Shown here in pieces: positions 1-64,000 of a DNA stretch of 64,000 bases. Under the pieces are notes generated by a model. It was not told where the DNA came from. It saw nothing but the letters and a program-made list of their open reading frames with translations, and searched no databases. A program made the translations under genes and the position numbers. The first letter of the stretch is position 1; every line of letters begins with the position of its first letter. The stretch is from a virus: the IMG/VR virus record IMGVR_UViG_3300034103_001746, positions 62,001 through 126,000 of that record; one strand, 5' to 3'.

Positions 1-1
1 C

Positions 2-3000
2 AAAAAAATACAACCTAAGAATAAACAACCTAAAATTTTAACAAAACTTCAAGAACAACTATTATCTAATGTAGAGAGTTTGGGTGGCCCTAGCAGAGTT
101 GGTCAATTAGCATTCAATGCTCTCAATGATATAGATAGAAGAGCATATTCAGTATCATATCCTAAAGATATTCAAAATATAGTTAAATCAAATAGTATTA
201 AGTCCGCTAGTCCGACAATACTAGATAAAATTCAATATTTTGTATCTAAGGCTAAAGAAAATATAGCCAAAACCAAAGAACAAGAGTCTCAGAAACAAAA
301 TAAAATTGACGAGCAAATTAAATCTAATAACTATTTAGAGTTTGCCATTGCTGGCCTAAGACAAGGCGGCGGGTTTCCAAGTGCAATAACTGAGATTACA
401 CCAGAAACCCAGCAAACAGTTAAATTATATAGTGGTTCATTAAATAATCGACAAGGTAAAAAAATAGAAAGAAAATTATTTCAAGATTTTCGTAACACAA
501 TCGCTAAGATTGCAAGTAGTTTATCTAGTACTATTAATGCTCAACCTAACTTAAATTTATTAGATCAATCAATTAATAATTCTGGATTTTCTAATGTAGT
601 AGGTTCCGCACTAGAATCTGTGATAGGTGTTATCGGTGCCCCTTATGTACAAAAAACCGAAGAAAGTAAATCTATTGACTTTCGAGAAGGATTAGGATCA
701 GCGGCAAAATTATTTGGTTTGCCTAAATCAAATATACCTACTGATGTTACTAGAACTCTTGGTGGCAACGGTAAAAGTCTTAATGATATGATTGGCCAAA
801 TCGATAGATATTTAAAAAATTATAAAAAATTTCCAGTTAAAAAAGCATTAGGTGGATTGATACAGGAGTTTGCTCAAGGAGGATCCCCTGAAGATACTGT
901 TCCAGCGCTATTAACTCCAGGCGAGTTTGTTATTAACAAGAAGGCTGCCGCTAGAATAGGATCCGCCACACTTCATAAATTAAATCATGCTGATAAAGTA
1001 CAAGGATTTAATAGAGGTGGTCCAGTTGGAGGGGTTTATAGATTTGCTAGAGGTGGATCAGCACCAGGAGACTATACTGCTAATATAGAAGGAGCAGTAC
1101 AAAGAGCGTTTCAAGATTTTGATGGTTTTATGAAAACTTTTGGCGATATGGTAAGTAGTAGAAGAGATGCTTTATATAAGCAAAATCGTAGATCAGGTAT
1201 GTCAGCAAGTGATGCTAAACAAAGTGCTGATATTCAAGCAAGAGGAGAAGGTGCTCAGTATTTAGCTGATAGAGGCATTATCAGACAAGGAGTGGCAACC
1301 GGATTAGGTAGAACATTGAATCCATCTGGTCCAGAAGCTCAGGCTGGGGCTAGATTTATTGTTCAAAGCATGCAAAAAGCCGCACAAGCTTCACAACAAG
1401 TGGCTCAAAATTCTAGCAAGACAGCTGGGTTTTTTGATAAATTAAAATCTACAGCATCATCAGCTGCCACTTCTATCGGTGGATTTTTAGGCAGATTCAG
1501 AGGTGGCAATCTTACTCCGGAAGAAAGACAAGCTAAACAAAATAGAAGAATGGCAATTGCAAACGCTGGTATGGCAGCCACATTTGCTTTACCTATGTTA
1601 GCAGATCAATTGGGTGGTTCTATTGGTGGTAAAACCGGCGCTGGTATTGCTGGTGCAGCCACGGGTTTCGGTACCGCTGTTGGTATAGGTTCTCAATTTG
1701 GTCCTTATGGAGCTTTGGCTGGAGCTATCGCCGGTACTGTTATGGCTATTGATGGATATAATCAAGGTATTATTCAGAGAGAAAAAGAAATCAGTGAAAA
1801 GAAAATCGAGACAGAAAGCAAAACAGCTGATACATCTTTACAAAACTTAGAAAAAAACCCCAATAATATAGCCGCAACATCAGCCGTAGTGAACAGTATA
1901 CAAAGGATGGCCACGGAAGAAGATAAGATTATGTCTAATAATCGAGAGTTGAGAAAGCCCACAACTCTACAAACTGTGGGATCTTATCTATCGTTTGGTT
2001 ACTATAAACCAGGACAACAAAGTAATGAAGAGATTGGCCAACAAAATACTGCTGCAAATAGAGCCGCTTCGGATGCTGCTATGCAACTATTAACAACCAA
2101 AGTTAATAGTGGTATGGGATTTGATGCTGCTTTAGCGTCAACTGGTAATGCGGCACTAATAAAAGAACAAATTGCTCAAGGTGTTGGTGGAGAGTTTGCT
2201 ACAAAAGACGCTTCTTTACGAGAAACAAGAGCTAAATTTGCCGGAAAAACAGACTCCACCAGCAAAGAAATAGTTGCTCAATTAGATCAAAATATAAAAG
2301 CTAATGCTGATGCTGCTTTTGCTTCTGCTACGGCTGGTCTTAAAGCTGCGGACGCTGATATACAGAGAGCCAAGGCCGCTCAAAAAGTGGCAAAAGCATT
2401 AAATTTAGCTAGCGTTAGTATTGATCGTACATTCTCTAATATGGAGTCTGCGATTAGTAAAGCTAGCGCCCAGTTAGAAATGTCCGGTGAAGACTTAGAT
2501 GCTATTGCTAGTGGAAGAATTTCTACCAAAACCAGATTCTCGCAGCAAAATGTACTAGAAAACCCAAATGCTTATTCTAGCGCAGAGAGAAGCGCTGCTG
2601 TTAAACAAGCTGGTAATGTTTTTGGACAAGACTTTGCTTTTGTTAGCAAATTAACAGATGTTGGTAATAATATTAAGAATACTATGACTCGTATGGGTGT
2701 TGAGGCTCAACAATCTGGCAAACCAAAAGAAATGGTTGCGGAAGAAATTCAAAGAACAGTAGATAAACAACTTAGAGATGCTTTTGGAGATAATAATTTA
2801 AGTAGACAAATTAGCGAACAACTTAAATTAGCATTACAAAACCAATTAGTGGATAAAGAATCTAAAGAAATAGATCTTGATAAGTTAATGGCCGAGACTA
2901 CAGGTTTAACTAACTTATTAGAATCTGAGAAAAAAGCGTACAAAGCATTAGCCGATGCTGCTAAGTTAGCTACAGATTCTATAAATCAATATAGTGATCA

Positions 3001-6000
3001 AATAGATAAAGCTAATGCTATGCTTAATGAAGTTAATGGCATGAGAGGCGATGCTATTGCTACTAAAGCATCTAATGACTTTAGACTTACAGAGGTTTTA
3101 GGTGGCAAAGTCTCATTAAGAGATAGATTTGGAGCAAGATTAGAAGAAGGAGCCGCAAGAGCTGGTGTCAAAGCTAATCAATTTAATTTACCAAGCCTAC
3201 AAAACAGATTAACACAACTGTCTACCAATATTAATGCAACTAATAATGCTAAAAATAATTTTCAACAAAATAACGCTATTACAGATCCTAAAACAATACA
3301 AGGTGTAGCTAATTTTAATAGAACTATTAGCTCATTAAACAACGATATTGAAAATACTAAAAGAGCTATTAAAGATTTACCAAAAGATATTCAAGGATTT
3401 ATAGATGATACTTTTAATGAATTACAAAAGAAAGTTAGTGATTTTGAAACCAAACAACAGGCCGGAGCATCTTTTGGAGAAAAATTAGTCACAAGTACCC
3501 CACAAGAATTATTGGATTTAAATAATACATATACTTTAGTTAATAATACATTAAATGGCCAAGTTAGAACCATTCAACAGTCCATATCTGCACAACAGGC
3601 TTATGCTAAAGTTATAAACGATGGTGGCAATGCTGTGGATGCTATGAGCGCTGCTCAAAATGCTTTTGCCGGTGAAAATAGAGCAGCCTTTAGTATGTTT
3701 AGTGAATTAATTAGTGTGGCTGGTATAGAAAAGCCTCAAGCCAATCAAATGAGAGCGGATTTCCTTGAAAACATGGCTAAGTCTCAAGGAATGAATTTAC
3801 AAAATAACCCACTATTAAATTCTATTGTCGCGAATTTAAGAAAAGAACCGGGTGAAGATCCAGAAATTAAAAAACTTAGAACTCTTTATCAAGATTTACA
3901 AAAGGCTCAACAAGATGCTGCCGACGCAGCTAGAACAATGGTTGTTGATGATGCTACTAAGCTTATTAATGCTGCTGGAATCGCAGTAACTAAAGCTATT
4001 GAAACTGCTAGAATTAGCTTTAATGAACAACAATTAAATGATGTTGGGCTAGGTATTAGTAGACCATCTCAAGTCATGAATAAGTCTGAGGGCGGTGTTG
4101 TTTATGCTAGTAATGGTAAATTTATACCAAAAGGTACAGACACAGTACCAGCAATGCTAACACCAGGAGAGTTTGTTGTTAATGCTAAAGCTGCTAGTAG
4201 TCATTTACCATTATTAAATGCTATTAATAAATCTAAGGGTGGTGTTATACAGTATTTATCTGCTGGTAGTGATAATCCTGTTGGATATACAGGATCACCA
4301 ATGGATAGATATAGATTAGCTCGTCAGATGTTCGGTCCCTCTCATAGAATTACTCTTAGAGAAGGTGCTGCTGCTGGTTTAAATCTCAATAGTCTTGGTA
4401 ATCAAATAGATCCCTATTTAGCAGATCCGAATCGTGGTAGAGTATCTCAAGCACAAGCAGATGCAATTATAGACGATCATAATCGTAGCGCTAGACAGTA
4501 TAGTTTAGATAATGATTTTGTAAATCAAAAACCAACTCCATCAACACCTAAATCAAGCAGACCAAGTTTAGGACAAAGAGTACGAGAGGGTTTTAATTAT
4601 GGAATGGGGGCTATTAGAAATGGTGCTTCTGCTGTTGGTGAATATTTAGGAGACATGGGTAGATTTGCTAATAGACCATATGCCGATGCCGATGCTGCCG
4701 AAGGCATAATGAGTGGCTTGTGGAGAACAGGAGTAAGAGTTGTTAGAGGTATTGGTTATGCTGGGGTTACAGGAACAACAGGATTGGGTCGTGTTGCAAG
4801 TTCTTCGAATTTAGGTGGTGGTTTAGCCACAGCTGGTGCTGGTATGGCTGTTGATTTTGCTCTCGGACAAGCCGGTGTTTCAGAGGGTGCTAGAAGTTTG
4901 GTGGGTGCTAGCATAGATGCTGGTAGTACACTACAACAAGGCACTCAAATAGGTATGGGCGCTGCCGCTTCTGCTAGAATTTTAGCAGAGCTTGGTATTC
5001 AATCAGCGTATGAGATTGGTAGTGCCATTTATGATAATAAAGCTTATGTAAATAAAAAACGAGAAGAAGGTGATGCTCAACAACAAGCCAGAAATGATTA
5101 TGGTGTTGTTGGAGGTGTTAGCAGCAATATTCTAGGTAATATTTTTGGAACAGATGCTAGTATATATAGACCGGGAACATGGATTCCAGGCAGAGGTATT
5201 CCTGCTGCCATAGGTAGACTAGTGCAAACTGTTAACGACACCGAAACTGCGCAAAAAGCAGCGGTAAATTCTCAGAAGGCCGTAGAAGCAAAACAAGCAG
5301 AGATGAATTCTAAGTATGAAATGAAAATGACAGATGGACAAACTAGAGCACTTGGTGTTCAGGGTGAACAATGGGTAAGAAGAAGGACAGAACTAGAGAT
5401 GGAAAGAGCGACTCTGGGTGAGGCTGAATACAATGCGCGTTTAGCTAATCTAGAAGCTGATAGAAATGCTGTAAATGTTCAAAAGGGTTGGTTTAGTAAT
5501 ACAACCACTCGTAGAATGAGCGCTAGTAATGCTGATTTAAATTATGCATACCAACAAAACTATAGAACAGCACAAGATAATCAAAAACAACAAAATGCAG
5601 CAGAAACAGCCAGAAGAGATGCAGAAGCGCAAAAACAAAGAGAAGAAGCTGAAAGAAAAGCTAAAGAAATAGAAACACAACAACAGCAAACTCAACAAAC
5701 TATGACAGCAATTGGTAATGGAACAATAGCTTTATGGAATAATGCTGTTAATGCATATAATCAAGGAGTACAACAAAAACAAGAAGCAGACACTAGAGCA
5801 TTAGCTGGTAGGGACGCTAGCAGATTTTTAACCAATCCTGCTTCCCCAGCATTAATCACAGACATGAATAAATTAGGGGCAGAGAGAGCAGCAAAGCTAG
5901 CAGAACTAGCAAAGACTCCGCTTTCTGATCCTATGACACCTGAACAAAAGAGGCTTCAAGATGAGATATATGGTATTAATCAAAGAATAGTTGATTCTAA

Positions 6001-7897
6001 TCGCGCCATATTTGCCAAAAGCAGCAATAAAGAACTACAAGACGAATGGGCACAATATAATAAGATGCAAGATAGAGCCGCTAAAAAGGCCGCAATTGAA
6101 CAAGTTAAGCAAAAGAAATTACAACAAACTCAAGCTATTAATAAAGAACTTAAGCTTAGAGAAACACTTTCTAAGGCTACGGGTTTGTCCGTTCCTCAAG
6201 ATCCTGAAAAATTAGCCAATTGGAGAGATAAAGTTCTCAAGAAGATTCAAGATAAATTCTATTTAAGCGGAGATACCGCCAAAGATATAGAATTAATGAC
6301 CTCATACGGTATGAGTCCAGATTTAGCAAAAACAATTCTACGGCCAATGACAGATGCTCAAAAATCTGCTGTATATGATATTATGGCTAGTCAAACCCAA
6401 GGAGGCGTTGCTAAATATAGTGATAATGATCTTAAACTATTAAAAATGAGCGAAGAAGAAATTGTCAAACAAAGAGCTACTGCAACAGAACAATATGGTG
6501 GAGAACGTCAGTCTTTAGCCATTAAAAATGAATCACGTAGACAAAAACTTGAAAGAGCTAGAGAAAAAGAGTTCGGTAAAGCTGTTAAACAAATGGGTAG
6601 ATTTAACGCTTTAGCACAAAAAGGTATGAGTGGTTCACCAGGACAACAAAGAGCTATTCAAAGTAATTTATTTAAGAAACTATCTAAGGCAGGATATATT
6701 GACCCATCGTTGAGCGCAGAAGAAAATACTCAAAAATTATCCGCTTTAAATATGGGTCAAACAGCTTCTTTCCTATATCCAAATCAAGCTGGTGGTATGT
6801 TAGCAATGAAAAAATCTCGCGGAGGCATAATTTATGCTGCTAAGGGTCAGCTAATTAATTTTCAGCCACAAGGCACGGATACTGTTCCTGCTATGTTAAC
6901 ACCAGGAGAGTTTGTGGTTAATGCAAAAGCCACCCAAGCACATCTTCCATTATTAAAGGCTATTAATAAACAAAGAGGAGGCCATATTGGATATTATGAT
7001 GCTGGTGGCACAGTAGAGTCATCATTATTAAGAAATCAGCAATCTGTTGCTAACGTGTCCAATAGACAAGATCAAACACTGCGTTCAATATATAGTCAAA
7101 CTAATTCTATTAATAGAAAAACATCCTCAATAGATAATAGTAATTCAGCAATAGAGCAGAATATTCAAGAAAATTATAATAGTACTAATAAAGATCTTGG
7201 TAGATTACAGTCTACGGCCGCTAAAACTCTTGACTCTTCTGAATCTACAAGAATGGATCTACAAAATACTGGATATATTAATAGGTTTAATAAAGGTGGT
7301 GTGGTATATGCCGCTAATGGAATGCTAATACCTTATCAGCCAAAAGGCACTGACACTGTTCCAGCAATGCTAACGCCCGGGGAATTTGTAATAAATAGAA
7401 ACGCAACTGCTAAAAATTTACCATTACTTCAAGCTATTAATAATGGCGGTACATCATTTATGGCCAGGGGTGGTCAAGTAAATTATATGGCTGGTGGTGG
7501 ATTATTGGGTCAAATTTTAACTCCAATGTTTAATTCTTTTGTTTTATTAAATGAGTCTATCAAACAAAGCATTAAGGCGTTACAAGATTATCAAAGACAA
7601 TTAGCATCAACACAGCCAAATAGTGTATCTACTAATGGTGGCGCTGGACAGCTTGCTGGTCTAGATGGATTAGGCCAGTTTGTAGTAAAATTTGATCAAT
7701 TTATTGCCGCAGTAAATGCGATCAACTTACCACCAGTTATTAGTTTACAAGTAGCACCAATACAAGTAAATATTACAGGAGCAGAAGCATTGACTCAAGC
7801 ACTACAAGGACCAATGGGAGAAATGCTAACCAAGCAAATTAGTTCAGCATTCGGTAGACTATCTGCGGCTACAGAAGGAGCATTACAAGTAGGTTAA
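2..7897 (+). CDS. Tail tape-measure protein, 5' end outside window
   Basis: The frame is open from base 2 and the first possible start in the window is a TTG at base 80 with no ribosome site, so this is the 3' part (at least 2,631 codons) of a longer gene. It reads as a tail tape-measure protein, which sets tail length and is packed in the tail lumen. Support: great length, long Ala/Gln/Asn-rich helical stretches, two glycine/alanine-rich hydrophobic regions (bases about 1550-1760 and 4740-5010) like the membrane-active parts of other tape measures, and four copies of a unit containing GTDTVPAMLTPGEFVVNAKA, a motif common in phage tape measures. At about 0.15 nm per residue it implies a tail of roughly 390 nm or more. 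It is the first of a run of rightward tail genes. I see no peptidase domain. Confidence 0.85.
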   Translation, partial: KKIQPKNKQPKILTKLQEQLLSNVESLGGPSRVGQLAFNALNDIDRRAYSVSYPKDIQNIVKSNSIKSASPTILDKIQYFVSKAKENIAKTKEQESQKQNKIDEQIKSNNYLEFAIAGLRQGGGFPSAITEITPETQQTVKLYSGSLNNRQGKKIERKLFQDFRNTIAKIASSLSSTINAQPNLNLLDQSINNSGFSNVVGSALESVIGVIGAPYVQKTEESKSIDFREGLGSAAKLFGLPKSNIPTDVTRTLGGNGKSLNDMIGQIDRYLKNYKKFPVKKALGGLIQEFAQGGSPEDTVPALLTPGEFVINKKAAARIGSATLHKLNHADKVQGFNRGGPVGGVYRFARGGSAPGDYTANIEGAVQRAFQDFDGFMKTFGDMVSSRRDALYKQNRRSGMSASDAKQSADIQARGEGAQYLADRGIIRQGVATGLGRTLNPSGPEAQAGARFIVQSMQKAAQASQQVAQNSSKTAGFFDKLKSTASSAATSIGGFLGRFRGGNLTPEERQAKQNRRMAIANAGMAATFALPMLADQLGGSIGGKTGAGIAGAATGFGTAVGIGSQFGPYGALAGAIAGTVMAIDGYNQGIIQREKEISEKKIETESKTADTSLQNLEKNPNNIAATSAVVNSIQRMATEEDKIMSNNRELRKPTTLQTVGSYLSFGYYKPGQQSNEEIGQQNTAANRAASDAAMQLLTTKVNSGMGFDAALASTGNAALIKEQIAQGVGGEFATKDASLRETRAKFAGKTDSTSKEIVAQLDQNIKANADAAFASATAGLKAADADIQRAKAAQKVAKALNLASVSIDRTFSNMESAISKASAQLEMSGEDLDAIASGRISTKTRFSQQNVLENPNAYSSAERSAAVKQAGNVFGQDFAFVSKLTDVGNNIKNTMTRMGVEAQQSGKPKEMVAEEIQRTVDKQLRDAFGDNNLSRQISEQLKLALQNQLVDKESKEIDLDKLMAETTGLTNLLESEKKAYKALADAAKLATDSINQYSDQIDKANAMLNEVNGMRGDAIATKASNDFRLTEVLGGKVSLRDRFGARLEEGAARAGVKANQFNLPSLQNRLTQLSTNINATNNAKNNFQQNNAITDPKTIQGVANFNRTISSLNNDIENTKRAIKDLPKDIQGFIDDTFNELQKKVSDFETKQQAGASFGEKLVTSTPQELLDLNNTYTLVNNTLNGQVRTIQQSISAQQAYAKVINDGGNAVDAMSAAQNAFAGENRAAFSMFSELISVAGIEKPQANQMRADFLENMAKSQGMNLQNNPLLNSIVANLRKEPGEDPEIKKLRTLYQDLQKAQQDAADAARTMVVDDATKLINAAGIAVTKAIETARISFNEQQLNDVGLGISRPSQVMNKSEGGVVYASNGKFIPKGTDTVPAMLTPGEFVVNAKAASSHLPLLNAINKSKGGVIQYLSAGSDNPVGYTGSPMDRYRLARQMFGPSHRITLREGAAAGLNLNSLGNQIDPYLADPNRGRVSQAQADAIIDDHNRSARQYSLDNDFVNQKPTPSTPKSSRPSLGQRVREGFNYGMGAIRNGASAVGEYLGDMGRFANRPYADADAAEGIMSGLWRTGVRVVRGIGYAGVTGTTGLGRVASSSNLGGGLATAGAGMAVDFALGQAGVSEGARSLVGASIDAGSTLQQGTQIGMGAAASARILAELGIQSAYEIGSAIYDNKAYVNKKREEGDAQQQARNDYGVVGGVSSNILGNIFGTDASIYRPGTWIPGRGIPAAIGRLVQTVNDTETAQKAAVNSQKAVEAKQAEMNSKYEMKMTDGQTRALGVQGEQWVRRRTELEMERATLGEAEYNARLANLEADRNAVNVQKGWFSNTTTRRMSASNADLNYAYQQNYRTAQDNQKQQNAAETARRDAEAQKQREEAERKAKEIETQQQQTQQTMTAIGNGTIALWNNAVNAYNQGVQQKQEADTRALAGRDASRFLTNPASPALITDMNKLGAERAAKLAELAKTPLSDPMTPEQKRLQDEIYGINQRIVDSNRAIFAKSSNKELQDEWAQYNKMQDRAAKKAAIEQVKQKKLQQTQAINKELKLRETLSKATGLSVPQDPEKLANWRDKVLKKIQDKFYLSGDTAKDIELMTSYGMSPDLAKTILRPMTDAQKSAVYDIMASQTQGGVAKYSDNDLKLLKMSEEEIVKQRATATEQYGGERQSLAIKNESRRQKLERAREKEFGKAVKQMGRFNALAQKGMSGSPGQQRAIQSNLFKKLSKAGYIDPSLSAEENTQKLSALNMGQTASFLYPNQAGGMLAMKKSRGGIIYAAKGQLINFQPQGTDTVPAMLTPGEFVVNAKATQAHLPLLKAINKQRGGHIGYYDAGGTVESSLLRNQQSVANVSNRQDQTLRSIYSQTNSINRKTSSIDNSNSAIEQNIQENYNSTNKDLGRLQSTAAKTLDSSESTRMDLQNTGYINRFNKGGVVYAANGMLIPYQPKGTDTVPAMLTPGEFVINRNATAKNLPLLQAINNGGTSFMARGGQVNYMAGGGLLGQILTPMFNSFVLLNESIKQSIKALQDYQRQLASTQPNSVSTNGGAGQLAGLDGLGQFVVKFDQFIAAVNAINLPPVISLQVAPIQVNITGAEALTQALQGPMGEMLTKQISSAFGRLSAATEGALQVG
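890..7405 (+). repeat. Four dispersed PGEFV-type repeat units inside the tape-measure gene
   Basis: Protein-level repeats of about 45-50 residues occur at bases 890-946, 4133-4192, 6872-6931 and 7346-7405 (core positions). The unit is a GG[VI][VI]YAANG-like lead, then GTDTVPAMLTPGEFVVN, then a short helix ending LPLLxAIN. The first copy is the most diverged (EDTVPALLTPGEFVIN, no LPLL). The DNA differs at many third positions, so the copies are old and conserved at protein level rather than recent duplications. Confidence 0.85.
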
Positions 7898-7922
7898 TTT
7901 TTTTAAAAGGGTTGTATAAACT

Positions 7923-10900
7923 ATGAGCCAAAATATTACCACAGAAACATTGTATATTGGTACTGGTGTTCCATATAATAATATTATATCAGCATCTGGT
8001 GGCACCAATACTGTTTTTAATCAAAATAAACTAAATATAGACTTTGAAGTTAGAGGCACAGGTAATTATGCTTCTTTGTATTATGATGCTTCTACTGGTA
8101 GATTAGGCATAGGCACAGGACTCCCCGATGCTGTGCTTCACGTTATTGCTCCGTGCGCTAAAGATGGATTAATAGTAGAAAGTATCACAAATTGTCCTAC
8201 TGGAGTAACTTTATTATTAGTTCATAATCCACAGACCCCACCACAAACTGGTAGTTATCCAGCTATGATTACATTAGCTGGTCGTGATACCAACTATAAT
8301 GAAATTGCTTATGGTCAAATCAAATCCAGAATTTTAAGTCCTGTTACATCCGCAACTAGTGGAGAAATTTTATTTTTAGTTGATCATACAGGAGTAGCTA
8401 AAGAAGTTTTTGTAGCAGGTTTGACCAATTTAGTTTTAGGGGCTAATAATAGTGTGTCTGGTTTTTCTTATGAAGTATTGGGTCATAAGAATATCGGATC
8501 TGGAAATTATTATCTCACTATAGGATCAAATAACTCTGGATCATTAATGACTAATTCATTAAATATTGGTAATGATAATATCTTACGTGGACCTCAGATA
8601 TTTGCCATATCTAATGATTCTGTATTAAATGGTAGTGGGTTGTTTGTTCTTGGACTAGATAATACTGTTTCTGGTAATAACTCTGTTTTCTGCGGATCCG
8701 CTATATATGCAACAGGATCCAATAGCTTATTTGTTGCTAATAATAGTATAGTGCGAGGAAGCTACGGGGTCGGACTGGTGCAAAATGCTATGGTATCAGG
8801 ATTATCTGGTGTTATTTTAGGTACAAATTCTTTTGTTTCTGGTAATAATAATATCGCTATAGGTAATGACAATGCAATCGTTGGTAGTTCAACAAATGCT
8901 ATAGGTTCTTCCGTAGTCAGTTCTGGTAATAGAAATGTGGTTTTTGGTAATGATGTATTTTTGAGCGGACATAATTTAATTGCTATAGGTTCTAATCAAA
9001 TTGCATCCGGAATTAATAACGGTATTTTTATTGGTAATGATTTTGATCTTTTAAACACAGAGAATGTTCTTTATGTTGGTTTTAACAATACTACCGAGTC
9101 CGGATTAGTAAACAGTGTAGTGTTGGGTGCCAATAATGATTTAGATAATGGCTCTTTATCTAATGTTATTCTATTAGGTCAATATAATCTTACTAAAGAT
9201 ATATATAATTCAGTTATTATAGGCAATACTAATAATACCAGTGGAACATTAAAAAATAATATTTTAATTGGTAGTGGAAATGCCTTGATAGCGAATAATT
9301 ACAATAATATATTTTTAGGAGCACTAAACAATCAAACTGGAGTTTATATTAACTCTCAGGGTGAGGTTAGTGGTAACGCCAGAGCTATTAATGCCAATAA
9401 TACTAACTCAATATCTATTGGCACCAATAATTTATCAACCCTTAGTAATTCTAACGTGTTTGTTGGTAATAAAAATATAGTATCCGGGTTGAATGTTAGC
9501 GTTCTTGGATCATTCAATAATACCAGAAATACCAACAGAGTTTATATACTTGGTAATTCTAATTATGTTGAAGGTGAAAATCTTATTATTCTAGGTAAAA
9601 ATATTCTTGCCCTAGGCAAAGATATCATTGGGATGAACAATACGAATAGTCCTATGGATATTTATGGTAGTGGCTCTGTGTCTATTGGTAACAATACAGT
9701 TGTTTGCAGTGGTATAGCAGTCGGTTATGGTAATAATATGAATGGTGTTTCTGGTTTAATCTATGGTAAAAATAATACCTTGGGATTAGCCAAGCATATG
9801 TTCACTTTTTCTACTATCACACCATCTCAGTTAAATATTAATGGATTAGTTGGGGCGTTTTATAAAGCAAATGACGAAGTATTAGTACAGGTTAAAAATC
9901 CAGCTGGGACAGATAATTTATATAAATTTCAATTAAATTCTGTAGTAGAAGACGTATTTAATACTACTACGACACTAAATCTTGGTGGTGTTATTAATAC
10001 TGCTGGATTATCTAATAGATACTATGCTATTAATAATTCTTTTGATGATAATAATAACCCAACGATTACTGGTAGTGGTATCGTTATAGCCTTAAAGAAT
10101 TATGAAGAGTCCAAATTTTATGGCTCTAATAATATAGTTGTTGGAAGTACGAACACCGTAAGATACAGCGATAGTATCATTATCGGTAATAAAAACGTAT
10201 CTTCAGGAAATAATAGTATAGTTATTGGTCATAATATTAGTGGTGTTAATGATGGAGCCGTACATATTGGTACATCCAATGCGAATAAATTAATATTAGA
10301 TAATGAGCAAATAGTTATTAATAGCGGTACTGTACAAGAAAAAATAGTTATTCGTGGATATAATGGTAATATAGTAGAGTATCATGATTTAATTAATTCT
10401 AGACTAGGTATTAATAATACAGTTCCAAGATCAAGTTTAGATGTTAGTGGCACGGTTACAGCCGAAGCTTTTAGAATGGGCTTATCTACCACTAGCGGTT
10501 CTGTATTAACAGCTAATTCTAGTGGTATAGCTTCTTGGGTATTGCCAGTTAATTTATCTGGTACAAACCAAGGTTTATTATTTAGAGTGAGTGATAAAGT
10601 AGCTAGTGGTATTGATAGTATTAGATATGTTAGTGCCAGCACCGGTATTAATTTTTATGATAATATCTATATATTAAGAAATTCCGGTATCATAATAAAT
10701 GCTGATAAAGGTAGTAATATTTTACCAGTTAATTTTACGATTTGGGGATCTGGTGCAGCGTTTGCTCCTAAACTTTTAGAGGTAATTCCCGGACAAAACA
10801 TTACTAATTTTTATCAATTTACAGCAGATTCTGGTTCGCTTACTGGATTATCTGTTAACACAGCACTAAATGTTCCTAGAAGCTTAACTGGTACATTTTT

Positions 10901-12191
10901 ATATGCTACAACTGGAGGTAATTTATTAAGTCAAACTGTTTATCCTCATAATGTATTATTTAGTAGTTCTAATTCTTGGGCTAGTGGTAGTACCAAGTTT
11001 AGATGGGTAGACTCACAATCAACACTAGTGTTGGGTCCAACATCGGGATTAGTTTCTACAACTATTTCTACTAATCCTATTGATACCACATATAACATTG
11101 TTCTAAGTTCAGATTCTACTATTAATACATCATTTAATAATAGGGGTTTATCAAATGTATTTTCAGTTTATAGATCTGGTGATGCTGGAACCGCTAGTAG
11201 ACAAGGATTCCACATTTTACCAAACAGCGGACAAGTTGGTATCAACACTACTACTGGTACAATCCTCGGTAGTGATGCTTCCTTATATGTTAATGGTAAA
11301 ATAGCCACTAATGGATTAAAACTTTTAACAAACCCCGCCACCGGCCTGTATTTAAGAACAACGTCTAATGGAGATATTATTACTGGTGGTTTAGATATAT
11401 CTGTTGGTTTTAGTGGCTCGTATCCTATGAGAGCCACAACCAATAATGTCACTAATGTGGTCACTATAGATATTAATCCGCTCAAACCTAATGGGTCTTC
11501 TTATGAAGTATCAGAGTATGGTAGAACTTTAGTTCATAATGGAACAAATTGGACAGTTGGTTCTGGATTACAAGTATGGCAAGATACTAATGGTAATGGC
11601 ATTAAAGGATTATCATTAGGATATGGAACATCTTTAGGGGGATCAGATGATGGTAATCCAAATTCCTACAATGGAATAGTATCTGCTGGCGGATCTTTTA
11701 ATTTGGGTAGTCCTCTTAAACGAGGATCATCACAATTTAGTCAATTCTTCTTAAGAACTAGATCTTCTGATACTAATCAAACACCATATTTAACCATGGA
11801 TTGGCAAACCACCAATGCAACAGCTCGTAGTTCTAGTAACACTATCAAATTCCCCGCTGCTAAACACGGCGTTTGGACATATACAGCATATGTAAATGTT
11901 CTTTGGGCAGATAACTTAGGAAATAATAAGGGCGCTGGAGGATATATTTTACAAGGCACTATAGCTAATATAGATAATACTATTACTCAAGTTGGTAGTG
12001 GAACCATTATTAAGAATGTAACTAATACAACGCCGGCAAATAATGTGTCTATAGAATTAAATACATATGGTGGATTTAATGCAATGGATCTTAGAGCATC
12101 TGGTGTGGCTGGATACGTAATGTTGTGGTCTGCAACAGTTAATCTGAATCAGCTTCATTGGTCAACATCAGAAGCCTTTACGGCCACATAA
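7923..12191 (+). CDS. Large tail fibre / adhesin with YadA-head-like repeats
   Basis: A 1,422-residue virion protein, probably a receptor-binding fibre or tail appendage. Near the N-terminus (about residues 55-75), and again near residue 830, there is an LGI-x(3-5)-P-x(3)-L-x-V type module typical of phage fibres (GRLGIGTGLPDAVLHV; SRLGINNTVPRSSLDVSG). Between them, roughly residues 170-640, run many short repeats of the form NNxVSGxxxxxIG, the pattern of the left-handed beta-roll of YadA-like trimeric adhesin heads. The C-terminal third has a different, beta-rich composition. I see no C-terminal intramolecular chaperone (S74 type). The start is an ATG 25 bases after the tape-measure stop, with AAAAGGG upstream. 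A trimeric fibre is inferred, not shown. Confidence 0.7.
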   Translation: MSQNITTETLYIGTGVPYNNIISASGGTNTVFNQNKLNIDFEVRGTGNYASLYYDASTGRLGIGTGLPDAVLHVIAPCAKDGLIVESITNCPTGVTLLLVHNPQTPPQTGSYPAMITLAGRDTNYNEIAYGQIKSRILSPVTSATSGEILFLVDHTGVAKEVFVAGLTNLVLGANNSVSGFSYEVLGHKNIGSGNYYLTIGSNNSGSLMTNSLNIGNDNILRGPQIFAISNDSVLNGSGLFVLGLDNTVSGNNSVFCGSAIYATGSNSLFVANNSIVRGSYGVGLVQNAMVSGLSGVILGTNSFVSGNNNIAIGNDNAIVGSSTNAIGSSVVSSGNRNVVFGNDVFLSGHNLIAIGSNQIASGINNGIFIGNDFDLLNTENVLYVGFNNTTESGLVNSVVLGANNDLDNGSLSNVILLGQYNLTKDIYNSVIIGNTNNTSGTLKNNILIGSGNALIANNYNNIFLGALNNQTGVYINSQGEVSGNARAINANNTNSISIGTNNLSTLSNSNVFVGNKNIVSGLNVSVLGSFNNTRNTNRVYILGNSNYVEGENLIILGKNILALGKDIIGMNNTNSPMDIYGSGSVSIGNNTVVCSGIAVGYGNNMNGVSGLIYGKNNTLGLAKHMFTFSTITPSQLNINGLVGAFYKANDEVLVQVKNPAGTDNLYKFQLNSVVEDVFNTTTTLNLGGVINTAGLSNRYYAINNSFDDNNNPTITGSGIVIALKNYEESKFYGSNNIVVGSTNTVRYSDSIIIGNKNVSSGNNSIVIGHNISGVNDGAVHIGTSNANKLILDNEQIVINSGTVQEKIVIRGYNGNIVEYHDLINSRLGINNTVPRSSLDVSGTVTAEAFRMGLSTTSGSVLTANSSGIASWVLPVNLSGTNQGLLFRVSDKVASGIDSIRYVSASTGINFYDNIYILRNSGIIINADKGSNILPVNFTIWGSGAAFAPKLLEVIPGQNITNFYQFTADSGSLTGLSVNTALNVPRSLTGTFLYATTGGNLLSQTVYPHNVLFSSSNSWASGSTKFRWVDSQSTLVLGPTSGLVSTTISTNPIDTTYNIVLSSDSTINTSFNNRGLSNVFSVYRSGDAGTASRQGFHILPNSGQVGINTTTGTILGSDASLYVNGKIATNGLKLLTNPATGLYLRTTSNGDIITGGLDISVGFSGSYPMRATTNNVTNVVTIDINPLKPNGSSYEVSEYGRTLVHNGTNWTVGSGLQVWQDTNGNGIKGLSLGYGTSLGGSDDGNPNSYNGIVSAGGSFNLGSPLKRGSSQFSQFFLRTRSSDTNQTPYLTMDWQTTNATARSSSNTIKFPAAKHGVWTYTAYVNVLWADNLGNNKGAGGYILQGTIANIDNTITQVGSGTIIKNVTNTTPANNVSIELNTYGGFNAMDLRASGVAGYVMLWSATVNLNQLHWSTSEAFTAT

Positions 12192-12229
12192 TAGTAATAA
12201 GGAATTATTTTAATAGGAAAAAATAATAT

Positions 12230-13831
12230 ATGTCATATATTAAATATGGATTATTTAATTTTATAGCAGATAGTGGGTATCCTGTTCCTCAAATATCTAT
12301 TTCTGTTGATCAAGACAGAGATGGTGGTGGTAGGATTATTGGCTCAAAAACTGTTGTTACATTAGAAGGTGTTATATATTCAGCTAGTGGTAGCAGGGGT
12401 TTTGAATCTTTAACATCTAAAGAAAATGGACTCAGAGAAGCTTTTAAATCTGATGGACAAATGCTTCAAATTGGTTGCACCGGTACCGGTGGCTCTAATT
12501 TACCTCCATACTTTTCTGGATATCCAAAAGTTAATAGATATTCAGCAGAAAAAACTGATAATTATTGGGTGAATACTATTAATTATAGCATTGAGCTACA
12601 GATAGAAAGTAGCGGCAATGGTAGTGGTATTTTTGCTGTAACTAGTACTCAAGATGAGTGGAATATAGAAATATTAGACGATACATCTTTTGTGAATAAT
12701 CCAGTAGGGGGTTCTGTACTAAGACAAGCTCTATCGATTCCTGATGGGACTGGTTTTCCAACATATAGAGTAAGCAGAACGTTAGGGGCTGTCGGTAAAT
12801 ATATTCCGACGGGTGGTAATGGTGGCCTGAGCGCAGTAGACAATGCTAAAAAATGGGTTCTATATCAAGCTTCTAGTGGTTTAACTTTAAGTGGAATAAT
12901 TAATGGATTACAATTATATAACTTTACTAGATCGATTAGTGTTAGTGATGTTGATGGGTCTTATAGATTAACAGATAATTGGATTGCTGTACCATCTGGC
13001 GCATTAAGCGGAAATTATGTAGAATCTTATACTGTTGAAAGTTCATTGGATAATAGTTATCTTCGCAGCGTGGTGATCAATGGTACAATTAAAGGATTAG
13101 AACCGTTTAATACTGGAGCAATTTATCAAAACAATACTATTGGATCTGGTATTAGCGGCAGTATATATCCAACTGTAGCCGGTCCTGTAAGAGTAACTAA
13201 TACTAGTAAATTTGATAAAGCTGTTAGTGGGTATTCTGGAGTGAAATCCTTAATTTACAATAGGGCCCAGTCTTTTATAGAAAAACAAAATAATACTTCA
13301 GGTATTTTTAGACGTTTTTTTGGTAGAGACGAAGCTATGCTTAATCCTTTACCATTATCTATAACAGAAGGATATAATCCCACAGAGGGATCTGTAACAT
13401 ATAGTTGGACATTTAATAACAGACCATTAAATTTAGTAAGTGGTTCGATTAGCGAAGTTTTAACAGTTAATGATAATTTTCCAACACAACAAGTAGCAGA
13501 AATTTTTGTACTAGGTAGAAGACTTGGTCCTATATTACAGGATTTGGGTACATATACTACAGCAAGCAGAGATGTAAACTTTGAAGTTGTTATGTTGCGC
13601 CCAACAGGTTTAAATGGATTAAGGTTTCCAAAAACTGCTTATACTGCTATTACAGGTATAGTAGAAACATTTAATCCAGCCTATTTATTTGGTGCTGGTG
13701 GTCAATGCAAATCTTTTGTGAAAAATAATACTGAAAATTGGAGCGTATCAGAAGGTAGATTTGTTAAAACTAAAGGTTGGTCATGGACAAAATGTGATGA
13801 TATTCCTGGAACAAATCCCAATGTGGGATAA
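12230..13831 (+). CDS. Conserved virion protein, probably tail or baseplate
   Basis: A 533-residue protein with no signal peptide or membrane segment. It is beta-rich with repeated tail-like phrases: SISVDQDRDGGGRIIGSK near residue 24, a central region alternating strands and turns (about residues 235-300), and a C-terminal segment with VTYSWTFNNRP and EIFVLGRRLGPILQDLGTY. I recall similar phrases from large virion proteins of uncultured environmental myoviruses, without being able to confirm a family. It lies between the fibre gene and the hub-like gene, where baseplate or distal-tail components usually sit. The ATG at 12230 follows an AGGA about 11 bases upstream. A specific role cannot be assigned. 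Confidence 0.55.
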   Translation: MSYIKYGLFNFIADSGYPVPQISISVDQDRDGGGRIIGSKTVVTLEGVIYSASGSRGFESLTSKENGLREAFKSDGQMLQIGCTGTGGSNLPPYFSGYPKVNRYSAEKTDNYWVNTINYSIELQIESSGNGSGIFAVTSTQDEWNIEILDDTSFVNNPVGGSVLRQALSIPDGTGFPTYRVSRTLGAVGKYIPTGGNGGLSAVDNAKKWVLYQASSGLTLSGIINGLQLYNFTRSISVSDVDGSYRLTDNWIAVPSGALSGNYVESYTVESSLDNSYLRSVVINGTIKGLEPFNTGAIYQNNTIGSGISGSIYPTVAGPVRVTNTSKFDKAVSGYSGVKSLIYNRAQSFIEKQNNTSGIFRRFFGRDEAMLNPLPLSITEGYNPTEGSVTYSWTFNNRPLNLVSGSISEVLTVNDNFPTQQVAEIFVLGRRLGPILQDLGTYTTASRDVNFEVVMLRPTGLNGLRFPKTAYTAITGIVETFNPAYLFGAGGQCKSFVKNNTENWSVSEGRFVKTKGWSWTKCDDIPGTNPNVG

Positions 13832-13843
13832 TGAGGAGTGTAA

Positions 13844-16800
13844 ATGGCATACTGTAATTTACCGGAAAAAATAGTAGGACCATACAACCAAGTATTGTTT
13901 TTAGGTTGTAGTGTTACTAGTTTTAATTGTAATTTAGGCTGGGGAGCAGAACAAAGTACTCTTAATGTAAATCTAGTAGAAGATAAATGTTTTCATCCAC
14001 AATCTAATGAGTATAGTCCAGTTGATGTTAAATTAAATACATTAGTACAACAAGATGATAATATAGAGGGTGGAACGGCATTTAAGAAAAAAGCAGATGA
14101 CTCGTATGAAACATTAGATCCAACAAAAGCTCTTCATAAGAATATTGCTTTTCAAATGAAGGGTCTCGAAGATGCTAGAGATCAAGAAAATATAGAGTTA
14201 TCACCAGAATTTAAAGATTATGGCAAATTATGTTATGATATTAATGGCAATAGAGTATACTGGAGAGATCCAGATCCTATGTTTATAGGACTTTCTGGAG
14301 CATTTCATCCTAGTGGCTTAGATATTTTAGGTACTCCAGTAAGATTTAAATTTAATAATTTTAGTTTTGGCGGGTTGGTTTCTTCTTGGAAACAAAATGG
14401 TTCTCAAGGAGGTTCTCGTTCTTTTGAAGTTGAGATCAAAAGTTTTGCTAGTCTCTTAAATGGTTGTCAATTAATAGTTAGTAAATATGCTGGTACAGTT
14501 TGTGGCATTGTACCTAACACTAATATTCCTACAAATCCTATTGATAAAAACATAGCAATGCCGATGCCATATAACATAGATAATACAACCACTCCTCCCA
14601 CGTTTTATTTTTTTGATCATAGAGCTTCCATAGAACAAGGTAACATTCCCAATGTTTTTAATATATTTGGATATCTAGAATATTTAGGATACAAAGATAA
14701 AATATATGGTAATGCTGGAGTGACTGATGAGGGTATTAGGGCTCAATATATTTATGATGCTTTAATTACACTATTGAGTCCAAATAATGAAAATCATGTA
14801 GATAATAAAGGTCCTTTTTCTCCTTATGGGGCTATAATATCTCGCTCAGTTAGGGTCAACGGCACGTCTGATCAAATCGATCCATTAAATCTTATATTAA
14901 ATGCTTTTGATGGTGGACAAATTAATTTAACACACATGGGGATATGTCCTAATTCTGTAGCCATAGATAATTATCGTAGATGTCGTTTAAAACTGGATTT
15001 ATCTGAGGTGCCAAGACCACCAAAGTGGTTAAGGATGCAAGGGCCAGTAATCAGTCTGATGCAGTTTATTACTGAAATTTGTGACGGGACTGGTTTTGAC
15101 TTTTTTATTGATTTTATATATCCTACAACCGAACAAATTCAGCAAAATATTTCTGGTACCATTAAAATACGTACTGTTTCTAGGAGAAAACAACCAAAGA
15201 AGGATCAAATTGAAAAATTAATTGAATATTTAACTAATAATGGGGGAGTTTCTTCTTATACTAAAGGCAAAGAATTTACTGATGTTAATACCAGAACAAT
15301 GTATGTTGGAGGAAAACAAAAAAGATTATTGCAATTAAAATGTACACGATTAGCATTCAAGCAAAATACTTTGATATATGATCCTTGGGCTAATAATGGC
15401 AATGGGGCGATGATCAATTATGATCAACTACCTGCTGTCGGGTCTACTCCTAATCAATTAAGAATGCCAAATACATCATCTACTAGAAGATACTCTTTTA
15501 AATATATTGGTGGAGCTGCTGTTGCTAGCGAATCAGCGACATTCGATAATTCGGTTAATTTTGTTAATGCTGCGGATTCTAGACATATATCACAGGGTAA
15601 CTATTATCCTGCGGTTAATCTAGCGGAGGCTCAGGGGTTTTTGGGTAGTATTGGTCCGATAGGAAAAAACATAGAGTTATATAAAGATACCATATGTCCT
15701 TATTTTGGTGTTGGATCTAACGGATTAATACGTCAAGTATATTTTGATAAAAATATGGGTCAAATGCAAATTATTTTTCAAACAGCTGATGTACAACAAT
15801 TAACATCTCTTCCATTGTCTAACTATAATCCATATTCAGCAGCGGGTCAAGTTACGGGCACCACATCTAGTAGTCCAATATTTTTAGTTTTGGAAAATGA
15901 ACTTAGAGCTGCTGCTGGAGGATTTAAATCTTGGCTAGATTACTGTTTTGGCAATTTGTTTACTACAGATATCGCAGAAATTTTATATAAAGGATTTCGT
16001 GATAAATACGGATTTGGTTTTATTCCTAATGGATCTGTAGCCATGTTTGCTAATCTAAAAAACGAGTTTTTAACAGGCATCAGTTTGATTCACGCTAAAG
16101 CATCTCAAAAAACAATTATTCGTAACGGAAGACCTATGCAAGTTAATCTTTCTGATTTAGCTCCTCATTTTAAAGCTTTGTATAAAGACTTAGAAAATAT
16201 TCATCAATTTTTTCAAAATGTTGCTAACGAGCATTATGGTAAACAATTTATGATTAGAATACCAGAGTTAGCATGGTATAGGGATTTATCTACTGCTTAT
16301 GATAACAATAACCAGCCCATCATTTTAGACTATGATGAGGATGGATATCCAATTTATGCTGTAGAAGGCACAGGCAAAGTTTTTACAAATTATTCTATAT
16401 CTACAGATGGGGCATGGGAGGAACCAGGAAATTTTATAGATGACGCTCTAGTTGTTGGAGGAACAAGAGTTTCAGCCATGTCTGACGATTCAGGTAAAAT
16501 TCCTTGTATATTAGGCTATAATGCTTCATTAGAGAAAGATTATTCTAGACAGTGGAATAGGCAACAGTTTTTAGCAGCTTTATCAGTAAGAAGATTTAGT
16601 GATGTATCGTTTAATTGTGTTACAGACTGGGCGTTTGTCTTACAAAATATGTTGAGCGATCCAGATTTACAGGACGCTAATCATTATTTTATGTCATTGA
16701 GACATAGTTTACCTCCAGAAGAATATTCTTTGCTATCTTATATCGCGCCCGCCGTTCCTTTTACTACCGCACATGGATTAACTATTCCAGATGATAGTAA

Positions 16801-17767
16801 ATATAAGCTATATGTTAGAGGTAATCCGAGTGCGGATATACAATTTTTAACACCAGATTACGGAGATGCCAGAGCCATCGTTTCTGTATCATCTCCAATT
16901 TTTATTGGACAAGATAAGCATGGTGTTGATTATAATGTCATGGCAATGGGGGCGCAAGATAGTTTATTAAGACTAGTTAATGGAGCAAGCATTCCGGTGA
17001 TATTAGCTGGTTTAAGTATAGGATCTGCTGGCGCTACCACGATTCTAGGAGGTCTTGGTCCAAATCCTATTTCAAATGCTTTAATGGGTACTAATTTCCC
17101 CGAGGCTATTCGTAATTTACAAATGGTTCATGGTTCATTTTGGGGAGATGAGGCCAGGGAGCATGACGATAACAGTCGCACAATTGAAAAAATTCTACCC
17201 AAAGCTGCTATTCCTATGTTTTGTGCCTTGCCTATTGAATTTAATGATTTTGTTTATGGTCCATGGATTAATCATCCTGGTTTAATTGCTAGTACTATTT
17301 TTCCAGATTCCACAGATGCAAATGTGCATAGGTTAGAAGTAGAAAATTTAGTGGGTGGAGTTAAGGTTTCTGTTGATGAAAGTTTAGTTCCATGGAATTA
17401 TGGTGGTATGACAGCTCTGGACGAAGCTGTAATGCTTAAAATTGCTGATGAAGTTAATTATCAACAAACACTAGAAATGGGAACGATACAAATTCCTGGT
17501 TTTGACAATTTTAGTTTAGGCGATATGATAAAATATTATGGTAATTTATTTGATGGTCCAATTATTAATAGTATTCAAGTTCAGATAGGAGAAGGTGGAA
17601 TTACTACAACATATAATTTTAGAACCTATCTAAGAAAATTAGGACTTTTTAATAAAGAAAATGCAGAAAGACTTAAAGCTATTAATCAAGAAGCTATTAA
17701 ACGTAATAAAGAAATTAACACTAAATTATTACAATTATCATCCAAAATAAATATTAAAATTTTATAA
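13844..17767 (+). CDS. Large hub-like tail/baseplate protein
   Basis: A 1,307-residue virion protein starting at ATG after a strong GAGGAG ribosome site. The N-terminus (VLFLGCSVTSFNCNLGWGAE, then LNVNLVED) and the following GLVSSWKQNGS ... FEVEIKSF stretch resemble the first domain of tail hub proteins (T4 gp27, gpD, VgrG type), where two beta-barrels form the hub ring. The end carries SIQVQIGEGGITTTYNFRTY, a phrase common near the end of large hub-like proteins, followed by a charged helix of about 45 residues. The middle region, including a stretch around residues 380-460, is unassigned. Position after the tape measure and fibre fits a hub or tail-tip role. No lysozyme or peptidase motif is evident. 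The hub assignment rests on pattern recognition only. Confidence 0.55.
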   Translation: MAYCNLPEKIVGPYNQVLFLGCSVTSFNCNLGWGAEQSTLNVNLVEDKCFHPQSNEYSPVDVKLNTLVQQDDNIEGGTAFKKKADDSYETLDPTKALHKNIAFQMKGLEDARDQENIELSPEFKDYGKLCYDINGNRVYWRDPDPMFIGLSGAFHPSGLDILGTPVRFKFNNFSFGGLVSSWKQNGSQGGSRSFEVEIKSFASLLNGCQLIVSKYAGTVCGIVPNTNIPTNPIDKNIAMPMPYNIDNTTTPPTFYFFDHRASIEQGNIPNVFNIFGYLEYLGYKDKIYGNAGVTDEGIRAQYIYDALITLLSPNNENHVDNKGPFSPYGAIISRSVRVNGTSDQIDPLNLILNAFDGGQINLTHMGICPNSVAIDNYRRCRLKLDLSEVPRPPKWLRMQGPVISLMQFITEICDGTGFDFFIDFIYPTTEQIQQNISGTIKIRTVSRRKQPKKDQIEKLIEYLTNNGGVSSYTKGKEFTDVNTRTMYVGGKQKRLLQLKCTRLAFKQNTLIYDPWANNGNGAMINYDQLPAVGSTPNQLRMPNTSSTRRYSFKYIGGAAVASESATFDNSVNFVNAADSRHISQGNYYPAVNLAEAQGFLGSIGPIGKNIELYKDTICPYFGVGSNGLIRQVYFDKNMGQMQIIFQTADVQQLTSLPLSNYNPYSAAGQVTGTTSSSPIFLVLENELRAAAGGFKSWLDYCFGNLFTTDIAEILYKGFRDKYGFGFIPNGSVAMFANLKNEFLTGISLIHAKASQKTIIRNGRPMQVNLSDLAPHFKALYKDLENIHQFFQNVANEHYGKQFMIRIPELAWYRDLSTAYDNNNQPIILDYDEDGYPIYAVEGTGKVFTNYSISTDGAWEEPGNFIDDALVVGGTRVSAMSDDSGKIPCILGYNASLEKDYSRQWNRQQFLAALSVRRFSDVSFNCVTDWAFVLQNMLSDPDLQDANHYFMSLRHSLPPEEYSLLSYIAPAVPFTTAHGLTIPDDSKYKLYVRGNPSADIQFLTPDYGDARAIVSVSSPIFIGQDKHGVDYNVMAMGAQDSLLRLVNGASIPVILAGLSIGSAGATTILGGLGPNPISNALMGTNFPEAIRNLQMVHGSFWGDEAREHDDNSRTIEKILPKAAIPMFCALPIEFNDFVYGPWINHPGLIASTIFPDSTDANVHRLEVENLVGGVKVSVDESLVPWNYGGMTALDEAVMLKIADEVNYQQTLEMGTIQIPGFDNFSLGDMIKYYGNLFDGPIINSIQVQIGEGGITTTYNFRTYLRKLGLFNKENAERLKAINQEAIKRNKEINTKLLQLSSKINIKIL

Positions 17768-17778
17768 TAGGATTGAAT

Positions 17779-19410
17779 ATGTATACCAATCTTCCCAATG
17801 TTCTTATAGGAATGAATTTTTTTACTGTTCATAGCAGTGCAGAAATATCTAAACAAAGACAATTAGATTTTTCTCCAGAATGGCTAGAAAGACCATATAA
17901 TCCCACCCAAGATATATCTTTTACCCCAAAAGATTATCCAAGAGTTCAGACAAATATCAATCTTAGATCTAATGACGATTGTGCAGAAGAGCTTATTGAG
18001 GGGTATTCAGCTAAGTCTATGATGAGTTTAGATGGTATTTTTTCGCCAATATCATTTTATCCCACACCATATAGCGCCACATTTAATATTACTAAATATC
18101 CAACGCCAAGTTGTCCTTTTTGTTTTGGCACTAAATCCTATACATATAAACTAGAAAATGATAATTTACAACTTAATATGAATGGGGTTAAAGAAATATC
18201 TAATCAAGAATCTGATATAACCAGAATTTGTCCATTTTGTGAATCTATAAATACAAAATTAGATAAACAATATATTGGTGTCTCGCCAAGAGAAACTATG
18301 CCACCCTTCATTATCGCTAGTGGAGACGATCTAACAATTATATCTAAACTACCAACTACGGGATCAAGCGGCATACCTATTATTAACTATGCTACTCTTA
18401 ATCCAGTAGTATTATCTGGTGGTGAATTTAGTAATTTTCAAAATAAACAGAGCGGGGATTTAACAGGACATTCTATTGATTTGGTGGGTTTTGGATTAAC
18501 TGTACCTAGACAAGTAGACGGCATAAGGCCATCATTTTCATCAAATATTGATAGATCATATGCTGATTACGATTTAAATTTAGTGTCTTGGAGACAAGAC
18601 ATCATGAGTAAAGGTATTCCTGTGCCAGAAATACCACCTATAGCTAATAATATGAGATTTTTTGGTTTGCGCGGACCATTAATGGTTCATGGGTGGGGTT
18701 ATGATGTTGAGGGTTTTCCTGTACCAAATTCTTCAGGAGAGCCGTTAATTCAAAATGGTCAGGTTGTCAGAGATTCTAATGGTAATATCTTAGGTAAAAA
18801 TCAAAAATGGATTAGTACCGCAAATGGGGGATACTGGTCCAAACCATATAAAGAAAATACTTTTTATAAAGGTTGGGCACAACAGCCTGGATCTTGGCCG
18901 GTTGGACCTATAGACTTAAGATGGGATGAAATTGGAGGAGTATGGACAGTAGGAGCTAGCTATAAGCCGGTTTATGTTGTTATAGAAGAAGATTTGGTGG
19001 GTACTAGACCATCAAGAGGTGAACTCATAGATAGTACTTATGATAATAATCCTTTACCAGACCAATTAAGAAGATTAGTTTTTGTGAAAGATTCATTGGG
19101 TATGTATCCGGCTCCACGAGGAGCGGCTCTTTATTGTAAATATAACTCGAATAACGGTTTTTATGAGCCTATAGGACACAGACCGTTCGTAACATCTGGA
19201 AATATTTTATCTGCCAATACTGTTGAAGTTTATAAAATATATAGTAAGCCGAATAATCCAGATATCAGACTATCAGATGATCCAAAATTAGAAAAATATG
19301 AAACCCTATATAAAAATCCTTTGGAGTATAATATTACAGTAGGAGATATAGGATTATTTACATTTTTAGATGGATACTGGACATTGTATTCTTACAATCC
19401 AGATAAATAA
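17779..19410 (+). CDS. Virion-associated protein with a zinc-ribbon-like cysteine pair set
   Basis: A 543-residue protein read from ATG 17779, which has AGGA six bases upstream. An in-frame TTG at 17773 touches that AGGA and is less likely. Two CPFC motifs (about residues 112-115 and 154-157) form a likely zinc ribbon in the N-terminal third. The rest is beta-rich and Trp/Gly/Pro-rich, with phrases such as GPIDLRWDEIGGVWTVGASY that look like adapter or surface modules of virion proteins. It ends three bases before the next gene starts and belongs to the rightward tail block. I do not recognise a family and give no precise role. Confidence 0.5.
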   Translation: MYTNLPNVLIGMNFFTVHSSAEISKQRQLDFSPEWLERPYNPTQDISFTPKDYPRVQTNINLRSNDDCAEELIEGYSAKSMMSLDGIFSPISFYPTPYSATFNITKYPTPSCPFCFGTKSYTYKLENDNLQLNMNGVKEISNQESDITRICPFCESINTKLDKQYIGVSPRETMPPFIIASGDDLTIISKLPTTGSSGIPIINYATLNPVVLSGGEFSNFQNKQSGDLTGHSIDLVGFGLTVPRQVDGIRPSFSSNIDRSYADYDLNLVSWRQDIMSKGIPVPEIPPIANNMRFFGLRGPLMVHGWGYDVEGFPVPNSSGEPLIQNGQVVRDSNGNILGKNQKWISTANGGYWSKPYKENTFYKGWAQQPGSWPVGPIDLRWDEIGGVWTVGASYKPVYVVIEEDLVGTRPSRGELIDSTYDNNPLPDQLRRLVFVKDSLGMYPAPRGAALYCKYNSNNGFYEPIGHRPFVTSGNILSANTVEVYKIYSKPNNPDIRLSDDPKLEKYETLYKNPLEYNITVGDIGLFTFLDGYWTLYSYNPDK

Positions 19411-19412
19411 TT

Positions 19413-22400
19413 ATGAGTAATAATTGTACTATTTTTAAAAAAAGCTTATTTAAAGATGTTTCTAATTTATCTAATTTTACTTTAGAGATAGATTGGTTAA
19501 AAGGACTAATCCCAGAGTATCAAGCGGATAATAGTGGTATTTGGCTACCAATTGTAGTTAAAAAAGATCAAACAAAAATTAACTTTGTTGATATACTTTC
19601 TAGAGCAGAGTCAGAACAATCATTATTTGATCCTTGTGATTGTATTGCTACTACTGGCAATTCTTTGGAAGACGAAAATTCAGAAGACATTTCTTTAGAT
19701 TGCATTTATTGTTATAAAAATGGAATTGATTATCAATTTGATTGGCAATTAGTAGATCAAAATAGGAATATTAGTAGCCCTGTTATCAATTCTAAGTGTT
19801 GTGACGGTGCCTGTGATGTTAGAATGACTAAAGATGATTACTTAGCAAAGTTACCGGTGCTTAACTCATCATATATTACTAAATTTTATGATTGGAAAAA
19901 TAAATTACAATTTCCCGCATGTTCTAATAAGGGTCTAGGATACGAACAATTTGCATATAATAATGTATTAAGTTCTTTTAAAAATAATATTCCAAGATTA
20001 ATGATAGATTGGAAAATTAAAGAAAGAATATCTGAAATACCACCAAATGATATTGATAGTTATCATAAAGATATAGATACTCATGAAAAATCATATACTA
20101 GATCATTAATCAATAGCAAAACATGTGGTAATTTTTTATTAACTAAATTAAATGAGTCTTATATCAAGAATCCGATTTATCCTGTATTGAGTGGCTTAAT
20201 CGGAGATATTGCGATGACAGGCAATTTTTCTAAGTTAATTCCAGCGGTAAAAGATTTTACTAAGCCATATGGTTTTAAGAATCAAGACCACTTTAATATT
20301 TTTGCTAAAACAGAAAAAGTTGGCTCTTACTGGAAATGGAATTATAGTTCTGGTGTTTTATGTTGGTATAGGTATTTTGATATAGATTTACCAGAAAACG
20401 AAGATAATAGACTTATTAAAGGTGTGGATCTTTATATTTCTGATGGAGATATGTTTTATGCTACAAATGATGGTCCGGAACCAACACCAGTAGATCAAAA
20501 TCAAAACCCTCCAAATATTAAATCATGTCCTTCTGGTTTAAAGCTTGTTAAGAACAATACTATTACAGGAATTATTCCTAGTGGTTCAGAATTTATATAT
20601 ATATCTGAAAATATATATAATAAAGTATATAATATTATTAATAAATTAGACGATTTAGAAGCCTCATTAGACATAGCTGATGATAATAAAATTTCACCAA
20701 TTAATAAATTACAATTGTCAGCATTACTTGCTACTGGCCCTAATTATTATGAGGTCACAGTTGATTTATTAAAAACTATACCAAATTTAGAAGATTTACA
20801 AAAAGATTATGCCAGAGATGTATATCAACAAATCAAGGTCTTTAATAGTGGTATGTTGTTAAAACAACAACACCAAGCTAATAAATTAAATATTGTTAAA
20901 ACCAAAGAAGATCTAATTAACACTCTTGTTAATAAGTATGGATACTATGTTTGGTGTCCACCAAATAGTAGTATTTCTTTAGATTTTAAAAAATCTTACG
21001 ATGTTCATGCATATATTGATTTAGATTTTGAGCCAGTAGTTCAAGAAACAAACACCTTTTTCAGTAGACCTTGTACTCCACCGACCGATTGTTTAGATAC
21101 AACGACAGAGCGAAATTTTAGTTATGATCAGAAAATTGTAGCTGGTAATTTAATATTTAGTACTAATATTGATAAAAGATATAAAAGTCAAATTTGTAAA
21201 AATGGAGAATTTAGTATCGATAGAGCGGTTAACATTATTAGTGCTTATTTTAATGATAGACTGATTAAAGAAGAAATTTATGGTAGTGGTTGTACTGTTT
21301 TTAATCAAAAATACTTAAGAGCACCATCATTTGATATTGCTCTTGATAAAATAGGCAATACGTTATGTTCTCAATATAAATTATGCAATAAATCTTTAGC
21401 ATTTACTTATAACAATGACAATAATTGGTTTGGTACCAATAACGAACTTAAGGAAGGAAAATTTTTAGATGCTTCTGTAGTCTTAGGCCGTAGATATCCT
21501 GCTAATGCTAGTAATATTAATATAGATCGTATAGGATTTCATACAGACGGTGGGTTGTATTACGATAGTAATAATTTAGGTTCGGGAAATGTACTATTTT
21601 TGAACGATATATCTTCTTCTGATCCTGGTTTTTATTCTATACAATTTAAAACAAAAGATGTTGGTATAAAATTATATGATATAAATATTCACCATTTGAG
21701 AGATAAAAAATTTAGTAAATGTAAAACTTTCCCATTGGATCAAGCCTGCAAATGTTTCCCTCTGAGTTCTGTAACAGGGTATAGGTATAATTGTGATGGT
21801 TCTTTAACTTTTAGTAATGATGGAGCTGTTTTATATACTCCTAATATATCTACACAATCTAGTCCTGTTTTATTAAGTTATGGTGGATATTCTAGTGAAG
21901 AATTATTAAATATTATTCAAGAACAAAGAATACCGAATCATCCAGACCCGGAAATAATTTTAAATACTGTTAATAGAATTATAGATCCATTAAATCCATA
22001 TGGGTGTAGCAAAGAAATTAGTGCTGGTTTTCCTAATTATCTATATACTAAATGGTCTATGGGATTACCCAACTATAGTACGGATCATATTGATGTTTGG
22101 ATGAAGCTCTTTGAAAATGTTAGCTTATTCAATCCTACAATACCAAAATATGATTATGAGACTGGAGAATTTGAAACAATTAATAATCCATCGTATAGAA
22201 GATATACTACAAAAGCTATAGTAAATGGGAATACGATATATAATAATCAACAAAAAGTATTATTTGATAAAGACACCAGCATCCCCAACTCTTTTGATAT
22301 AGAATTAACTAATCCGTTTTTATTTGCTTTATTGAGTCAATTATCCGAAGACATGGAAAAAAATAAACTTTTATATACTAATTTGCCATGTTCTTTAGAC

Positions 22401-25400
22401 ACAACTAATAGAGATGCATATCTTAATAATATTAATTTAACCTTTAAACAGGTACCTCGCAAACAAGTTTTAAATTTTCAAATACAACCCTTATCATCTG
22501 CTGGCAAAATTAATAAAACGTTTTTTCATCCTAATGAAGGCATTATTAATAATTCTATATTCTATAATTTAACATCTTTAACTTTTAATAATAAAAATTG
22601 CTCATTTGATTTTGCTTATGAAAAACAACTATTTGAAAACGGAGCAATAGATTACTCAGATGAAGGGATAATGTTTTCAGGCCATATATCTAATCAAATG
22701 AAACAAATCTTAGATTTAAATAATAGTCTTTTAAACCATAAAAAATTAAGACTTTATATTAAATACAATAATATTTGGTATGAGTATTTAAACCCTCATT
22801 TATTTGGTTTTAATAATAAAATTAATAGTACTATATATCCTGGTTTTCCAACATTTTTTGAATACGCTAAACAAGATAAATACAAAGCATTATTGCATAT
22901 GACAGAGTATGCTAATAACGCTCTGAATACAAACAAATTACCAACTATAACTACTCCATCACAGCTAATTCCTGCATCGGTTAAGAATAATACTGAATTT
23001 CTATATTTTCATAATACAAAACCAACGGGCCTTATTAATGGCTTATCTCAAGAGTTTTATCCATTATTATATAGTAATTTTATTTTAGATAAAAATTCTC
23101 AACGTAAAATTGTGCTCAAAGGATCTAGGCCATATTTTATGTTTGAAGAACAAGATCCGGCTATCTTTGTTGAAAATATTACTACGATGCCTATCTCTCA
23201 ACAGGATTTAATTTTTAGAAACACCTTTATTGTAGACGCCGAGGAAAAAAGATGGAGATATAAAGGAGAAGGAAATAAACAACTTTTAGATTCTTATGAG
23301 CTAGTTCCACCAAGAGACTATAGAGATAGTAATTATAATGAATTGTGGATTAATTATAGTGCAACTAATAATGATGGATATATTGCTAATACAGAATTAA
23401 AAACAAAACCCACAAAAATTCAACTCATTGATAAACAAAATCCCAAAATTAAATTCGAATACTCGGTTATATCCAAATCGCTCTATGCTCAAAAAGTTGA
23501 TGCGTTTGGTAATGAGTTGGATTCATTTGGATACTTTAAGCAACGACAACATTTAGATGTTTATACCGTGCTTGAAATAGATATTTGTGAAAATTGTATT
23601 TTAAAATTATCAGAGGGAATAGTGCAGCTGGTGACACCTACGCAGAATACTAATGTCAATAATACTGATTCATTTGTGATACTTCAAAATTTTAAAGACT
23701 CATTAAAATCAGAATCTTATCCATTATTAAGAAATAAGTATTATGAAACCAAATGGGGCGATTTGATTCATTTTGATAATAAAACATTTCAGGATCTTAA
23801 TAATTCCACAATTTTAAATCATGCTCTTGATTTATATTATCCATCATCATTATATGATAATATTTTGTATAGTATATCTGTTAATAATTTAGAAACTGGG
23901 AATTTTAAATTTTTAATTACTTCGACCAATAATTCAAATTTGCAAACTATTAGTGGAGTTACTACATACGACGATGTTGTATATTACAATATTCATCAGA
24001 AATATAATATTGGTTTAAATAATTTATATATGGAAAATATTATTACTGATTATCAAAATTATTTACCATTTATAGATATTAATTTTATTAATAGTTCAAA
24101 AATTAAAAATCAACCCTGGTTTAATAATATTTATCAAAATTTTGAGACAAACACACTATCAACAGGACAATTTTATATTAGTGGAATTAGATCTTTTGTA
24201 GAAACCAAAGATTTAAAGGTTGATCCATCTAAAAATTCAGTATTTTTTATATCTTTAAATAAAGAACAAAAATTAAAACCGGTATTATTTAATAAATCTT
24301 TTTATTATAATACTTTAAGAGTAGATGATGTTTATTATAGATTGGCTAAATTAGAAAAAGAAGATGTTTATAATTCAACGCAATGTGCTACTATTTTTAT
24401 GCCAAAAATAAATTTTTCTAGTCAAACATTTACGGACTATTTTGATACTAATGGTTTTGATGCATCATCTTCTCTAATAAAAACTACATTTGATACATTT
24501 CCAATATATTGTGATACAGATAAAGCCCAAGCATTATGCGGTAATGAATCCTGTTCTATTAAAACTATTGGATTTACTAGACTTAAAGCCGGATACCAAC
24601 ATTACAACTACTCATATATTACAGCAAAAGATTTGGAGGGGTCTAATTCTCTAGAATTTGCACTATCGGTAGACGAGGGTTTGTATAATACTATTGGTAC
24701 TAATATGGTTCCTTATATTCAAAGATTTGAAATTCCACCGAACTCTAATTTATTTAATAATATTACATTAGACGGAACAGACAATTGCTTGATTGGAGCA
24801 GATAACCGACCATCGAGACAACAAAATTACATAGATACCGAATATCAAAACAAATTAGTTGAATATATTTTACCAGAAGATAAAAAAGGGGACTTGGTTC
24901 GTGATACTGATATTCTTGCTAATGAAATGTTATTTAGGTTAATTTATGGTTCTAAACAACAAATATCTTATGATAATATTAAAAAGAAAACCACAGCAGA
25001 CATTATTAAAGACAATACTAAAAAATCGATTTCCTATTTATTACAGTATTCTGAGCCACGCACTACTGCTGATGTAATATATGATTTAATTCCTTATGAT
25101 TATTCAGTAAATGCTGATGTGTCAAAAAGAAAAATTAATGGATCTATTAGTATAGACGGCGTACTTGCTGTGGGATCAAATGTGTCTGTTAATATTGGCG
25201 GATATGTGATAACAATTTCTATACAAAATATTAATAACAAAATTTGTGCTGTTGCGTCCTGTAATGGCAAAACATATACTAGTTCGTTTTTTGATACCAA
25301 GCCCACTAGTACCACGACTACTGCTGTAACTGCTGGCACAATACTATATCCTCCATCTGAAAATAGTAGAATAGTTAAGCTTACAACCTGTAGGGGCGGT

Positions 25401-27377
25401 GTTACACCGTTGTACTGGTCACTGAATAAGCATTTTACTAAGATAGAAATCGAAGGAGGAGAAGAAAATTTTGACCTTGTAGCAGAATATAAACGATGTG
25501 TAGAGACCAACCCCGGTGGTTGTATTACTAATTCAGTAAATCCGGCCGTTACATCGCTTGCTACAATCGGACCAGGCCCAATTTGTCCGTTTACTTGTCT
25601 TGTCTGTAACCCAAGAGGTTGGGCCAGCAGCCCTGCTGTGCCATCTAATTGTAGTATATTAACAAGCACAAATAAATCTGTTAAAATTGGTAGTGTTAGT
25701 AGAGGGGTGTTTTCTTATTATTCTTGTTCACCAAGACATAGTAGTGTTAGTTTATCTCCCGCTTTATATGAAGGAGACTTTGATGGTCTTATGGGTGGTT
25801 TAGCTATTAGAGATCATAGTTTTGTAGCCAATTGCAATCCTAAACCAGCCCCATGCAAAGGTAATTGTGTGTCTTTAGATGCAGAAGATCAGTTTGGTAA
25901 AATTTTTGATCCATTAAGATATACAGCTAATTCTTTATATACTCCGTGTGAATGTCAATCATACTCATATGATTATTGTACTATCACAGAAAATTCTTGT
26001 AATTGCAAAGCATATGCTAAAGGGTTTCCAAAGATTTTTGATTATGAATTCGATAATTGTAACTATACATTTAATAATATGAAAGGTCATTTGTATAAAT
26101 ATGAAGATGGCGATCCTATAGAATCTAATAAAGTTTCTGAAGATTATGGGTGTTCACCGCAAGCGGAAACTCTAGCTATTGGACAAAGAAACGGAAAGGC
26201 TGATGAATTTTGTTATTGGCTTGAATGTGAGGGACCAACCCCTCCCAATTGGGATATATATAATATTATTACATCCACTCCGAGTCCATATGAACCAAAA
26301 TGTCCGGTATTTTTATGTTCTATAACTTATGATAATAATACTGCCACCGTTAATTTAGCTGGGGGAACAGCAGGATGTTTTGATATTAATCTTAGAAATG
26401 ATTGTCCAGTCATATCAATTACACTACCTAATAATTCATTTACATTTACAGACTCTATTAATAGTGAATGTACAGAATGTAATGTAGATAAAAATATAAT
26501 ATCTATGAATCCAAAAGAGCAAAATCCAGACTGGGATATTATTACAGAAACTAGAACTGCAATATTAGGATATCTACCAATAGAGGGCAATAAAAACGTA
26601 GATGTAATTGGTGGTGGCGGTCGAACATTTGCAGATAACATAATATGTAATCCTCTCATACAGCTTTGTTGTTACGATAATTGTTACTCATCATCATCTG
26701 CAACTTTACAATGTGGTCAATCGGCTCCTAATAGTTGGCCATGGAGTCATGCTTTGGTTTGTAATTTAAATGGGGCACCACCTCCCACATTTACTCCGTG
26801 TATTTCTAATCCTATTCCAAACGTAGGCGTTAATTCTACTATAGTAAGCAACATACTTGGTGGAATAAATTTTGCTGTAGGCTCTGATAATAGCACTGTT
26901 AAAAGAAACCATATTGCTCATTGGAAAGATTTAATGAAGGCAGCATACTTTGATGTTTCAGCTTGTCATAATAATTATGGGGTATTTCAGGTAGAAGATC
27001 TTGTAGAAGGTGTTGTCCCTGGTTCTTGTACAGATGTAAAGTTTGAAGTTTTAACATATCCAATGGTTGCATGGAGACAAACATTGAACGGTGGTCAAAT
27101 AGAAAACGGCTATTTAGGCGTTCATGTTGCATATTTTCAATATGAATATAGAAGACCAAGAACCATTCAAGATGTATTTCTTAAAGATGAAGCCACTAGA
27201 TGCTCCACAAGAATTGCATACCCTGCTCCATCCTCTTATAATATAACTGAAAAATATACTATAAAAGATTGTCAGTCCACACCATCGTGTTTCGACACTA
27301 AGATTGCTCCATGCAATGTTGGTAATATTTGTTGTGAACAACATCAATCTAATGCTAATATCACATCGAGGCCATAA
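19413..27377 (+). CDS. Giant cysteine-rich protein of the tail block, function unknown
   Basis: An uninterrupted 2,654-codon gene starting at ATG, three bases after the previous stop. No signal peptide or membrane segment is visible. The N-terminal 200 residues and the last 600 or so are rich in cysteines arranged as CDC, CxxC and CC pairs (DPCDCIATT, CCDGACD, PCKGNCVSL, ENSCNCKAY). The middle is Asn/Tyr/Ile-rich and looks like many beta domains. About residues 1890-2000 hold a compact segment with VNIGGYVITISI. Its place after the hub-like gene suggests a very large tail-tip, baseplate or fibre component, possibly held together by metal or disulfides. No enzyme motif was found. Confidence 0.55.
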   Translation: MSNNCTIFKKSLFKDVSNLSNFTLEIDWLKGLIPEYQADNSGIWLPIVVKKDQTKINFVDILSRAESEQSLFDPCDCIATTGNSLEDENSEDISLDCIYCYKNGIDYQFDWQLVDQNRNISSPVINSKCCDGACDVRMTKDDYLAKLPVLNSSYITKFYDWKNKLQFPACSNKGLGYEQFAYNNVLSSFKNNIPRLMIDWKIKERISEIPPNDIDSYHKDIDTHEKSYTRSLINSKTCGNFLLTKLNESYIKNPIYPVLSGLIGDIAMTGNFSKLIPAVKDFTKPYGFKNQDHFNIFAKTEKVGSYWKWNYSSGVLCWYRYFDIDLPENEDNRLIKGVDLYISDGDMFYATNDGPEPTPVDQNQNPPNIKSCPSGLKLVKNNTITGIIPSGSEFIYISENIYNKVYNIINKLDDLEASLDIADDNKISPINKLQLSALLATGPNYYEVTVDLLKTIPNLEDLQKDYARDVYQQIKVFNSGMLLKQQHQANKLNIVKTKEDLINTLVNKYGYYVWCPPNSSISLDFKKSYDVHAYIDLDFEPVVQETNTFFSRPCTPPTDCLDTTTERNFSYDQKIVAGNLIFSTNIDKRYKSQICKNGEFSIDRAVNIISAYFNDRLIKEEIYGSGCTVFNQKYLRAPSFDIALDKIGNTLCSQYKLCNKSLAFTYNNDNNWFGTNNELKEGKFLDASVVLGRRYPANASNINIDRIGFHTDGGLYYDSNNLGSGNVLFLNDISSSDPGFYSIQFKTKDVGIKLYDINIHHLRDKKFSKCKTFPLDQACKCFPLSSVTGYRYNCDGSLTFSNDGAVLYTPNISTQSSPVLLSYGGYSSEELLNIIQEQRIPNHPDPEIILNTVNRIIDPLNPYGCSKEISAGFPNYLYTKWSMGLPNYSTDHIDVWMKLFENVSLFNPTIPKYDYETGEFETINNPSYRRYTTKAIVNGNTIYNNQQKVLFDKDTSIPNSFDIELTNPFLFALLSQLSEDMEKNKLLYTNLPCSLDTTNRDAYLNNINLTFKQVPRKQVLNFQIQPLSSAGKINKTFFHPNEGIINNSIFYNLTSLTFNNKNCSFDFAYEKQLFENGAIDYSDEGIMFSGHISNQMKQILDLNNSLLNHKKLRLYIKYNNIWYEYLNPHLFGFNNKINSTIYPGFPTFFEYAKQDKYKALLHMTEYANNALNTNKLPTITTPSQLIPASVKNNTEFLYFHNTKPTGLINGLSQEFYPLLYSNFILDKNSQRKIVLKGSRPYFMFEEQDPAIFVENITTMPISQQDLIFRNTFIVDAEEKRWRYKGEGNKQLLDSYELVPPRDYRDSNYNELWINYSATNNDGYIANTELKTKPTKIQLIDKQNPKIKFEYSVISKSLYAQKVDAFGNELDSFGYFKQRQHLDVYTVLEIDICENCILKLSEGIVQLVTPTQNTNVNNTDSFVILQNFKDSLKSESYPLLRNKYYETKWGDLIHFDNKTFQDLNNSTILNHALDLYYPSSLYDNILYSISVNNLETGNFKFLITSTNNSNLQTISGVTTYDDVVYYNIHQKYNIGLNNLYMENIITDYQNYLPFIDINFINSSKIKNQPWFNNIYQNFETNTLSTGQFYISGIRSFVETKDLKVDPSKNSVFFISLNKEQKLKPVLFNKSFYYNTLRVDDVYYRLAKLEKEDVYNSTQCATIFMPKINFSSQTFTDYFDTNGFDASSSLIKTTFDTFPIYCDTDKAQALCGNESCSIKTIGFTRLKAGYQHYNYSYITAKDLEGSNSLEFALSVDEGLYNTIGTNMVPYIQRFEIPPNSNLFNNITLDGTDNCLIGADNRPSRQQNYIDTEYQNKLVEYILPEDKKGDLVRDTDILANEMLFRLIYGSKQQISYDNIKKKTTADIIKDNTKKSISYLLQYSEPRTTADVIYDLIPYDYSVNADVSKRKINGSISIDGVLAVGSNVSVNIGGYVITISIQNINNKICAVASCNGKTYTSSFFDTKPTSTTTTAVTAGTILYPPSENSRIVKLTTCRGGVTPLYWSLNKHFTKIEIEGGEENFDLVAEYKRCVETNPGGCITNSVNPAVTSLATIGPGPICPFTCLVCNPRGWASSPAVPSNCSILTSTNKSVKIGSVSRGVFSYYSCSPRHSSVSLSPALYEGDFDGLMGGLAIRDHSFVANCNPKPAPCKGNCVSLDAEDQFGKIFDPLRYTANSLYTPCECQSYSYDYCTITENSCNCKAYAKGFPKIFDYEFDNCNYTFNNMKGHLYKYEDGDPIESNKVSEDYGCSPQAETLAIGQRNGKADEFCYWLECEGPTPPNWDIYNIITSTPSPYEPKCPVFLCSITYDNNTATVNLAGGTAGCFDINLRNDCPVISITLPNNSFTFTDSINSECTECNVDKNIISMNPKEQNPDWDIITETRTAILGYLPIEGNKNVDVIGGGGRTFADNIICNPLIQLCCYDNCYSSSSATLQCGQSAPNSWPWSHALVCNLNGAPPPTFTPCISNPIPNVGVNSTIVSNILGGINFAVGSDNSTVKRNHIAHWKDLMKAAYFDVSACHNNYGVFQVEDLVEGVVPGSCTDVKFEVLTYPMVAWRQTLNGGQIENGYLGVHVAYFQYEYRRPRTIQDVFLKDEATRCSTRIAYPAPSSYNITEKYTIKDCQSTPSCFDTKIAPCNVGNICCEQHQSNANITSRP

Positions 27378-27379
27378 TA

Positions 27380-27871
27380 ATGATATCTGATACCAGCCCA
27401 TATTGTAACTTAACCGATACCGGCACAATATTTAATAACAAAAAAGTATATTCTTGTGAGTATTGTGGAATTAAAATTGGACTAGATAATCCTGATACAA
27501 AAATGTTTTGTTTTAAAAAAATACAAGATTTTTCAATGTCTATTAAAAAATATGCTAATCCATCAGCAGTTGTTAATCCTATTGATATAGGAGAAAAAGA
27601 ATTTTTACAAGATATTGTCTTAAACAAAGTTATTCAAGATCATTCCGAAGAGCAAAAAATTAAAACTAATGAAAACAATCCATTAAATCTTTGCAGTGAA
27701 GAACAAATAGAATCAAGACTTAAAGTATGTAGATCATGTGAATTTTATAAAGATAATTCATGTATGTTATGTGGGTGTCAAATAGTTAGAGAAGCTAATC
27801 ATATGAATAAGCTAGCTCATAAAGATCAAAAATGCCCAGCAGATAAATGGGGGCCTATCGTTGACGAGTAA
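27380..27871 (+). CDS. Small cysteine-rich zinc-binding protein with CPxxKW ending
   Basis: A 163-residue protein that starts two bases after the giant gene, with GAGG eight bases upstream of its ATG. The N-terminus has a CEYCG knuckle (about residues 26-30). The C-terminal 50 residues follow a pattern I know from small domains near phage tail genes: CRSC, then CMLCGC, then CPADKW near the end (C-x2-C ... C-x2-C-x-C ... C-P-x3-W). This looks like a metal-binding module. It is the last rightward gene, and its final 17 bases overlap the end of the converging leftward gene. It may be a chaperone or minor part for the cysteine-rich protein upstream, but that is only inferred from position. Confidence 0.55.
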   Translation: MISDTSPYCNLTDTGTIFNNKKVYSCEYCGIKIGLDNPDTKMFCFKKIQDFSMSIKKYANPSAVVNPIDIGEKEFLQDIVLNKVIQDHSEEQKIKTNENNPLNLCSEEQIESRLKVCRSCEFYKDNSCMLCGCQIVREANHMNKLAHKDQKCPADKWGPIVDE

Positions 27872-28811
27872 AAGTTGTTATGCGGGTAACCGGATCCCCG
27901 TATTTAACTATTACAGGAAAACTTTTTGTTTCACCGTCTACTTTGATGACTAATATTCCTCTAATTTGTTGTGCTCGTGACCAATTCATAAAGAAATGAA
28001 CACCAACAACATATTCCGCAAACGGAGCGTTTCCTCTCGCCCAAAATATGTTTTCTATCGGTCTTTGATTTAATAGCCTGGGGTGAGCATTCATATCTAT
28101 ATCCAAAGCCCCGCCACAAATACCAACTCTGTTTGTCCAGTTAATATCAGATCCTATTGGTTTAACTAGAACATATAGATCTAAATCGTCTATAGTATCC
28201 CAGGATAAAGAAATTTGAACATCTCCAGTTTTTGCTCCGTACTGCTGAAGTCTTTTTTGCATCTCTCCAACCTGTGTTTGTTCCATTATATTAGGAACAC
28301 TTTGTTGTTGCGCAATTCCTCTTCTCGATAAAAGAACCTGGTTTGTACGTCCAGTATATTCTATCTTTTTTTCTTCTTTATTAGAGGGCTGCTTAATTTC
28401 TTGTGCAAGATCGGCTGTGTTGATACTGTCTATTAGATCTACTTGTTTCTCTATGCCGGTGTCGGGTATAGCGATACTAGGGATCTCAACACTATCTTCT
28501 AATAAAGACACAGTATCTAGTCCAATTTTTTGAGAAGTGGATTCTAAAGAATCTTTTGATTCTTCAAGAGAAACAATTTTAATCGGATGGTCTTCAAAAG
28601 TTTCTAGATCAGGTTCAGTAGTTTCTTCTGTTGATGTAAAATGTAGAGTTAGTTGTATTTTTTGTTTGTGAACTTCAGAGGGAAACATCATAGCTAAAAT
28701 TAAAAATAATACAGTATGTACTATTAAGCTATGCCAAACCCCTCTATAGTAAAGAATACTAACTATAGACTCAATTTTATTTATGTTTGACTGTCTGTGT
28801 TTTTTTGCCAT
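27855..28811 (-). CDS. Membrane-anchored protein with a DUF2135-like, Planctomycetota-type C-terminal domain
   Basis: Read from ATG 28811 (318 residues); an in-frame TTG lies nine bases upstream. A short basic N-terminus precedes one hydrophobic segment (about residues 25-43, HSLIVHTVLFLILAMMF), giving a single-pass topology with the bulk outside the cytoplasm. A low-complexity acidic linker follows. From about residue 195 comes a beta-rich domain (GDVQISLSWDTIDDLDLYV, then GALDIDMNAHP, then ENIFWARGNAPFAEYVVGVH) that matches my memory of a domain frequent in Planctomycetota membrane-anchored proteins and akin to DUF2135. It sits at the strand switch, the last gene of the leftward block. It looks host-derived and could act at the cell envelope. 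The function is unknown. Confidence 0.6.
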   Translation of the reverse strand: MAKKHRQSNINKIESIVSILYYRGVWHSLIVHTVLFLILAMMFPSEVHKQKIQLTLHFTSTEETTEPDLETFEDHPIKIVSLEESKDSLESTSQKIGLDTVSLLEDSVEIPSIAIPDTGIEKQVDLIDSINTADLAQEIKQPSNKEEKKIEYTGRTNQVLLSRRGIAQQQSVPNIMEQTQVGEMQKRLQQYGAKTGDVQISLSWDTIDDLDLYVLVKPIGSDINWTNRVGICGGALDIDMNAHPRLLNQRPIENIFWARGNAPFAEYVVGVHFFMNWSRAQQIRGILVIKVDGETKSFPVIVKYGDPVTRITTFTRQR

Positions 28812-29113
28812 TTGTGCCAACCATTATGTGGTAACCAATTGTTGTTGTCATCTTTTCTTTTGGGGAAAAGAGTACCACCCTTCTTATGTTGTCCGAAAGC
28901 CAGAATTGCTCCACAATCACTGCATCGCAATTCATAGTAATCATTGCCGTCTACATTCCTGACGATATATTTAATATTGTTTTTGCTACATAAACCACAC
29001 TTCTCTTCACCAAAAATTTCTTGAATTAGCGCCAGTTCTTTAAAAATCTCTTTTTGTCCAGAACCTTCTAATTCGAATTCTAGTTTTGAGTTTGGTTTAT
29101 ATCGTAGTTTCAT
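28781..29113 (-). CDS. Zinc-ribbon protein paired with the annealing protein
   Basis: A 110-residue protein with one zinc ribbon: C39-x2-C42 and C64-x2-C67. It continues with YELRCSDCGAILAFGQHKKG and a tail rich in Lys, Trp and Gly (PKRK, NGWHKW). Small proteins of this design are commonly encoded beside phage single-strand annealing proteins, and the preceding gene here is such a candidate, ending four bases before this start. A role in DNA recombination is therefore likely but inferred from context. It overlaps the next gene by about 30 bases, pointing to translational coupling. Confidence 0.65.
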   Translation of the reverse strand: MKLRYKPNSKLEFELEGSGQKEIFKELALIQEIFGEEKCGLCSKNNIKYIVRNVDGNDYYELRCSDCGAILAFGQHKKGGTLFPKRKDDNNNWLPHNGWHKWQKNTDSQT

Positions 29114-29116
29114 AAG

Positions 29117-29833
29117 TTACTTTCTTTGTTTCCAGTTAGGTTGATAATTCAACAGGTCTGGAGATATATTTTCCATATTTTGTTGAAGTTTTGTTAATTC
29201 TTTGATGAGCAACACAGCGTCATCATGAGATATATTATCTATATTATCTGATGATATTGCAAGCGTTTGCATTAAAGAAACCACATTAATATTTAATCGC
29301 TTAGACATTACGTCTATAAAGTTGACCTGATTGTTGCTGATTTTAGAGACCGAATTTTCGTCGGGATTATCTTCTATGTCTTTAGCAATTTCTTCAGCCG
29401 CCACAACTTTACGCAATCTTAATGCTCTACGCAAAGCTCGACCTTCTGCTCTGGTTTCGGCCACAGCCACAGGATGATTACGATATACTTTGTCACAATT
29501 ACCCCAATAAACGTCGGCAGAGCCATCCACAACCACTTTATTTAAAAGAGTAGGGTCCGAAGATGGTTCATTTAAATAAAACGCTATGGAATGAACTACG
29601 GTCGCTCTTTTTTCATTATTTGGGTCCGGAGATTGGACCACTTTTGATACAGATTCTACAACTCTACAATTCATAACCTTTTCAAAAATACGTCTCAAAC
29701 CATCTGTTGTGGGATTTCCGGCTATTTTTTCATCTTCAGATAATAAACTTAATACATGATCGGTCCATTCCAAATCATGAATAGAGGGCATCTTATCTTT
29801 TTCCTTTTTTTCCGATGACTTTTCTTTGCTCAT
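29117..29833 (-). CDS. Probable single-strand annealing protein (Erf/Rad52-like)
   Basis: A 238-residue protein with a charged Lys/Glu N-terminus. About residues 20-150 form the likely core, ending in VAVAETRAEGRALRRALRL, a phrase typical of Erf/Rad52-superfamily phage annealing proteins and related DNA-repair proteins, where it forms a helix near the DNA-binding groove. The C-terminal 80 residues are helical, possibly an oligomerisation or partner-binding tail. Such proteins anneal complementary single strands in phage recombination. It is followed by a zinc-ribbon gene that often accompanies this family, and it starts inside the stop of the upstream endonuclease gene (4-base ATGA overlap). 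It coexists with a RecA-like recombinase at 46971-47984. Confidence 0.6.
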   Translation of the reverse strand: MSKEKSSEKKEKDKMPSIHDLEWTDHVLSLLSEDEKIAGNPTTDGLRRIFEKVMNCRVVESVSKVVQSPDPNNEKRATVVHSIAFYLNEPSSDPTLLNKVVVDGSADVYWGNCDKVYRNHPVAVAETRAEGRALRRALRLRKVVAAEEIAKDIEDNPDENSVSKISNNQVNFIDVMSKRLNINVVSLMQTLAISSDNIDNISHDDAVLLIKELTKLQQNMENISPDLLNYQPNWKQRK

Positions 29834-30627
29834 AGTGAATCCTCTATTTCTATTGTCTTTTCGTTTGAGTTTTTTATGTCTTTAATAGCGTTGATTAATT
29901 TAGTATAAACAATACTTGCTCGTGATTGAGAATAGTCATGTATTTGTTTAACCCTAATCAAGGACAATCCTTTTCCTATTATCAATCCTGTTTTTTTCTT
30001 ATCATACTTTTGATTTCTAGCCAAAACATCTTCTCCCCACACGGGAAGAAAATGAGAAGGACCATCAACCTCAATTGCTAGATTCATTGTAGGAAGAAAG
30101 AGGTCAATTTGCAACTTTGTATTTGATAAGATTTGTTCTTTATGAAACTCTACAACAAACCCATCTTCTAGTAATTTTTGTAGAAGAAATTTTTCTAGTT
30201 TTGATCCTGTTTTACTGCTTTTCCTCACAGCTTGATTAGCTGATGCTATAATATTTTCTTTTTGATCGTCATCTAATGCTTGCCATGCTAATTTACTTTT
30301 ATGTTTTCTAGCATCCAGCGTTTGCTGATCCATATCATCCCAAGACTTCATTACAGACAATCCAATTTTACTTTTTGTAATTTCGTCTCTTGATAAACCT
30401 TTAGTTGGATGTTTATGTTTACCAGTCTGTAACGCATTTATTTGGGCTGCGCTTTTGTCTCTAATTGGTATACCTAATTTTTTAGCGTCTCTTCTAATTT
30501 TATTGGCATAGGTTCCACACTCACTAGCTATGTCGGCAAAACTTTTTTTCTGAACTAAATATTGTTCATTAATTAAAGCTATTTTTTGTTGATCTGATAA
30601 TTTATTATACTTTGGTAATAACATCAT
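29830..30627 (-). CDS. HTH plus Vsr/DUF559-like endonuclease, possibly a free-standing homing nuclease
   Basis: A 265-residue protein starting at ATG 30627, five bases after AAGGA. Residues about 26-52 form a helix-turn-helix (KKSFADIASECGTYANKIRR). Residues 65-140 contain short repeated basic helices like the NUMOD modules of homing nucleases. Residues 140-250 carry a PD-(D/E)XK/Vsr-type core: E145, D175 in LQIDLFLP, then E186-V-D-G with H192 and lysines near 210-212. This resembles the Vsr-like family that includes free-standing homing endonucleases such as I-Bth0305I. It interrupts the junction between the sugar cassette and the recombination genes, as a mobile gene would. A DNA-repair nuclease is the alternative. 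Confidence 0.65.
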   Translation of the reverse strand: MMLLPKYNKLSDQQKIALINEQYLVQKKSFADIASECGTYANKIRRDAKKLGIPIRDKSAAQINALQTGKHKHPTKGLSRDEITKSKIGLSVMKSWDDMDQQTLDARKHKSKLAWQALDDDQKENIIASANQAVRKSSKTGSKLEKFLLQKLLEDGFVVEFHKEQILSNTKLQIDLFLPTMNLAIEVDGPSHFLPVWGEDVLARNQKYDKKKTGLIIGKGLSLIRVKQIHDYSQSRASIVYTKLINAIKDIKNSNEKTIEIEDSL

Positions 30628-31069
30628 AAAGTTCCTTAGCGTTTATGTTTTCTATCGTTGCTATAGGTTGCGACCAGCATATACTTAGTAAGTCTTCTAT
30701 TTCTTTATTTCTAGCTATAAGCTTAATATCTGGATTAACATATATACCATGCCAAAACATTACTGGTATAGTATGGTCATTAGACCAGCTTAATTCATCA
30801 ACATAAAGTATTTGTTTTTCTGGAGACGGAAAGGTTTTTGTGACCATAGCGCTTTTAATATCAAAGCACACCAATTTGCCTCTAAAGTATTTGGCTTGAT
30901 TAAGATGTATTATAGGAAATTTTTTATTGGAATCTGTACGATTAAATTGACTATTAAATAGTATGATATTATCATAAGGATGTTGATCGATCATGTCGTT
31001 TAATATATCAATAATCCTATTGCATTTATCAGAATGATCAGCGTTTATTAAATAAAAAGCTATGTCCAC
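30605..31069 (-). CDS. Unknown protein of the sugar cassette
   Basis: A 154-residue protein starting at GTG 31069 (AGAGG six bases upstream, one base after the preceding stop). It has an alternating alpha/beta composition (MDIAFYLINADH, NIILFNSQF, KLVCFDIKSAM), no membrane segment and no motif I can name. The pattern resembles half of a Rossmann-like domain of a glycosyltransferase. It is the last gene of the glycosyltransferase run and overlaps the endonuclease gene by 23 bases. A role in glycan modification is inferred from position only. Confidence 0.4.
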   Translation of the reverse strand: MDIAFYLINADHSDKCNRIIDILNDMIDQHPYDNIILFNSQFNRTDSNKKFPIIHLNQAKYFRGKLVCFDIKSAMVTKTFPSPEKQILYVDELSWSNDHTIPVMFWHGIYVNPDIKLIARNKEIEDLLSICWSQPIATIENINAKELYDVITKV

Positions 31070-31070
31070 T

Positions 31071-31796
31071 TTATGCCTCTATAAGTTTTAGAAGTTTATT
31101 GTTTATAAAATTTTCCATAGAATATTGTTGAATATTATCTTTTAACGATATCAAATTTAATTCTTTTATATTGTCTATTAAATTACCATTTAAAGATATA
31201 TTTTTAATTCCACAAGACTGTGCCTCAAGACTATAAGATTGTGTTAAATCTAACACATATTCAAATTTATTCAATAATACAGCCATATCAGCGCTATTAG
31301 CTAGTCCAATATTTTGAGGGTGATTAAATTGGGGATTATTGATTAATACAATTTTAGTATTACTTTTAGGATATAGGATATCGTCTAACAGCTGATGATT
31401 GATAGTATTATCATTATGCAATATAGTTAAAATTTTATCATTTCTTTGTGTTTTTAAATCCACAAATACTGTTGAATCATATATATATTCATAAGTTTCA
31501 CCTTGCTTTATGGTTTTAATATTAAACTTATGACAATATTCGGTTAGATCCTTATGGACAATATCACCCATAAAAATAACGATGTTAATTTTGTCTTTAA
31601 ACGTATCAACAAACTCATGGAATTCTTGAGTATATTCATATATTGGTAAGATCACCGTATTTGGTTGATATTTATGATAGGCATCAAAAATATTACCATG
31701 TAAAGACCCATTAATAATATCAATCTTTTGATTAAGTTGTTGTAATAGTGGAAAGTATATTCTTTGATTGCAAACATGGGCTAAGATTTTATTCAT
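31071..31796 (-). CDS. Putative GT-B-like glycosyltransferase
   Basis: A 241-residue alpha/beta protein, short for a full GT-B enzyme (usually 300-400). Strands such as INIVIFMGDIV and TKIVLINNP alternate with helices. Near residues 190-215, SYSLEAQSCGIKNISLNG resembles the donor-sugar-binding loop of GT-B enzymes (E-A-x-S/A-C-G), though the usual E-x7-E is not complete. It sits among five sugar-related genes and starts inside the stop of the preceding nucleotidyltransferase-like gene. It may be a reduced glycosyltransferase or a non-catalytic partner of its neighbours. Confidence 0.45.
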   Translation of the reverse strand: MNKILAHVCNQRIYFPLLQQLNQKIDIINGSLHGNIFDAYHKYQPNTVILPIYEYTQEFHEFVDTFKDKINIVIFMGDIVHKDLTEYCHKFNIKTIKQGETYEYIYDSTVFVDLKTQRNDKILTILHNDNTINHQLLDDILYPKSNTKIVLINNPQFNHPQNIGLANSADMAVLLNKFEYVLDLTQSYSLEAQSCGIKNISLNGNLIDNIKELNLISLKDNIQQYSMENFINNKLLKLIEA

Positions 31797-32485
31797 ACTG
31801 TTTCTTTTATTTTGTTAGAGTCTTTTATACTGGAAATTTTGATAATACTATTATTTTTAGTTTTGACCGGATGATAAAGTGTACCAGCATCGATTGATTT
31901 ATTAATTAATTCAAATAAAAACATATTTCTCATAGACTGGTTGTATATAGTCTTATATTTGAGCATAGACGAGTTGTCAATGTATATTATTTCATTCCAC
32001 GCATTATCTGTTAAATTAAAAAACATGTGTTGTACTTTAGAATCAATAATCGTAAAACCAATAGGAAAATCCGCTTTATTAGAATTAGTATAATAGATTT
32101 TTGGTATTGTAAGATCAGAATTTAATAAATTATTTTTGATATCGTTATTAAACAATATGCCATTATTAATAATAATACATCCGTCATATTTTTTTGTATT
32201 GTATTGATTTAGTATAAGTTCAAAAGCATATCCGTGATTAGCTGATTCATATAAATCATTTTTTATGATATAAACATTTGGATATTCGATTCTTTTTTTA
32301 ATTTTATCCAATCCAAAACCCAAAATAACATACGTATCTATTACCTTATCTCTGATGTTGGCAATTTGACAATTTATTAATTCTTTAGATTTAGATTTTT
32401 TAGATTTTAATAAGCCTTTTGGGCCTACAGATTTCATACCTCTAGTAATTTCATAAGATAGAATAAAACAAGCTAATTTTTTCAT
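31793..32485 (-). CDS. Putative nucleotidyltransferase / GT-A-fold sugar enzyme
   Basis: A 230-residue protein. The N-terminus (residues 1-30, FILSYEITRGMKSVGPKGLL) reads like the phosphate-binding loop of sugar-nucleotidyltransferases, which is normally G-x-G-T/S-R-M ... P-K-x-L. Then come INCQIANIRD and TYVILGFGLDKIKKRI, like the second helix and strand of that fold, and a YDGCIIINNGILF strand in the place of the acidic metal-binding site. The glycine loop is degenerate, so activity is doubtful. Overlapping starts and stops place it in one transcript with the neighbouring methyltransferase-like and glycosyltransferase genes. Confidence 0.45.
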   Translation of the reverse strand: MKKLACFILSYEITRGMKSVGPKGLLKSKKSKSKELINCQIANIRDKVIDTYVILGFGLDKIKKRIEYPNVYIIKNDLYESANHGYAFELILNQYNTKKYDGCIIINNGILFNNDIKNNLLNSDLTIPKIYYTNSNKADFPIGFTIIDSKVQHMFFNLTDNAWNEIIYIDNSSMLKYKTIYNQSMRNMFLFELINKSIDAGTLYHPVKTKNNSIIKISSIKDSNKIKETV

Positions 32486-32892
32486 AGTTTCTTTTGTAAA
32501 ACAATAACAACATGATTATTGTCATTATATATTTTATATATTTTGATACCATCCATTTGTGAAATAATTTCTATCATATCAGAATCTAAAAATAAAGACT
32601 TAGACTGAGCTACAATATTGGATAAAAATTGACTATTAGCATTTCCCTTAGCGACATCTTTGCAAATTTTTGTGGCGTTAAGAAACTTAAAAGTTAAAAA
32701 GCCAGAATTGGTTAGTTTTTTACATAAATTTACAATATACGAAACCCTATCCTTATACAAATAAGAGTCTAATACTCCACAGATAATTTCTCCGCACGTA
32801 CCATTAGTTACCTTATCTAGATGATCAATAGTCAAATTGAAATAACCATCAAGATTATCTGATTCTGTAATAACAATATTAAGTTTATTCAT
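32482..32892 (-). CDS. Short methyltransferase-like protein
   Basis: A 136-residue protein resembling the C-terminal half of class I SAM-dependent methyltransferases: CGEIICGVLDSYLYKD in the place of strand 4, the helix VSYIVNLCKKLTNSG, and GFLTFKFLN as strand 5. It ends with paired strands GIKIYKIY and NHVVIVLQK. The SAM-binding glycine loop is missing and I see no broken copy of it upstream, because the preceding gene ends in its own overlap. It may therefore be a partial domain with a binding role. It lies between glycosyltransferase and nucleotidyltransferase-like genes with ATGA-type overlaps. Confidence 0.4.
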   Translation of the reverse strand: MNKLNIVITESDNLDGYFNLTIDHLDKVTNGTCGEIICGVLDSYLYKDRVSYIVNLCKKLTNSGFLTFKFLNATKICKDVAKGNANSQFLSNIVAQSKSLFLDSDMIEIISQMDGIKIYKIYNDNNHVVIVLQKKL

Positions 32893-33806
32893 ATGATATA
32901 TGCCTCATTATTAGACTGATTAATAAGATTGCTGGTATGATTTTTAAATTTTTCAAAGTTGTAATTCAATTCTAGATGTGTCGTATATGTTTCTGTCAAT
33001 GGGGATATTAATGCTTGTTTAGCAACAGAAATAAGATCCTGAACGGTTCTTGCCATATATAAATTTGGCGTATTTGTATAATTATTAATTATCATGGGCG
33101 TAGCATATGTAATAACCTTACATCCACAAGCAACAGCGCACAAGAGATTAATAATATTATGTTCACCAAGATCTATACATACGGAATATTGATTAAATAA
33201 ATCTCTTATTAAGTCTATATCAAAATGAATCTCTGTTAAAATATCAATTTCGAGTCCTTGGCTGTGTAAAAATTGAGCTAATGGTTCTATATTTGGGGAT
33301 TTTTCAAAATTTAAAAGTAATACTTTGTTTGATCTAACTTTTTTCTCTGGATATAGTTTATTTGTAGGAACACCATAATTGTAGACAACGCGATTGTTGA
33401 GCCTCCACGAGTCCGCAACATCTTGAGAAAAGAATACTTTAGTATCTCTTCTTAGGTTTTGATCTAACAATACAACATCTTCTTTTTTAATTTGTTGTGG
33501 TTTATATGAGTGTGTAAAGATAATAGCGTTTAGATGCTCTACAGCAAATCTTTTGTGTGTCGAATATCCAATAATATTATTTGTAATACCAAGATTATAA
33601 TTAAATAGATGCTCTTGATTATTATCAACAAGAGTCATATTAGATTCTTTTAATCCTAAAAAATTATATGTTTTTGGTGAAAAAAGTCTAAATCCACTTT
33701 CTGATAATAGAAGATCAAATAAGCTTCTTTGTGGTTCATATAAAATGTTGATTGGTTGATTATTAAATTTATTTAATATATTACCAGTAATTTTGCTTAG
33801 ATACAT
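32889..33806 (-). CDS. Putative GT-B-fold glycosyltransferase
   Basis: A 305-residue protein with a GT-B-like C-terminal half: KVLLLNFEKSPNIEPLAQFL, the linker of two Rossmann domains, then INLLCAVACGCKVITY (about residues 215-235), which matches the donor-binding region (EAMACGxPVI in GT4 enzymes) with its first Glu missing. The N-terminal half is a looser alpha/beta region. It overlaps the upstream glycosyltransferase by 10 bases and the downstream gene by 4, so it is part of one operon. The sugar donor and acceptor cannot be predicted. The lost Glu may mean altered or no catalysis. Confidence 0.5.
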   Translation of the reverse strand: MYLSKITGNILNKFNNQPINILYEPQRSLFDLLLSESGFRLFSPKTYNFLGLKESNMTLVDNNQEHLFNYNLGITNNIIGYSTHKRFAVEHLNAIIFTHSYKPQQIKKEDVVLLDQNLRRDTKVFFSQDVADSWRLNNRVVYNYGVPTNKLYPEKKVRSNKVLLLNFEKSPNIEPLAQFLHSQGLEIDILTEIHFDIDLIRDLFNQYSVCIDLGEHNIINLLCAVACGCKVITYATPMIINNYTNTPNLYMARTVQDLISVAKQALISPLTETYTTHLELNYNFEKFKNHTSNLINQSNNEAYII

Positions 33807-34921
33807 AGCTTAGAGCCTATACTTTCATAGGAGAAGTTATTTAAACACGACATACCATTTTGTTGTTTTCTTAAAAGTAGAGAATCCTGTTTTTGATGCA
33901 TATCATAAACCATTCTCATTTTTTCTATGAGATCATAAATATCAACTTTATACCAATATTCATTAGCATTATAAATATCAAAATCTTCAGACAGTGTTCT
34001 CTGATTTAAAATCACAGGTGTTCTATGGCTTTTAACTAAAAAGCCATTATCATCAGTAATATAATCTTTCATTCCCGTATTTTGATTAACTATAGGAGTC
34101 TTACCAAGTACCACAGCTTCGGCAGCTGGTCTACAAAATGCTTCGCCATAAGATGGTGCAACAAAACAATCACAAGAATTATGCAATCCGATAATATCTT
34201 GATAAGATAGTGAGTTAGTTATAATAATTTCTTTTTTGTATTTTTTACTAATGCCTAGCTTATTTTTGACAATATTAATTTCTTCTTCTAGTCTTCTAGC
34301 TACCTCTGTTGGATTTACTCCTCCTTGATTAGTTTTGATAATTAAGCACACGGGTTCAGAGTAATCGAAAGCTAAATTAAAAGCTATTACTAGATCAAGA
34401 ATATTTTTTCTAAAATTATGTTCGCCTATAAAATAGAACTTAAACATATTATCTAGTATACTATTGAGCGATAACTTATAGTTGCGATTTTCTTCAATAA
34501 ATGCTGTGTCTAGCGGTTGTGAAATAATTTTAATATTTGTGGTTACGCCCGATTTTTTGAGACATTGTTCCTCCATCTTTGATGGAACCCACACCTCATC
34601 CATCCTATTAATATTATCTATGCATACTGATTCTTTGATATTATTGGTTTCTAGTACAAATAGGCCAATATTTTTTGTATATGATTTATTTAAAAACAAG
34701 CAATGAGGTAGTGTTTTTTGTATGACCATATCATAATGATCGTACCTATTATTTTCATATCCAATAATTTCTTGGTCATTAAAAGTTAAATCTGGTTTAG
34801 ATAAATATATGGGTCTGGTTGTTATATTTTTGTGTTGTGTAGCTAAAGCTTTTATATAAGATCTTGTAGCCAACCCCCAACCATCATTTTGACGATAGGG
34901 CCCTATAAACAAAGTATTCAT
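33797..34921 (-). CDS. GT4-family glycosyltransferase
   Basis: A 374-residue GT-B enzyme. The N-terminal GPYRQNDGWGLATRSYIKAL (residues 7-26) is the acceptor-side glycine-rich loop and helix typical of GT4 enzymes. The C-terminal Rossmann domain has FKFYFIGEHNFRKN and, at about residues 258-275, CFVAPSYGEAFCRPAAEA, with an intact E-x7-E motif that holds the donor nucleotide. It should transfer a sugar from a nucleotide donor, retaining anomeric configuration, in the cytoplasm. The 4-base ATGA overlap with the upstream GT4 gene suggests the two act in sequence. Acceptor unknown: virion protein, host glycan or DNA are all possible. Confidence 0.8.
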   Translation of the reverse strand: MNTLFIGPYRQNDGWGLATRSYIKALATQHKNITTRPIYLSKPDLTFNDQEIIGYENNRYDHYDMVIQKTLPHCLFLNKSYTKNIGLFVLETNNIKESVCIDNINRMDEVWVPSKMEEQCLKKSGVTTNIKIISQPLDTAFIEENRNYKLSLNSILDNMFKFYFIGEHNFRKNILDLVIAFNLAFDYSEPVCLIIKTNQGGVNPTEVARRLEEEINIVKNKLGISKKYKKEIIITNSLSYQDIIGLHNSCDCFVAPSYGEAFCRPAAEAVVLGKTPIVNQNTGMKDYITDDNGFLVKSHRTPVILNQRTLSEDFDIYNANEYWYKVDIYDLIEKMRMVYDMHQKQDSLLLRKQQNGMSCLNNFSYESIGSKLCI

Positions 34922-36588
34922 TTAATGCTATCCTTCATATGTGCATAATTAATATAATCTTCTGGATTTAATTTATCTAAATTATTTTTAGCCGTTTGTC
35001 CTAAATTATGGTTTTTAATAATAGTATTTAATATATCTAGTGCCTTTTGAACACTGTAACCTTCCGTACTTAATCCTTGAGTAATAAAACCATAATCTAA
35101 ATCCCTAATGATATTTAGCATAATAGTTGATGATCCAATTTGATGGTTAGGAAGATGTTTTGACACCAAGAAGGTTATTAGATCATATGAATTATTAATA
35201 TTTTCTGGAATATCTGTAATTTCTTCCATTAATGGAATTACTTGATCCCATTTACCTTGCAAACCAGTCAGTTGAATATTATCGAAATAATTTTCCCATT
35301 TTTTAGCTATGTCATCCCAATTATAATATTTTTCTGTTAATTTTCTAGTCTCAAATCTTTTTTGTTCCTTTAGTGGCTCAGGCATCTTATAAAAAGATTC
35401 AAGCGTTTGTATTAAATCTTTATTATCTGGAAAAACCCTAATGGCTCTGGTTTCTAATTCTTTGAAATATTGTCCAACCTTAATTGGGTAACCATTAACT
35501 TTCCTTACTACATCGCTCATAGCGCTATAGTCTATGGATGCAACTGGGACGCCGCAAGCAGAAGCTTCTACCTGTGGCATACCAAAACCTTCGCAAATAG
35601 CATATTGTACATAAATATCAAAAAGATTCATCACCATGGCCAAGTTATTGGATGAAACACCATTACTAACATTTGGCATACTACAAGCCTTCTGTCCACA
35701 TCTTGGACAAACTGCTACTGGATGTTGAAATAATGATGGATAAAAATATCCACAGCTTTTGCAAGAATAAGTGAACAGCACCCTGTTTCCGATTTTGTAT
35801 TCTTTTAATAGTTGCGGTATATCCCAACCAGCATCCGGATAGCTTGTATGTAAATATAAATACAGGTTTTTGCCTAATTTATGATTGTTGGTTTGTTCAC
35901 ATTTTTCTAGTAGCTTTTTGATTGCGTAAAATAAGTCTGGTATTAGTTTACGCTTTTGATTCCTCATTACTGACCCAACAATAAATAAGTCTTCGCTGAG
36001 ATTAAACATCTTACGAAGTCCTTTTCTATCAGTTGTGGGTACGAATGTTTGTAGATCTACACCTGGAGATGTTGTGTCAATATAATTAATTTTGCCATTA
36101 CTTTGTTTGATTAGGGTATCTCTACCAAAATCAGAATAAGTAAATATCGCATCCGCATGTAAAAACGTATCTATCCAATCCTCTTGTTGTGGTTCAGAAT
36201 CGACTGTTGGCATTAGTACCCAGTGAAAAAATGGTCTTAGTGGAGAGAATTGTTGATAAGAATTCATCCAATAATCTCTAACATCAAAAACCACATCTGG
36301 TTGAAAATCTAATAGAACTCTTTCAAATCTCCATCGACCAAACTGATTTTCAGCAGAAGATTGGTATTCTGAATATCTGGGGTCTTTTTCATCAACGGCT
36401 CCAGCATAATATTTCCAATGAATATCTACGTCTTTTGGGTCGTTAGTTTTTCCATAACAAGCAAGTTCAGCTATGTCATACTTGCCTGTGGCATGAAGTC
36501 TCTTTAATATTTCTTTAGCATAAGTACCGAATCCTGAGCTTAAAAAGCTAGCCTCTGATACCATTAAGATTTTAAGTTTTTTATTCAT
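34918..36588 (-). CDS. GT4-family glycosyltransferase with inserted zinc ribbon
   Basis: A 556-residue GT-B enzyme. LMVSEASFLSSGFGTYAKEI (residues 8-27) is the GT4 glycine-rich loop, and CEGFGMPQVEASACGVPVAS (about residue 330) carries the E-x7-E donor motif. Between them, at about residues 273-296, the protein has CKSCG and CPRCG, a four-cysteine zinc ribbon inside the C-terminal Rossmann domain, which is unusual for the family. The last 120 residues are a helical extension. It is the first gene after the ssb terminator, and I see no ribosome site in front of its ATG (36588). It starts a run of seven overlapping sugar-related genes. Confidence 0.8.
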   Translation of the reverse strand: MNKKLKILMVSEASFLSSGFGTYAKEILKRLHATGKYDIAELACYGKTNDPKDVDIHWKYYAGAVDEKDPRYSEYQSSAENQFGRWRFERVLLDFQPDVVFDVRDYWMNSYQQFSPLRPFFHWVLMPTVDSEPQQEDWIDTFLHADAIFTYSDFGRDTLIKQSNGKINYIDTTSPGVDLQTFVPTTDRKGLRKMFNLSEDLFIVGSVMRNQKRKLIPDLFYAIKKLLEKCEQTNNHKLGKNLYLYLHTSYPDAGWDIPQLLKEYKIGNRVLFTYSCKSCGYFYPSLFQHPVAVCPRCGQKACSMPNVSNGVSSNNLAMVMNLFDIYVQYAICEGFGMPQVEASACGVPVASIDYSAMSDVVRKVNGYPIKVGQYFKELETRAIRVFPDNKDLIQTLESFYKMPEPLKEQKRFETRKLTEKYYNWDDIAKKWENYFDNIQLTGLQGKWDQVIPLMEEITDIPENINNSYDLITFLVSKHLPNHQIGSSTIMLNIIRDLDYGFITQGLSTEGYSVQKALDILNTIIKNHNLGQTAKNNLDKLNPEDYINYAHMKDSIK

Positions 36589-36603
36589 ATTAGATGATAA
36601 GAG

Positions 36604-36637
36604 AAAAAAGATAGGGGGTTTTTACACCCCCATCTTT
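36604..36637 (-). terminator. Rho-independent terminator after ssb
   Basis: On the leftward strand an AAGAT/ATCTT outer stem (36632-36636 with 36608-36612), a single-base bulge and a six-pair GGGGGT/ACCCCC inner stem close a six-base loop. A run of T follows. It lies 17 bases past the ssb stop and 15 bases before the next leftward gene. It should stop or attenuate transcription between ssb and the glycosyltransferase operon. Confidence 0.85.
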
Positions 36638-36653
36638 AAGAATGAAAAATATA

Positions 36654-37025
36654 TCAGAACGCTACGGTTTCGTTCTGTTCGGACTTATTCTTCTTTGATA
36701 GCTTGGTAATCTTGGAGAAGTTGTTTACGCGTACCTTTAGAGTACTATGCTTTACTCCATCCTTTTCCCAAGAATCATTACGCAATGAGCCTTCAACTAG
36801 CACTAGATCGCCCTTCTTAAAAGAATCAGCGATGATCTCAGCGCCTGTGTCCCAGGCTTCACATGAAACGAATGTTGTTACCTTATCCTTTTCACCATTA
36901 GACTTGGTATACTCACGAGAAACAGCAACTGTAAAGTTAACAACAGTAGTCTGCCTTCCGCCAGTGTTAACAACACGAACTTCTGGATCACGAGCTAAAT
37001 TTCCTCTTAAGATATTAATATTCAT
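36654..37025 (-). CDS. ssb: Single-stranded DNA-binding protein
   Basis: A bacterial-type SSB of 123 residues from ATG 37025, which has a perfect AAGGAG (37033-37038) seven bases upstream; an in-frame TTG two codons earlier is less likely. The OB fold is clear: ILRGNLARDPEVR at the start, FTVAVSREY, FVSCEAWDTGAEIIADSFKK, and LVLVEGSLRNDSWEKDGVK. The acidic C-terminal tip of cellular SSBs (DDDIPF) is replaced by a basic then neutral tail ending ETVAF, so its partner contacts may differ. It covers single-stranded DNA at the replication fork. It has its own promoter and terminator and can be made in larger amounts than its neighbours. Confidence 0.95.
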   Translation of the reverse strand: MNINILRGNLARDPEVRVVNTGGRQTTVVNFTVAVSREYTKSNGEKDKVTTFVSCEAWDTGAEIIADSFKKGDLVLVEGSLRNDSWEKDGVKHSTLKVRVNNFSKITKLSKKNKSEQNETVAF

Positions 37026-37063
37026 ATTCAAACTCCTTGATGTGAAAAACCAAATTACAAACT

Positions 37064-37091
37064 ATTATAGAAGGTCTCTGATCGGTGTCAA
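37064..37091 (-). promoter_or_regulatory. Consensus sigma70-type promoter for ssb
   Basis: On the leftward strand TTGACA (37091-37086) and TATAAT (37069-37064) are both perfect hexamers, 16 bases apart. The expected start of transcription is near 37057, giving a leader of about 30 bases with AAGGAG before the ssb ATG. The -35 box overlaps the TGA stop of the polymerase C-terminal gene. It suggests recognition by the host housekeeping sigma factor. Confidence 0.85.
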
Positions 37092-38713
37092 GATTTTGCG
37101 ATGTAAGCCTTTTCCACTATGAGCGAATCCCCGGTCTTTGACCTATTACCTTTCACTATGATAACATTGCTTCCAAACAACAAGTTTCTATAGCTTCTGT
37201 ATTGCTCTGGAAAAAATACAACAGAATCTAACACACCAGAACCATCTGTTAATGTTACAAATGCCATCTCTAAACCGGGATTCTTTCCTGTTTTGGTTTT
37301 GGTAACACTAATATTGTCTACCTCTCCACATAATATGATATTATCTTTATTGAGACTATTTTTAAATTCTTTACAAGTTGTATTAGTCATACTAATATCA
37401 TACATATCAACCTTGGAACACGTTATACTACAACCGAGCGTTTCTTCCTCTGTATCCGCTATCCATTCTGGATTATCTTCTAAAGCATATGGAGGTCTCT
37501 TTAAAGTATTAAGTAAGTTTTGTACTACAGTTACTCTGTTTTTATTGAGTTTGCCTATTTTCATTAATCCTATAAAAGCATCTTCTAAATTAGAATAAGA
37601 ATATATATTTGTTAATATCGTTCCGATTTCTTTCTTTGTCAATTCATTTATTAAACTCAATTCAAACAACATAGAGTTTCTGGTCTTTTTTAAAAAAGAC
37701 AAGGCCCCGCTCTGAATTAAAGATTTTGCTGCTGTAGAATTAATGTCTGATAGTATCATTAAAGCTGTTTGAATCCAGTTCAATTTATTTAAATCTATTT
37801 GCTTACTAGATATAATATTATTTAGTTTTTCATATACAGCATTTCCAAATCCCTTGATATCTGTTAAGCCAAAATAAATTTGATTATTTTTTAAGATAAA
37901 TAACTTGTTCAGATTACGAATGTCTGGGGTGCTAACAGTTATATCCATCTCGCTAGCATTTTGTACTAATTCTTTAATTTCTGCTTTTGGATCAATTTTA
38001 TCTTTAGCAAATCGTAAATAAGATGCGAAAAATATTTTTGGGAAATGCGATTTGGTATACGCTGATAAATATGCATTAATAGCATAGCTAACAGCATGTG
38101 ACTTATTAAAAGAATATCTTTGAGACTTTTCAATCCAACCAAAGATCTGCTCTGCCTCATCTTCTGTGACTAAATTTAGATTTTTAGCACCCAATAAAAA
38201 TTTTGATTTAACTTTAGCCATTTCTTCTGGCTTTTTCTTTCCAATAGCTTTTCTTAACATATCGGCTTCTTGTAGATTAAAACCAGCGATAGTTTTAGCG
38301 ATCTCCATCGCTTGTTCCTGATAAATCATTTCGCCATATGTTGTTTTCAAAATGGGTTCTAGAGATGGATGAAAATTATCTATAGTTTCTTGTCCATTTT
38401 TTTTATCTATATAGTGATTAGTCACACTCTTTCCATCACGTATAGCCTCTAAGCATCCGGGTCTAAGAATACTGATTAGGGCAGATAATTCTTCAATATT
38501 GGAAGGTTTTAATTTTTTAGCAATAGATCTTCCTAGTCTAGACTCCAACTGAAAACAACCTTTTGTGTTTCCATCAGATATTAAATCCCATGTTTTATAA
38601 CATTCCAAATTGATAGTTTCAATACGGGGATCAAAGGACAATTTCATATCCTCTCCTTCGCCCGAAATAATATTAAAAGAACATCCGCACGGATATTGAA
38701 ATTTTTTAGACAT
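37088..38713 (-). CDS. dnaE: DNA polymerase III alpha subunit, C-terminal part (fingers to OB fold)
   Basis: A 541-residue protein matching the second half of bacterial DnaE. After a short cysteine-bearing leader (YPCGCSF, residues 7-13) it carries the conserved run GCFQLES, SALISILRPG, YGEMIYQEQAMEIAKTIAGF, ADMLRKAIGKKKPEEM and YSFNKSHAVSYAINAYLSAY, all fingers-domain signatures. Helix-hairpin-helix-like KGFGNAVYEKL and a C-terminal OB fold (TKTGKNPGLEMAFVTLTDGSG) follow. The protein ends directly after the OB fold, so the tau-binding tail is absent. The catalytic aspartates are in the partner protein at 39582-41453, so the two must assemble. Its ATG overlaps the exonuclease stop by 8 bases. 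Confidence 0.9.
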   Translation of the reverse strand: MSKKFQYPCGCSFNIISGEGEDMKLSFDPRIETINLECYKTWDLISDGNTKGCFQLESRLGRSIAKKLKPSNIEELSALISILRPGCLEAIRDGKSVTNHYIDKKNGQETIDNFHPSLEPILKTTYGEMIYQEQAMEIAKTIAGFNLQEADMLRKAIGKKKPEEMAKVKSKFLLGAKNLNLVTEDEAEQIFGWIEKSQRYSFNKSHAVSYAINAYLSAYTKSHFPKIFFASYLRFAKDKIDPKAEIKELVQNASEMDITVSTPDIRNLNKLFILKNNQIYFGLTDIKGFGNAVYEKLNNIISSKQIDLNKLNWIQTALMILSDINSTAAKSLIQSGALSFLKKTRNSMLFELSLINELTKKEIGTILTNIYSYSNLEDAFIGLMKIGKLNKNRVTVVQNLLNTLKRPPYALEDNPEWIADTEEETLGCSITCSKVDMYDISMTNTTCKEFKNSLNKDNIILCGEVDNISVTKTKTGKNPGLEMAFVTLTDGSGVLDSVVFFPEQYRSYRNLLFGSNVIIVKGNRSKTGDSLIVEKAYIAKS

Positions 38714-39401
38714 TGCCTGAAAAAGAATCCTTAAACTTAATTTTTTGAGCCAAATTTCTGTGTAGTTTTAGAAACCTAATAAGAATTTCTGCACAATCTT
38801 GTACGTCTTTTAGAGCGTCGTGAGCGCCTTCTTTCGATAATCCAACATAATCCCTCACAGAATCAAGAGTATAGCTCTTTAAGTCATTATTGTATTCAAA
38901 CCAATAAAAAATTAAATTCATTATATCAACTACGTCTCTTGGGAAAAAGACATTAGAGGTACCTTCTTTATTTGTATTTCCATATTTACCACTAAGCCTA
39001 TCTATAATTTTGAGATCAAATCTATTGATATTATATCCAGCAGCAATTGGGGCTGTAAATTGACTCTTTTTAGAAGACCTAGTATGATACATATCTAGAT
39101 AATTTACAAACAGTTTCCAAGATTGTTCTTGAGAAGGGTAGTTTTTCCATTGGCTTAATATATCGTCTTTAGAACAACTTTTAACTTTTGCATGAAAATC
39201 CAGAATGTCTGTGGTATAAGTATAGTTATCATCATTCGCCAAAACTTCCGGCTTAAAGAAAATATTAAATTCGGATTTTGGTATAACCTCTAATTTGATC
39301 GGGTCGATCATGACAGCAGCTATTTGTACAGGACTGCATTGCTTAGGATCGGATCCATCTGTTTCAAAATCGAATACGCAAATTTTGTTATAATTAATCA
39401 T
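38706..39401 (-). CDS. DnaQ-like 3'-5' proofreading exonuclease
   Basis: A 231-residue DEDDh exonuclease with all motifs: Exo I VFDFETDG (D10, E12), Exo II GYNINRFDLKII (about residue 120), and Exo III HDALKDVQDCAEI (about residue 205) with the catalytic His and Asp. Usual length for the catalytic domain is about 180, so some insertions are present, for example around residues 60-110. It should serve as the epsilon-like proofreading subunit of the phage polymerase. The gene lies between the two halves of the alpha subunit and overlaps both the small upstream gene and the downstream polymerase half by 8 bases, so their translation is probably coupled. Confidence 0.88.
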   Translation of the reverse strand: MINYNKICVFDFETDGSDPKQCSPVQIAAVMIDPIKLEVIPKSEFNIFFKPEVLANDDNYTYTTDILDFHAKVKSCSKDDILSQWKNYPSQEQSWKLFVNYLDMYHTRSSKKSQFTAPIAAGYNINRFDLKIIDRLSGKYGNTNKEGTSNVFFPRDVVDIMNLIFYWFEYNNDLKSYTLDSVRDYVGLSKEGAHDALKDVQDCAEILIRFLKLHRNLAQKIKFKDSFSGNV

Positions 39402-39576
39402 TAACTTCTACTTCTGTAATTGGTATGACTTGAATTTTTGTGTTACTATCATTAGCTTGTGATGCATTATTAACATGGCAACAACTAACTCTTTCATCAG
39501 GTATCTTCACATATTCGATACCGTTTAGAGTAAATTTGTCACCAACCTGAACATCAATAAACTTTTTTAAAGACAT
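39394..39576 (-). CDS. Small protein between polymerase and exonuclease genes
   Basis: A protein of 60 residues from ATG 39576, which has AGGTGA five bases upstream; a GTG at 39585 that overlaps the polymerase stop is an alternative start. The sequence pattern KFIDVQVGDKFTLNGIEYVKI followed by SCCHVNNA and a hydrophobic C-terminal strand recurs in small phage and bacterial proteins of unknown function, as far as I recall. It looks like a compact beta fold with a conserved Cys-Cys pair. Sitting inside the polymerase gene set, it may help assemble the split enzyme, but nothing in the sequence proves it. Confidence 0.6.
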   Translation of the reverse strand: MSLKKFIDVQVGDKFTLNGIEYVKIPDERVSCCHVNNASQANDSNTKIQVIPITEVEVND

Positions 39577-39581
39577 ATTAA

Positions 39582-41453
39582 TCACCTATCTCCTAGAATA
39601 TCTTGAATTGTCATAATTTTATCCAACATTGCTACTCCTAATATATCAAATTTAATAATACCAATTGATTCTAAATCTTGCATTTCCATTCCCGCTATTA
39701 ATTGCTTATTCTTAGAGTCATAAACCATTGGACAGGCTTCGTTCAATGGTAATGCACTGATAGCAATACCGGCCGCGTGTTTGGATTGATTCGATTTAGT
39801 ACCCTCTAATCTAATAGCTTGTTCGAAGCGTTTGGCAAGTGGTCCTTGTAGTTCATTTTTTTCATCAATAAAGCACCACTCTTTGAGTTTGTCCGGATTA
39901 TTCTCCAAAGCCCATCTAATAATAGACGCTTCTCCGGTTTCTTCTTTCATTTCTTGTAAATCGTCTGCTATTTTGGCTTCGTCCGGAATATTTTTAGTAA
40001 TTTTATTCATTTCATCAAAAGAAATATTGCCATATACTCTTAATACGTCCTTCAAGGCTCCTCGACCCTTAATAGTATTAAATGTAATCATTTGAGAAAC
40101 TTTATCGTGACCATATTTGTTTTTAATATATTCAATAATAGTTTCTCTCTTATTGATCGGTACGTCCACATCAATATCTGGCATGGATATATGGTCTTTT
40201 GAGTTACGACCAGCATTATAAAATCGATCAAACATTAGATTATATTTCATCGGATCAATACTGGTAATACCAATAAGATAAGATACTAAACAACCGGCAG
40301 CACTACCTCTACCCGGACCCGGAAGCCAAGAGTTATGTCTTACATAGTTAACAATATCTTGTACTATCAAAAAGTAGCTACTAAGTCCAGCTCCTTGTAG
40401 AACTTCTAGTTCATATTTAATTCTATCTACATATTGTTGTTGATCGTCTTTATTAATAGTGTTTGCTATTTTGTCTCTCCAGCCATCTCTACACAGTTGT
40501 CTTAGATATTCGTCTGGATTATATCCATCAGGACAAGCAAACGGAGGAAGCCTAGGCTTACTCAAAACATTATATTCTTCACACAAACCAGCAACAAAAT
40601 TGGTATTTTCTATTTCTTCTTCTGTATGCAGACTATTCATTTCTTCTTGTGACAACAAATGAAAGTTATCAGAAGTAAAAAAACAAGAAAGAGGAACTTC
40701 TTCGTCATTGCTAATTTTTCTACTAATTTCTGGAAATGTTGTCTTTAAATTGTTACACAGTAGGATTCTTTGGTCATTAGCATCTTCTTTACGACAATAA
40801 TGAGCATCTGGTGTGCAAACCACTTTAGTATTAGTGAGTTTTCCCAATTCTCTGACCACACCGGTTAAATCTTTTTGGATCGGGGTGTTGTTCATATCCA
40901 TTAACTGAGATTCTAAAAAGAAATTATCTTTACCAAAGATATCTTTCAATATACCTATTTGCTCTAGTCCTACATTTTTCCAATCCTTAATTAATGCGTT
41001 ATTTTGAACTATCTTGTCCGCTAATACAGAGCCTAAATGACCACAAATGCCTATAATGTCGCCATCGCAAAATCTAGCAACATGATCTAGACTTAATCTG
41101 GGTTTATGATAATAAAAATCTGGCCTATTAGATTCAGACACCAACTGAATAAGTTTATTCCAACCCTTTAAGTTTTTTGCCAAAACAAGAAAATGACTTA
41201 AGTCTTTATTAGACTTGTCTTGTATTGTGGGGTCTTGATCACAAACATAAATCTCGCAACCTAGTATGGGTTTGATGCCCTTAGACTTCATTTCTGTATA
41301 AAACTTAATAGCCCCAGCTATATTTCCGTGATCTGTTAAGGCACAAGCAGATGCCCCAATTTCTTGACATCTTTCTGATATTTGTGATGGTTTTGATAGT
41401 CCGTCCAACAAACTAAACATTGAGTGACAATGTAAAGGTATATAATTCCTCAT
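39582..41453 (-). CDS. dnaE: DNA polymerase III alpha subunit, N-terminal part (PHP and palm)
   Basis: A 623-residue protein matching the first half of DnaE. The PHP domain opens with HCHSMFSLLDG (H8, H10) and continues with ALTDHGNIAGA and TPDAHYCRKEDAND. The palm has GPGRGSAAGCLVSYLIGIT, PDIDVDVP (about residues 423-430, two catalytic Asp) and IKFDILG (about residue 602, third catalytic Asp). The protein stops about 20 residues later, before the fingers domain, which is encoded separately at 37088-38713. Synthesis therefore needs both products. It follows the RecB-like exonuclease with an ATGA overlap. There is no intein-like sequence at its end. Confidence 0.93.
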   Translation of the reverse strand: MRNYIPLHCHSMFSLLDGLSKPSQISERCQEIGASACALTDHGNIAGAIKFYTEMKSKGIKPILGCEIYVCDQDPTIQDKSNKDLSHFLVLAKNLKGWNKLIQLVSESNRPDFYYHKPRLSLDHVARFCDGDIIGICGHLGSVLADKIVQNNALIKDWKNVGLEQIGILKDIFGKDNFFLESQLMDMNNTPIQKDLTGVVRELGKLTNTKVVCTPDAHYCRKEDANDQRILLCNNLKTTFPEISRKISNDEEVPLSCFFTSDNFHLLSQEEMNSLHTEEEIENTNFVAGLCEEYNVLSKPRLPPFACPDGYNPDEYLRQLCRDGWRDKIANTINKDDQQQYVDRIKYELEVLQGAGLSSYFLIVQDIVNYVRHNSWLPGPGRGSAAGCLVSYLIGITSIDPMKYNLMFDRFYNAGRNSKDHISMPDIDVDVPINKRETIIEYIKNKYGHDKVSQMITFNTIKGRGALKDVLRVYGNISFDEMNKITKNIPDEAKIADDLQEMKEETGEASIIRWALENNPDKLKEWCFIDEKNELQGPLAKRFEQAIRLEGTKSNQSKHAAGIAISALPLNEACPMVYDSKNKQLIAGMEMQDLESIGIIKFDILGVAMLDKIMTIQDILGDR

Positions 41454-42448
41454 TCTACGCTTCCTGGTGCTTTGTACTTACCAACAGTATAGCCGGGAGT
41501 CGTGTACTCGTCAACAACGTTTTTTATACCTTTCATCTCTATATCGTGTCGAATTTGTTCACATTTAGTCATAAATTTATCTTTTTGTGTTACCTGACCA
41601 TCTCTATATTCTATTATTGGTAACAACTTAGAGTTTTCAAAAGTTGTTTTTCCAAAATGGCATAATTTAGTACATTTCCATGTTTTGGTTAGTTTCGGGA
41701 TTTGAGCATTTTTAATTGCTTCAAATTTTTTACGAAGCATTTCTTCTGTAGATAATAAATCATCTTTATCATAGCAAATAGTAAATGGTCCACCATCATT
41801 AATAAAATTAATAGAGACCATTACATGATCAATATCAGGATATAACTGACTCACAGCATAATGATATATTTTAAGCTGAGGATCATTTTGTAACTTCTCA
41901 TGAGTTTTTTCCTCACCAGTTGCCCAATCTAATCTTCTTCCTGTTTTCCAGTCTATAATTTCTATAGTATTATTATCTACTTTTGTTATTAAGTCTATTG
42001 TACCTTTAATTGCTAAATTACCCTCTATAATTTCTCCTTGATGATTATATTTAAATTTTGCCCACTCTCTTTTGATTTCTATATCAAAATGTTGTTCGGG
42101 CTGTAGGATATTTCTATTTCTAGGATCAAACATTCCATTATTACTGTCTAATGCCTTATGTACCCAAGCGTGACAATCTTTATAGTCCTTTAGTTCCCAT
42201 GCGTGGTGAGTAAATTGGCTAGTATAGTAATTATAGACTTTCTCAATAATAGTGTTCAAATTATATTTGTTTGTACTAACTTTTCCAATAACATCGTCTA
42301 TTATGTCTTTTTCTTTATTTTGGTCGGCCAATTTGATACAGGCTAGAATTTCTAGAACTTTATGTACTATTGTTCCTTTGTCTGCTTTTTTATTCGAGGG
42401 TGATCTCATTCCAAGAACATACTCTATAAAATATTGCTGTTCGCACAT
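41450..42448 (-). CDS. RecB/Cas4-like PD-(D/E)XK exonuclease
   Basis: At least 332 residues from the only in-frame ATG (42448). Motifs in order: CEQQYFIEYVLGMRSP, GTIVHKVLE (motif I His), IKGTIDLI (Asp), IEIIDWKTGR (D-x-K) and QLKIYHYAV (motif Q), all typical of RecB-family nucleases such as Cas4 and AddB C-termini. Cysteines at the N-terminus and in WKCTKLCHFGK could hold an iron-sulfur cluster, but a full four-cysteine set is not certain. The homologous region seems to extend upstream of the ATG (LRSSSYGTHSM), where only ATT or ATA could start, so the true start is probably near 42493-42485. It likely processes DNA ends for replication or recombination. Confidence 0.8.
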   Translation of the reverse strand: MCEQQYFIEYVLGMRSPSNKKADKGTIVHKVLEILACIKLADQNKEKDIIDDVIGKVSTNKYNLNTIIEKVYNYYTSQFTHHAWELKDYKDCHAWVHKALDSNNGMFDPRNRNILQPEQHFDIEIKREWAKFKYNHQGEIIEGNLAIKGTIDLITKVDNNTIEIIDWKTGRRLDWATGEEKTHEKLQNDPQLKIYHYAVSQLYPDIDHVMVSINFINDGGPFTICYDKDDLLSTEEMLRKKFEAIKNAQIPKLTKTWKCTKLCHFGKTTFENSKLLPIIEYRDGQVTQKDKFMTKCEQIRHDIEMKGIKNVVDEYTTPGYTVGKYKAPGSVE

Positions 42449-42486
42449 AGAGTGTGTGCCATAGGAACTACTTCTAAGGTATGTAA

Positions 42487-43107
42487 TTATAATGGTAGTA
42501 TTCCCTCGGTTTTAAGAAAATGAAAGATTTGATTATTTTTATCATCTAGATTTAGATTTTGATTATCTACAACTAGACTAAATTTAGACCAATCATAATT
42601 ATTTTTATCTAAAGCAACTTCAGCTTCTGCATTGGAGTTAAATAGATCTCTGGTTAGTCTAATAACAAATCCTCCAACATTGAGTATTCCATCAACCTCA
42701 TTAGGGAATCTATTGTCTAATACTATTGCTAGATCGTATTGTTCTCTATCAATTTTATCTAAAGTGGCATCAACCCATATATTATTTTTGATTTTTCTAA
42801 ATATTTTAGTGCCAACAACTTCCATGACTTCTCTGGCAGTCATGTATTCATCTCTGTTACAGTCTATGCCGGGTATGTCTTTCCACTTTACAGAAGTTAA
42901 AGTATTTTTTTGCTCGTCTGTACCATAGCATTGTTCATGTGTTAAACCCAATAAATTAATACATATGTCTTGTTTTAATGGATCAGCAAAGCTATATAGT
43001 TTATAACTGATTGGTAAATTATAAGTTTTGATAAGATGTTCTATATATTCTCCTCCAGTACTTTTACCAGATTGCTTGCGTCCAGAAAAGGCTAAAATTT
43101 TTGTCAT
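42487..43107 (-). CDS. Deoxynucleoside monophosphate kinase (T4 gp1-like)
   Basis: A 206-residue P-loop kinase. GRKQSGKST (residues 9-17) is the Walker A loop, YSFADPLKQDI (about residue 38) is the dNMP-binding start, YMTAREVMEVVGTKIFR is the middle helix and LDNRFPNEVDGI (about residue 130) is the conserved acidic motif of phage dNMP kinases. It phosphorylates dNMPs so that phage DNA can be made, together with the ribonucleotide reductase and dCMP deaminase in this window. It begins within the primase stop (ATGA overlap) and ends where the exonuclease reading frame opens. Confidence 0.85.
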   Translation of the reverse strand: MTKILAFSGRKQSGKSTGGEYIEHLIKTYNLPISYKLYSFADPLKQDICINLLGLTHEQCYGTDEQKNTLTSVKWKDIPGIDCNRDEYMTAREVMEVVGTKIFRKIKNNIWVDATLDKIDREQYDLAIVLDNRFPNEVDGILNVGGFVIRLTRDLFNSNAEAEVALDKNNYDWSKFSLVVDNQNLNLDDKNNQIFHFLKTEGILPL

Positions 43108-44264
43108 ATAATTTTTCCCATATATTCCACGATCTCCTTTTTAATTTCGTCCGGTGTCATTTCTGCTATGTCTGGCTTAGATATTTGTGGTATAAATATC
43201 CTATAAGTGTTTTGACACTTATTTTTAATTTGTTCCGCAGCTTTTTTGCCCGCTTCGTCATTATCTGTTAATATTACTATATTCATTGCTCCAGAAGAAT
43301 CAAGTATTATTTTCTGTCTATCGCTCAACGAAGAACCAAACATGGCTACGCTATTATGTATATGATTTTCTTCTAACTTCCATACATTTCCTGGGCTTTC
43401 TACAATAATAACTATACCAGAATCTAGTATCTGTTTTTTTGCAAACCAGAAGTTATATAAATAATTTTGGCTTTTAAATTCATGGTTGTGCTTCCACTTT
43501 GAATATTTCCATTTTTCTTCATCAGTAGGACAATTGTCTATCGGATTATGATGAGATTTACACTTGTCACATTTTTCAAAAATACTTCTTCCTGAACACC
43601 CAACAAGATATTTGTGGTCGTGATCATATATAGGAGCTACGGCTCTATTAAACATTTCTTTTCCTTGTTTATCACATACGCCCACATCATACTTGTCTAA
43701 GATTTCTGGAGAAAAGCCCCTATCAATAAAATATTGTGCTGGTATGGTCAAAGACTTTCTTACAGAGTCTCTAGAGACTAAGGCAGATGCTAAAGGGGTT
43801 GGCTCCGATTTCATATGGCCCACCAGACTAGTGAAAAGTCTTTTGTCTCTATCTGCTTTAGATATTTTAATTTGTTTTAAGTCTTTTTTGAGAAAAGTTA
43901 AACAATAATCTAATGCCTCATCAAAAGTGCAAGTAGAATCTCCCTGTTTTTGCCAGCCGTGTTTTTTATTGGACAAAACCCCTCTTACAAATCCAATGAT
44001 AGAACCCTTAAAACACTCTTCACAACCGTGTGTTCTACATTTCCAGTTACCCCTATAGTTATCTCCCTCATAATATATATTAAGAGCTGAACTATTATCC
44101 CCGTCATGAATAGGACAGGCCATAGATAACATCTTGGGTCTAAGATTATATTCTAATCCTAGATTATCCATTAATGATTCTATATTATCGCAAAGATCGT
44201 CGCAAACTACTTTAAGCTTGGCTTGATCAATTGAACGGGATTTCTTCTGCATGGCTGTTTTCAT
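43104..44264 (-). CDS. DnaG-type primase
   Basis: A 386-residue primase with an N-terminal zinc-binding domain (C50-P-x-H53 ... C76-x2-H79, with further cysteines at 81 and 84), an RNA-polymerase-like core, and a TOPRIM domain: VIIVESPGNVWKLEE (about residue 290, catalytic Glu) and ILTDNDEAGKKAAEQ (about residue 330, D-x-D), then SKPDIAEMTPDE. A four-cysteine insert (CDKCKSHHNPIDNC) lies before the TOPRIM. It would lay RNA primers with the DnaB-like helicase, whose gene overlaps the start by 38 bases. At 386 residues it lacks the C-terminal helicase-binding domain of cellular DnaG. Confidence 0.88.
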   Translation of the reverse strand: MKTAMQKKSRSIDQAKLKVVCDDLCDNIESLMDNLGLEYNLRPKMLSMACPIHDGDNSSALNIYYEGDNYRGNWKCRTHGCEECFKGSIIGFVRGVLSNKKHGWQKQGDSTCTFDEALDYCLTFLKKDLKQIKISKADRDKRLFTSLVGHMKSEPTPLASALVSRDSVRKSLTIPAQYFIDRGFSPEILDKYDVGVCDKQGKEMFNRAVAPIYDHDHKYLVGCSGRSIFEKCDKCKSHHNPIDNCPTDEEKWKYSKWKHNHEFKSQNYLYNFWFAKKQILDSGIVIIVESPGNVWKLEENHIHNSVAMFGSSLSDRQKIILDSSGAMNIVILTDNDEAGKKAAEQIKNKCQNTYRIFIPQISKPDIAEMTPDEIKKEIVEYMGKII

Positions 44265-45687
44265 CGTCTACTATAAATCCTTGATCTGATGTTGATTTGT
44301 TATTTACTATTTCAAGTCTAGTCTTACCTTCTGTAATTTTAGCGCACCAGCCCTTCATATGACAATTAATATAGTCATTGTCATCTAGACCTCCTCCGTG
44401 TCTACTAATAAGAGGTAAAAGCTTACGATTTCCGTTGGTCGGCCCGTCCTCCGCTATTTCCTCGTCACTCTTTCTTTTAAAGATCGTAAAATTACTACAT
44501 AGCCATATTATACGATCAGATCCACTCGCTGAGTCTGTGCTTTCTTTTGTTATGCCGTCTCTATTTAATTGTATAAATGCCACAATAGGAACTTTATATC
44601 TTACAGCAAAATTATGTAGACTTGTCATCATAAAACCTAGTACTTGGTATTCTTTCATATCTTGACTAATACCCGCACTATCCATAAGTTTAAGATAATC
44701 ATAAAAAATTACGCATTCTTTTGCTGTTCCGTCATCATTCAAACCAACCTCTTTTACTAGCCATCGCCTCATAATTGCCAACTGGTCTTCGAATGGTTTA
44801 CCAGCAATACTTTTATGATATAGTTTCATCTGTTTTAGTTCTGAAACCGCTTGTGATATTTTTGTTTTAGAATCTGCTGTTTCGGCGAACTTTCCGGTTT
44901 CAATATGATTAATTTCTATCTCTGTCATCATCGCTAAAATTCTATGGATATGATCCTCTTTATTCATTTCTGTATCCATATTCAATACCGGTATACCAAG
45001 CTTTGCAATATTTTTACCCATATTGTCAGATAGCAATGTTTTACCGGTTTTTGGTCTGGCTCCTATTACATTAATAGTTCCTTTTCTTAAACCGCCTCCG
45101 ATAGCTTGGTCATAAATAGGAAACCCGGTTGGTATACCTACTTGATCTATTTTATTTTCTTCAAGAGCTTTAATATAGTCATCAATATTAGAGCCAATAA
45201 CTTCCGGGCTTCCATCAGCATCATTTAACAAAGAAGTAAAATTAAAAATGCTATCTTCTGCTAAACCTATAATAGAAGATATCGGTTCACTACCCGTTAC
45301 ATCTAGAATTTTTTCTTGAGCTAGTTCTAGTTGTTGTCTTAATAAACGAGCTATTTCTAGTTTGCGTATTTTTGCTGCAAATCTACGAACGTTTTCCAAA
45401 CTAACTGGAAAATCCATTATAGCCCTTAGATGCTGTGCCTCTTCTTTTTTAGCAAGAACATGACTCAGATTTAATTCTTGTGCAATAGAGTATATTGAGG
45501 CTATGTCTATTTTAGCCTTTGTTTCTGATTCACACAACTTTTTAACGCATTTAAAAATTAAAGCGTTACTATCAATAGTAAAAGATGATTCTTGGACGAT
45601 ATCAGCAACATCCAAAAAAGCATCTTCGCCATAATTACAAATACCCGCCAATACGGCTCTTTCTGCCGAAGGATCACTCAAAATCAT
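44227..45687 (-). CDS. dnaB: DnaB-like replicative helicase
   Basis: A 486-residue replicative helicase. Residues 1-100 are the helical N-terminal domain (SDPSAERAVLAGICNYG, the usual opening). The RecA-like motor has GIPTGFPIYDQAIGGGLRKG, Walker A GARPKTGKT (about residues 209-217), VLNMDTEM, the Walker B region VIFYDYLKLMD and FIQLNRDG. The C-terminal part has GSDRIIWLC and arginine-containing LISRHGGG. It unwinds DNA as a hexamer ahead of the polymerase and pairs with the primase encoded next. The ATG at 45687 overlaps nothing and lies ten bases after the preceding stop. Confidence 0.92.
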   Translation of the reverse strand: MILSDPSAERAVLAGICNYGEDAFLDVADIVQESSFTIDSNALIFKCVKKLCESETKAKIDIASIYSIAQELNLSHVLAKKEEAQHLRAIMDFPVSLENVRRFAAKIRKLEIARLLRQQLELAQEKILDVTGSEPISSIIGLAEDSIFNFTSLLNDADGSPEVIGSNIDDYIKALEENKIDQVGIPTGFPIYDQAIGGGLRKGTINVIGARPKTGKTLLSDNMGKNIAKLGIPVLNMDTEMNKEDHIHRILAMMTEIEINHIETGKFAETADSKTKISQAVSELKQMKLYHKSIAGKPFEDQLAIMRRWLVKEVGLNDDGTAKECVIFYDYLKLMDSAGISQDMKEYQVLGFMMTSLHNFAVRYKVPIVAFIQLNRDGITKESTDSASGSDRIIWLCSNFTIFKRKSDEEIAEDGPTNGNRKLLPLISRHGGGLDDNDYINCHMKGWCAKITEGKTRLEIVNNKSTSDQGFIVDDENSHAEEIPFN

Positions 45688-45697
45688 AAATTTAATT

Positions 45698-46093
45698 TCA
45701 TCCTGACGCCGCTGAACACTTGTTACACTTATATCTATCGACGGATTCTGGTACTAGTCCAGGACTTACTTTTTCCCTTTTTCCGCATACACGACACACT
45801 ACGTTTAGGAGCTTAAATGGTCTTGCTCTAGGAACCGGCGGTTGAACAACTAATTTTTTATCTACAAGAACATCCTCTTTGTGCATATTTTTTTCTGGCA
45901 TGTCTGTAAATTTATTATAGTGTTCTTCTCTGCTGCCTCTGCTTTTGGATTTTCCTTGACTATTAGAAGAGTTTTTTCTTTTAGTTTTCTTAACAGAAAA
46001 TTGTTTCGTTGTATCGTCATTACTACTATTGGGTAACATATTTTGTAACATAGTTATCATAGCTTGAATCTGTTCTGGTGATAAATTATCCAT
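45698..46093 (-). CDS. Unknown protein with C-terminal zinc ribbon
   Basis: A 131-residue protein in three parts: a short helix (LSPEQIQAMITMLQNML), a basic Ser/Lys/Arg-rich disordered middle (about residues 35-60) and a C-terminal zinc ribbon, CRVCGKREKVSP ... RYKCNKC, preceded by the conserved-looking RARPFKLLNVV. I recall this ribbon from small proteins encoded with phage replication genes, without a known function. It ends ten bases before the helicase start and overlaps the preceding gene by 8 bases. The basic middle suits nucleic-acid binding. Confidence 0.5.
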   Translation of the reverse strand: MDNLSPEQIQAMITMLQNMLPNSSNDDTTKQFSVKKTKRKNSSNSQGKSKSRGSREEHYNKFTDMPEKNMHKEDVLVDKKLVVQPPVPRARPFKLLNVVCRVCGKREKVSPGLVPESVDRYKCNKCSAASG

Positions 46094-46577
46094 GTTTTAA
46101 AGCCTTTATTTTTTGTATAGAAATGAGAATATCAGATAAATTTTTAATACCATTTGCTAAATATGACAACCTATCGCTTCTTTGTTTAGCATATTTTTTA
46201 ATTTTGTTTAATGATTGAGCCCTATCGTTGTGCTTAATCGCCTGATAGGCTTTTTCTACATAGCCATAACCCTTATAATTATTTATTTCGTCTGCGATAA
46301 CTTCTTTAATAGTCTCTTCTGCCCAATTATATCTAGCCAATTCTCTATTAATGGTTCGTTGCACATGAAAAGAAAATTGTCCTAATCTATATGATATTTG
46401 AGCACAATCCTCTGGTGTTAATTTTTCTAGTTCATCTCGACTCATCGTTAAATAACCATTTAATTCAGTTTCTGATAAAACAGTAGAATTATATGTAGAC
46501 AATCCTAGACTATTTTCATATTGGTCTAAAACTGTATCCCATTCATTTAATTCTTCTTTAGCATTTTTGGTTGTCAT
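46086..46577 (-). CDS. Unknown helical protein of the replication block
   Basis: A 163-residue, almost entirely helical protein with no membrane segment or cysteine motif. The centre holds ISYRLGQFSFHVQRTINREL and a following charged helix (KEVIADEINNYKGYGYVEKA), then a basic region (KKYAKQRSDRLSYLANGI). It sits between a PD-(D/E)XK nuclease and a zinc-ribbon gene, two genes upstream of the helicase. It could be an accessory factor of helicase or recombinase, but no homologue comes to mind. Confidence 0.45.
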   Translation of the reverse strand: MTTKNAKEELNEWDTVLDQYENSLGLSTYNSTVLSETELNGYLTMSRDELEKLTPEDCAQISYRLGQFSFHVQRTINRELARYNWAEETIKEVIADEINNYKGYGYVEKAYQAIKHNDRAQSLNKIKKYAKQRSDRLSYLANGIKNLSDILISIQKIKALKHG

Positions 46578-46977
46578 ATATTATTCTATTTTTCCATTGG
46601 TCAATATCTTCATGAAATGGTAACTCAATATATTTAATATTATTAATATCGCACCATTCTTGTTTTTCTCTATCTCTTTTTTGTGCTTTTAAAAAGTTTA
46701 ACATATTCGAGTGATAGAAAGCTATAAACTTATAATGTTGTTCTCCATGAACCTCAAAACAAATCTTTTTTAATGGTAAGTAAAAGTCTAAATAAAGAAT
46801 TTCATTTTTTCTAAGTTGTATCGGTACTTCTTCTAAGATTTGTAGTGTTGGATATGATTGACTAATTAAGTTTCTAGCATTTAGATGATATGATGATTTA
46901 TTGGTTATTTTACCTTTAGACATGTTTCCAGTTAGTAGCCAATTATGATTATTTCCATCTAAATCTTTTATCAGCAT
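46558..46977 (-). CDS. Small PD-(D/E)XK/Vsr-like endonuclease
   Basis: A 139-residue protein with the core of a Vsr/DUF559-type nuclease: E49/E50, LYLDFYLP (D64), CFEVHGEQHYKF (E75, E79, H81) and RDREKQEWCDINNIKYIELP, the typical final helix and strand. It resembles the C-terminal half of the endonuclease at 29830-30627 but lacks its HTH. It starts inside the end of the recA-like gene (7-base overlap). It may be a junction-resolving or repair enzyme of the recombination machinery, or a minimal homing nuclease. Confidence 0.6.
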   Translation of the reverse strand: MLIKDLDGNNHNWLLTGNMSKGKITNKSSYHLNARNLISQSYPTLQILEEVPIQLRKNEILYLDFYLPLKKICFEVHGEQHYKFIAFYHSNMLNFLKAQKRDREKQEWCDINNIKYIELPFHEDIDQWKNRIIYDNQKC

Positions 46978-47984
46978 TTTAGGCCCATTGTAACCTTAAT
47001 ATTTTTTACTAAATCTATATAAGCAGCCTCATTATCATATAGATATTGACGTAATTTTTCTGTACCTTGAAACTTTGGTTTGTCTGGCAAAGAAGTCAAA
47101 GTATACCAGGCCCCACCTTTGTGAATAATACCCATATCAGATCCTAGTGTTATGGCTTCCATATATTTATCAACACCTTGTCCATATCTGATATAACTAG
47201 TAATATTGCCGCCTGGAGGACCAAGAGCGGAACAAATAACTTGCCACTCAATTTCTTGTCCTATTTGTGTACTGTCCGCACTCAGAGTCCAAGGCTTGAA
47301 TGTTTTTGCTCGTAACTTAATATCGGTTTGATAAGCAATAGCCTGACCACTCTTCTCTTTAAATTCTGCACCATATCCTGTTGGATTTCCCATAAGATGA
47401 GTAATACCTATAACAATATTTTTATTAACAGGAATAACATTGGCAACTTTACGACAAAACTTAGCTAATAATTTAGCTCCGTCTGCTCTTTGCATTTTAT
47501 CCATTTCACTAGTAATTTCAGCTTCGGTACATAGTGCAGAATAGGAGTCTATGATTAGAACACATCCTGGTACTTCATTAATAATTTTTTCTGCTATTTG
47601 TAAGTATTCTTCAGCGTGTAGAATTTTTCCTTGCTGACTACCAATTACATGAAACTTATCTAGATTTAGTCCAGGTATACCTTCTAAGTCTCTTTTCTTT
47701 AGTCTACCTTCTATGTTTAGATAATACACCTCTCTGGTGTCTTTCAGATCTCCTTTATATTCTGCTCTTTGTGCTGTTGCTGCGAAGTCTAATGATGTTG
47801 TGGTTTTACCACACTTTGGCTGACCAGTTAATACTACAAAACTTCCTTCTGGTATTCCACCATTTAATACTATGTCTAACGACGGACTAACTGGAATAAT
47901 AACGCTTTTTTTATCTACAATAGCATTGCCATTAAGAATAATATCGTCGCCGAAATTTTTTGTTACATCTTCTTTAAGACTCAT
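46971..47984 (-). CDS. RecA/UvsX-like recombinase
   Basis: A 337-residue RecA-fold protein. GSFVVLTGQPKCGKTT (about residues 47-62) holds the Walker A loop, VLIIDSYSAL the Walker B strand, and NIVIGITHLMGNPTGYG the L1-like region with a polar residue at its tip. A substrate-binding loop with GPPGGNITSYIRYGQGVDK follows. It should form filaments on single-stranded DNA for strand exchange in recombination-dependent replication. It is closer in length and style to the RecA-like proteins of large phages than to cellular RecA, lacking the extended C-terminal domain. Neighbours are a nuclease downstream and small unknowns upstream. Confidence 0.88.
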   Translation of the reverse strand: MSLKEDVTKNFGDDIILNGNAIVDKKSVIIPVSPSLDIVLNGGIPEGSFVVLTGQPKCGKTTTSLDFAATAQRAEYKGDLKDTREVYYLNIEGRLKKRDLEGIPGLNLDKFHVIGSQQGKILHAEEYLQIAEKIINEVPGCVLIIDSYSALCTEAEITSEMDKMQRADGAKLLAKFCRKVANVIPVNKNIVIGITHLMGNPTGYGAEFKEKSGQAIAYQTDIKLRAKTFKPWTLSADSTQIGQEIEWQVICSALGPPGGNITSYIRYGQGVDKYMEAITLGSDMGIIHKGGAWYTLTSLPDKPKFQGTEKLRQYLYDNEAAYIDLVKNIKVTMGLKC

Positions 47985-48396
47985 TGTCTAAATCCTTAAG
48001 TTTTGAGATTATGTTTTGTGAGTGTGCGGTTTTTTGAAAAACAACATCTTCTTTTCGTTCTATCGGCTTAGTTATCGATGTGTTTTCTGTAGCCAAGATC
48101 GCAGCTTGTTGTTCTATCATAGCCGGAAGATGTGGCGCTCGCAATGAATATATTTTTTTCCCTTTGTCACTTTGCAAAGCTCTTATAATAGCTTTTGCCG
48201 GATATCTTTGTAAAAGCTTATGGGCGGATCCTATTTGGTTTCTATAAAAAGCAGCCCATTTCTTTTGTATCCAAAATCTGTAATGAAGATCAGATTTTTC
48301 TGTTACGGCTTTTCTTTCGCATATTATCTCCGTAATGTATTGTGCCGGAGACACCTCTTTGCCGTTGGAATACTTAGACAGATATTTATCGTTCAT
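47974..48396 (-). CDS. Unknown protein of the recombination block
   Basis: A 140-residue protein, mostly helical and basic. Its conserved-looking centre, HYRFWIQKKWAAFYRNQI followed by HKLLQRYPAKAIIRAL, then KKIYSLRAPHLPAMIEQQ, is a pattern I associate with small phage proteins near recombinase genes, function unknown. It overlaps the RecA-like gene by 11 bases, pointing to co-expression. It may load or assist the recombinase, which is inference from position. Confidence 0.45.
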   Translation of the reverse strand: MNDKYLSKYSNGKEVSPAQYITEIICERKAVTEKSDLHYRFWIQKKWAAFYRNQIGSAHKLLQRYPAKAIIRALQSDKGKKIYSLRAPHLPAMIEQQAAILATENTSITKPIERKEDVVFQKTAHSQNIISKLKDLDNES

Positions 48397-48401
48397 TTTC
48401 T

Positions 48402-48806
48402 TTATTGAACAGGCTTTACCAATTCTTGACAGGTAGCAGTCAACTTTTGTTCAAATGTACTAAAAAACTTTTCTGTATATACCATATAATCCTTTCCCGT
48501 GAGTACGGGAATATGATAATTTTTTCTAAAAACATCTTTAACATCCTGCAAATAACCCTTATCATCGATACTACTTATTTCGGCCACAACCGTTATTTTA
48601 ATCTCGTGAGGAGCTTCTGTTATGTGCGTGGGAGATATTGTTTCCGGATGTTTTTGAGACAAATCTAAAGGGGTATCATTATCTAAATGATCATATTTAT
48701 GATTTTGTATACTTTTAATTTTTTCAGAAATTTTTTTTTCCAAATCAATCAATATTTGTTTTTCTTCTGGAGTTAAAATCTCTTCTAAAAAATTATTAGT
48801 TTCCAT
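48402..48806 (-). CDS. Unknown protein
   Basis: A 134-residue protein with an N-terminal coiled-coil-like helix (ILTPEEKQILIDLEKKISEK), a polar middle and a C-terminal region of two strands and a helix (IKITVVAEISS, YHIPVLTGKDYMVYTEKF). No motif is recognised. It is cotranscribed with the HTH gene upstream (11-base overlap) and ends six bases before the next start. Confidence 0.4.
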   Translation of the reverse strand: METNNFLEEILTPEEKQILIDLEKKISEKIKSIQNHKYDHLDNDTPLDLSQKHPETISPTHITEAPHEIKITVVAEISSIDDKGYLQDVKDVFRKNYHIPVLTGKDYMVYTEKFFSTFEQKLTATCQELVKPVQ

Positions 48807-49137
48807 TGGGTCTATATATTCCAGTATTATTTCTTACCGGTGGAGCAGTCTTCTTTTTTAATTCATCATTTAACATAGAAGATTCTTTGGTCATAATAGA
48901 GACGTTGTTTCTTTTGTTTGCCGTTTCCCTTATCATTAAATTTTTAGATGGAGATGTGGCAACCGGTGATGATACTGTTTTGATTGGATTGCTATCGTTC
49001 GTCTTTTGTGATTTTTCTATTAAGTTCTGTATCTGTTTTTCTGTTAAGTCTAATTCATTGGATATTTTTGTTATGCTCCAACCCTGTGAATTTAACCAAA
49101 GAGCCGCATAACTTTGTGTTTTATTAACCCTAGACAT
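48796..49137 (-). CDS. Small helix-turn-helix protein
   Basis: A 113-residue protein whose first 45 residues form a helix-turn-helix: YAALWLNSQGWSITKISNEL then LTEKQIQNLIEK. The rest is basic and low-complexity (Ser/Thr/Lys/Asn), probably disordered. Such small HTH proteins may regulate phage genes or bind DNA during replication. It begins at the TAATG junction with the preceding gene and overlaps the next by 11 bases. The target is unknown. Confidence 0.5.
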   Translation of the reverse strand: MSRVNKTQSYAALWLNSQGWSITKISNELDLTEKQIQNLIEKSQKTNDSNPIKTVSSPVATSPSKNLMIRETANKRNNVSIMTKESSMLNDELKKKTAPPVRNNTGIYRPNGN

Positions 49138-49538
49138 TATTCCATCTCCCTTTCTGCGTTATTTAACCAGCCTATGTTTTTAGTATTTAAAAATTTTAGA
49201 TACCAATCAAATGTTTTTTGATTAACTTCTCTAAACTTTTTATTGGACCTACACACACGATTTAGAAAAGAATTGTCTTGTTCTACCCCATAAATAGATA
49301 AAGGATTAAATAGCTTTCCATTGCTAGCTAATCTAATCATGAATTTGGTAGTTCCATCTTTTCTAGAAATTTGTTTGGCAAAGACCTTCTCATTATTTTC
49401 ATTAGTGAGTTTAGCTAAACCTACAGAATCTATAAAATCCTCAAAACCCACAAGAGTAAAAAATTGCTCTTCTACATTCGAGTCTTCTGGTTTAATGTTT
49501 GTAAACACACTAGTTGGATTATATATAAAATCACTCAT
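49137..49538 (-). CDS. Unknown protein
   Basis: A 133-residue protein with an N-terminal acidic part (EDSNVEEQFFTLVGFEDFID) and a C-terminal basic helix pair (NRVCRSNKKFREVNQKTFDW). The middle has a short beta-hairpin (FAKQISRKDGTTKFMIRLA). I do not recognise it. It is linked to the HTH gene by a TAATG stop-start and lies six bases after the FmdB-like gene. Confidence 0.4.
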   Translation of the reverse strand: MSDFIYNPTSVFTNIKPEDSNVEEQFFTLVGFEDFIDSVGLAKLTNENNEKVFAKQISRKDGTTKFMIRLASNGKLFNPLSIYGVEQDNSFLNRVCRSNKKFREVNQKTFDWYLKFLNTKNIGWLNNAEREME

Positions 49539-49544
49539 ATTTGT

Positions 49545-49889
49545 TTATGTCCATTTGGGTTTAGTTTTTGGTTTTTTAATTCTAGACATTCCGGTTGGAA
49601 GTTGTTTGATTGATTCTTGCTCTTTATAATCATTGTGTTTCTTTTGTAGGGCAAGTTTTTCATCATTAGACAATCTGTCTCTATTTCTATTTGCTAAATC
49701 TCCCACTGTTTTTAGTTCACTGTCTGATTTTCTTACAGATCCAATAATAGTACTAAAATCTTCTAAATAATTTCTTTCAGTATGATTACTCCCGCAATCG
49801 CACACAGGATTATTCACATAGTCTTTTATGTGAAAAAACAATTCAAAAAAATTGTTGCACTTTAAGCAATGATAAGAATATGTTGGCAT
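49545..49889 (-). CDS. FmdB-family zinc-ribbon protein
   Basis: A 114-residue protein opening with MPTYSYHCLKCNNFFE and then PVCDCGS, the C-x2-C ... C-x-C ribbon and Tyr-rich start that define the FmdB regulatory-protein family. The C-terminal half is a charged, likely disordered stretch. Phages carry such ribbons often, with unknown roles; regulation of transcription or binding of nucleic acid is plausible. It starts one base before the end of the HNH gene region (49890), and runs with the rest of the leftward block. Confidence 0.65.
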   Translation of the reverse strand: MPTYSYHCLKCNNFFELFFHIKDYVNNPVCDCGSNHTERNYLEDFSTIIGSVRKSDSELKTVGDLANRNRDRLSNDEKLALQKKHNDYKEQESIKQLPTGMSRIKKPKTKPKWT

Positions 49890-50471
49890 TTATATATATG
49901 AACTAGGAAGATATGTCATCCACTCTTCAGGGATGTCTGTCCTTATCTTAAGGAGATATGAGGACAAAGGCAAGTATTTAACACTTTTTACAGGTTCTCT
50001 TGGCAAATTTTTAAGAGGCATATTGGCCTGTTTTGGTGTTCTATTACCTTTCTTTCTATTACAATGGACACATGCTGTAACAATATTAAACCATGTTGTT
50101 GGAGATGTATCTAAATTTTTCCATAATGATTTTGGGATAACATGATCATATGTTAAATTATTGATATCTTGTTTAATCCCACAATATTGACATGTATAAT
50201 TGTCTCTAATAAATATATTTCTTCTAGAAAAATTTACTCTTTGATTATGCACTCTAAAATATTTGGATGTTCTTGCCACCGCTGGTATGGGAAACTTTTT
50301 TCCATTCACGCCAGCAATATAATCATTTTTATAGAAATCAATAATTTCTATACCGACATTATTATCCTCTTCATGTTTAATAGACCATATTAAAGCTCTT
50401 TTCCATCCAATAACAGTTAATGGAGAGAAATCTGCATTTAAAACTAAACATCTACTGTTTTGTGTTCTCAT
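49890..50471 (-). CDS. HNH endonuclease
   Basis: Read from ATG 50471 (193 residues), because the family opens with the phrase that follows immediately, CLVLNADFSPLTVIGWKRAL; a longer TTG-start form would add 13 residues. The HNH domain is clear at about residues 87-150: FIRDNYTCQYCG, LTYDHVIPKS (D-H of the active site), then TACVHCNRKKGNRTP, with two CxxC zinc pairs. Widespread in phages and bacteria; it may act in DNA packaging, restriction or repair. The start overlaps the end of phoH by 20 bases. Confidence 0.8.
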   Translation of the reverse strand: MRTQNSRCLVLNADFSPLTVIGWKRALIWSIKHEEDNNVGIEIIDFYKNDYIAGVNGKKFPIPAVARTSKYFRVHNQRVNFSRRNIFIRDNYTCQYCGIKQDINNLTYDHVIPKSLWKNLDTSPTTWFNIVTACVHCNRKKGNRTPKQANMPLKNLPREPVKSVKYLPLSSYLLKIRTDIPEEWMTYLPSSYI

Positions 50472-51186
50472 TTTGTTCAAAGTTATCCAATCTAGATAAA
50501 ATTTTTCCAATAATGGGATTTCTCACAATATCAGAAAAATCTAGCCTTGATATACCTATTCCTTCTAAATTTTCTAATACGTTGGTCATGGTATAAAAAC
50601 CACCCCGCATATGCCTAATTAAGTCTGATTGACTAACATCGCCAGTTAATACCATCTTACTATCTGTTCCTAATCTTGTTAGCAACATTTTAATTTGATC
50701 ATAAGAAGCATTTTGACATTCATCAGCCACAATAAAAGCATTATGAAAATTACGTCCACGCATAAGTCCTAAAGGAACTATTTCTATTCTATTATTCAGT
50801 TTAAGAGTAGCAAACTGTGCGGATGAAATAAAATAATTTACTTCATCTAATAATGGAAGCAGATATGGGTGTAATTTTTCCTCTGCTGTACCTGGAAGAT
50901 AACCAATCTTTTCTCCAGATTCAACAACAGGTCTAGTGATAATAATTTTTTTAACTTTTTCGTCAAGCAGATATTCTAATGCCATACCTATTGCGATATG
51001 GGTTTTACCGCTACCTGCGACCCCATGACAAAATGTTATAGAATTTTCTGCTATAGTTCGAATATATTCTTTCTGATTTTCACTCCTTGGCTTTAATCGA
51101 TTTCGATATGTCTGTGTTACTGGTCCAATCTCATTGGCTAGGTCTATAACTTTAGACCTTTTCTTAGAATTTTTATTTTTTCTCAA
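50452..51186 (-). CDS. phoH: PhoH-like ATPase
   Basis: A 244-residue P-loop protein starting at TTG 51186, with AAAGGG six bases upstream and no ATG available before the conserved domain. Walker A is HGVAGSGKTH (residues 54-63), followed by IIITRPVVESGEKIGYLPG, AFIVADECQNAS (Walker B with DE) and MVLTGDVSQSDL, all standard in PhoH. This family is an RNA-helicase-like ATPase frequent in phages; its role in infection is unclear. It lies directly downstream of the ribonucleotide reductase gene. Confidence 0.88.
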   Translation of the reverse strand: MRKNKNSKKRSKVIDLANEIGPVTQTYRNRLKPRSENQKEYIRTIAENSITFCHGVAGSGKTHIAIGMALEYLLDEKVKKIIITRPVVESGEKIGYLPGTAEEKLHPYLLPLLDEVNYFISSAQFATLKLNNRIEIVPLGLMRGRNFHNAFIVADECQNASYDQIKMLLTRLGTDSKMVLTGDVSQSDLIRHMRGGFYTMTNVLENLEGIGISRLDFSDIVRNPIIGKILSRLDNFEQNENTKQ

Positions 51187-51208
51187 GTTTTGCCCTTTTA
51201 TGAATAAG

Positions 51209-53401
51209 TTAAATTAGACACGCGCCACCAGCGCAACTAATTTCCTCTATTCCAACCGTGTTATCTTCCGTCTCAGATAGTTGCGTATAATCGACCTTAG
51301 AAAAACTATTAAATAAATCACAATAGATTTTCCAATTATAAACATCTTTCATACAGTATGTTAATCTACGAATATCTCCATTAAAATATTTGCCAGCAAA
51401 GTTTTTCATTTTTGTAACAAATATTAGCTTAGATTCGTGATGGTCCTTATGAGCTTGATTCAATGTTACATAATCACACGCTGCCCAAAGATTATTATCA
51501 AATGCATTTAATCCTAATTCTATTAAACCTGAACACCATAATGCGGCATCTCCGTATTCCTTAACGATCTCTCTACTGGTATAAACAGTAGTGAATGGGG
51601 CTTGTGGATAATCCTTGTCTCCACTTTGAGGAATTAAACTAATACCAGCAAAATATTTTCTATTATCATAGATATATTTAGTAACATCGTCCCATTCATC
51701 TGGTTTAACAGTAACGGTGTTACTTACATTATGACTTAGATAATCTTGAGTACATAATGATCTATTTTTCCCAGAATGGACCCAATTTTTTTGGGTTTCT
51801 TTTACTATGGATAACATTTCCACGGCTGGAAGTTGATTCTTAAGTTTTGCACCGTCTGGAACTTCTATTGGAAACTTAATAACCTCGTCAGTATTATTGG
51901 CCGACCACGATGACTTCTCACACGCTTGCGGGTTTGATTTCTTAAAGTGTTGGTATGGTGCTTCTAAAACGTTGGCCTGTACATGGCGTATATATCGTTT
52001 AGCGTGATGTGGATGGATACCAGAACTTGTTCCAAGCATACTGCTACTAGTACCTTCTGGTTTTAAACACGTTACTCTAGCGGCTTGATTAATTTGAATT
52101 TTTTCGGCTAACTTTTTGTTAGTTTCAACAGCAATTTTAGCCCCTTTAGTAAGAACTTTTTCGGTTAAAACCAAGTCATGCTTTTCCATTGTCCCGGTTA
52201 ATGAAACACCAAGTAGCGCTTCTCTTTCGAATATCTTTTCACTAATAGAGCCAAGATATTCTAGTTTTGTAAAACCAGCTTGTAAAGTTCCAATAATAGC
52301 AGCAGCCTTGCATCGTTCATAAAAATCTTCTTCATCAGTAACACTAGAGCAATTAATTGTTGATAAATTACAACCCTGCCATCCACTCTTTCCGCTTTCT
52401 TCATCAACTGGCCACATACCAATTTCTACACATGGATTAAAAATCATTTCTGTTGATTCGCTCCATATGAATCCCGGTTCTCCGAATTCTTTCACAGATT
52501 GCATTAAAGTACTAAATTCCTCAAATGTAGTTTCATTTTTTAATAGGAGTGCTGAATTGTTACTTCTGGCTCTCTGTGGATTATCAATATACCAATTACC
52601 TGTTTTTGCTTTTGCCATTTCTTCATCATCTGGACTAAATAGTGCTAATGATGCGCTTCTGCGAACACCGCCAGATAGAACAGCATCACTGCTATGCATC
52701 ACAATGTCATAGGCGTCAATAGGACGTAGTTTTTTTTGTCCATTAGCAATGCAACGATCAAGCAAAGCTCTAATTTTTTCTAAACCCTTTTGCAACGGCT
52801 CAAAGCCTGGAGCTTTACCAACACCAGAACTTAAAGAAGAACCCTTTTGACGAATATTAGAATAATCAAATATTACGTGAGAATTTTTATAAGTCTTAAA
52901 TTCTTCTATAGGTTTACTGAAATACGAACTTAATAGAACCCCCAATGCATCAGCCCAACCCTCTATACTATCTTCAACAACATATTTAGTACCGATACCT
53001 GGTTCTACATTATGTTCAAAAGTTGGCAATTTAGATACGTGTTGCTTTTGTACACTAAAACCTGTTCCGCTACCACACAACAATAACCAAAAACACTCTT
53101 GAAAAAATCGTAATCTATCACAATAAGAGCTAGTGCAATTGTAGATTTTTGCGTGTCTTTTAAGGATGGGTTCGCCACCAAACTGTAAGGCTCTTTGACT
53201 GCCAAGAACCTTCTTTTTATACATCATGTCATAAGCCCAGTCTATATCTTGGCCTATATCGAAGTCAGCATATTTTGTATGCATCATCTGCTTCACTCTT
53301 TCAACAGCTTCTTTCCAAGTTTCTCTACGATTTTTGTCCTCCATCCACCGAGCGTATTTGCTGACGAAAGTATAATTTTGAAGCTCTTGTAATGCTGACA
53401 T
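51209..53401 (-). CDS. nrdJ: Adenosylcobalamin-dependent (class II) ribonucleotide reductase
   Basis: A 730-residue monomer-type class II enzyme, close to the length of the Lactobacillus RTPR. Motifs: NCTSSYC with the first redox Cys (C89), SGTGFSVQ, GGVRRSASLALFSPDDEEM, the finger loop NPCVEIGMW (about residues 320-328, thiyl Cys and Glu), LKPEGTSSSMLGTSSGIHPHH, and a C-terminal redox pair C723/C728 in SCAGGACLI. It reduces ribonucleotides to deoxyribonucleotides using vitamin B12 and needs no oxygen, so the host must supply or take up cobalamin. AGGAG lies 12 bases before the ATG. There is no separate small subunit. Confidence 0.93.
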   Translation of the reverse strand: MSALQELQNYTFVSKYARWMEDKNRRETWKEAVERVKQMMHTKYADFDIGQDIDWAYDMMYKKKVLGSQRALQFGGEPILKRHAKIYNCTSSYCDRLRFFQECFWLLLCGSGTGFSVQKQHVSKLPTFEHNVEPGIGTKYVVEDSIEGWADALGVLLSSYFSKPIEEFKTYKNSHVIFDYSNIRQKGSSLSSGVGKAPGFEPLQKGLEKIRALLDRCIANGQKKLRPIDAYDIVMHSSDAVLSGGVRRSASLALFSPDDEEMAKAKTGNWYIDNPQRARSNNSALLLKNETTFEEFSTLMQSVKEFGEPGFIWSESTEMIFNPCVEIGMWPVDEESGKSGWQGCNLSTINCSSVTDEEDFYERCKAAAIIGTLQAGFTKLEYLGSISEKIFEREALLGVSLTGTMEKHDLVLTEKVLTKGAKIAVETNKKLAEKIQINQAARVTCLKPEGTSSSMLGTSSGIHPHHAKRYIRHVQANVLEAPYQHFKKSNPQACEKSSWSANNTDEVIKFPIEVPDGAKLKNQLPAVEMLSIVKETQKNWVHSGKNRSLCTQDYLSHNVSNTVTVKPDEWDDVTKYIYDNRKYFAGISLIPQSGDKDYPQAPFTTVYTSREIVKEYGDAALWCSGLIELGLNAFDNNLWAACDYVTLNQAHKDHHESKLIFVTKMKNFAGKYFNGDIRRLTYCMKDVYNWKIYCDLFNSFSKVDYTQLSETEDNTVGIEEISCAGGACLI

Positions 53402-53436
53402 AATAATTTTAATCTCCTAGATGTTCTAAATATACA

Positions 53437-54138
53437 CTATTGTAGTTGGTTGATATCAAAATTTAAGTCGAGAAAATCCGACTTTAAAGAACGATTGATA
53501 CCTTTATTTAATTCAACCGAAATAACTTTTGTAGGCCAATTTAAAAAATTTATTATAATATTTGCGATTTCATATTTTGTATATGTGATATTACCAAATA
53601 AATGATATAGTCCGGTACTATTATTTTCTAAAAGTTTTTTTGTTTCGATTGCTACTTGTTTAGCCGTCAAGCCATTCCAGTAATAATTACTATAGCCACA
53701 GAACTCTTTGTCGCAAGATAGTTTTTGTACGAATTCACTTCTAATATCCAAAAACGATGTTCTTATAACTGTGGCGTTTGTATTGTTTAACAAATATTCT
53801 GAGCCCATGCTTTTGGTAACACCATACTGATTAGTAGGACAAACAATATCGTTTTTAGTATATTGCTGTCCAAGAGTCTTAAAACCAGAAAATACCGCAT
53901 CTGTGCAAAAATGAATAAGCTTATCAGAATGTTTAGAAAGAAAATTTGGTAATTCTATATTAACTACTGGATCACCGGTTTTGTCTACTGCACAATTAAT
54001 AATTGTAGAATATGATTTTTTCTTAATAAGATCTATAAATTCTACAGATGGAAACTTAAAATTTATTGTTTCACAATCTATAATAGATCTAATCCTAGAT
54101 CCTAAGATACCATTATGACCAATTAACAAAGGTATCAT
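53437..54138 (-). CDS. RmlD-like sugar-nucleotide reductase
   Basis: A 233-residue extended SDR protein. The N-terminal LLIGHNGILGSRI is a variant of the NAD(P)-binding GxxGxxG loop, and FCTDAVFSG is the strand near the catalytic site. NQYGVTKSMGSEYLL holds the catalytic Tyr-x3-Lys. These features match dTDP-4-dehydrorhamnose reductases, which finish deoxysugar synthesis. At 233 residues it is shorter than the usual 280-300. It overlaps the dehydratase-like gene upstream by 4 bases, so the two likely act in one pathway. Confidence 0.72.
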   Translation of the reverse strand: MIPLLIGHNGILGSRIRSIIDCETINFKFPSVEFIDLIKKKSYSTIINCAVDKTGDPVVNIELPNFLSKHSDKLIHFCTDAVFSGFKTLGQQYTKNDIVCPTNQYGVTKSMGSEYLLNNTNATVIRTSFLDIRSEFVQKLSCDKEFCGYSNYYWNGLTAKQVAIETKKLLENNSTGLYHLFGNITYTKYEIANIIINFLNWPTKVISVELNKGINRSLKSDFLDLNFDINQLQ

Positions 54139-55061
54139 ACTAAAGCTAATTCTTTTAAGTAGTTGAATAGTTCTTGTTTTGAGACTTTATTATGTTCACT
54201 AGAATATACGTCTGTAACTGCTGGACTATTACATACAACATTTGGACTAATAAGAATATAATTATTATCTAGTTTTGTTCTTGGCGCCTCTTCTTTTCCT
54301 ATCATTAGTTCGTGTATTTTTTCGCCAACTCTTGGTTGAGATAATGTATATTGTAGCCCATGGGTTTCTTTATAAAGATCGAATAAATCTTTCACTAGAA
54401 AAGACTTGAGTTGAGGTACAACAACAGCACTAGTAGCATTTAATAAACTATATATTACTAAATCTACAGCTTCAGATTCTGTAATCATAAATCGTGTCAT
54501 AATATCAGAATATAATGTTAAACTTTGTTTACTATTAATACTATGCTTGATTAATGGAATAATAGAACCAGTTGAATTAGTAACGTTCCCATATCTACAT
54601 GCAGATAACATAACATGTGATTTATTAACAATAAAAGATTGTTCTGCCGTATATTTACAAGAACCATAAATAGTGGTCGCCTCACATGCTTTATCAGTAG
54701 ATATAAAACAAGCAGACTCAAAATTATTATCTTCAGCAGATAGCCTTGAATTTATAGCACCAATGCAGATAGTATTTATTGCTTCTATTGGATTTTCATC
54801 ACAAGCAGAAATTTGTTTTAAACTAGCGGTAAAAATTCCTAGATCATGATTTTTAGCAGATCGTCTGAGCCTGTCGGCGTCAACAATACTACCAACTACA
54901 CAATCAATATTTGGATATTCTTTTTTCAGAAAATAATGTTTTGCTTCATCTCTACTATAGATAGTAATATGATTGTTAGGATAAAGTCTTTTAATTAACG
55001 CTTTTCCTAAAAATCCAGCACCACCGGTAATAAATATTCTCTTATTAATTATTGTGTCCAT
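54135..55061 (-). CDS. PseB/CapD-like nucleotide-sugar 4,6-dehydratase
   Basis: A 308-residue extended SDR. IFITGGAGFLGKALIKRL (residues 9-26) is the NAD(P)-binding loop. At about residue 120, FISTDKACEATTIYGSCKYTA has the active-site S-T-D-K and Y-x3-K of the Polysacc_synt_2 family (PseB, FlaA1, CapD). FLVKDLFDLY and RVGEKIHELMIGKEE at the end are also typical. It would convert UDP-GlcNAc or a similar sugar to a 4-keto-6-deoxy intermediate used by the reductase and C-methyltransferase next to it. Asp is retained in the catalytic triad region. It overlaps the methyltransferase gene by 13 bases. Confidence 0.8.
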   Translation of the reverse strand: MDTIINKRIFITGGAGFLGKALIKRLYPNNHITIYSRDEAKHYFLKKEYPNIDCVVGSIVDADRLRRSAKNHDLGIFTASLKQISACDENPIEAINTICIGAINSRLSAEDNNFESACFISTDKACEATTIYGSCKYTAEQSFIVNKSHVMLSACRYGNVTNSTGSIIPLIKHSINSKQSLTLYSDIMTRFMITESEAVDLVIYSLLNATSAVVVPQLKSFLVKDLFDLYKETHGLQYTLSQPRVGEKIHELMIGKEEAPRTKLDNNYILISPNVVCNSPAVTDVYSSEHNKVSKQELFNYLKELALV

Positions 55062-56266
55062 ATAGTTTTAATATTAGGGAGAGGGATTATCCATTTAGCC
55101 TTTAACGCTTCGTGTTTTTTTGATATTTCATTAAAGAAGGTATATGCTAAACACAATATATAATCTGGTTTATGTTCATATAAAAAACTAGACGGTTTAA
55201 TTGGAATCAAACCGCTAGATGTGAATTTGCCAATTTTAAGAGGGGAATCGTCAATGATAAATGGAACTAAACTACTATCTATCCCATAGAAAGATAAAAA
55301 TGTATTAGCTTGACCAGATGCTCCATAGGCTACAATTTTTTGCCCACATTGCTTTAGACTTTGTAACATTTGTTTAGTTTGATCTCTTAAGATTAAAATT
55401 CTTTGGCCAAAATTATCAAATGTAGCAGCGGAGTAAAGTCCCATATCTTTTTCTTCATTTTCTAGATCAACAACAGATTGTTCTATAATTCTAGCCCCTT
55501 TTTTACAACAATAATATCTAATACTTCCTCCGTGCGTGGGTATGTGTTCCACTTTATAAACATCTATATTCACAAGATTTAATAAAAATCTGAAACTCTT
55601 TAAACTATAATAGAAAATATGTTCATGGTAAATAAACGGAAATTGTAGATTTTTAATTAACGACCCAAGCCAATGTACTTCACATATGAAAACGCTTGAT
55701 GTGTCTGTTAAAAGTGTTTCGACGCCTTCTGCTACTCCTAATATATCGGATATATGAGCAAAACAATTACTAGTATAAACAATATCTATATGAGGATTAT
55801 CTGCTATAATGGCTTTAGCAATATCTTTGTTAAAAAATGTATTGATTAAACTAAGACCATTATTTGTATTTAATGACACAAACTCTCTTTGAGCAACATC
55901 GCTAGGATCAACTCCTATAATTCTGTCGCTATCATTTAGAAAATTTTTCAAAAAGGTAAAATCATTGGAACCTATTTCTACAATAGTGTTGTGTTTAAAG
56001 TTTTTTTTTATAGAAGTAGCGCATACATCAAAATGGTCTACGAGCGTTTTTATTGCTCCTGTTTTATACATATATTCATTAAATAGTTTACCGGGAGGAA
56101 TGTCTTCCGCTACCTGTACCAAACCAGAATCTTCGCAAAACTCTACAGTAATAGGGAAGTGCTCATTAGGAGAATTGATGTCAGATAAAAAAGATCCTGC
56201 TAGTGGCATACTAAAGGACATGAAGCTTTTTGTGGGTTTTTTAGAAATTCTACAAATTCCAGTCAT
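55049..56266 (-). CDS. NDP-sugar C-methyltransferase-like protein
   Basis: A 405-residue protein with the three-part build of sugar C-methyltransferases (TylCIII/NovU type): an N-terminal cysteine region, a central SAM-binding domain with IVEIGSNDFTFLKNFL (about residue 92) and VDPSDVAQ, and a C-terminal domain starting with VAYGASGQANTFLSFYG. The family normally has four zinc-binding Cys in the first 60 residues as CRxC and CxxCG; here they read CRIS and CEDSG, so half are gone. Activity without zinc is uncertain. It lies between a GT2 gene and the dehydratase-like gene. Confidence 0.75.
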   Translation of the reverse strand: MTGICRISKKPTKSFMSFSMPLAGSFLSDINSPNEHFPITVEFCEDSGLVQVAEDIPPGKLFNEYMYKTGAIKTLVDHFDVCATSIKKNFKHNTIVEIGSNDFTFLKNFLNDSDRIIGVDPSDVAQREFVSLNTNNGLSLINTFFNKDIAKAIIADNPHIDIVYTSNCFAHISDILGVAEGVETLLTDTSSVFICEVHWLGSLIKNLQFPFIYHEHIFYYSLKSFRFLLNLVNIDVYKVEHIPTHGGSIRYYCCKKGARIIEQSVVDLENEEKDMGLYSAATFDNFGQRILILRDQTKQMLQSLKQCGQKIVAYGASGQANTFLSFYGIDSSLVPFIIDDSPLKIGKFTSSGLIPIKPSSFLYEHKPDYILCLAYTFFNEISKKHEALKAKWIIPLPNIKTIWTQ

Positions 56267-57711
56267 ACTTCACTCCCATAATTAATTTTTTGTCTAAATT
56301 CTATTATATTCATATTTGTATACTTAATGAATAGGTCTTGATTATGATTTTGTTGCCTATAATGATGAGAAAGTTTTTTCATAGTTCCGCTTGATAAATG
56401 AAAGACGAAAGAATTATTAGAACATATAAATTTATATGCATTATTAAATTTCCATAATTCATAAGCAAACATATCGTCTCTTCCATAGCCACTTAAAAAA
56501 TTTCTATCCCAATTTCCTGAATAACCTCCAATATTTAAGAAATCTTTAGATTTAACCATAATAGGATGATTGTAACTAATAATTTTCTTATATGTTTTAT
56601 ATTTTAGATTATCATAATTTTTATGAAATTGTTGAATATAAAAATCATCATATTTACTTAAAGAAGTGTCAACCACCACACACAGATTGTTGCTATTAAA
56701 ATTTTCTATTAAACCACACGAAGCGGAACAGGGATAGTTACTGTCTATAATATTGATCAGATCAGAAATAAAATCTCCATGATATATCATATCATCATTA
56801 GTATTTAAGAAATATTCACTTTGTTCAATAAAAGGCTTTAGAAAATCAATTGCTAACGGGCCCCCGTTTTTATTATTACATACAAAGGGTATTCCAAGAT
56901 TATATAAATAGTTTATAGACTCAGGATCCGGCTCATTTAATACTACTGCTATACCATCTTTTTCATGATCGATGCACGACAAAATTGAGTCGATGCAAGA
57001 CTTTAAAAGATAAAAATTATTCCAAGAACATAAACCAATTAAAACTCTATATTTTTGTATAGATATAGGATTTGATATTTTTTTAGCTATTTGATCATAA
57101 AAAGTATTCTGTTCTCTTTGCCTATTGATTTCTTTGTGATGTGTAATAGCTAAAAATTCATTCTCTGTGATAGCACCGTAGTTTTCATATCCCTGTAGAG
57201 TTTCATGAACATCACCCTGCCATAATATTTTTTTATTATTTTTATATAGTCTGGGTTGAAAATCTGGCCAGTTAATCCATCCCCTCTCATTAACTCTCCA
57301 AGACCATTTTTGTATATCGTCTTCTGTTATTCCTTCTACAGTATTTATTCTAGGAAATAAATATAGATCTAGATCATTTTCTTTTAGAATTTGTCTAATA
57401 ATTGGAAAAGCTTCGTCTTTTAAGTTTTCATCAGCATCTAAATTTAGAATATATGTTTTAGTAGCTAAGGATGTGAGATAGTTTTTAAGTTTAGCAAATT
57501 TACCATCAAACCTATATTCATAGGGGATAATATTATTATTTTTTAGATAATTATAAATATCTTGATACCATTGGGTATTTTTTTCAGATTCATCTTTGTG
57601 AGTTTGAACAACAACTATTTCTTCATCTTCTTGTTTTGCTGCTAAGATTGTATTTATTAATTGTTGAATATAGTCTACTTCATTGTAAACTGTAATGCAG
57701 TATGAAATCAT
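56263..57711 (-). CDS. Two-domain GT2 glycosyltransferase
   Basis: A 482-residue protein with two GT-A domains. The first, residues 1-220, begins MISYCITVYNEVDYIQQLI and has YILNLDADENL (D-x-D, about residue 92) and later WQGDVHETLQGY, typical of small GT2 enzymes. The second, from about residue 225, has VLIGLCSWNNFYLLKSCIDS and FLNTNDDMIYHGDF, then WDRNFLSGYGRDDMFAYELW. Two catalytic domains in one chain suggest sequential addition of two sugars. It is flanked by the O-methyltransferase and C-methyltransferase genes. I see no membrane segment. Confidence 0.75.
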   Translation of the reverse strand: MISYCITVYNEVDYIQQLINTILAAKQEDEEIVVVQTHKDESEKNTQWYQDIYNYLKNNNIIPYEYRFDGKFAKLKNYLTSLATKTYILNLDADENLKDEAFPIIRQILKENDLDLYLFPRINTVEGITEDDIQKWSWRVNERGWINWPDFQPRLYKNNKKILWQGDVHETLQGYENYGAITENEFLAITHHKEINRQREQNTFYDQIAKKISNPISIQKYRVLIGLCSWNNFYLLKSCIDSILSCIDHEKDGIAVVLNEPDPESINYLYNLGIPFVCNNKNGGPLAIDFLKPFIEQSEYFLNTNDDMIYHGDFISDLINIIDSNYPCSASCGLIENFNSNNLCVVVDTSLSKYDDFYIQQFHKNYDNLKYKTYKKIISYNHPIMVKSKDFLNIGGYSGNWDRNFLSGYGRDDMFAYELWKFNNAYKFICSNNSFVFHLSSGTMKKLSHHYRQQNHNQDLFIKYTNMNIIEFRQKINYGSEV

Positions 57712-57739
57712 AGTTTATTTTCTAAAATCATTAAAGATA

Positions 57740-58435
57740 TTATTTGACAATATAACAACCTGGTGGTAGACCTGTCTCATCGTCGGCATACTTATTCCCC
57801 ATAGTTAGAACCTGTTTGGTATTTGGATGTATAACAGTTAACGGGCGTCCAATTTCTGTAAAGAATGTTATCATTGCATCAAAAGTTTCTCTCAGTCCAG
57901 AATCATCAAATATTATATATCCTCCTTTTATCACCTTATCATATAAATTATAGAGAACCTCTAATACAGCGGAGTAGGAGTCAACGTCTATGCGTAATAA
58001 AGATATCTGTTGAATATCTAAATTCTTGGTTGTATCTCTGACAAATCCCTTTACAATAGAAATGCGCTTTTTATTAATATCGGAATCCAAACCATAAAGC
58101 TTAAAGTTATTTAATGTCTCGTTGTAAGGTATTCCTATGGGTCCAACCATATTAGCAGTGAAAGAAGGTATGTGTCTTTCTGTTTTAGAATAGGAATATA
58201 TGGCATCGTTAATATTTTGAAAACCTTCAAAGGAATCCAGTACCCATATCTTTTTATGTGGAAACAATTTTGATAGAAAAATAGAAAATCCTCCTCGCCA
58301 ACACCCGCATTCTATAATATCTCCATCTAATTGGTCTATTACATCTTTTTGCTGTAAAACAGTATCAAAATTATTTTTATATACCATAGAAATTTTTTGA
58401 GATATTAAATTATCTATTAATTCATTGATTTCCAT
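57740..58435 (-). CDS. TylF/MycF-like O-methyltransferase
   Basis: A 231-residue class I SAM methyltransferase of the TylF family. Key features: GDIIECGCWRGGFSIFLSKL (about residues 38-57, SAM-binding loop), IWVLDSFEGF (acidic strand 2), SLLRIDVDSYSAVLEVLYNL (about residue 145, metal-binding Asp pair), and GGYIIFDDSG. TylF-like enzymes O-methylate sugars and related hydroxyls. It heads the sugar cassette downstream of the deaminase gene, 20 bases away. The substrate is likely a sugar made or transferred by the neighbours. Confidence 0.82.
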   Translation of the reverse strand: MEINELIDNLISQKISMVYKNNFDTVLQQKDVIDQLDGDIIECGCWRGGFSIFLSKLFPHKKIWVLDSFEGFQNINDAIYSYSKTERHIPSFTANMVGPIGIPYNETLNNFKLYGLDSDINKKRISIVKGFVRDTTKNLDIQQISLLRIDVDSYSAVLEVLYNLYDKVIKGGYIIFDDSGLRETFDAMITFFTEIGRPLTVIHPNTKQVLTMGNKYADDETGLPPGCYIVK

Positions 58436-58455
58436 ATAAAATATTTCCTTTTTAT

Positions 58456-58917
58456 TTAATTAATATTTTTTAACCAAGTTAAGTCAGGATTAACATATTC
58501 AATTTTCATTCCACTCATTTTAACGAATAGATCAAAGCGTTTTTGGTGTTCTTCATCAAACAAGTGTGTACCATGTCCTTCACACATATATACTTGAGTA
58601 ACACCTTCTTGCCATAAGGCCATAATACAATCATTACAACATTGGCCAGTTACATACGCTATTCCGTTGTCTGGTCTAATCACACAGTTTGATAGAGCAT
58701 TTCTTTCAGCGTGGATCATCCACGGATATTTGTCTGGTCTAGTATTTGGTAATTGACTGTCATCTAATCCTTTTGGAAAGCCGTTGTAGCCAACGCCCAA
58801 TATTCTATGATTAGTATCTGTGATAATACAGCCGTGCTGTGTTTGAGAATCATGACTCCTCAAAGAGACAACTTTAGCCAAACCTATAAAATATTCGTTC
58901 CATGATGGTCTATTCAT
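58456..58917 (-). CDS. dCMP deaminase
   Basis: A 153-residue zinc deaminase. HAERN (H69, E71) and GQCCNDC (C94, C97) form the catalytic site; the usual P-C-x2-C reads C-C-x2-C here. The N-terminus RPSWNEYFIGLAKVVSLRSH is the typical opening, so ATG 58917 is the true start. It makes dUMP from dCMP to feed thymidylate synthesis. No ribosome site precedes the ATG; instead a promoter -10 box ends six bases upstream of it, so the transcript may be leaderless. Confidence 0.88.
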   Translation of the reverse strand: MNRPSWNEYFIGLAKVVSLRSHDSQTQHGCIITDTNHRILGVGYNGFPKGLDDSQLPNTRPDKYPWMIHAERNALSNCVIRPDNGIAYVTGQCCNDCIMALWQEGVTQVYMCEGHGTHLFDEEHQKRFDLFVKMSGMKIEYVNPDLTWLKNIN

Positions 58918-58922
58918 GACAT

Positions 58923-58950
58923 ATTATATCGAGCGCGACGCATAGTGCAA
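58923..58950 (-). promoter_or_regulatory. Promoter immediately upstream of the dCMP deaminase start
   Basis: On the leftward strand TTGCAC (58950-58945) and TATAAT (58928-58923) are 16 bases apart. The A of the deaminase ATG (58917) is the sixth base after the -10 box, where transcription would normally start. Together with the lack of a ribosome site this suggests a leaderless mRNA covering the sugar cassette downstream. Confidence 0.7.
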
Positions 58951-58959
58951 GTTGGGTTG

Positions 58960-61900
58960 TTAACAGCCACAACCGCTACAGGCGCCCACTACCGTTCCAT
59001 AATTACACGAGCTTTCATCAAATGTAGCATCGCCATTCACCGTACCATAATTATATGATCCATTAGAAAAAGTTGCATTGCCATTCACCGTACCATAATA
59101 ATTATTAGATGCATTGAAGGTGGCATTAGTATTAATAGTACCATAATTAGTAGAGTTTATAAATAATCCACTATTAACAGAACCATTATTTGAAGAAGTT
59201 ATAAAAATACCAACGTTAGTTACTGATCCATTGTTAGAACTATAAGATGTAAAAGTGCCAGTTTGAACAACTGTACCTTCGTTTGTACTAGTATTAAAAG
59301 TGACATTACCACCAATATTATTGTAATTAACAGAATAAGAATTAAAAGAGGCGTTTCCGTTAATATAGCCATAATTACTAGCATTATTAAAAGATATATC
59401 TGTGCCTAAATTACCATAATTTGCACAACCGGGTCCAAAGGTCACTGTTCCAGTAATAGTCCCAGAGTTAATGGCCTGATTAGTAAAAGAATGACCACTA
59501 CCATTTAATGTACCAAAATTAATAGCATTATTAAAAGATGAAGTTTTATGAATAACACCCCTATTAGAAGCAGGAGGAATTACGATATATGTTGATGTAT
59601 CATTATTCCATATATAATTATATGATCCATTAAAAGAAGCAGTACCGGATATATGTCCATTATTTATACTTTGGTCTTGAAATGATAAAGAAACCCCGCT
59701 GAATGGTATATCTGAATTATTAATAGATTCATTATAAAAAGTTCCTCCAGATATTTTAGCATTATTAACACTATAATTATAAAAAGATGTTGATGGTAAC
59801 AAACCGGTAGCATTATTAATTCCTGAATTTCTAAATGTAGATACTGATGAGTACGATCCTCTATTTATTGCATTATTATAAAATGTTCCTTGATTGATTC
59901 GCCCATAATTAATGCTGTTATTATAAAAGTTAACATTACCTGCTATTCCAGAAAAATTATTCTGACTAGAGTTATAAAAAGTGGCGTCTTGTATTACCCC
60001 ATTATTTTTAGAGTCTGAATAAAAAGTGCTGTTACCCAAACAAACACCACTATAATCATTAGATGACGATTCACGAAACACAACTACGCAAGATAGCCCT
60101 GAAGACTGATTCATAGAATTACCAGAAAATTCTACAGAAGATGTTACATTACCGATATTAATACTATTATCAAAAAAATAAGCTATACTGCCTGTGCCAT
60201 GATTTTTACTGTTATTATAAAATTTACTATTATAGAAAGAACCTTTATTAGTACTAGAATTTTGATAAAATCCGTATGTTACAGATCCGGAGTTGGTTGA
60301 AGAATTATTAAAATATCCACTATACGATATAAAACTAGTATTAATTGACAAGTCATTAAAAATTCCGTTTGATATATTGCTGTAGTTAAAAGTAGCGTTT
60401 TGAAAGTATCCTGTAGTACTAATAGTCCCAGAGTTTATAGTATTATTTTGAAATATTCCTTTGTTTATAGTTCCTTGATTTACGCTATTGTCTTTAAAAA
60501 TCAAATATCCACTACTTGAAACATTAATATTAGCTGCGTTCTTTGCAAACTTTTGAAATGTAATATCGAATATAGATATATTCGCATTATTTGTGGAGGT
60601 ATCAGAAAAAGTAGCTTTACCAGTTAAGGGACCACTGTTAACACCAGACACAGTAAAAACTGTTACACCACTCACGCTACCGTTATTATTAGAGTTATTA
60701 AAAGCATGAGTACCCGATATGATACTACCATTATTAGTAGAATTATTAAAATTTGTACTTTTAGTAATAGTGCTATTATTAATGCTTTGATTATTAAAAT
60801 CTGCTGACCCATCAATACTGCCATTATTTGTACCACTACTAAAAATACATTGACCACTTACACTAGCATTATTTGTAGCATTAACAAATTGACCATATCC
60901 TTGAATGATCCCACCGTTTTGGCCACTAATCATATACAGATTTCCAATAATTCTTCCAGCGTTATTAGATTTATAAAACTTGACTGAGCCGGATATAGAT
61001 CCATTATTAGAAGAGTCTATAAATAAACTATTTCCATAAATAATATTGTTATTCAGAGAAGAGCTTCCACTAAAAATAGATAAAGCCCCTGAAATAATGC
61101 CATTATTTACAGAGTTTAAAAAAAGACTTGTGGTATTAATAATACCATTATTGACTGCTGAACCGCTAAAAATAGTGTTTCCATATAATTTACCATTTAC
61201 TGAGTTAATAGAATTAGATATAAATAATGTTTCAGAAAAACAATATCCATTATTTGTAGAAGCATTTTCAAATCTAGCCTCATTTGTTATAGTCCCATAA
61301 TTAATAGAATTCAATAAAGTAGTTTTAGCAGATATGGTGCCATAATTATTTGACGAGGATAATAAGGCCGATGGGGCCGTGAGTGAGCACCCAGACGCTA
61401 TATTAGAATCAAAAAAATATGCTCCGGGTGGAATACTTTTTAAAAAATTTGGATCATCACTTCCATTATCGGTCTGTGCGGAATTAGGGTATATCGAAGA
61501 ACTTTCCGAGCTTCTAATATTAATATTAATTAATATTCCAGAAATATTTAACTCTTGATTATATGTTTTAAAAGAGCTATTTTGAAAAAATAATCTTTTA
61601 TTAAGATTAATATTTAATAAAGGAGATATTAAGCCTTGAGAACCTATTATACCATTGGTAACAAGTAGATTATTAGTTGTAATATTTCCAAAAGAGAAAG
61701 GAACCCTATCCTCCGGCCGATTTGTATCTGCACCAAATATTATTAGAGTGTTTTTTACTTTGATAGATTTAAGACCCAACAATCCGATGGAAGATTTACT
61801 AAAACATGAATTCGTTTGTGCCATAACACTAGCGTCAATAGTAATTACGCTAGGTTTACTAATCACAATATCTGTTTTATTACTGGGAAGATTTTTACTA

Positions 61901-61974
61901 TTAATTTCTAAAGAGCCATCCTCAAACCACTTAGATAAGTCGCACCAGACATTTCTTGAAAGAGGATTGCTCAT
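58960..61974 (-). CDS. Long asparagine/glycine-rich solenoid repeat protein
   Basis: A 1,004-residue protein. Residues 1-205 are a non-repeated beta-rich head. From there to the end runs a chain of roughly 45-50 imperfect repeats of about 16 residues, pattern N-[NY]-G-[ST]-[IV]-x-G-x-[AV]-x-F-x-[NS]-x-S-x, for example NYGTVNGNATFSNGSY. The regular Gly, hydrophobic and Phe positions fit a beta-solenoid rod. The last residues, CSGCGC, form a cysteine cluster that could cap the rod or cross-link it. It has no signal peptide. It is preceded by the papain-fold gene (TAATG junction). A virion fibre or surface rod is plausible; function unknown. Confidence 0.7.
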   Translation of the reverse strand: MSNPLSRNVWCDLSKWFEDGSLEINSKNLPSNKTDIVISKPSVITIDASVMAQTNSCFSKSSIGLLGLKSIKVKNTLIIFGADTNRPEDRVPFSFGNITTNNLLVTNGIIGSQGLISPLLNINLNKRLFFQNSSFKTYNQELNISGILININIRSSESSSIYPNSAQTDNGSDDPNFLKSIPPGAYFFDSNIASGCSLTAPSALLSSSNNYGTISAKTTLLNSINYGTITNEARFENASTNNGYCFSETLFISNSINSVNGKLYGNTIFSGSAVNNGIINTTSLFLNSVNNGIISGALSIFSGSSSLNNNIIYGNSLFIDSSNNGSISGSVKFYKSNNAGRIIGNLYMISGQNGGIIQGYGQFVNATNNASVSGQCIFSSGTNNGSIDGSADFNNQSINNSTITKSTNFNNSTNNGSIISGTHAFNNSNNNGSVSGVTVFTVSGVNSGPLTGKATFSDTSTNNANISIFDITFQKFAKNAANINVSSSGYLIFKDNSVNQGTINKGIFQNNTINSGTISTTGYFQNATFNYSNISNGIFNDLSINTSFISYSGYFNNSSTNSGSVTYGFYQNSSTNKGSFYNSKFYNNSKNHGTGSIAYFFDNSINIGNVTSSVEFSGNSMNQSSGLSCVVVFRESSSNDYSGVCLGNSTFYSDSKNNGVIQDATFYNSSQNNFSGIAGNVNFYNNSINYGRINQGTFYNNAINRGSYSSVSTFRNSGINNATGLLPSTSFYNYSVNNAKISGGTFYNESINNSDIPFSGVSLSFQDQSINNGHISGTASFNGSYNYIWNNDTSTYIVIPPASNRGVIHKTSSFNNAINFGTLNGSGHSFTNQAINSGTITGTVTFGPGCANYGNLGTDISFNNASNYGYINGNASFNSYSVNYNNIGGNVTFNTSTNEGTVVQTGTFTSYSSNNGSVTNVGIFITSSNNGSVNSGLFINSTNYGTINTNATFNASNNYYGTVNGNATFSNGSYNYGTVNGDATFDESSCNYGTVVGACSGCGC
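58985..61350 (-). repeat. Tandem about-48-base coding repeats (NYGTVxGxATF type)
   Basis: Degenerate tandem repeats inside the solenoid gene, period about 45-54 bases, most often 48. The copies nearest the 3' end of the gene (59000-59140) are the most alike at DNA level; older copies are conserved mainly at the Asn-Gly and Phe codons. The estimate of 45-50 copies comes from region length divided by period, not from a count. Confidence 0.75.
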
Positions 61975-63584
61975 TATGTATTACCGTCAAAAAATAATTT
62001 AAGTTTGGGCTCATATGTATTTTCTCTAGCCTTATAAAATTGTGTATAATCTAAATCCTGTTTGGGGAATCCTTCTGTCATAGATAAAGCAAACACCATT
62101 CCCATAGCATGTTGTTTAGTAGCACATCCCCATGGAGAACACGCCGTATCATCCACACACGGATCATTATTAGGGTCGTTTGGATTGGACACAGAAGTTT
62201 TTCTTCTACAATTAACTTTATCGACTCTATATAAATTTAACATACATTGTAGATGACTCTCTGTTACTAAAAATGATCCGTCAGGAATTGGGCCCCAAGA
62301 AGGATGTCCTCCGTCGTTCCATTTTCCCCAACTATTTGCTAATAAGTATACACACTCAGTATAATCTACTTTTCTATCATCATACCCAATAATAGCATAA
62401 GAATGATACCATATTCTATCTGGATATGAAACACCACCAGAGTCTCGGATATTTGGAAAACCAACATTAGTCATTAGTATTACTCCATAACCATTATATA
62501 TTAAATCTTTAATAGACTGTAATACATTCGATGTGTTTGTGAACTGAATTATTGATATAGTTCTTACTCTATCAATAGTTTCTACTGGTTTTCCTAAATA
62601 ATCAACATTTTTTGATTTTTCATATTTATTAGTTTTATAGTCATAATTATTAATTGTTTGAAAATATTTTAAAAGTATATCTCCGGGACAGCTATAAAAA
62701 TTAGGACCACTATTATTAATTAAATTAACATATCCACCATATGATTTTCGTTTTAATATCCCTATGTGCCTAAGTGGAAAATCTTCATTTGTTACATTGG
62801 TTGTATCGGTTGTTAATTGAGTATATTCCCAATAACCATAACGAGTACCAGTAATATCTCCACAACACCAGTTCATTTTTTCTGCGCATGATCCGCTAGT
62901 ACAACAATCTTGTTGGTCTGGTGTTATATCTTCCGGATTAGATGTACAAGCTCCGCATGGTGTGCATTCTCTAAATCCAGATTTTTCATTCTGTTTACAT
63001 TCAAATGTTGCTCCTAACGCAGATCCTTCCTTTTTAGGATCAAATTTTGGTAAACAATCTAAATCTCCACATCCTGTTCCTCTATTCATAGAGTCACTTT
63101 CGGGAACTAGGTCTGGTCCTAAGAGCATTAAACAGTCTGTTATATAATTTTGACCAAAATATTGTAAATACTCTGTTGCTCCTCTGTGTTCCCAAGAGGA
63201 TCTAGTGCCAGAAGCCTCAACATAACACGCTCTCATAACATCGCAAGCATTACGAATAGCGTGAGACGTACCACTTTTAATGTCGGGTTGAATCTCTGAA
63301 AAAGCTTCAACATCTATTCTTTGTAAAAACCTAAATGGCAAAGCTAATTTTCTTGATCCTGTATTTAGAATACCGAATGGATCACTATCGCTTGGCTCTA
63401 TTTGTGTATATGGAGCTTTATTAAAACAAGGATATTTTAGTTGTTTTAAAAAATTACTTAATCTAGGTAAATCGTATGGAGTTCCGCGTCCAACATTTTG
63501 TTCAGGACGCCCAACAAAATCTATTACACCCATTTCGCACGGGGATGTGGTGTATTCGTAATAAAGCTCTTTGGGCGTTAACAT
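61974..63584 (-). CDS. Papain-fold (C1A-like) protein with cysteine-rich insert
   Basis: A 536-residue protein. The C-terminal half has the papain-family His and Asn motifs: WYHSYAIIGYDDR (about residue 395, catalytic His) and VYLLANSWGKWNDGG (about residue 416, catalytic Asn). In the N-terminal half GTSHAIRNACDVM (about residue 104) aligns best with the GxCxxF active-site helix of such enzymes, with Ser where Cys is expected. Between them lies a cysteine-rich insert (about residues 175-245, CGDLDC, CTPCGAC, CCTSGSC, CCGD). It may be a pseudo-protease or have an unusual nucleophile. It lies between a small membrane protein and the solenoid repeat protein. Confidence 0.6.
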   Translation of the reverse strand: MLTPKELYYEYTTSPCEMGVIDFVGRPEQNVGRGTPYDLPRLSNFLKQLKYPCFNKAPYTQIEPSDSDPFGILNTGSRKLALPFRFLQRIDVEAFSEIQPDIKSGTSHAIRNACDVMRACYVEASGTRSSWEHRGATEYLQYFGQNYITDCLMLLGPDLVPESDSMNRGTGCGDLDCLPKFDPKKEGSALGATFECKQNEKSGFRECTPCGACTSNPEDITPDQQDCCTSGSCAEKMNWCCGDITGTRYGYWEYTQLTTDTTNVTNEDFPLRHIGILKRKSYGGYVNLINNSGPNFYSCPGDILLKYFQTINNYDYKTNKYEKSKNVDYLGKPVETIDRVRTISIIQFTNTSNVLQSIKDLIYNGYGVILMTNVGFPNIRDSGGVSYPDRIWYHSYAIIGYDDRKVDYTECVYLLANSWGKWNDGGHPSWGPIPDGSFLVTESHLQCMLNLYRVDKVNCRRKTSVSNPNDPNNDPCVDDTACSPWGCATKQHAMGMVFALSMTEGFPKQDLDYTQFYKARENTYEPKLKLFFDGNT

Positions 63585-63835
63585 TATGCATTTTTAGTCA
63601 GTTTATTATATACTACTAAAGATAAAATTGATCCAGCAACCCCCATAATAATTCCAGCTGGGGACACAGCATCATAGCTTCCTAATAAATAAAGTATGGC
63701 TCCTCCCATATATGAGCCAGCAACTCCCAAAGCTACTGTTTTTACAAAACCAAAATTTTCTTCGCCAGGAACTATACTTTTGGCAATAGACCCTACAAAT
63801 AAGCCATATACACACCACACTAAAATATTAAACAT
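63584..63835 (-). CDS. GlsB/YeaQ-like small membrane protein
   Basis: An 83-residue, three-segment membrane protein of the transglycosylase-associated (GlsB/YeaQ/YmgE) type: the first segment with LVWCVYGLFVGSIAKSI, a central GVAGSYMGGAILYLLGSY, and GIIMGVAGSILSLVVYNKL. The family usually has the same size and glycine pattern. In bacteria it is a stress-related inner-membrane protein of unclear mechanism. In a phage a role as a small pore-forming lysis protein is conceivable but unproven. It joins the papain-fold gene by TAATG and overlaps the preceding gene by 8 bases. Confidence 0.7.
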   Translation of the reverse strand: MFNILVWCVYGLFVGSIAKSIVPGEENFGFVKTVALGVAGSYMGGAILYLLGSYDAVSPAGIIMGVAGSILSLVVYNKLTKNA

Positions 63836-64000
63836 TTGCTGCCTCCACTAAACATAAAACTTCTTGATTATTTAAATTTTCGCCAGTATCTAATAAAGCG
63901 TTGACTAATGCTAAACTATATTTTTCGTATTGTTCTTTATCTAGTTCTCTTCGTAATATTTTTTTAATTCTCATTTTGGTAAACCAACCACGACGAATAC
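63828..64000 (-). CDS. Partial gene at the right edge, C-terminal part only
   Basis: A leftward reading frame open from the right edge (last full codon ends at base 63998) to a TAA at 63828, 56 codons visible. The peptide begins IRRGWFTKMRIKKIL and ends LCLVEAANV: basic first, then an acidic helix. Its stop overlaps the next ATG by 8 bases, as in other gene pairs here, which supports a real gene. An internal ATG lies 22 bases before a weak site, but no ribosome site is seen, so the start is probably outside the window. Function unknown. Confidence 0.5.
   Translation of the reverse strand, partial: IRRGWFTKMRIKKILRRELDKEQYEKYSLALVNALLDTGENLNNQEVLCLVEAANV

Follow-up and report, generated by a model that had tools for sequence, protein, structure and literature searches.

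The DNA analysed here, the window, is a 64,000-nucleotide stretch (positions 62,001 to 126,000) of the 149,532-bp (149.5 kb) viral record IMGVR_UViG_3300034103_001746 in IMG/VR. Within it, four overlapping open reading frames (ORFs) on the minus strand encode the two parts of a DNA polymerase III alpha, DnaE, together with two further proteins between them. From upstream to downstream these are an N chain (39582-41453; 623 aa) with PHP and palm/thumb domains; a small protein (39394-39585), which is 63 aa long from a GTG start or 60 aa from an ATG at 39576 that adjoins an AGGAG; a DEDDh exonuclease (38706-39401; 231 aa); and a C chain (37088-38713; 541 aa) with fingers, helix-hairpin-helix (HhH) and OB domains. 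Each stop overlaps the next start, by 4 nt between N and the small protein and by 8 nt at both the small protein/exonuclease and the exonuclease/C boundaries. The original prediction, that alpha is encoded in two pieces around an exonuclease gene, agrees with these ORFs, to the nucleotide, and with their domains and overlapping stops and starts.

The polymerase genes belong to a longer minus-strand run of replication genes, whose upstream part (41450-45687) comprises a PD-(D/E)XK nuclease (41450-42448), a dNMP kinase (42487-43107), a Toprim primase (43104-44264) and a DnaB-like helicase (44227-45687). The next gene after C is always that for SSB (36654-37031, also on the minus strand), near which lie a consensus promoter-like site (37091-37064) and a terminator-like hairpin (36631-36614). 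In relatives the order helicase, primase, dNMP kinase, nuclease, N, (small protein), exonuclease, C, SSB is conserved.

Domains of the polymerase chains and the exonuclease

The N chain matches the Pfam PHP family (1.3e-35; residues 7-183, positions 40905-41435) and the full length of DNA_pol3_alpha (1-260/260; 1.7e-72), with the palm/thumb (PF07733) at residues 315-606 (39636-40511). PHP is continuous, the exonuclease being a separate ORF. All nine PHP ligands are present (H8, H10, D17, H42, E67, H87, H139, D216 and H218, at positions that we take to correspond to those of Mtb DnaE1), a set that extends beyond the residues matched by Pfam, and for this reason the domain may still bind metal. 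The three catalytic aspartates, all expected in the N-terminal product, are indeed found there as D426, D428 and D603 and are invariant among relatives. Modeled alone with AlphaFold, N reaches a pLDDT of 91.5 and a pTM of 0.90 and ends in a helix (608-622) just past the third of these aspartates; the best Foldseek matches of this model are the DnaE proteins of Mtb, Thermus and E. coli (E=4e-47, TMq 0.72-0.77).

The C chain continues the same architecture, with C-family fingers (DNA_pol3_finger, PF17657, 4e-46; residues 30-178, positions 38180-38626) and an HhH domain (HHH_6, 6e-9; residues 258-347, positions 37673-37942). The Pfam match to an OB-fold is weak (8e-6, just under the cut-off; residues 460-529, positions 37127-37336), and this region forms beta strands in the AlphaFold model. 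C alone was modeled with a pLDDT of 90.2 and a pTM of 0.80, and the same three DnaE proteins are its best Foldseek matches (E=2e-23, TMq 0.5-0.7). Ahead of the fingers, residues 1-30 (38624-38713) form an extension with a conserved CGC-x-F hairpin, which is missing as called in a few members of the split clade, perhaps through the choice of start. This hairpin would be a natural candidate for a docking element.

Taken together, the two chains carry the domains of a DnaE-type enzyme, a PHP domain and a palm with three catalytic aspartates followed by C-family fingers and HhH, in the order and with the active-site residues of single-chain phage and bacterial DnaE. The best fused phage enzymes are direct homologs, at about 34% identity for N and 31% for C. 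The enzyme described here differs from single-chain DnaE in being two chains, in the roughly 30-aa extension of C, which the split clade conserves and the fused DnaE compared lack, in having no tau-binding C-terminal domain that could be seen in C, and in a histidine as seventh PHP ligand where bacteria have cysteine. A single polypeptide is a usual, though not a defining, feature of characterised DnaE, precursors split by an intein aside; because N and C are separate ORFs in 227/227 loci, we regard the enzyme as a variant rather than a typical member.

The exonuclease matches RNase_T (1e-10) and phrog_192, carries the DxE, D and HxxxxD motifs of the DnaQ superfamily, with D11, E13, D129, H194 and D199 invariant in relatives, and has a conserved C-terminal tail, KFKxSF. 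The DnaQ-like assignment made in the original prediction therefore stands, and by these motifs the protein is a DEDDh/DnaQ-fold enzyme of the phage's own. Its profile likeness extends to ExoI and other DEDDh nucleases, and a role as epsilon-like proofreader of the phage polymerase is plausible. The small protein has conserved SCC and VEV motifs, without a match in Pfam, PHROGs or INPHARED or a profile link to the exonuclease. Deeper relatives lack it or have something else in its place, so it is not essential and is dispensable; we rejected it as a conserved subunit on the same grounds.

Distribution and history of the split

N, exonuclease and C occur together in 227 loci, a count in which some contigs occur more than once, and which corresponds to 145 distinct sequences. 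These relatives are uncultured contigs from many samples, none demonstrated complete. N and C lie on separate ORFs in all loci of a first set (147/147) and of a deeper set reached via a 42-48% identical contig (80/80). The proposed search for the same gene order in other phages thus recovered the split layout throughout, with the exonuclease between the halves in 227/227 loci, even where other genes are inserted, and a fused gene in 0/227.

A full-length dnaE elsewhere in the genome, or the lack of one half in close relatives, had been named as evidence that would count against the original prediction. Neither was found. Every relative with enough sequence has both halves, and the 149,532-bp record contains one palm match, one fingers match and no A- or B-family polymerase (for the latter, no match to PF00136). 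The 16 large relative contigs compared measure 138-244 kb. In 14 of them the palm gene is single, about 630 codons long and never fused; in one of the other two an insertion divides it into two pieces, and the last contains frame errors throughout. A full-length dnaE was accordingly rejected for the record and for these 16 relatives, in which the split palm gene is the only one.

Purifying selection on the three genes is strong, with dN/dS of about 0.02-0.05 for N, exonuclease and C in most estimable pairs; values for the small protein are looser (about 0.1-0.3 in most pairs). These low values, the E-values of the domain matches and the 227 relatives that share the layout exclude chance as its origin. 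Split representatives ranging from 100% down to 41-48% identity, 36 in number, were placed in a tree with 13 fused enzymes from phages, 25 DnaE from bacteria and the split enzyme of Rossellomorea phage phiT1. All 36 form one clade (SH-aLRT 100; stem of 1.35 changes per column). This single clade makes one fission, with no reversal among the sequences sampled, the most likely history of the lineage. By these comparisons the split is ancient and fixed and selection on it is strong, and hence the two chains very probably function as one polymerase.

The distance matrices of N, C, exonuclease and primase are alike (r about 0.7). N correlates with C and with the exonuclease at 0.72-0.73 and with the primase at 0.73, and less well with helicase, nuclease, kinase and SSB (0.31-0.53). 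Because N correlates no more closely with C than with primase, these values demonstrate co-inheritance and not contact, and they fit a co-inherited replication core made up of the four proteins.

Other divided polymerases and further breakage

Several other phage replicases are divided. In phiT1, the palm/fingers junction is again where DnaE is divided, giving gp20, gp19 and gp18 (573 + 49 + 469 aa), with the small ORF between the halves; unlike the split clade, it has no exonuclease in that position and no CGC extension. It branches with a fused Moorella phage, apart from the split clade. Given this placement and the lack of both features, phiT1 apparently represents a second, independent break at the same junction, and we rejected it as the source of the split, although its branch is long. 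A scan of viral contigs with the phiT1 N half returned no matches. The DnaE of Microbacterium EF phages, whose polymerase is encoded in two genes (PMC7302621), and of Gordonia phage Suzy also occupies two ORFs, but is broken after PHP. In Bacillus phage Jayan the break falls within the palm, with a small ORF between the pieces, and the close relative PS1 is intact; in Bacillus phage KLEB27-3 it falls within the fingers, with an HNH gene between. Phage DnaE genes are thus evidently prone to fission and, as far as these sequences tell, have been split several times.

Comparable in manner of working is the T4-like polymerase gp43A/gp43B of Aeromonas phages 25 and 44RR, a two-chain replicative polymerase whose split products co-purify and polymerise (PMC2988022). 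It belongs to the B family, which the record lacks, so the resemblance is one of working only; its split is also linked to a seg endonuclease or an untranslated insert and is sporadic, a clade-wide spread not being known. Gram-positive PolC likewise has a DEDDh exonuclease in its polymerase region, but in the same chain and inserted in PHP, whereas here it is free and encoded between the palm and fingers genes.

The N gene of relatives is interrupted further. One kind of interruption is a split intein, at GPGRG^S in N, that brings its own endonuclease; another, at the PDIDVD motif, is a LAGLIDADG gene. In 21/157 loci a short insert introduces a stop directly after the PHP HxHS motif; it sometimes has an HNH-like gene just upstream and is scattered over the tree such that at least six changes are forced. 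The N gene in the window has none of the three, and no Rfam intron was found in the relatives with insertions. These insertions show that the N gene is often targeted. Homing endonucleases are a likely cause of DnaE fission in phages, and one may have caused the original event in the split clade.

The unusual character claimed for the arrangement holds against cultured phages but not within the large uncultured clade, where it is standard, and there are the partial precedents above. Split phage replicases are already known, and a fixed palm/fingers-split DnaE with an exonuclease is a variant among them. The open-access literature we searched contains no description of this clade or of a palm/fingers-split DnaE, and an earlier description in subscription literature is possible.

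Probable assembly of the two chains and alternative explanations

We consider it highly probable that N and C are two subunits of one DnaE-like replicative polymerase, derived from one ancient fission. In this scenario, a single break in the palm-fingers linker would have divided an ancestral phage dnaE. Each piece would have retained or acquired a start and a stop of its own, and the divided state would have been fixed before the large phage clade diverged. N and C would be translated from one translationally coupled mRNA run, and N (PHP, palm, thumb and all catalytic metal ligands) would assemble non-covalently with C into a DnaE-shaped alpha. The exonuclease, translated between the halves, would supply proofreading and probably docks on the PHP domain, as epsilon does, and a host or unrecognised clamp would be used. 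We infer assembly from the joint conservation of N and C and from the T4-like gp43A/gp43B precedent; activity, translational coupling, exonuclease docking and clamp use are proposed in the same spirit.

A stronger form of the two-subunit reading, compatible with it, would make the exonuclease an obligate structural bridge between N and C, and the enzyme a core of three chains instead of a dimer with an accessory protein. Its constant position between the halves in every relative, despite other inserted genes, and its conserved KFKxSF tail point in this direction; gene position need not reflect structure, however, and other phages, such as JG024, also have an exonuclease gene next to dnaE. Several relatives lack the small protein, which would be the other possible bridge. 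We regard an obligate bridge as possible but rather unlikely. The same doubt applies to a more far-reaching speculation, in which the replicase would be an obligate three-chain core, exonuclease and CGC hairpin holding palm and fingers together, while mobile elements (the split intein, the HNH-linked stop insertion and LAGLIDADG) would strike the gene one after another and progressively fragment it without loss of function. If this were true, proofreading and polymerisation would be physically inseparable.

Alternatively, one or both halves could be decaying or repurposed, the DNA being copied by a host or an unrecognised polymerase. Phages can use host Pol III, and no clamp gene was found: a search with the beta-clamp profile PF02767 gave no match in the record or in the 16 large relatives, and 20 further proteins that were scanned include no clamp. 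The phage therefore likely uses the clamp of its host or one that escaped recognition. Of the replisome attributed to the phage, its own two-chain polymerase and exonuclease are present, but no beta clamp was recognised, so the attribution is only partly right. Against decay or repurposing stand the invariant catalytic residues, the low dN/dS of both N and C, the N/C pairing fixed across a deep clade and the helicase, primase and SSB genes that make up a full replication run alongside. We judge this explanation very improbable.

Covalent reunion of the halves by a split intein, RNA trans-splicing or ribosomal frameshifting or bypass would have parallels in the split intein elsewhere in N of some relatives and in cyanobacterial DnaE, which is also encoded in two genes but is rejoined by protein trans-splicing. 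The cyanobacterial intein site lies before the FNKSH motif. Here, alignment to solved DnaE places the break at E. coli residues ~565/586, between palm and fingers, about 200 residues ahead of FNKSH (C residues 202-206) and therefore not at that site but earlier, as first proposed. Where N ends and C starts, the protein sequence is conserved and extein-type, each chain has a stop or start of its own, and no intein sequence is found at either terminus. The locus has no Rfam intron match (one sub-threshold sRNA match only), and ~0.7 to 5 kb with at least one gene separate the halves. Reunion is thus scarcely credible, and an alpha built from two non-spliced chains is well supported; the junction has no intein, and both halves are intact with conserved active-site residues. 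Finally, although the source is a metagenomic contig, an artefact of sequencing or assembly, or an insertion of very recent date, can be dismissed with near certainty, because the same structure recurs across many samples, in 145 distinct sequences whose identity goes down to ~42%.

The two-chain alpha, so far as these contigs represent the phages, is common to a large uncultured clade and not peculiar to one phage. Its members will be mis-called wherever annotation or a marker-gene survey relies on finding dnaE at full length, and the natural halves would be useful in structural studies, as conditional split polymerases and in asking how a proofreading exonuclease is positioned. All solved C-family replicase structures found in our analysis are single-chain. 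That so old a natural break separates the palm, which binds metal, from the fingers, which bind the nucleotide, implies that a non-covalent joint at the moving hinge of the enzyme is tolerated and may be exploited, and that a gene fission can become fixed across a whole viral lineage.

Interruption of the polymerase N chain after the PHP HxHS motif

In 21 of the 157 loci compared (L010-L015, L035-L037, L039, L054, L057, L058, L078, L081, L094-L097, L129 and L137), the gene for the N chain, which carries the PHP and palm/thumb domains of the split polymerase, is interrupted near its start, just after the ..PLHVHS of the PHP domain. The interruption is a stop codon inside an 8-11-nt insert beginning CATGTCCATTCYTARGTG, beyond which the reading of N continues at (H/M)(Y/F)SLLDG, with the frame shifted by +1 or -1 depending on the insert type. 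This trait is dispersed across the tree, with seven changes, at least six of them forced. The interrupted chain may be expressed by either of two candidate routes, termination-reinitiation or ribosomal bypassing; the type C loci (L078 and L081) have no in-frame ATG or GTG restart. T4 gene 60 is the comparison case for an interruption of this kind.

Immediately upstream of the interrupted site, between the PD-(D/E)XK nuclease gene and N, two of these loci carry an HNH-like homing-endonuclease ORF (L035:4400-5290 and L036:3180-4080), named from its sequence pattern and with no Pfam HNH match; L039 keeps a remnant of it. A 229-aa HNH-like ORF is inserted between N and the small-protein gene in L031 (2096-2810) and also in L032. 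The window itself holds two further homing/HNH endonuclease genes, at 46558-46977 and 49890-50510, near UvsX-like and PhoH genes.

Inteins and insertions elsewhere in the polymerase genes

A split intein lies within the palm motif at N residue 383/384 (GPGRG^C...VHN^S) in L019, L036, L037, L039, L054 and L328. Its N part matches Pfam Intein_splicing, and in those loci read, a free-standing endonuclease-like ORF separates the intein halves, an arrangement of the fractured-gene type. Near the catalytic PDIDVD motif, at residue ~425, N is broken by ~1.1 kb in L308, L309, L311, L312, L314, L316 and L317; the insert in L308 holds a LAGLIDADG gene and has no Rfam intron match.

Other genes spanning 1-3.6 kb separate the DEDDh exonuclease gene from the C chain in L056/L138 (L056:4350-8000) and L140 (10766-11798), comprising ThyX-like, methyltransferase-like and DUF1559 pilin-like genes and a tRNA, and both polymerase halves remain intact despite them.

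Sequence quality, contig labels and host

The many frameshifts and stops that disrupt N in L335 (195-kb contig G008) are probably sequencing errors rather than biology. The Flavobacteriales and Lokiarchaeota MAG labels of L181 and L182, phage contigs of the split-polymerase clade, are probably binning contamination.

Positions 125500-145000 of this record (L345) also encode a phage-borne IMP dehydrogenase, a Clp protease, a trypsin-like protease and the actin-like Volactin. A DUF1552 (HXXSHH) gene lies at record 129554-130939 (L345:4055-5440), and a relative carries DUF1559 in the L056 insert. Because both families are known mainly from Planctomycetota and relatives, their presence hints that the host may belong to that phylum or a related one.
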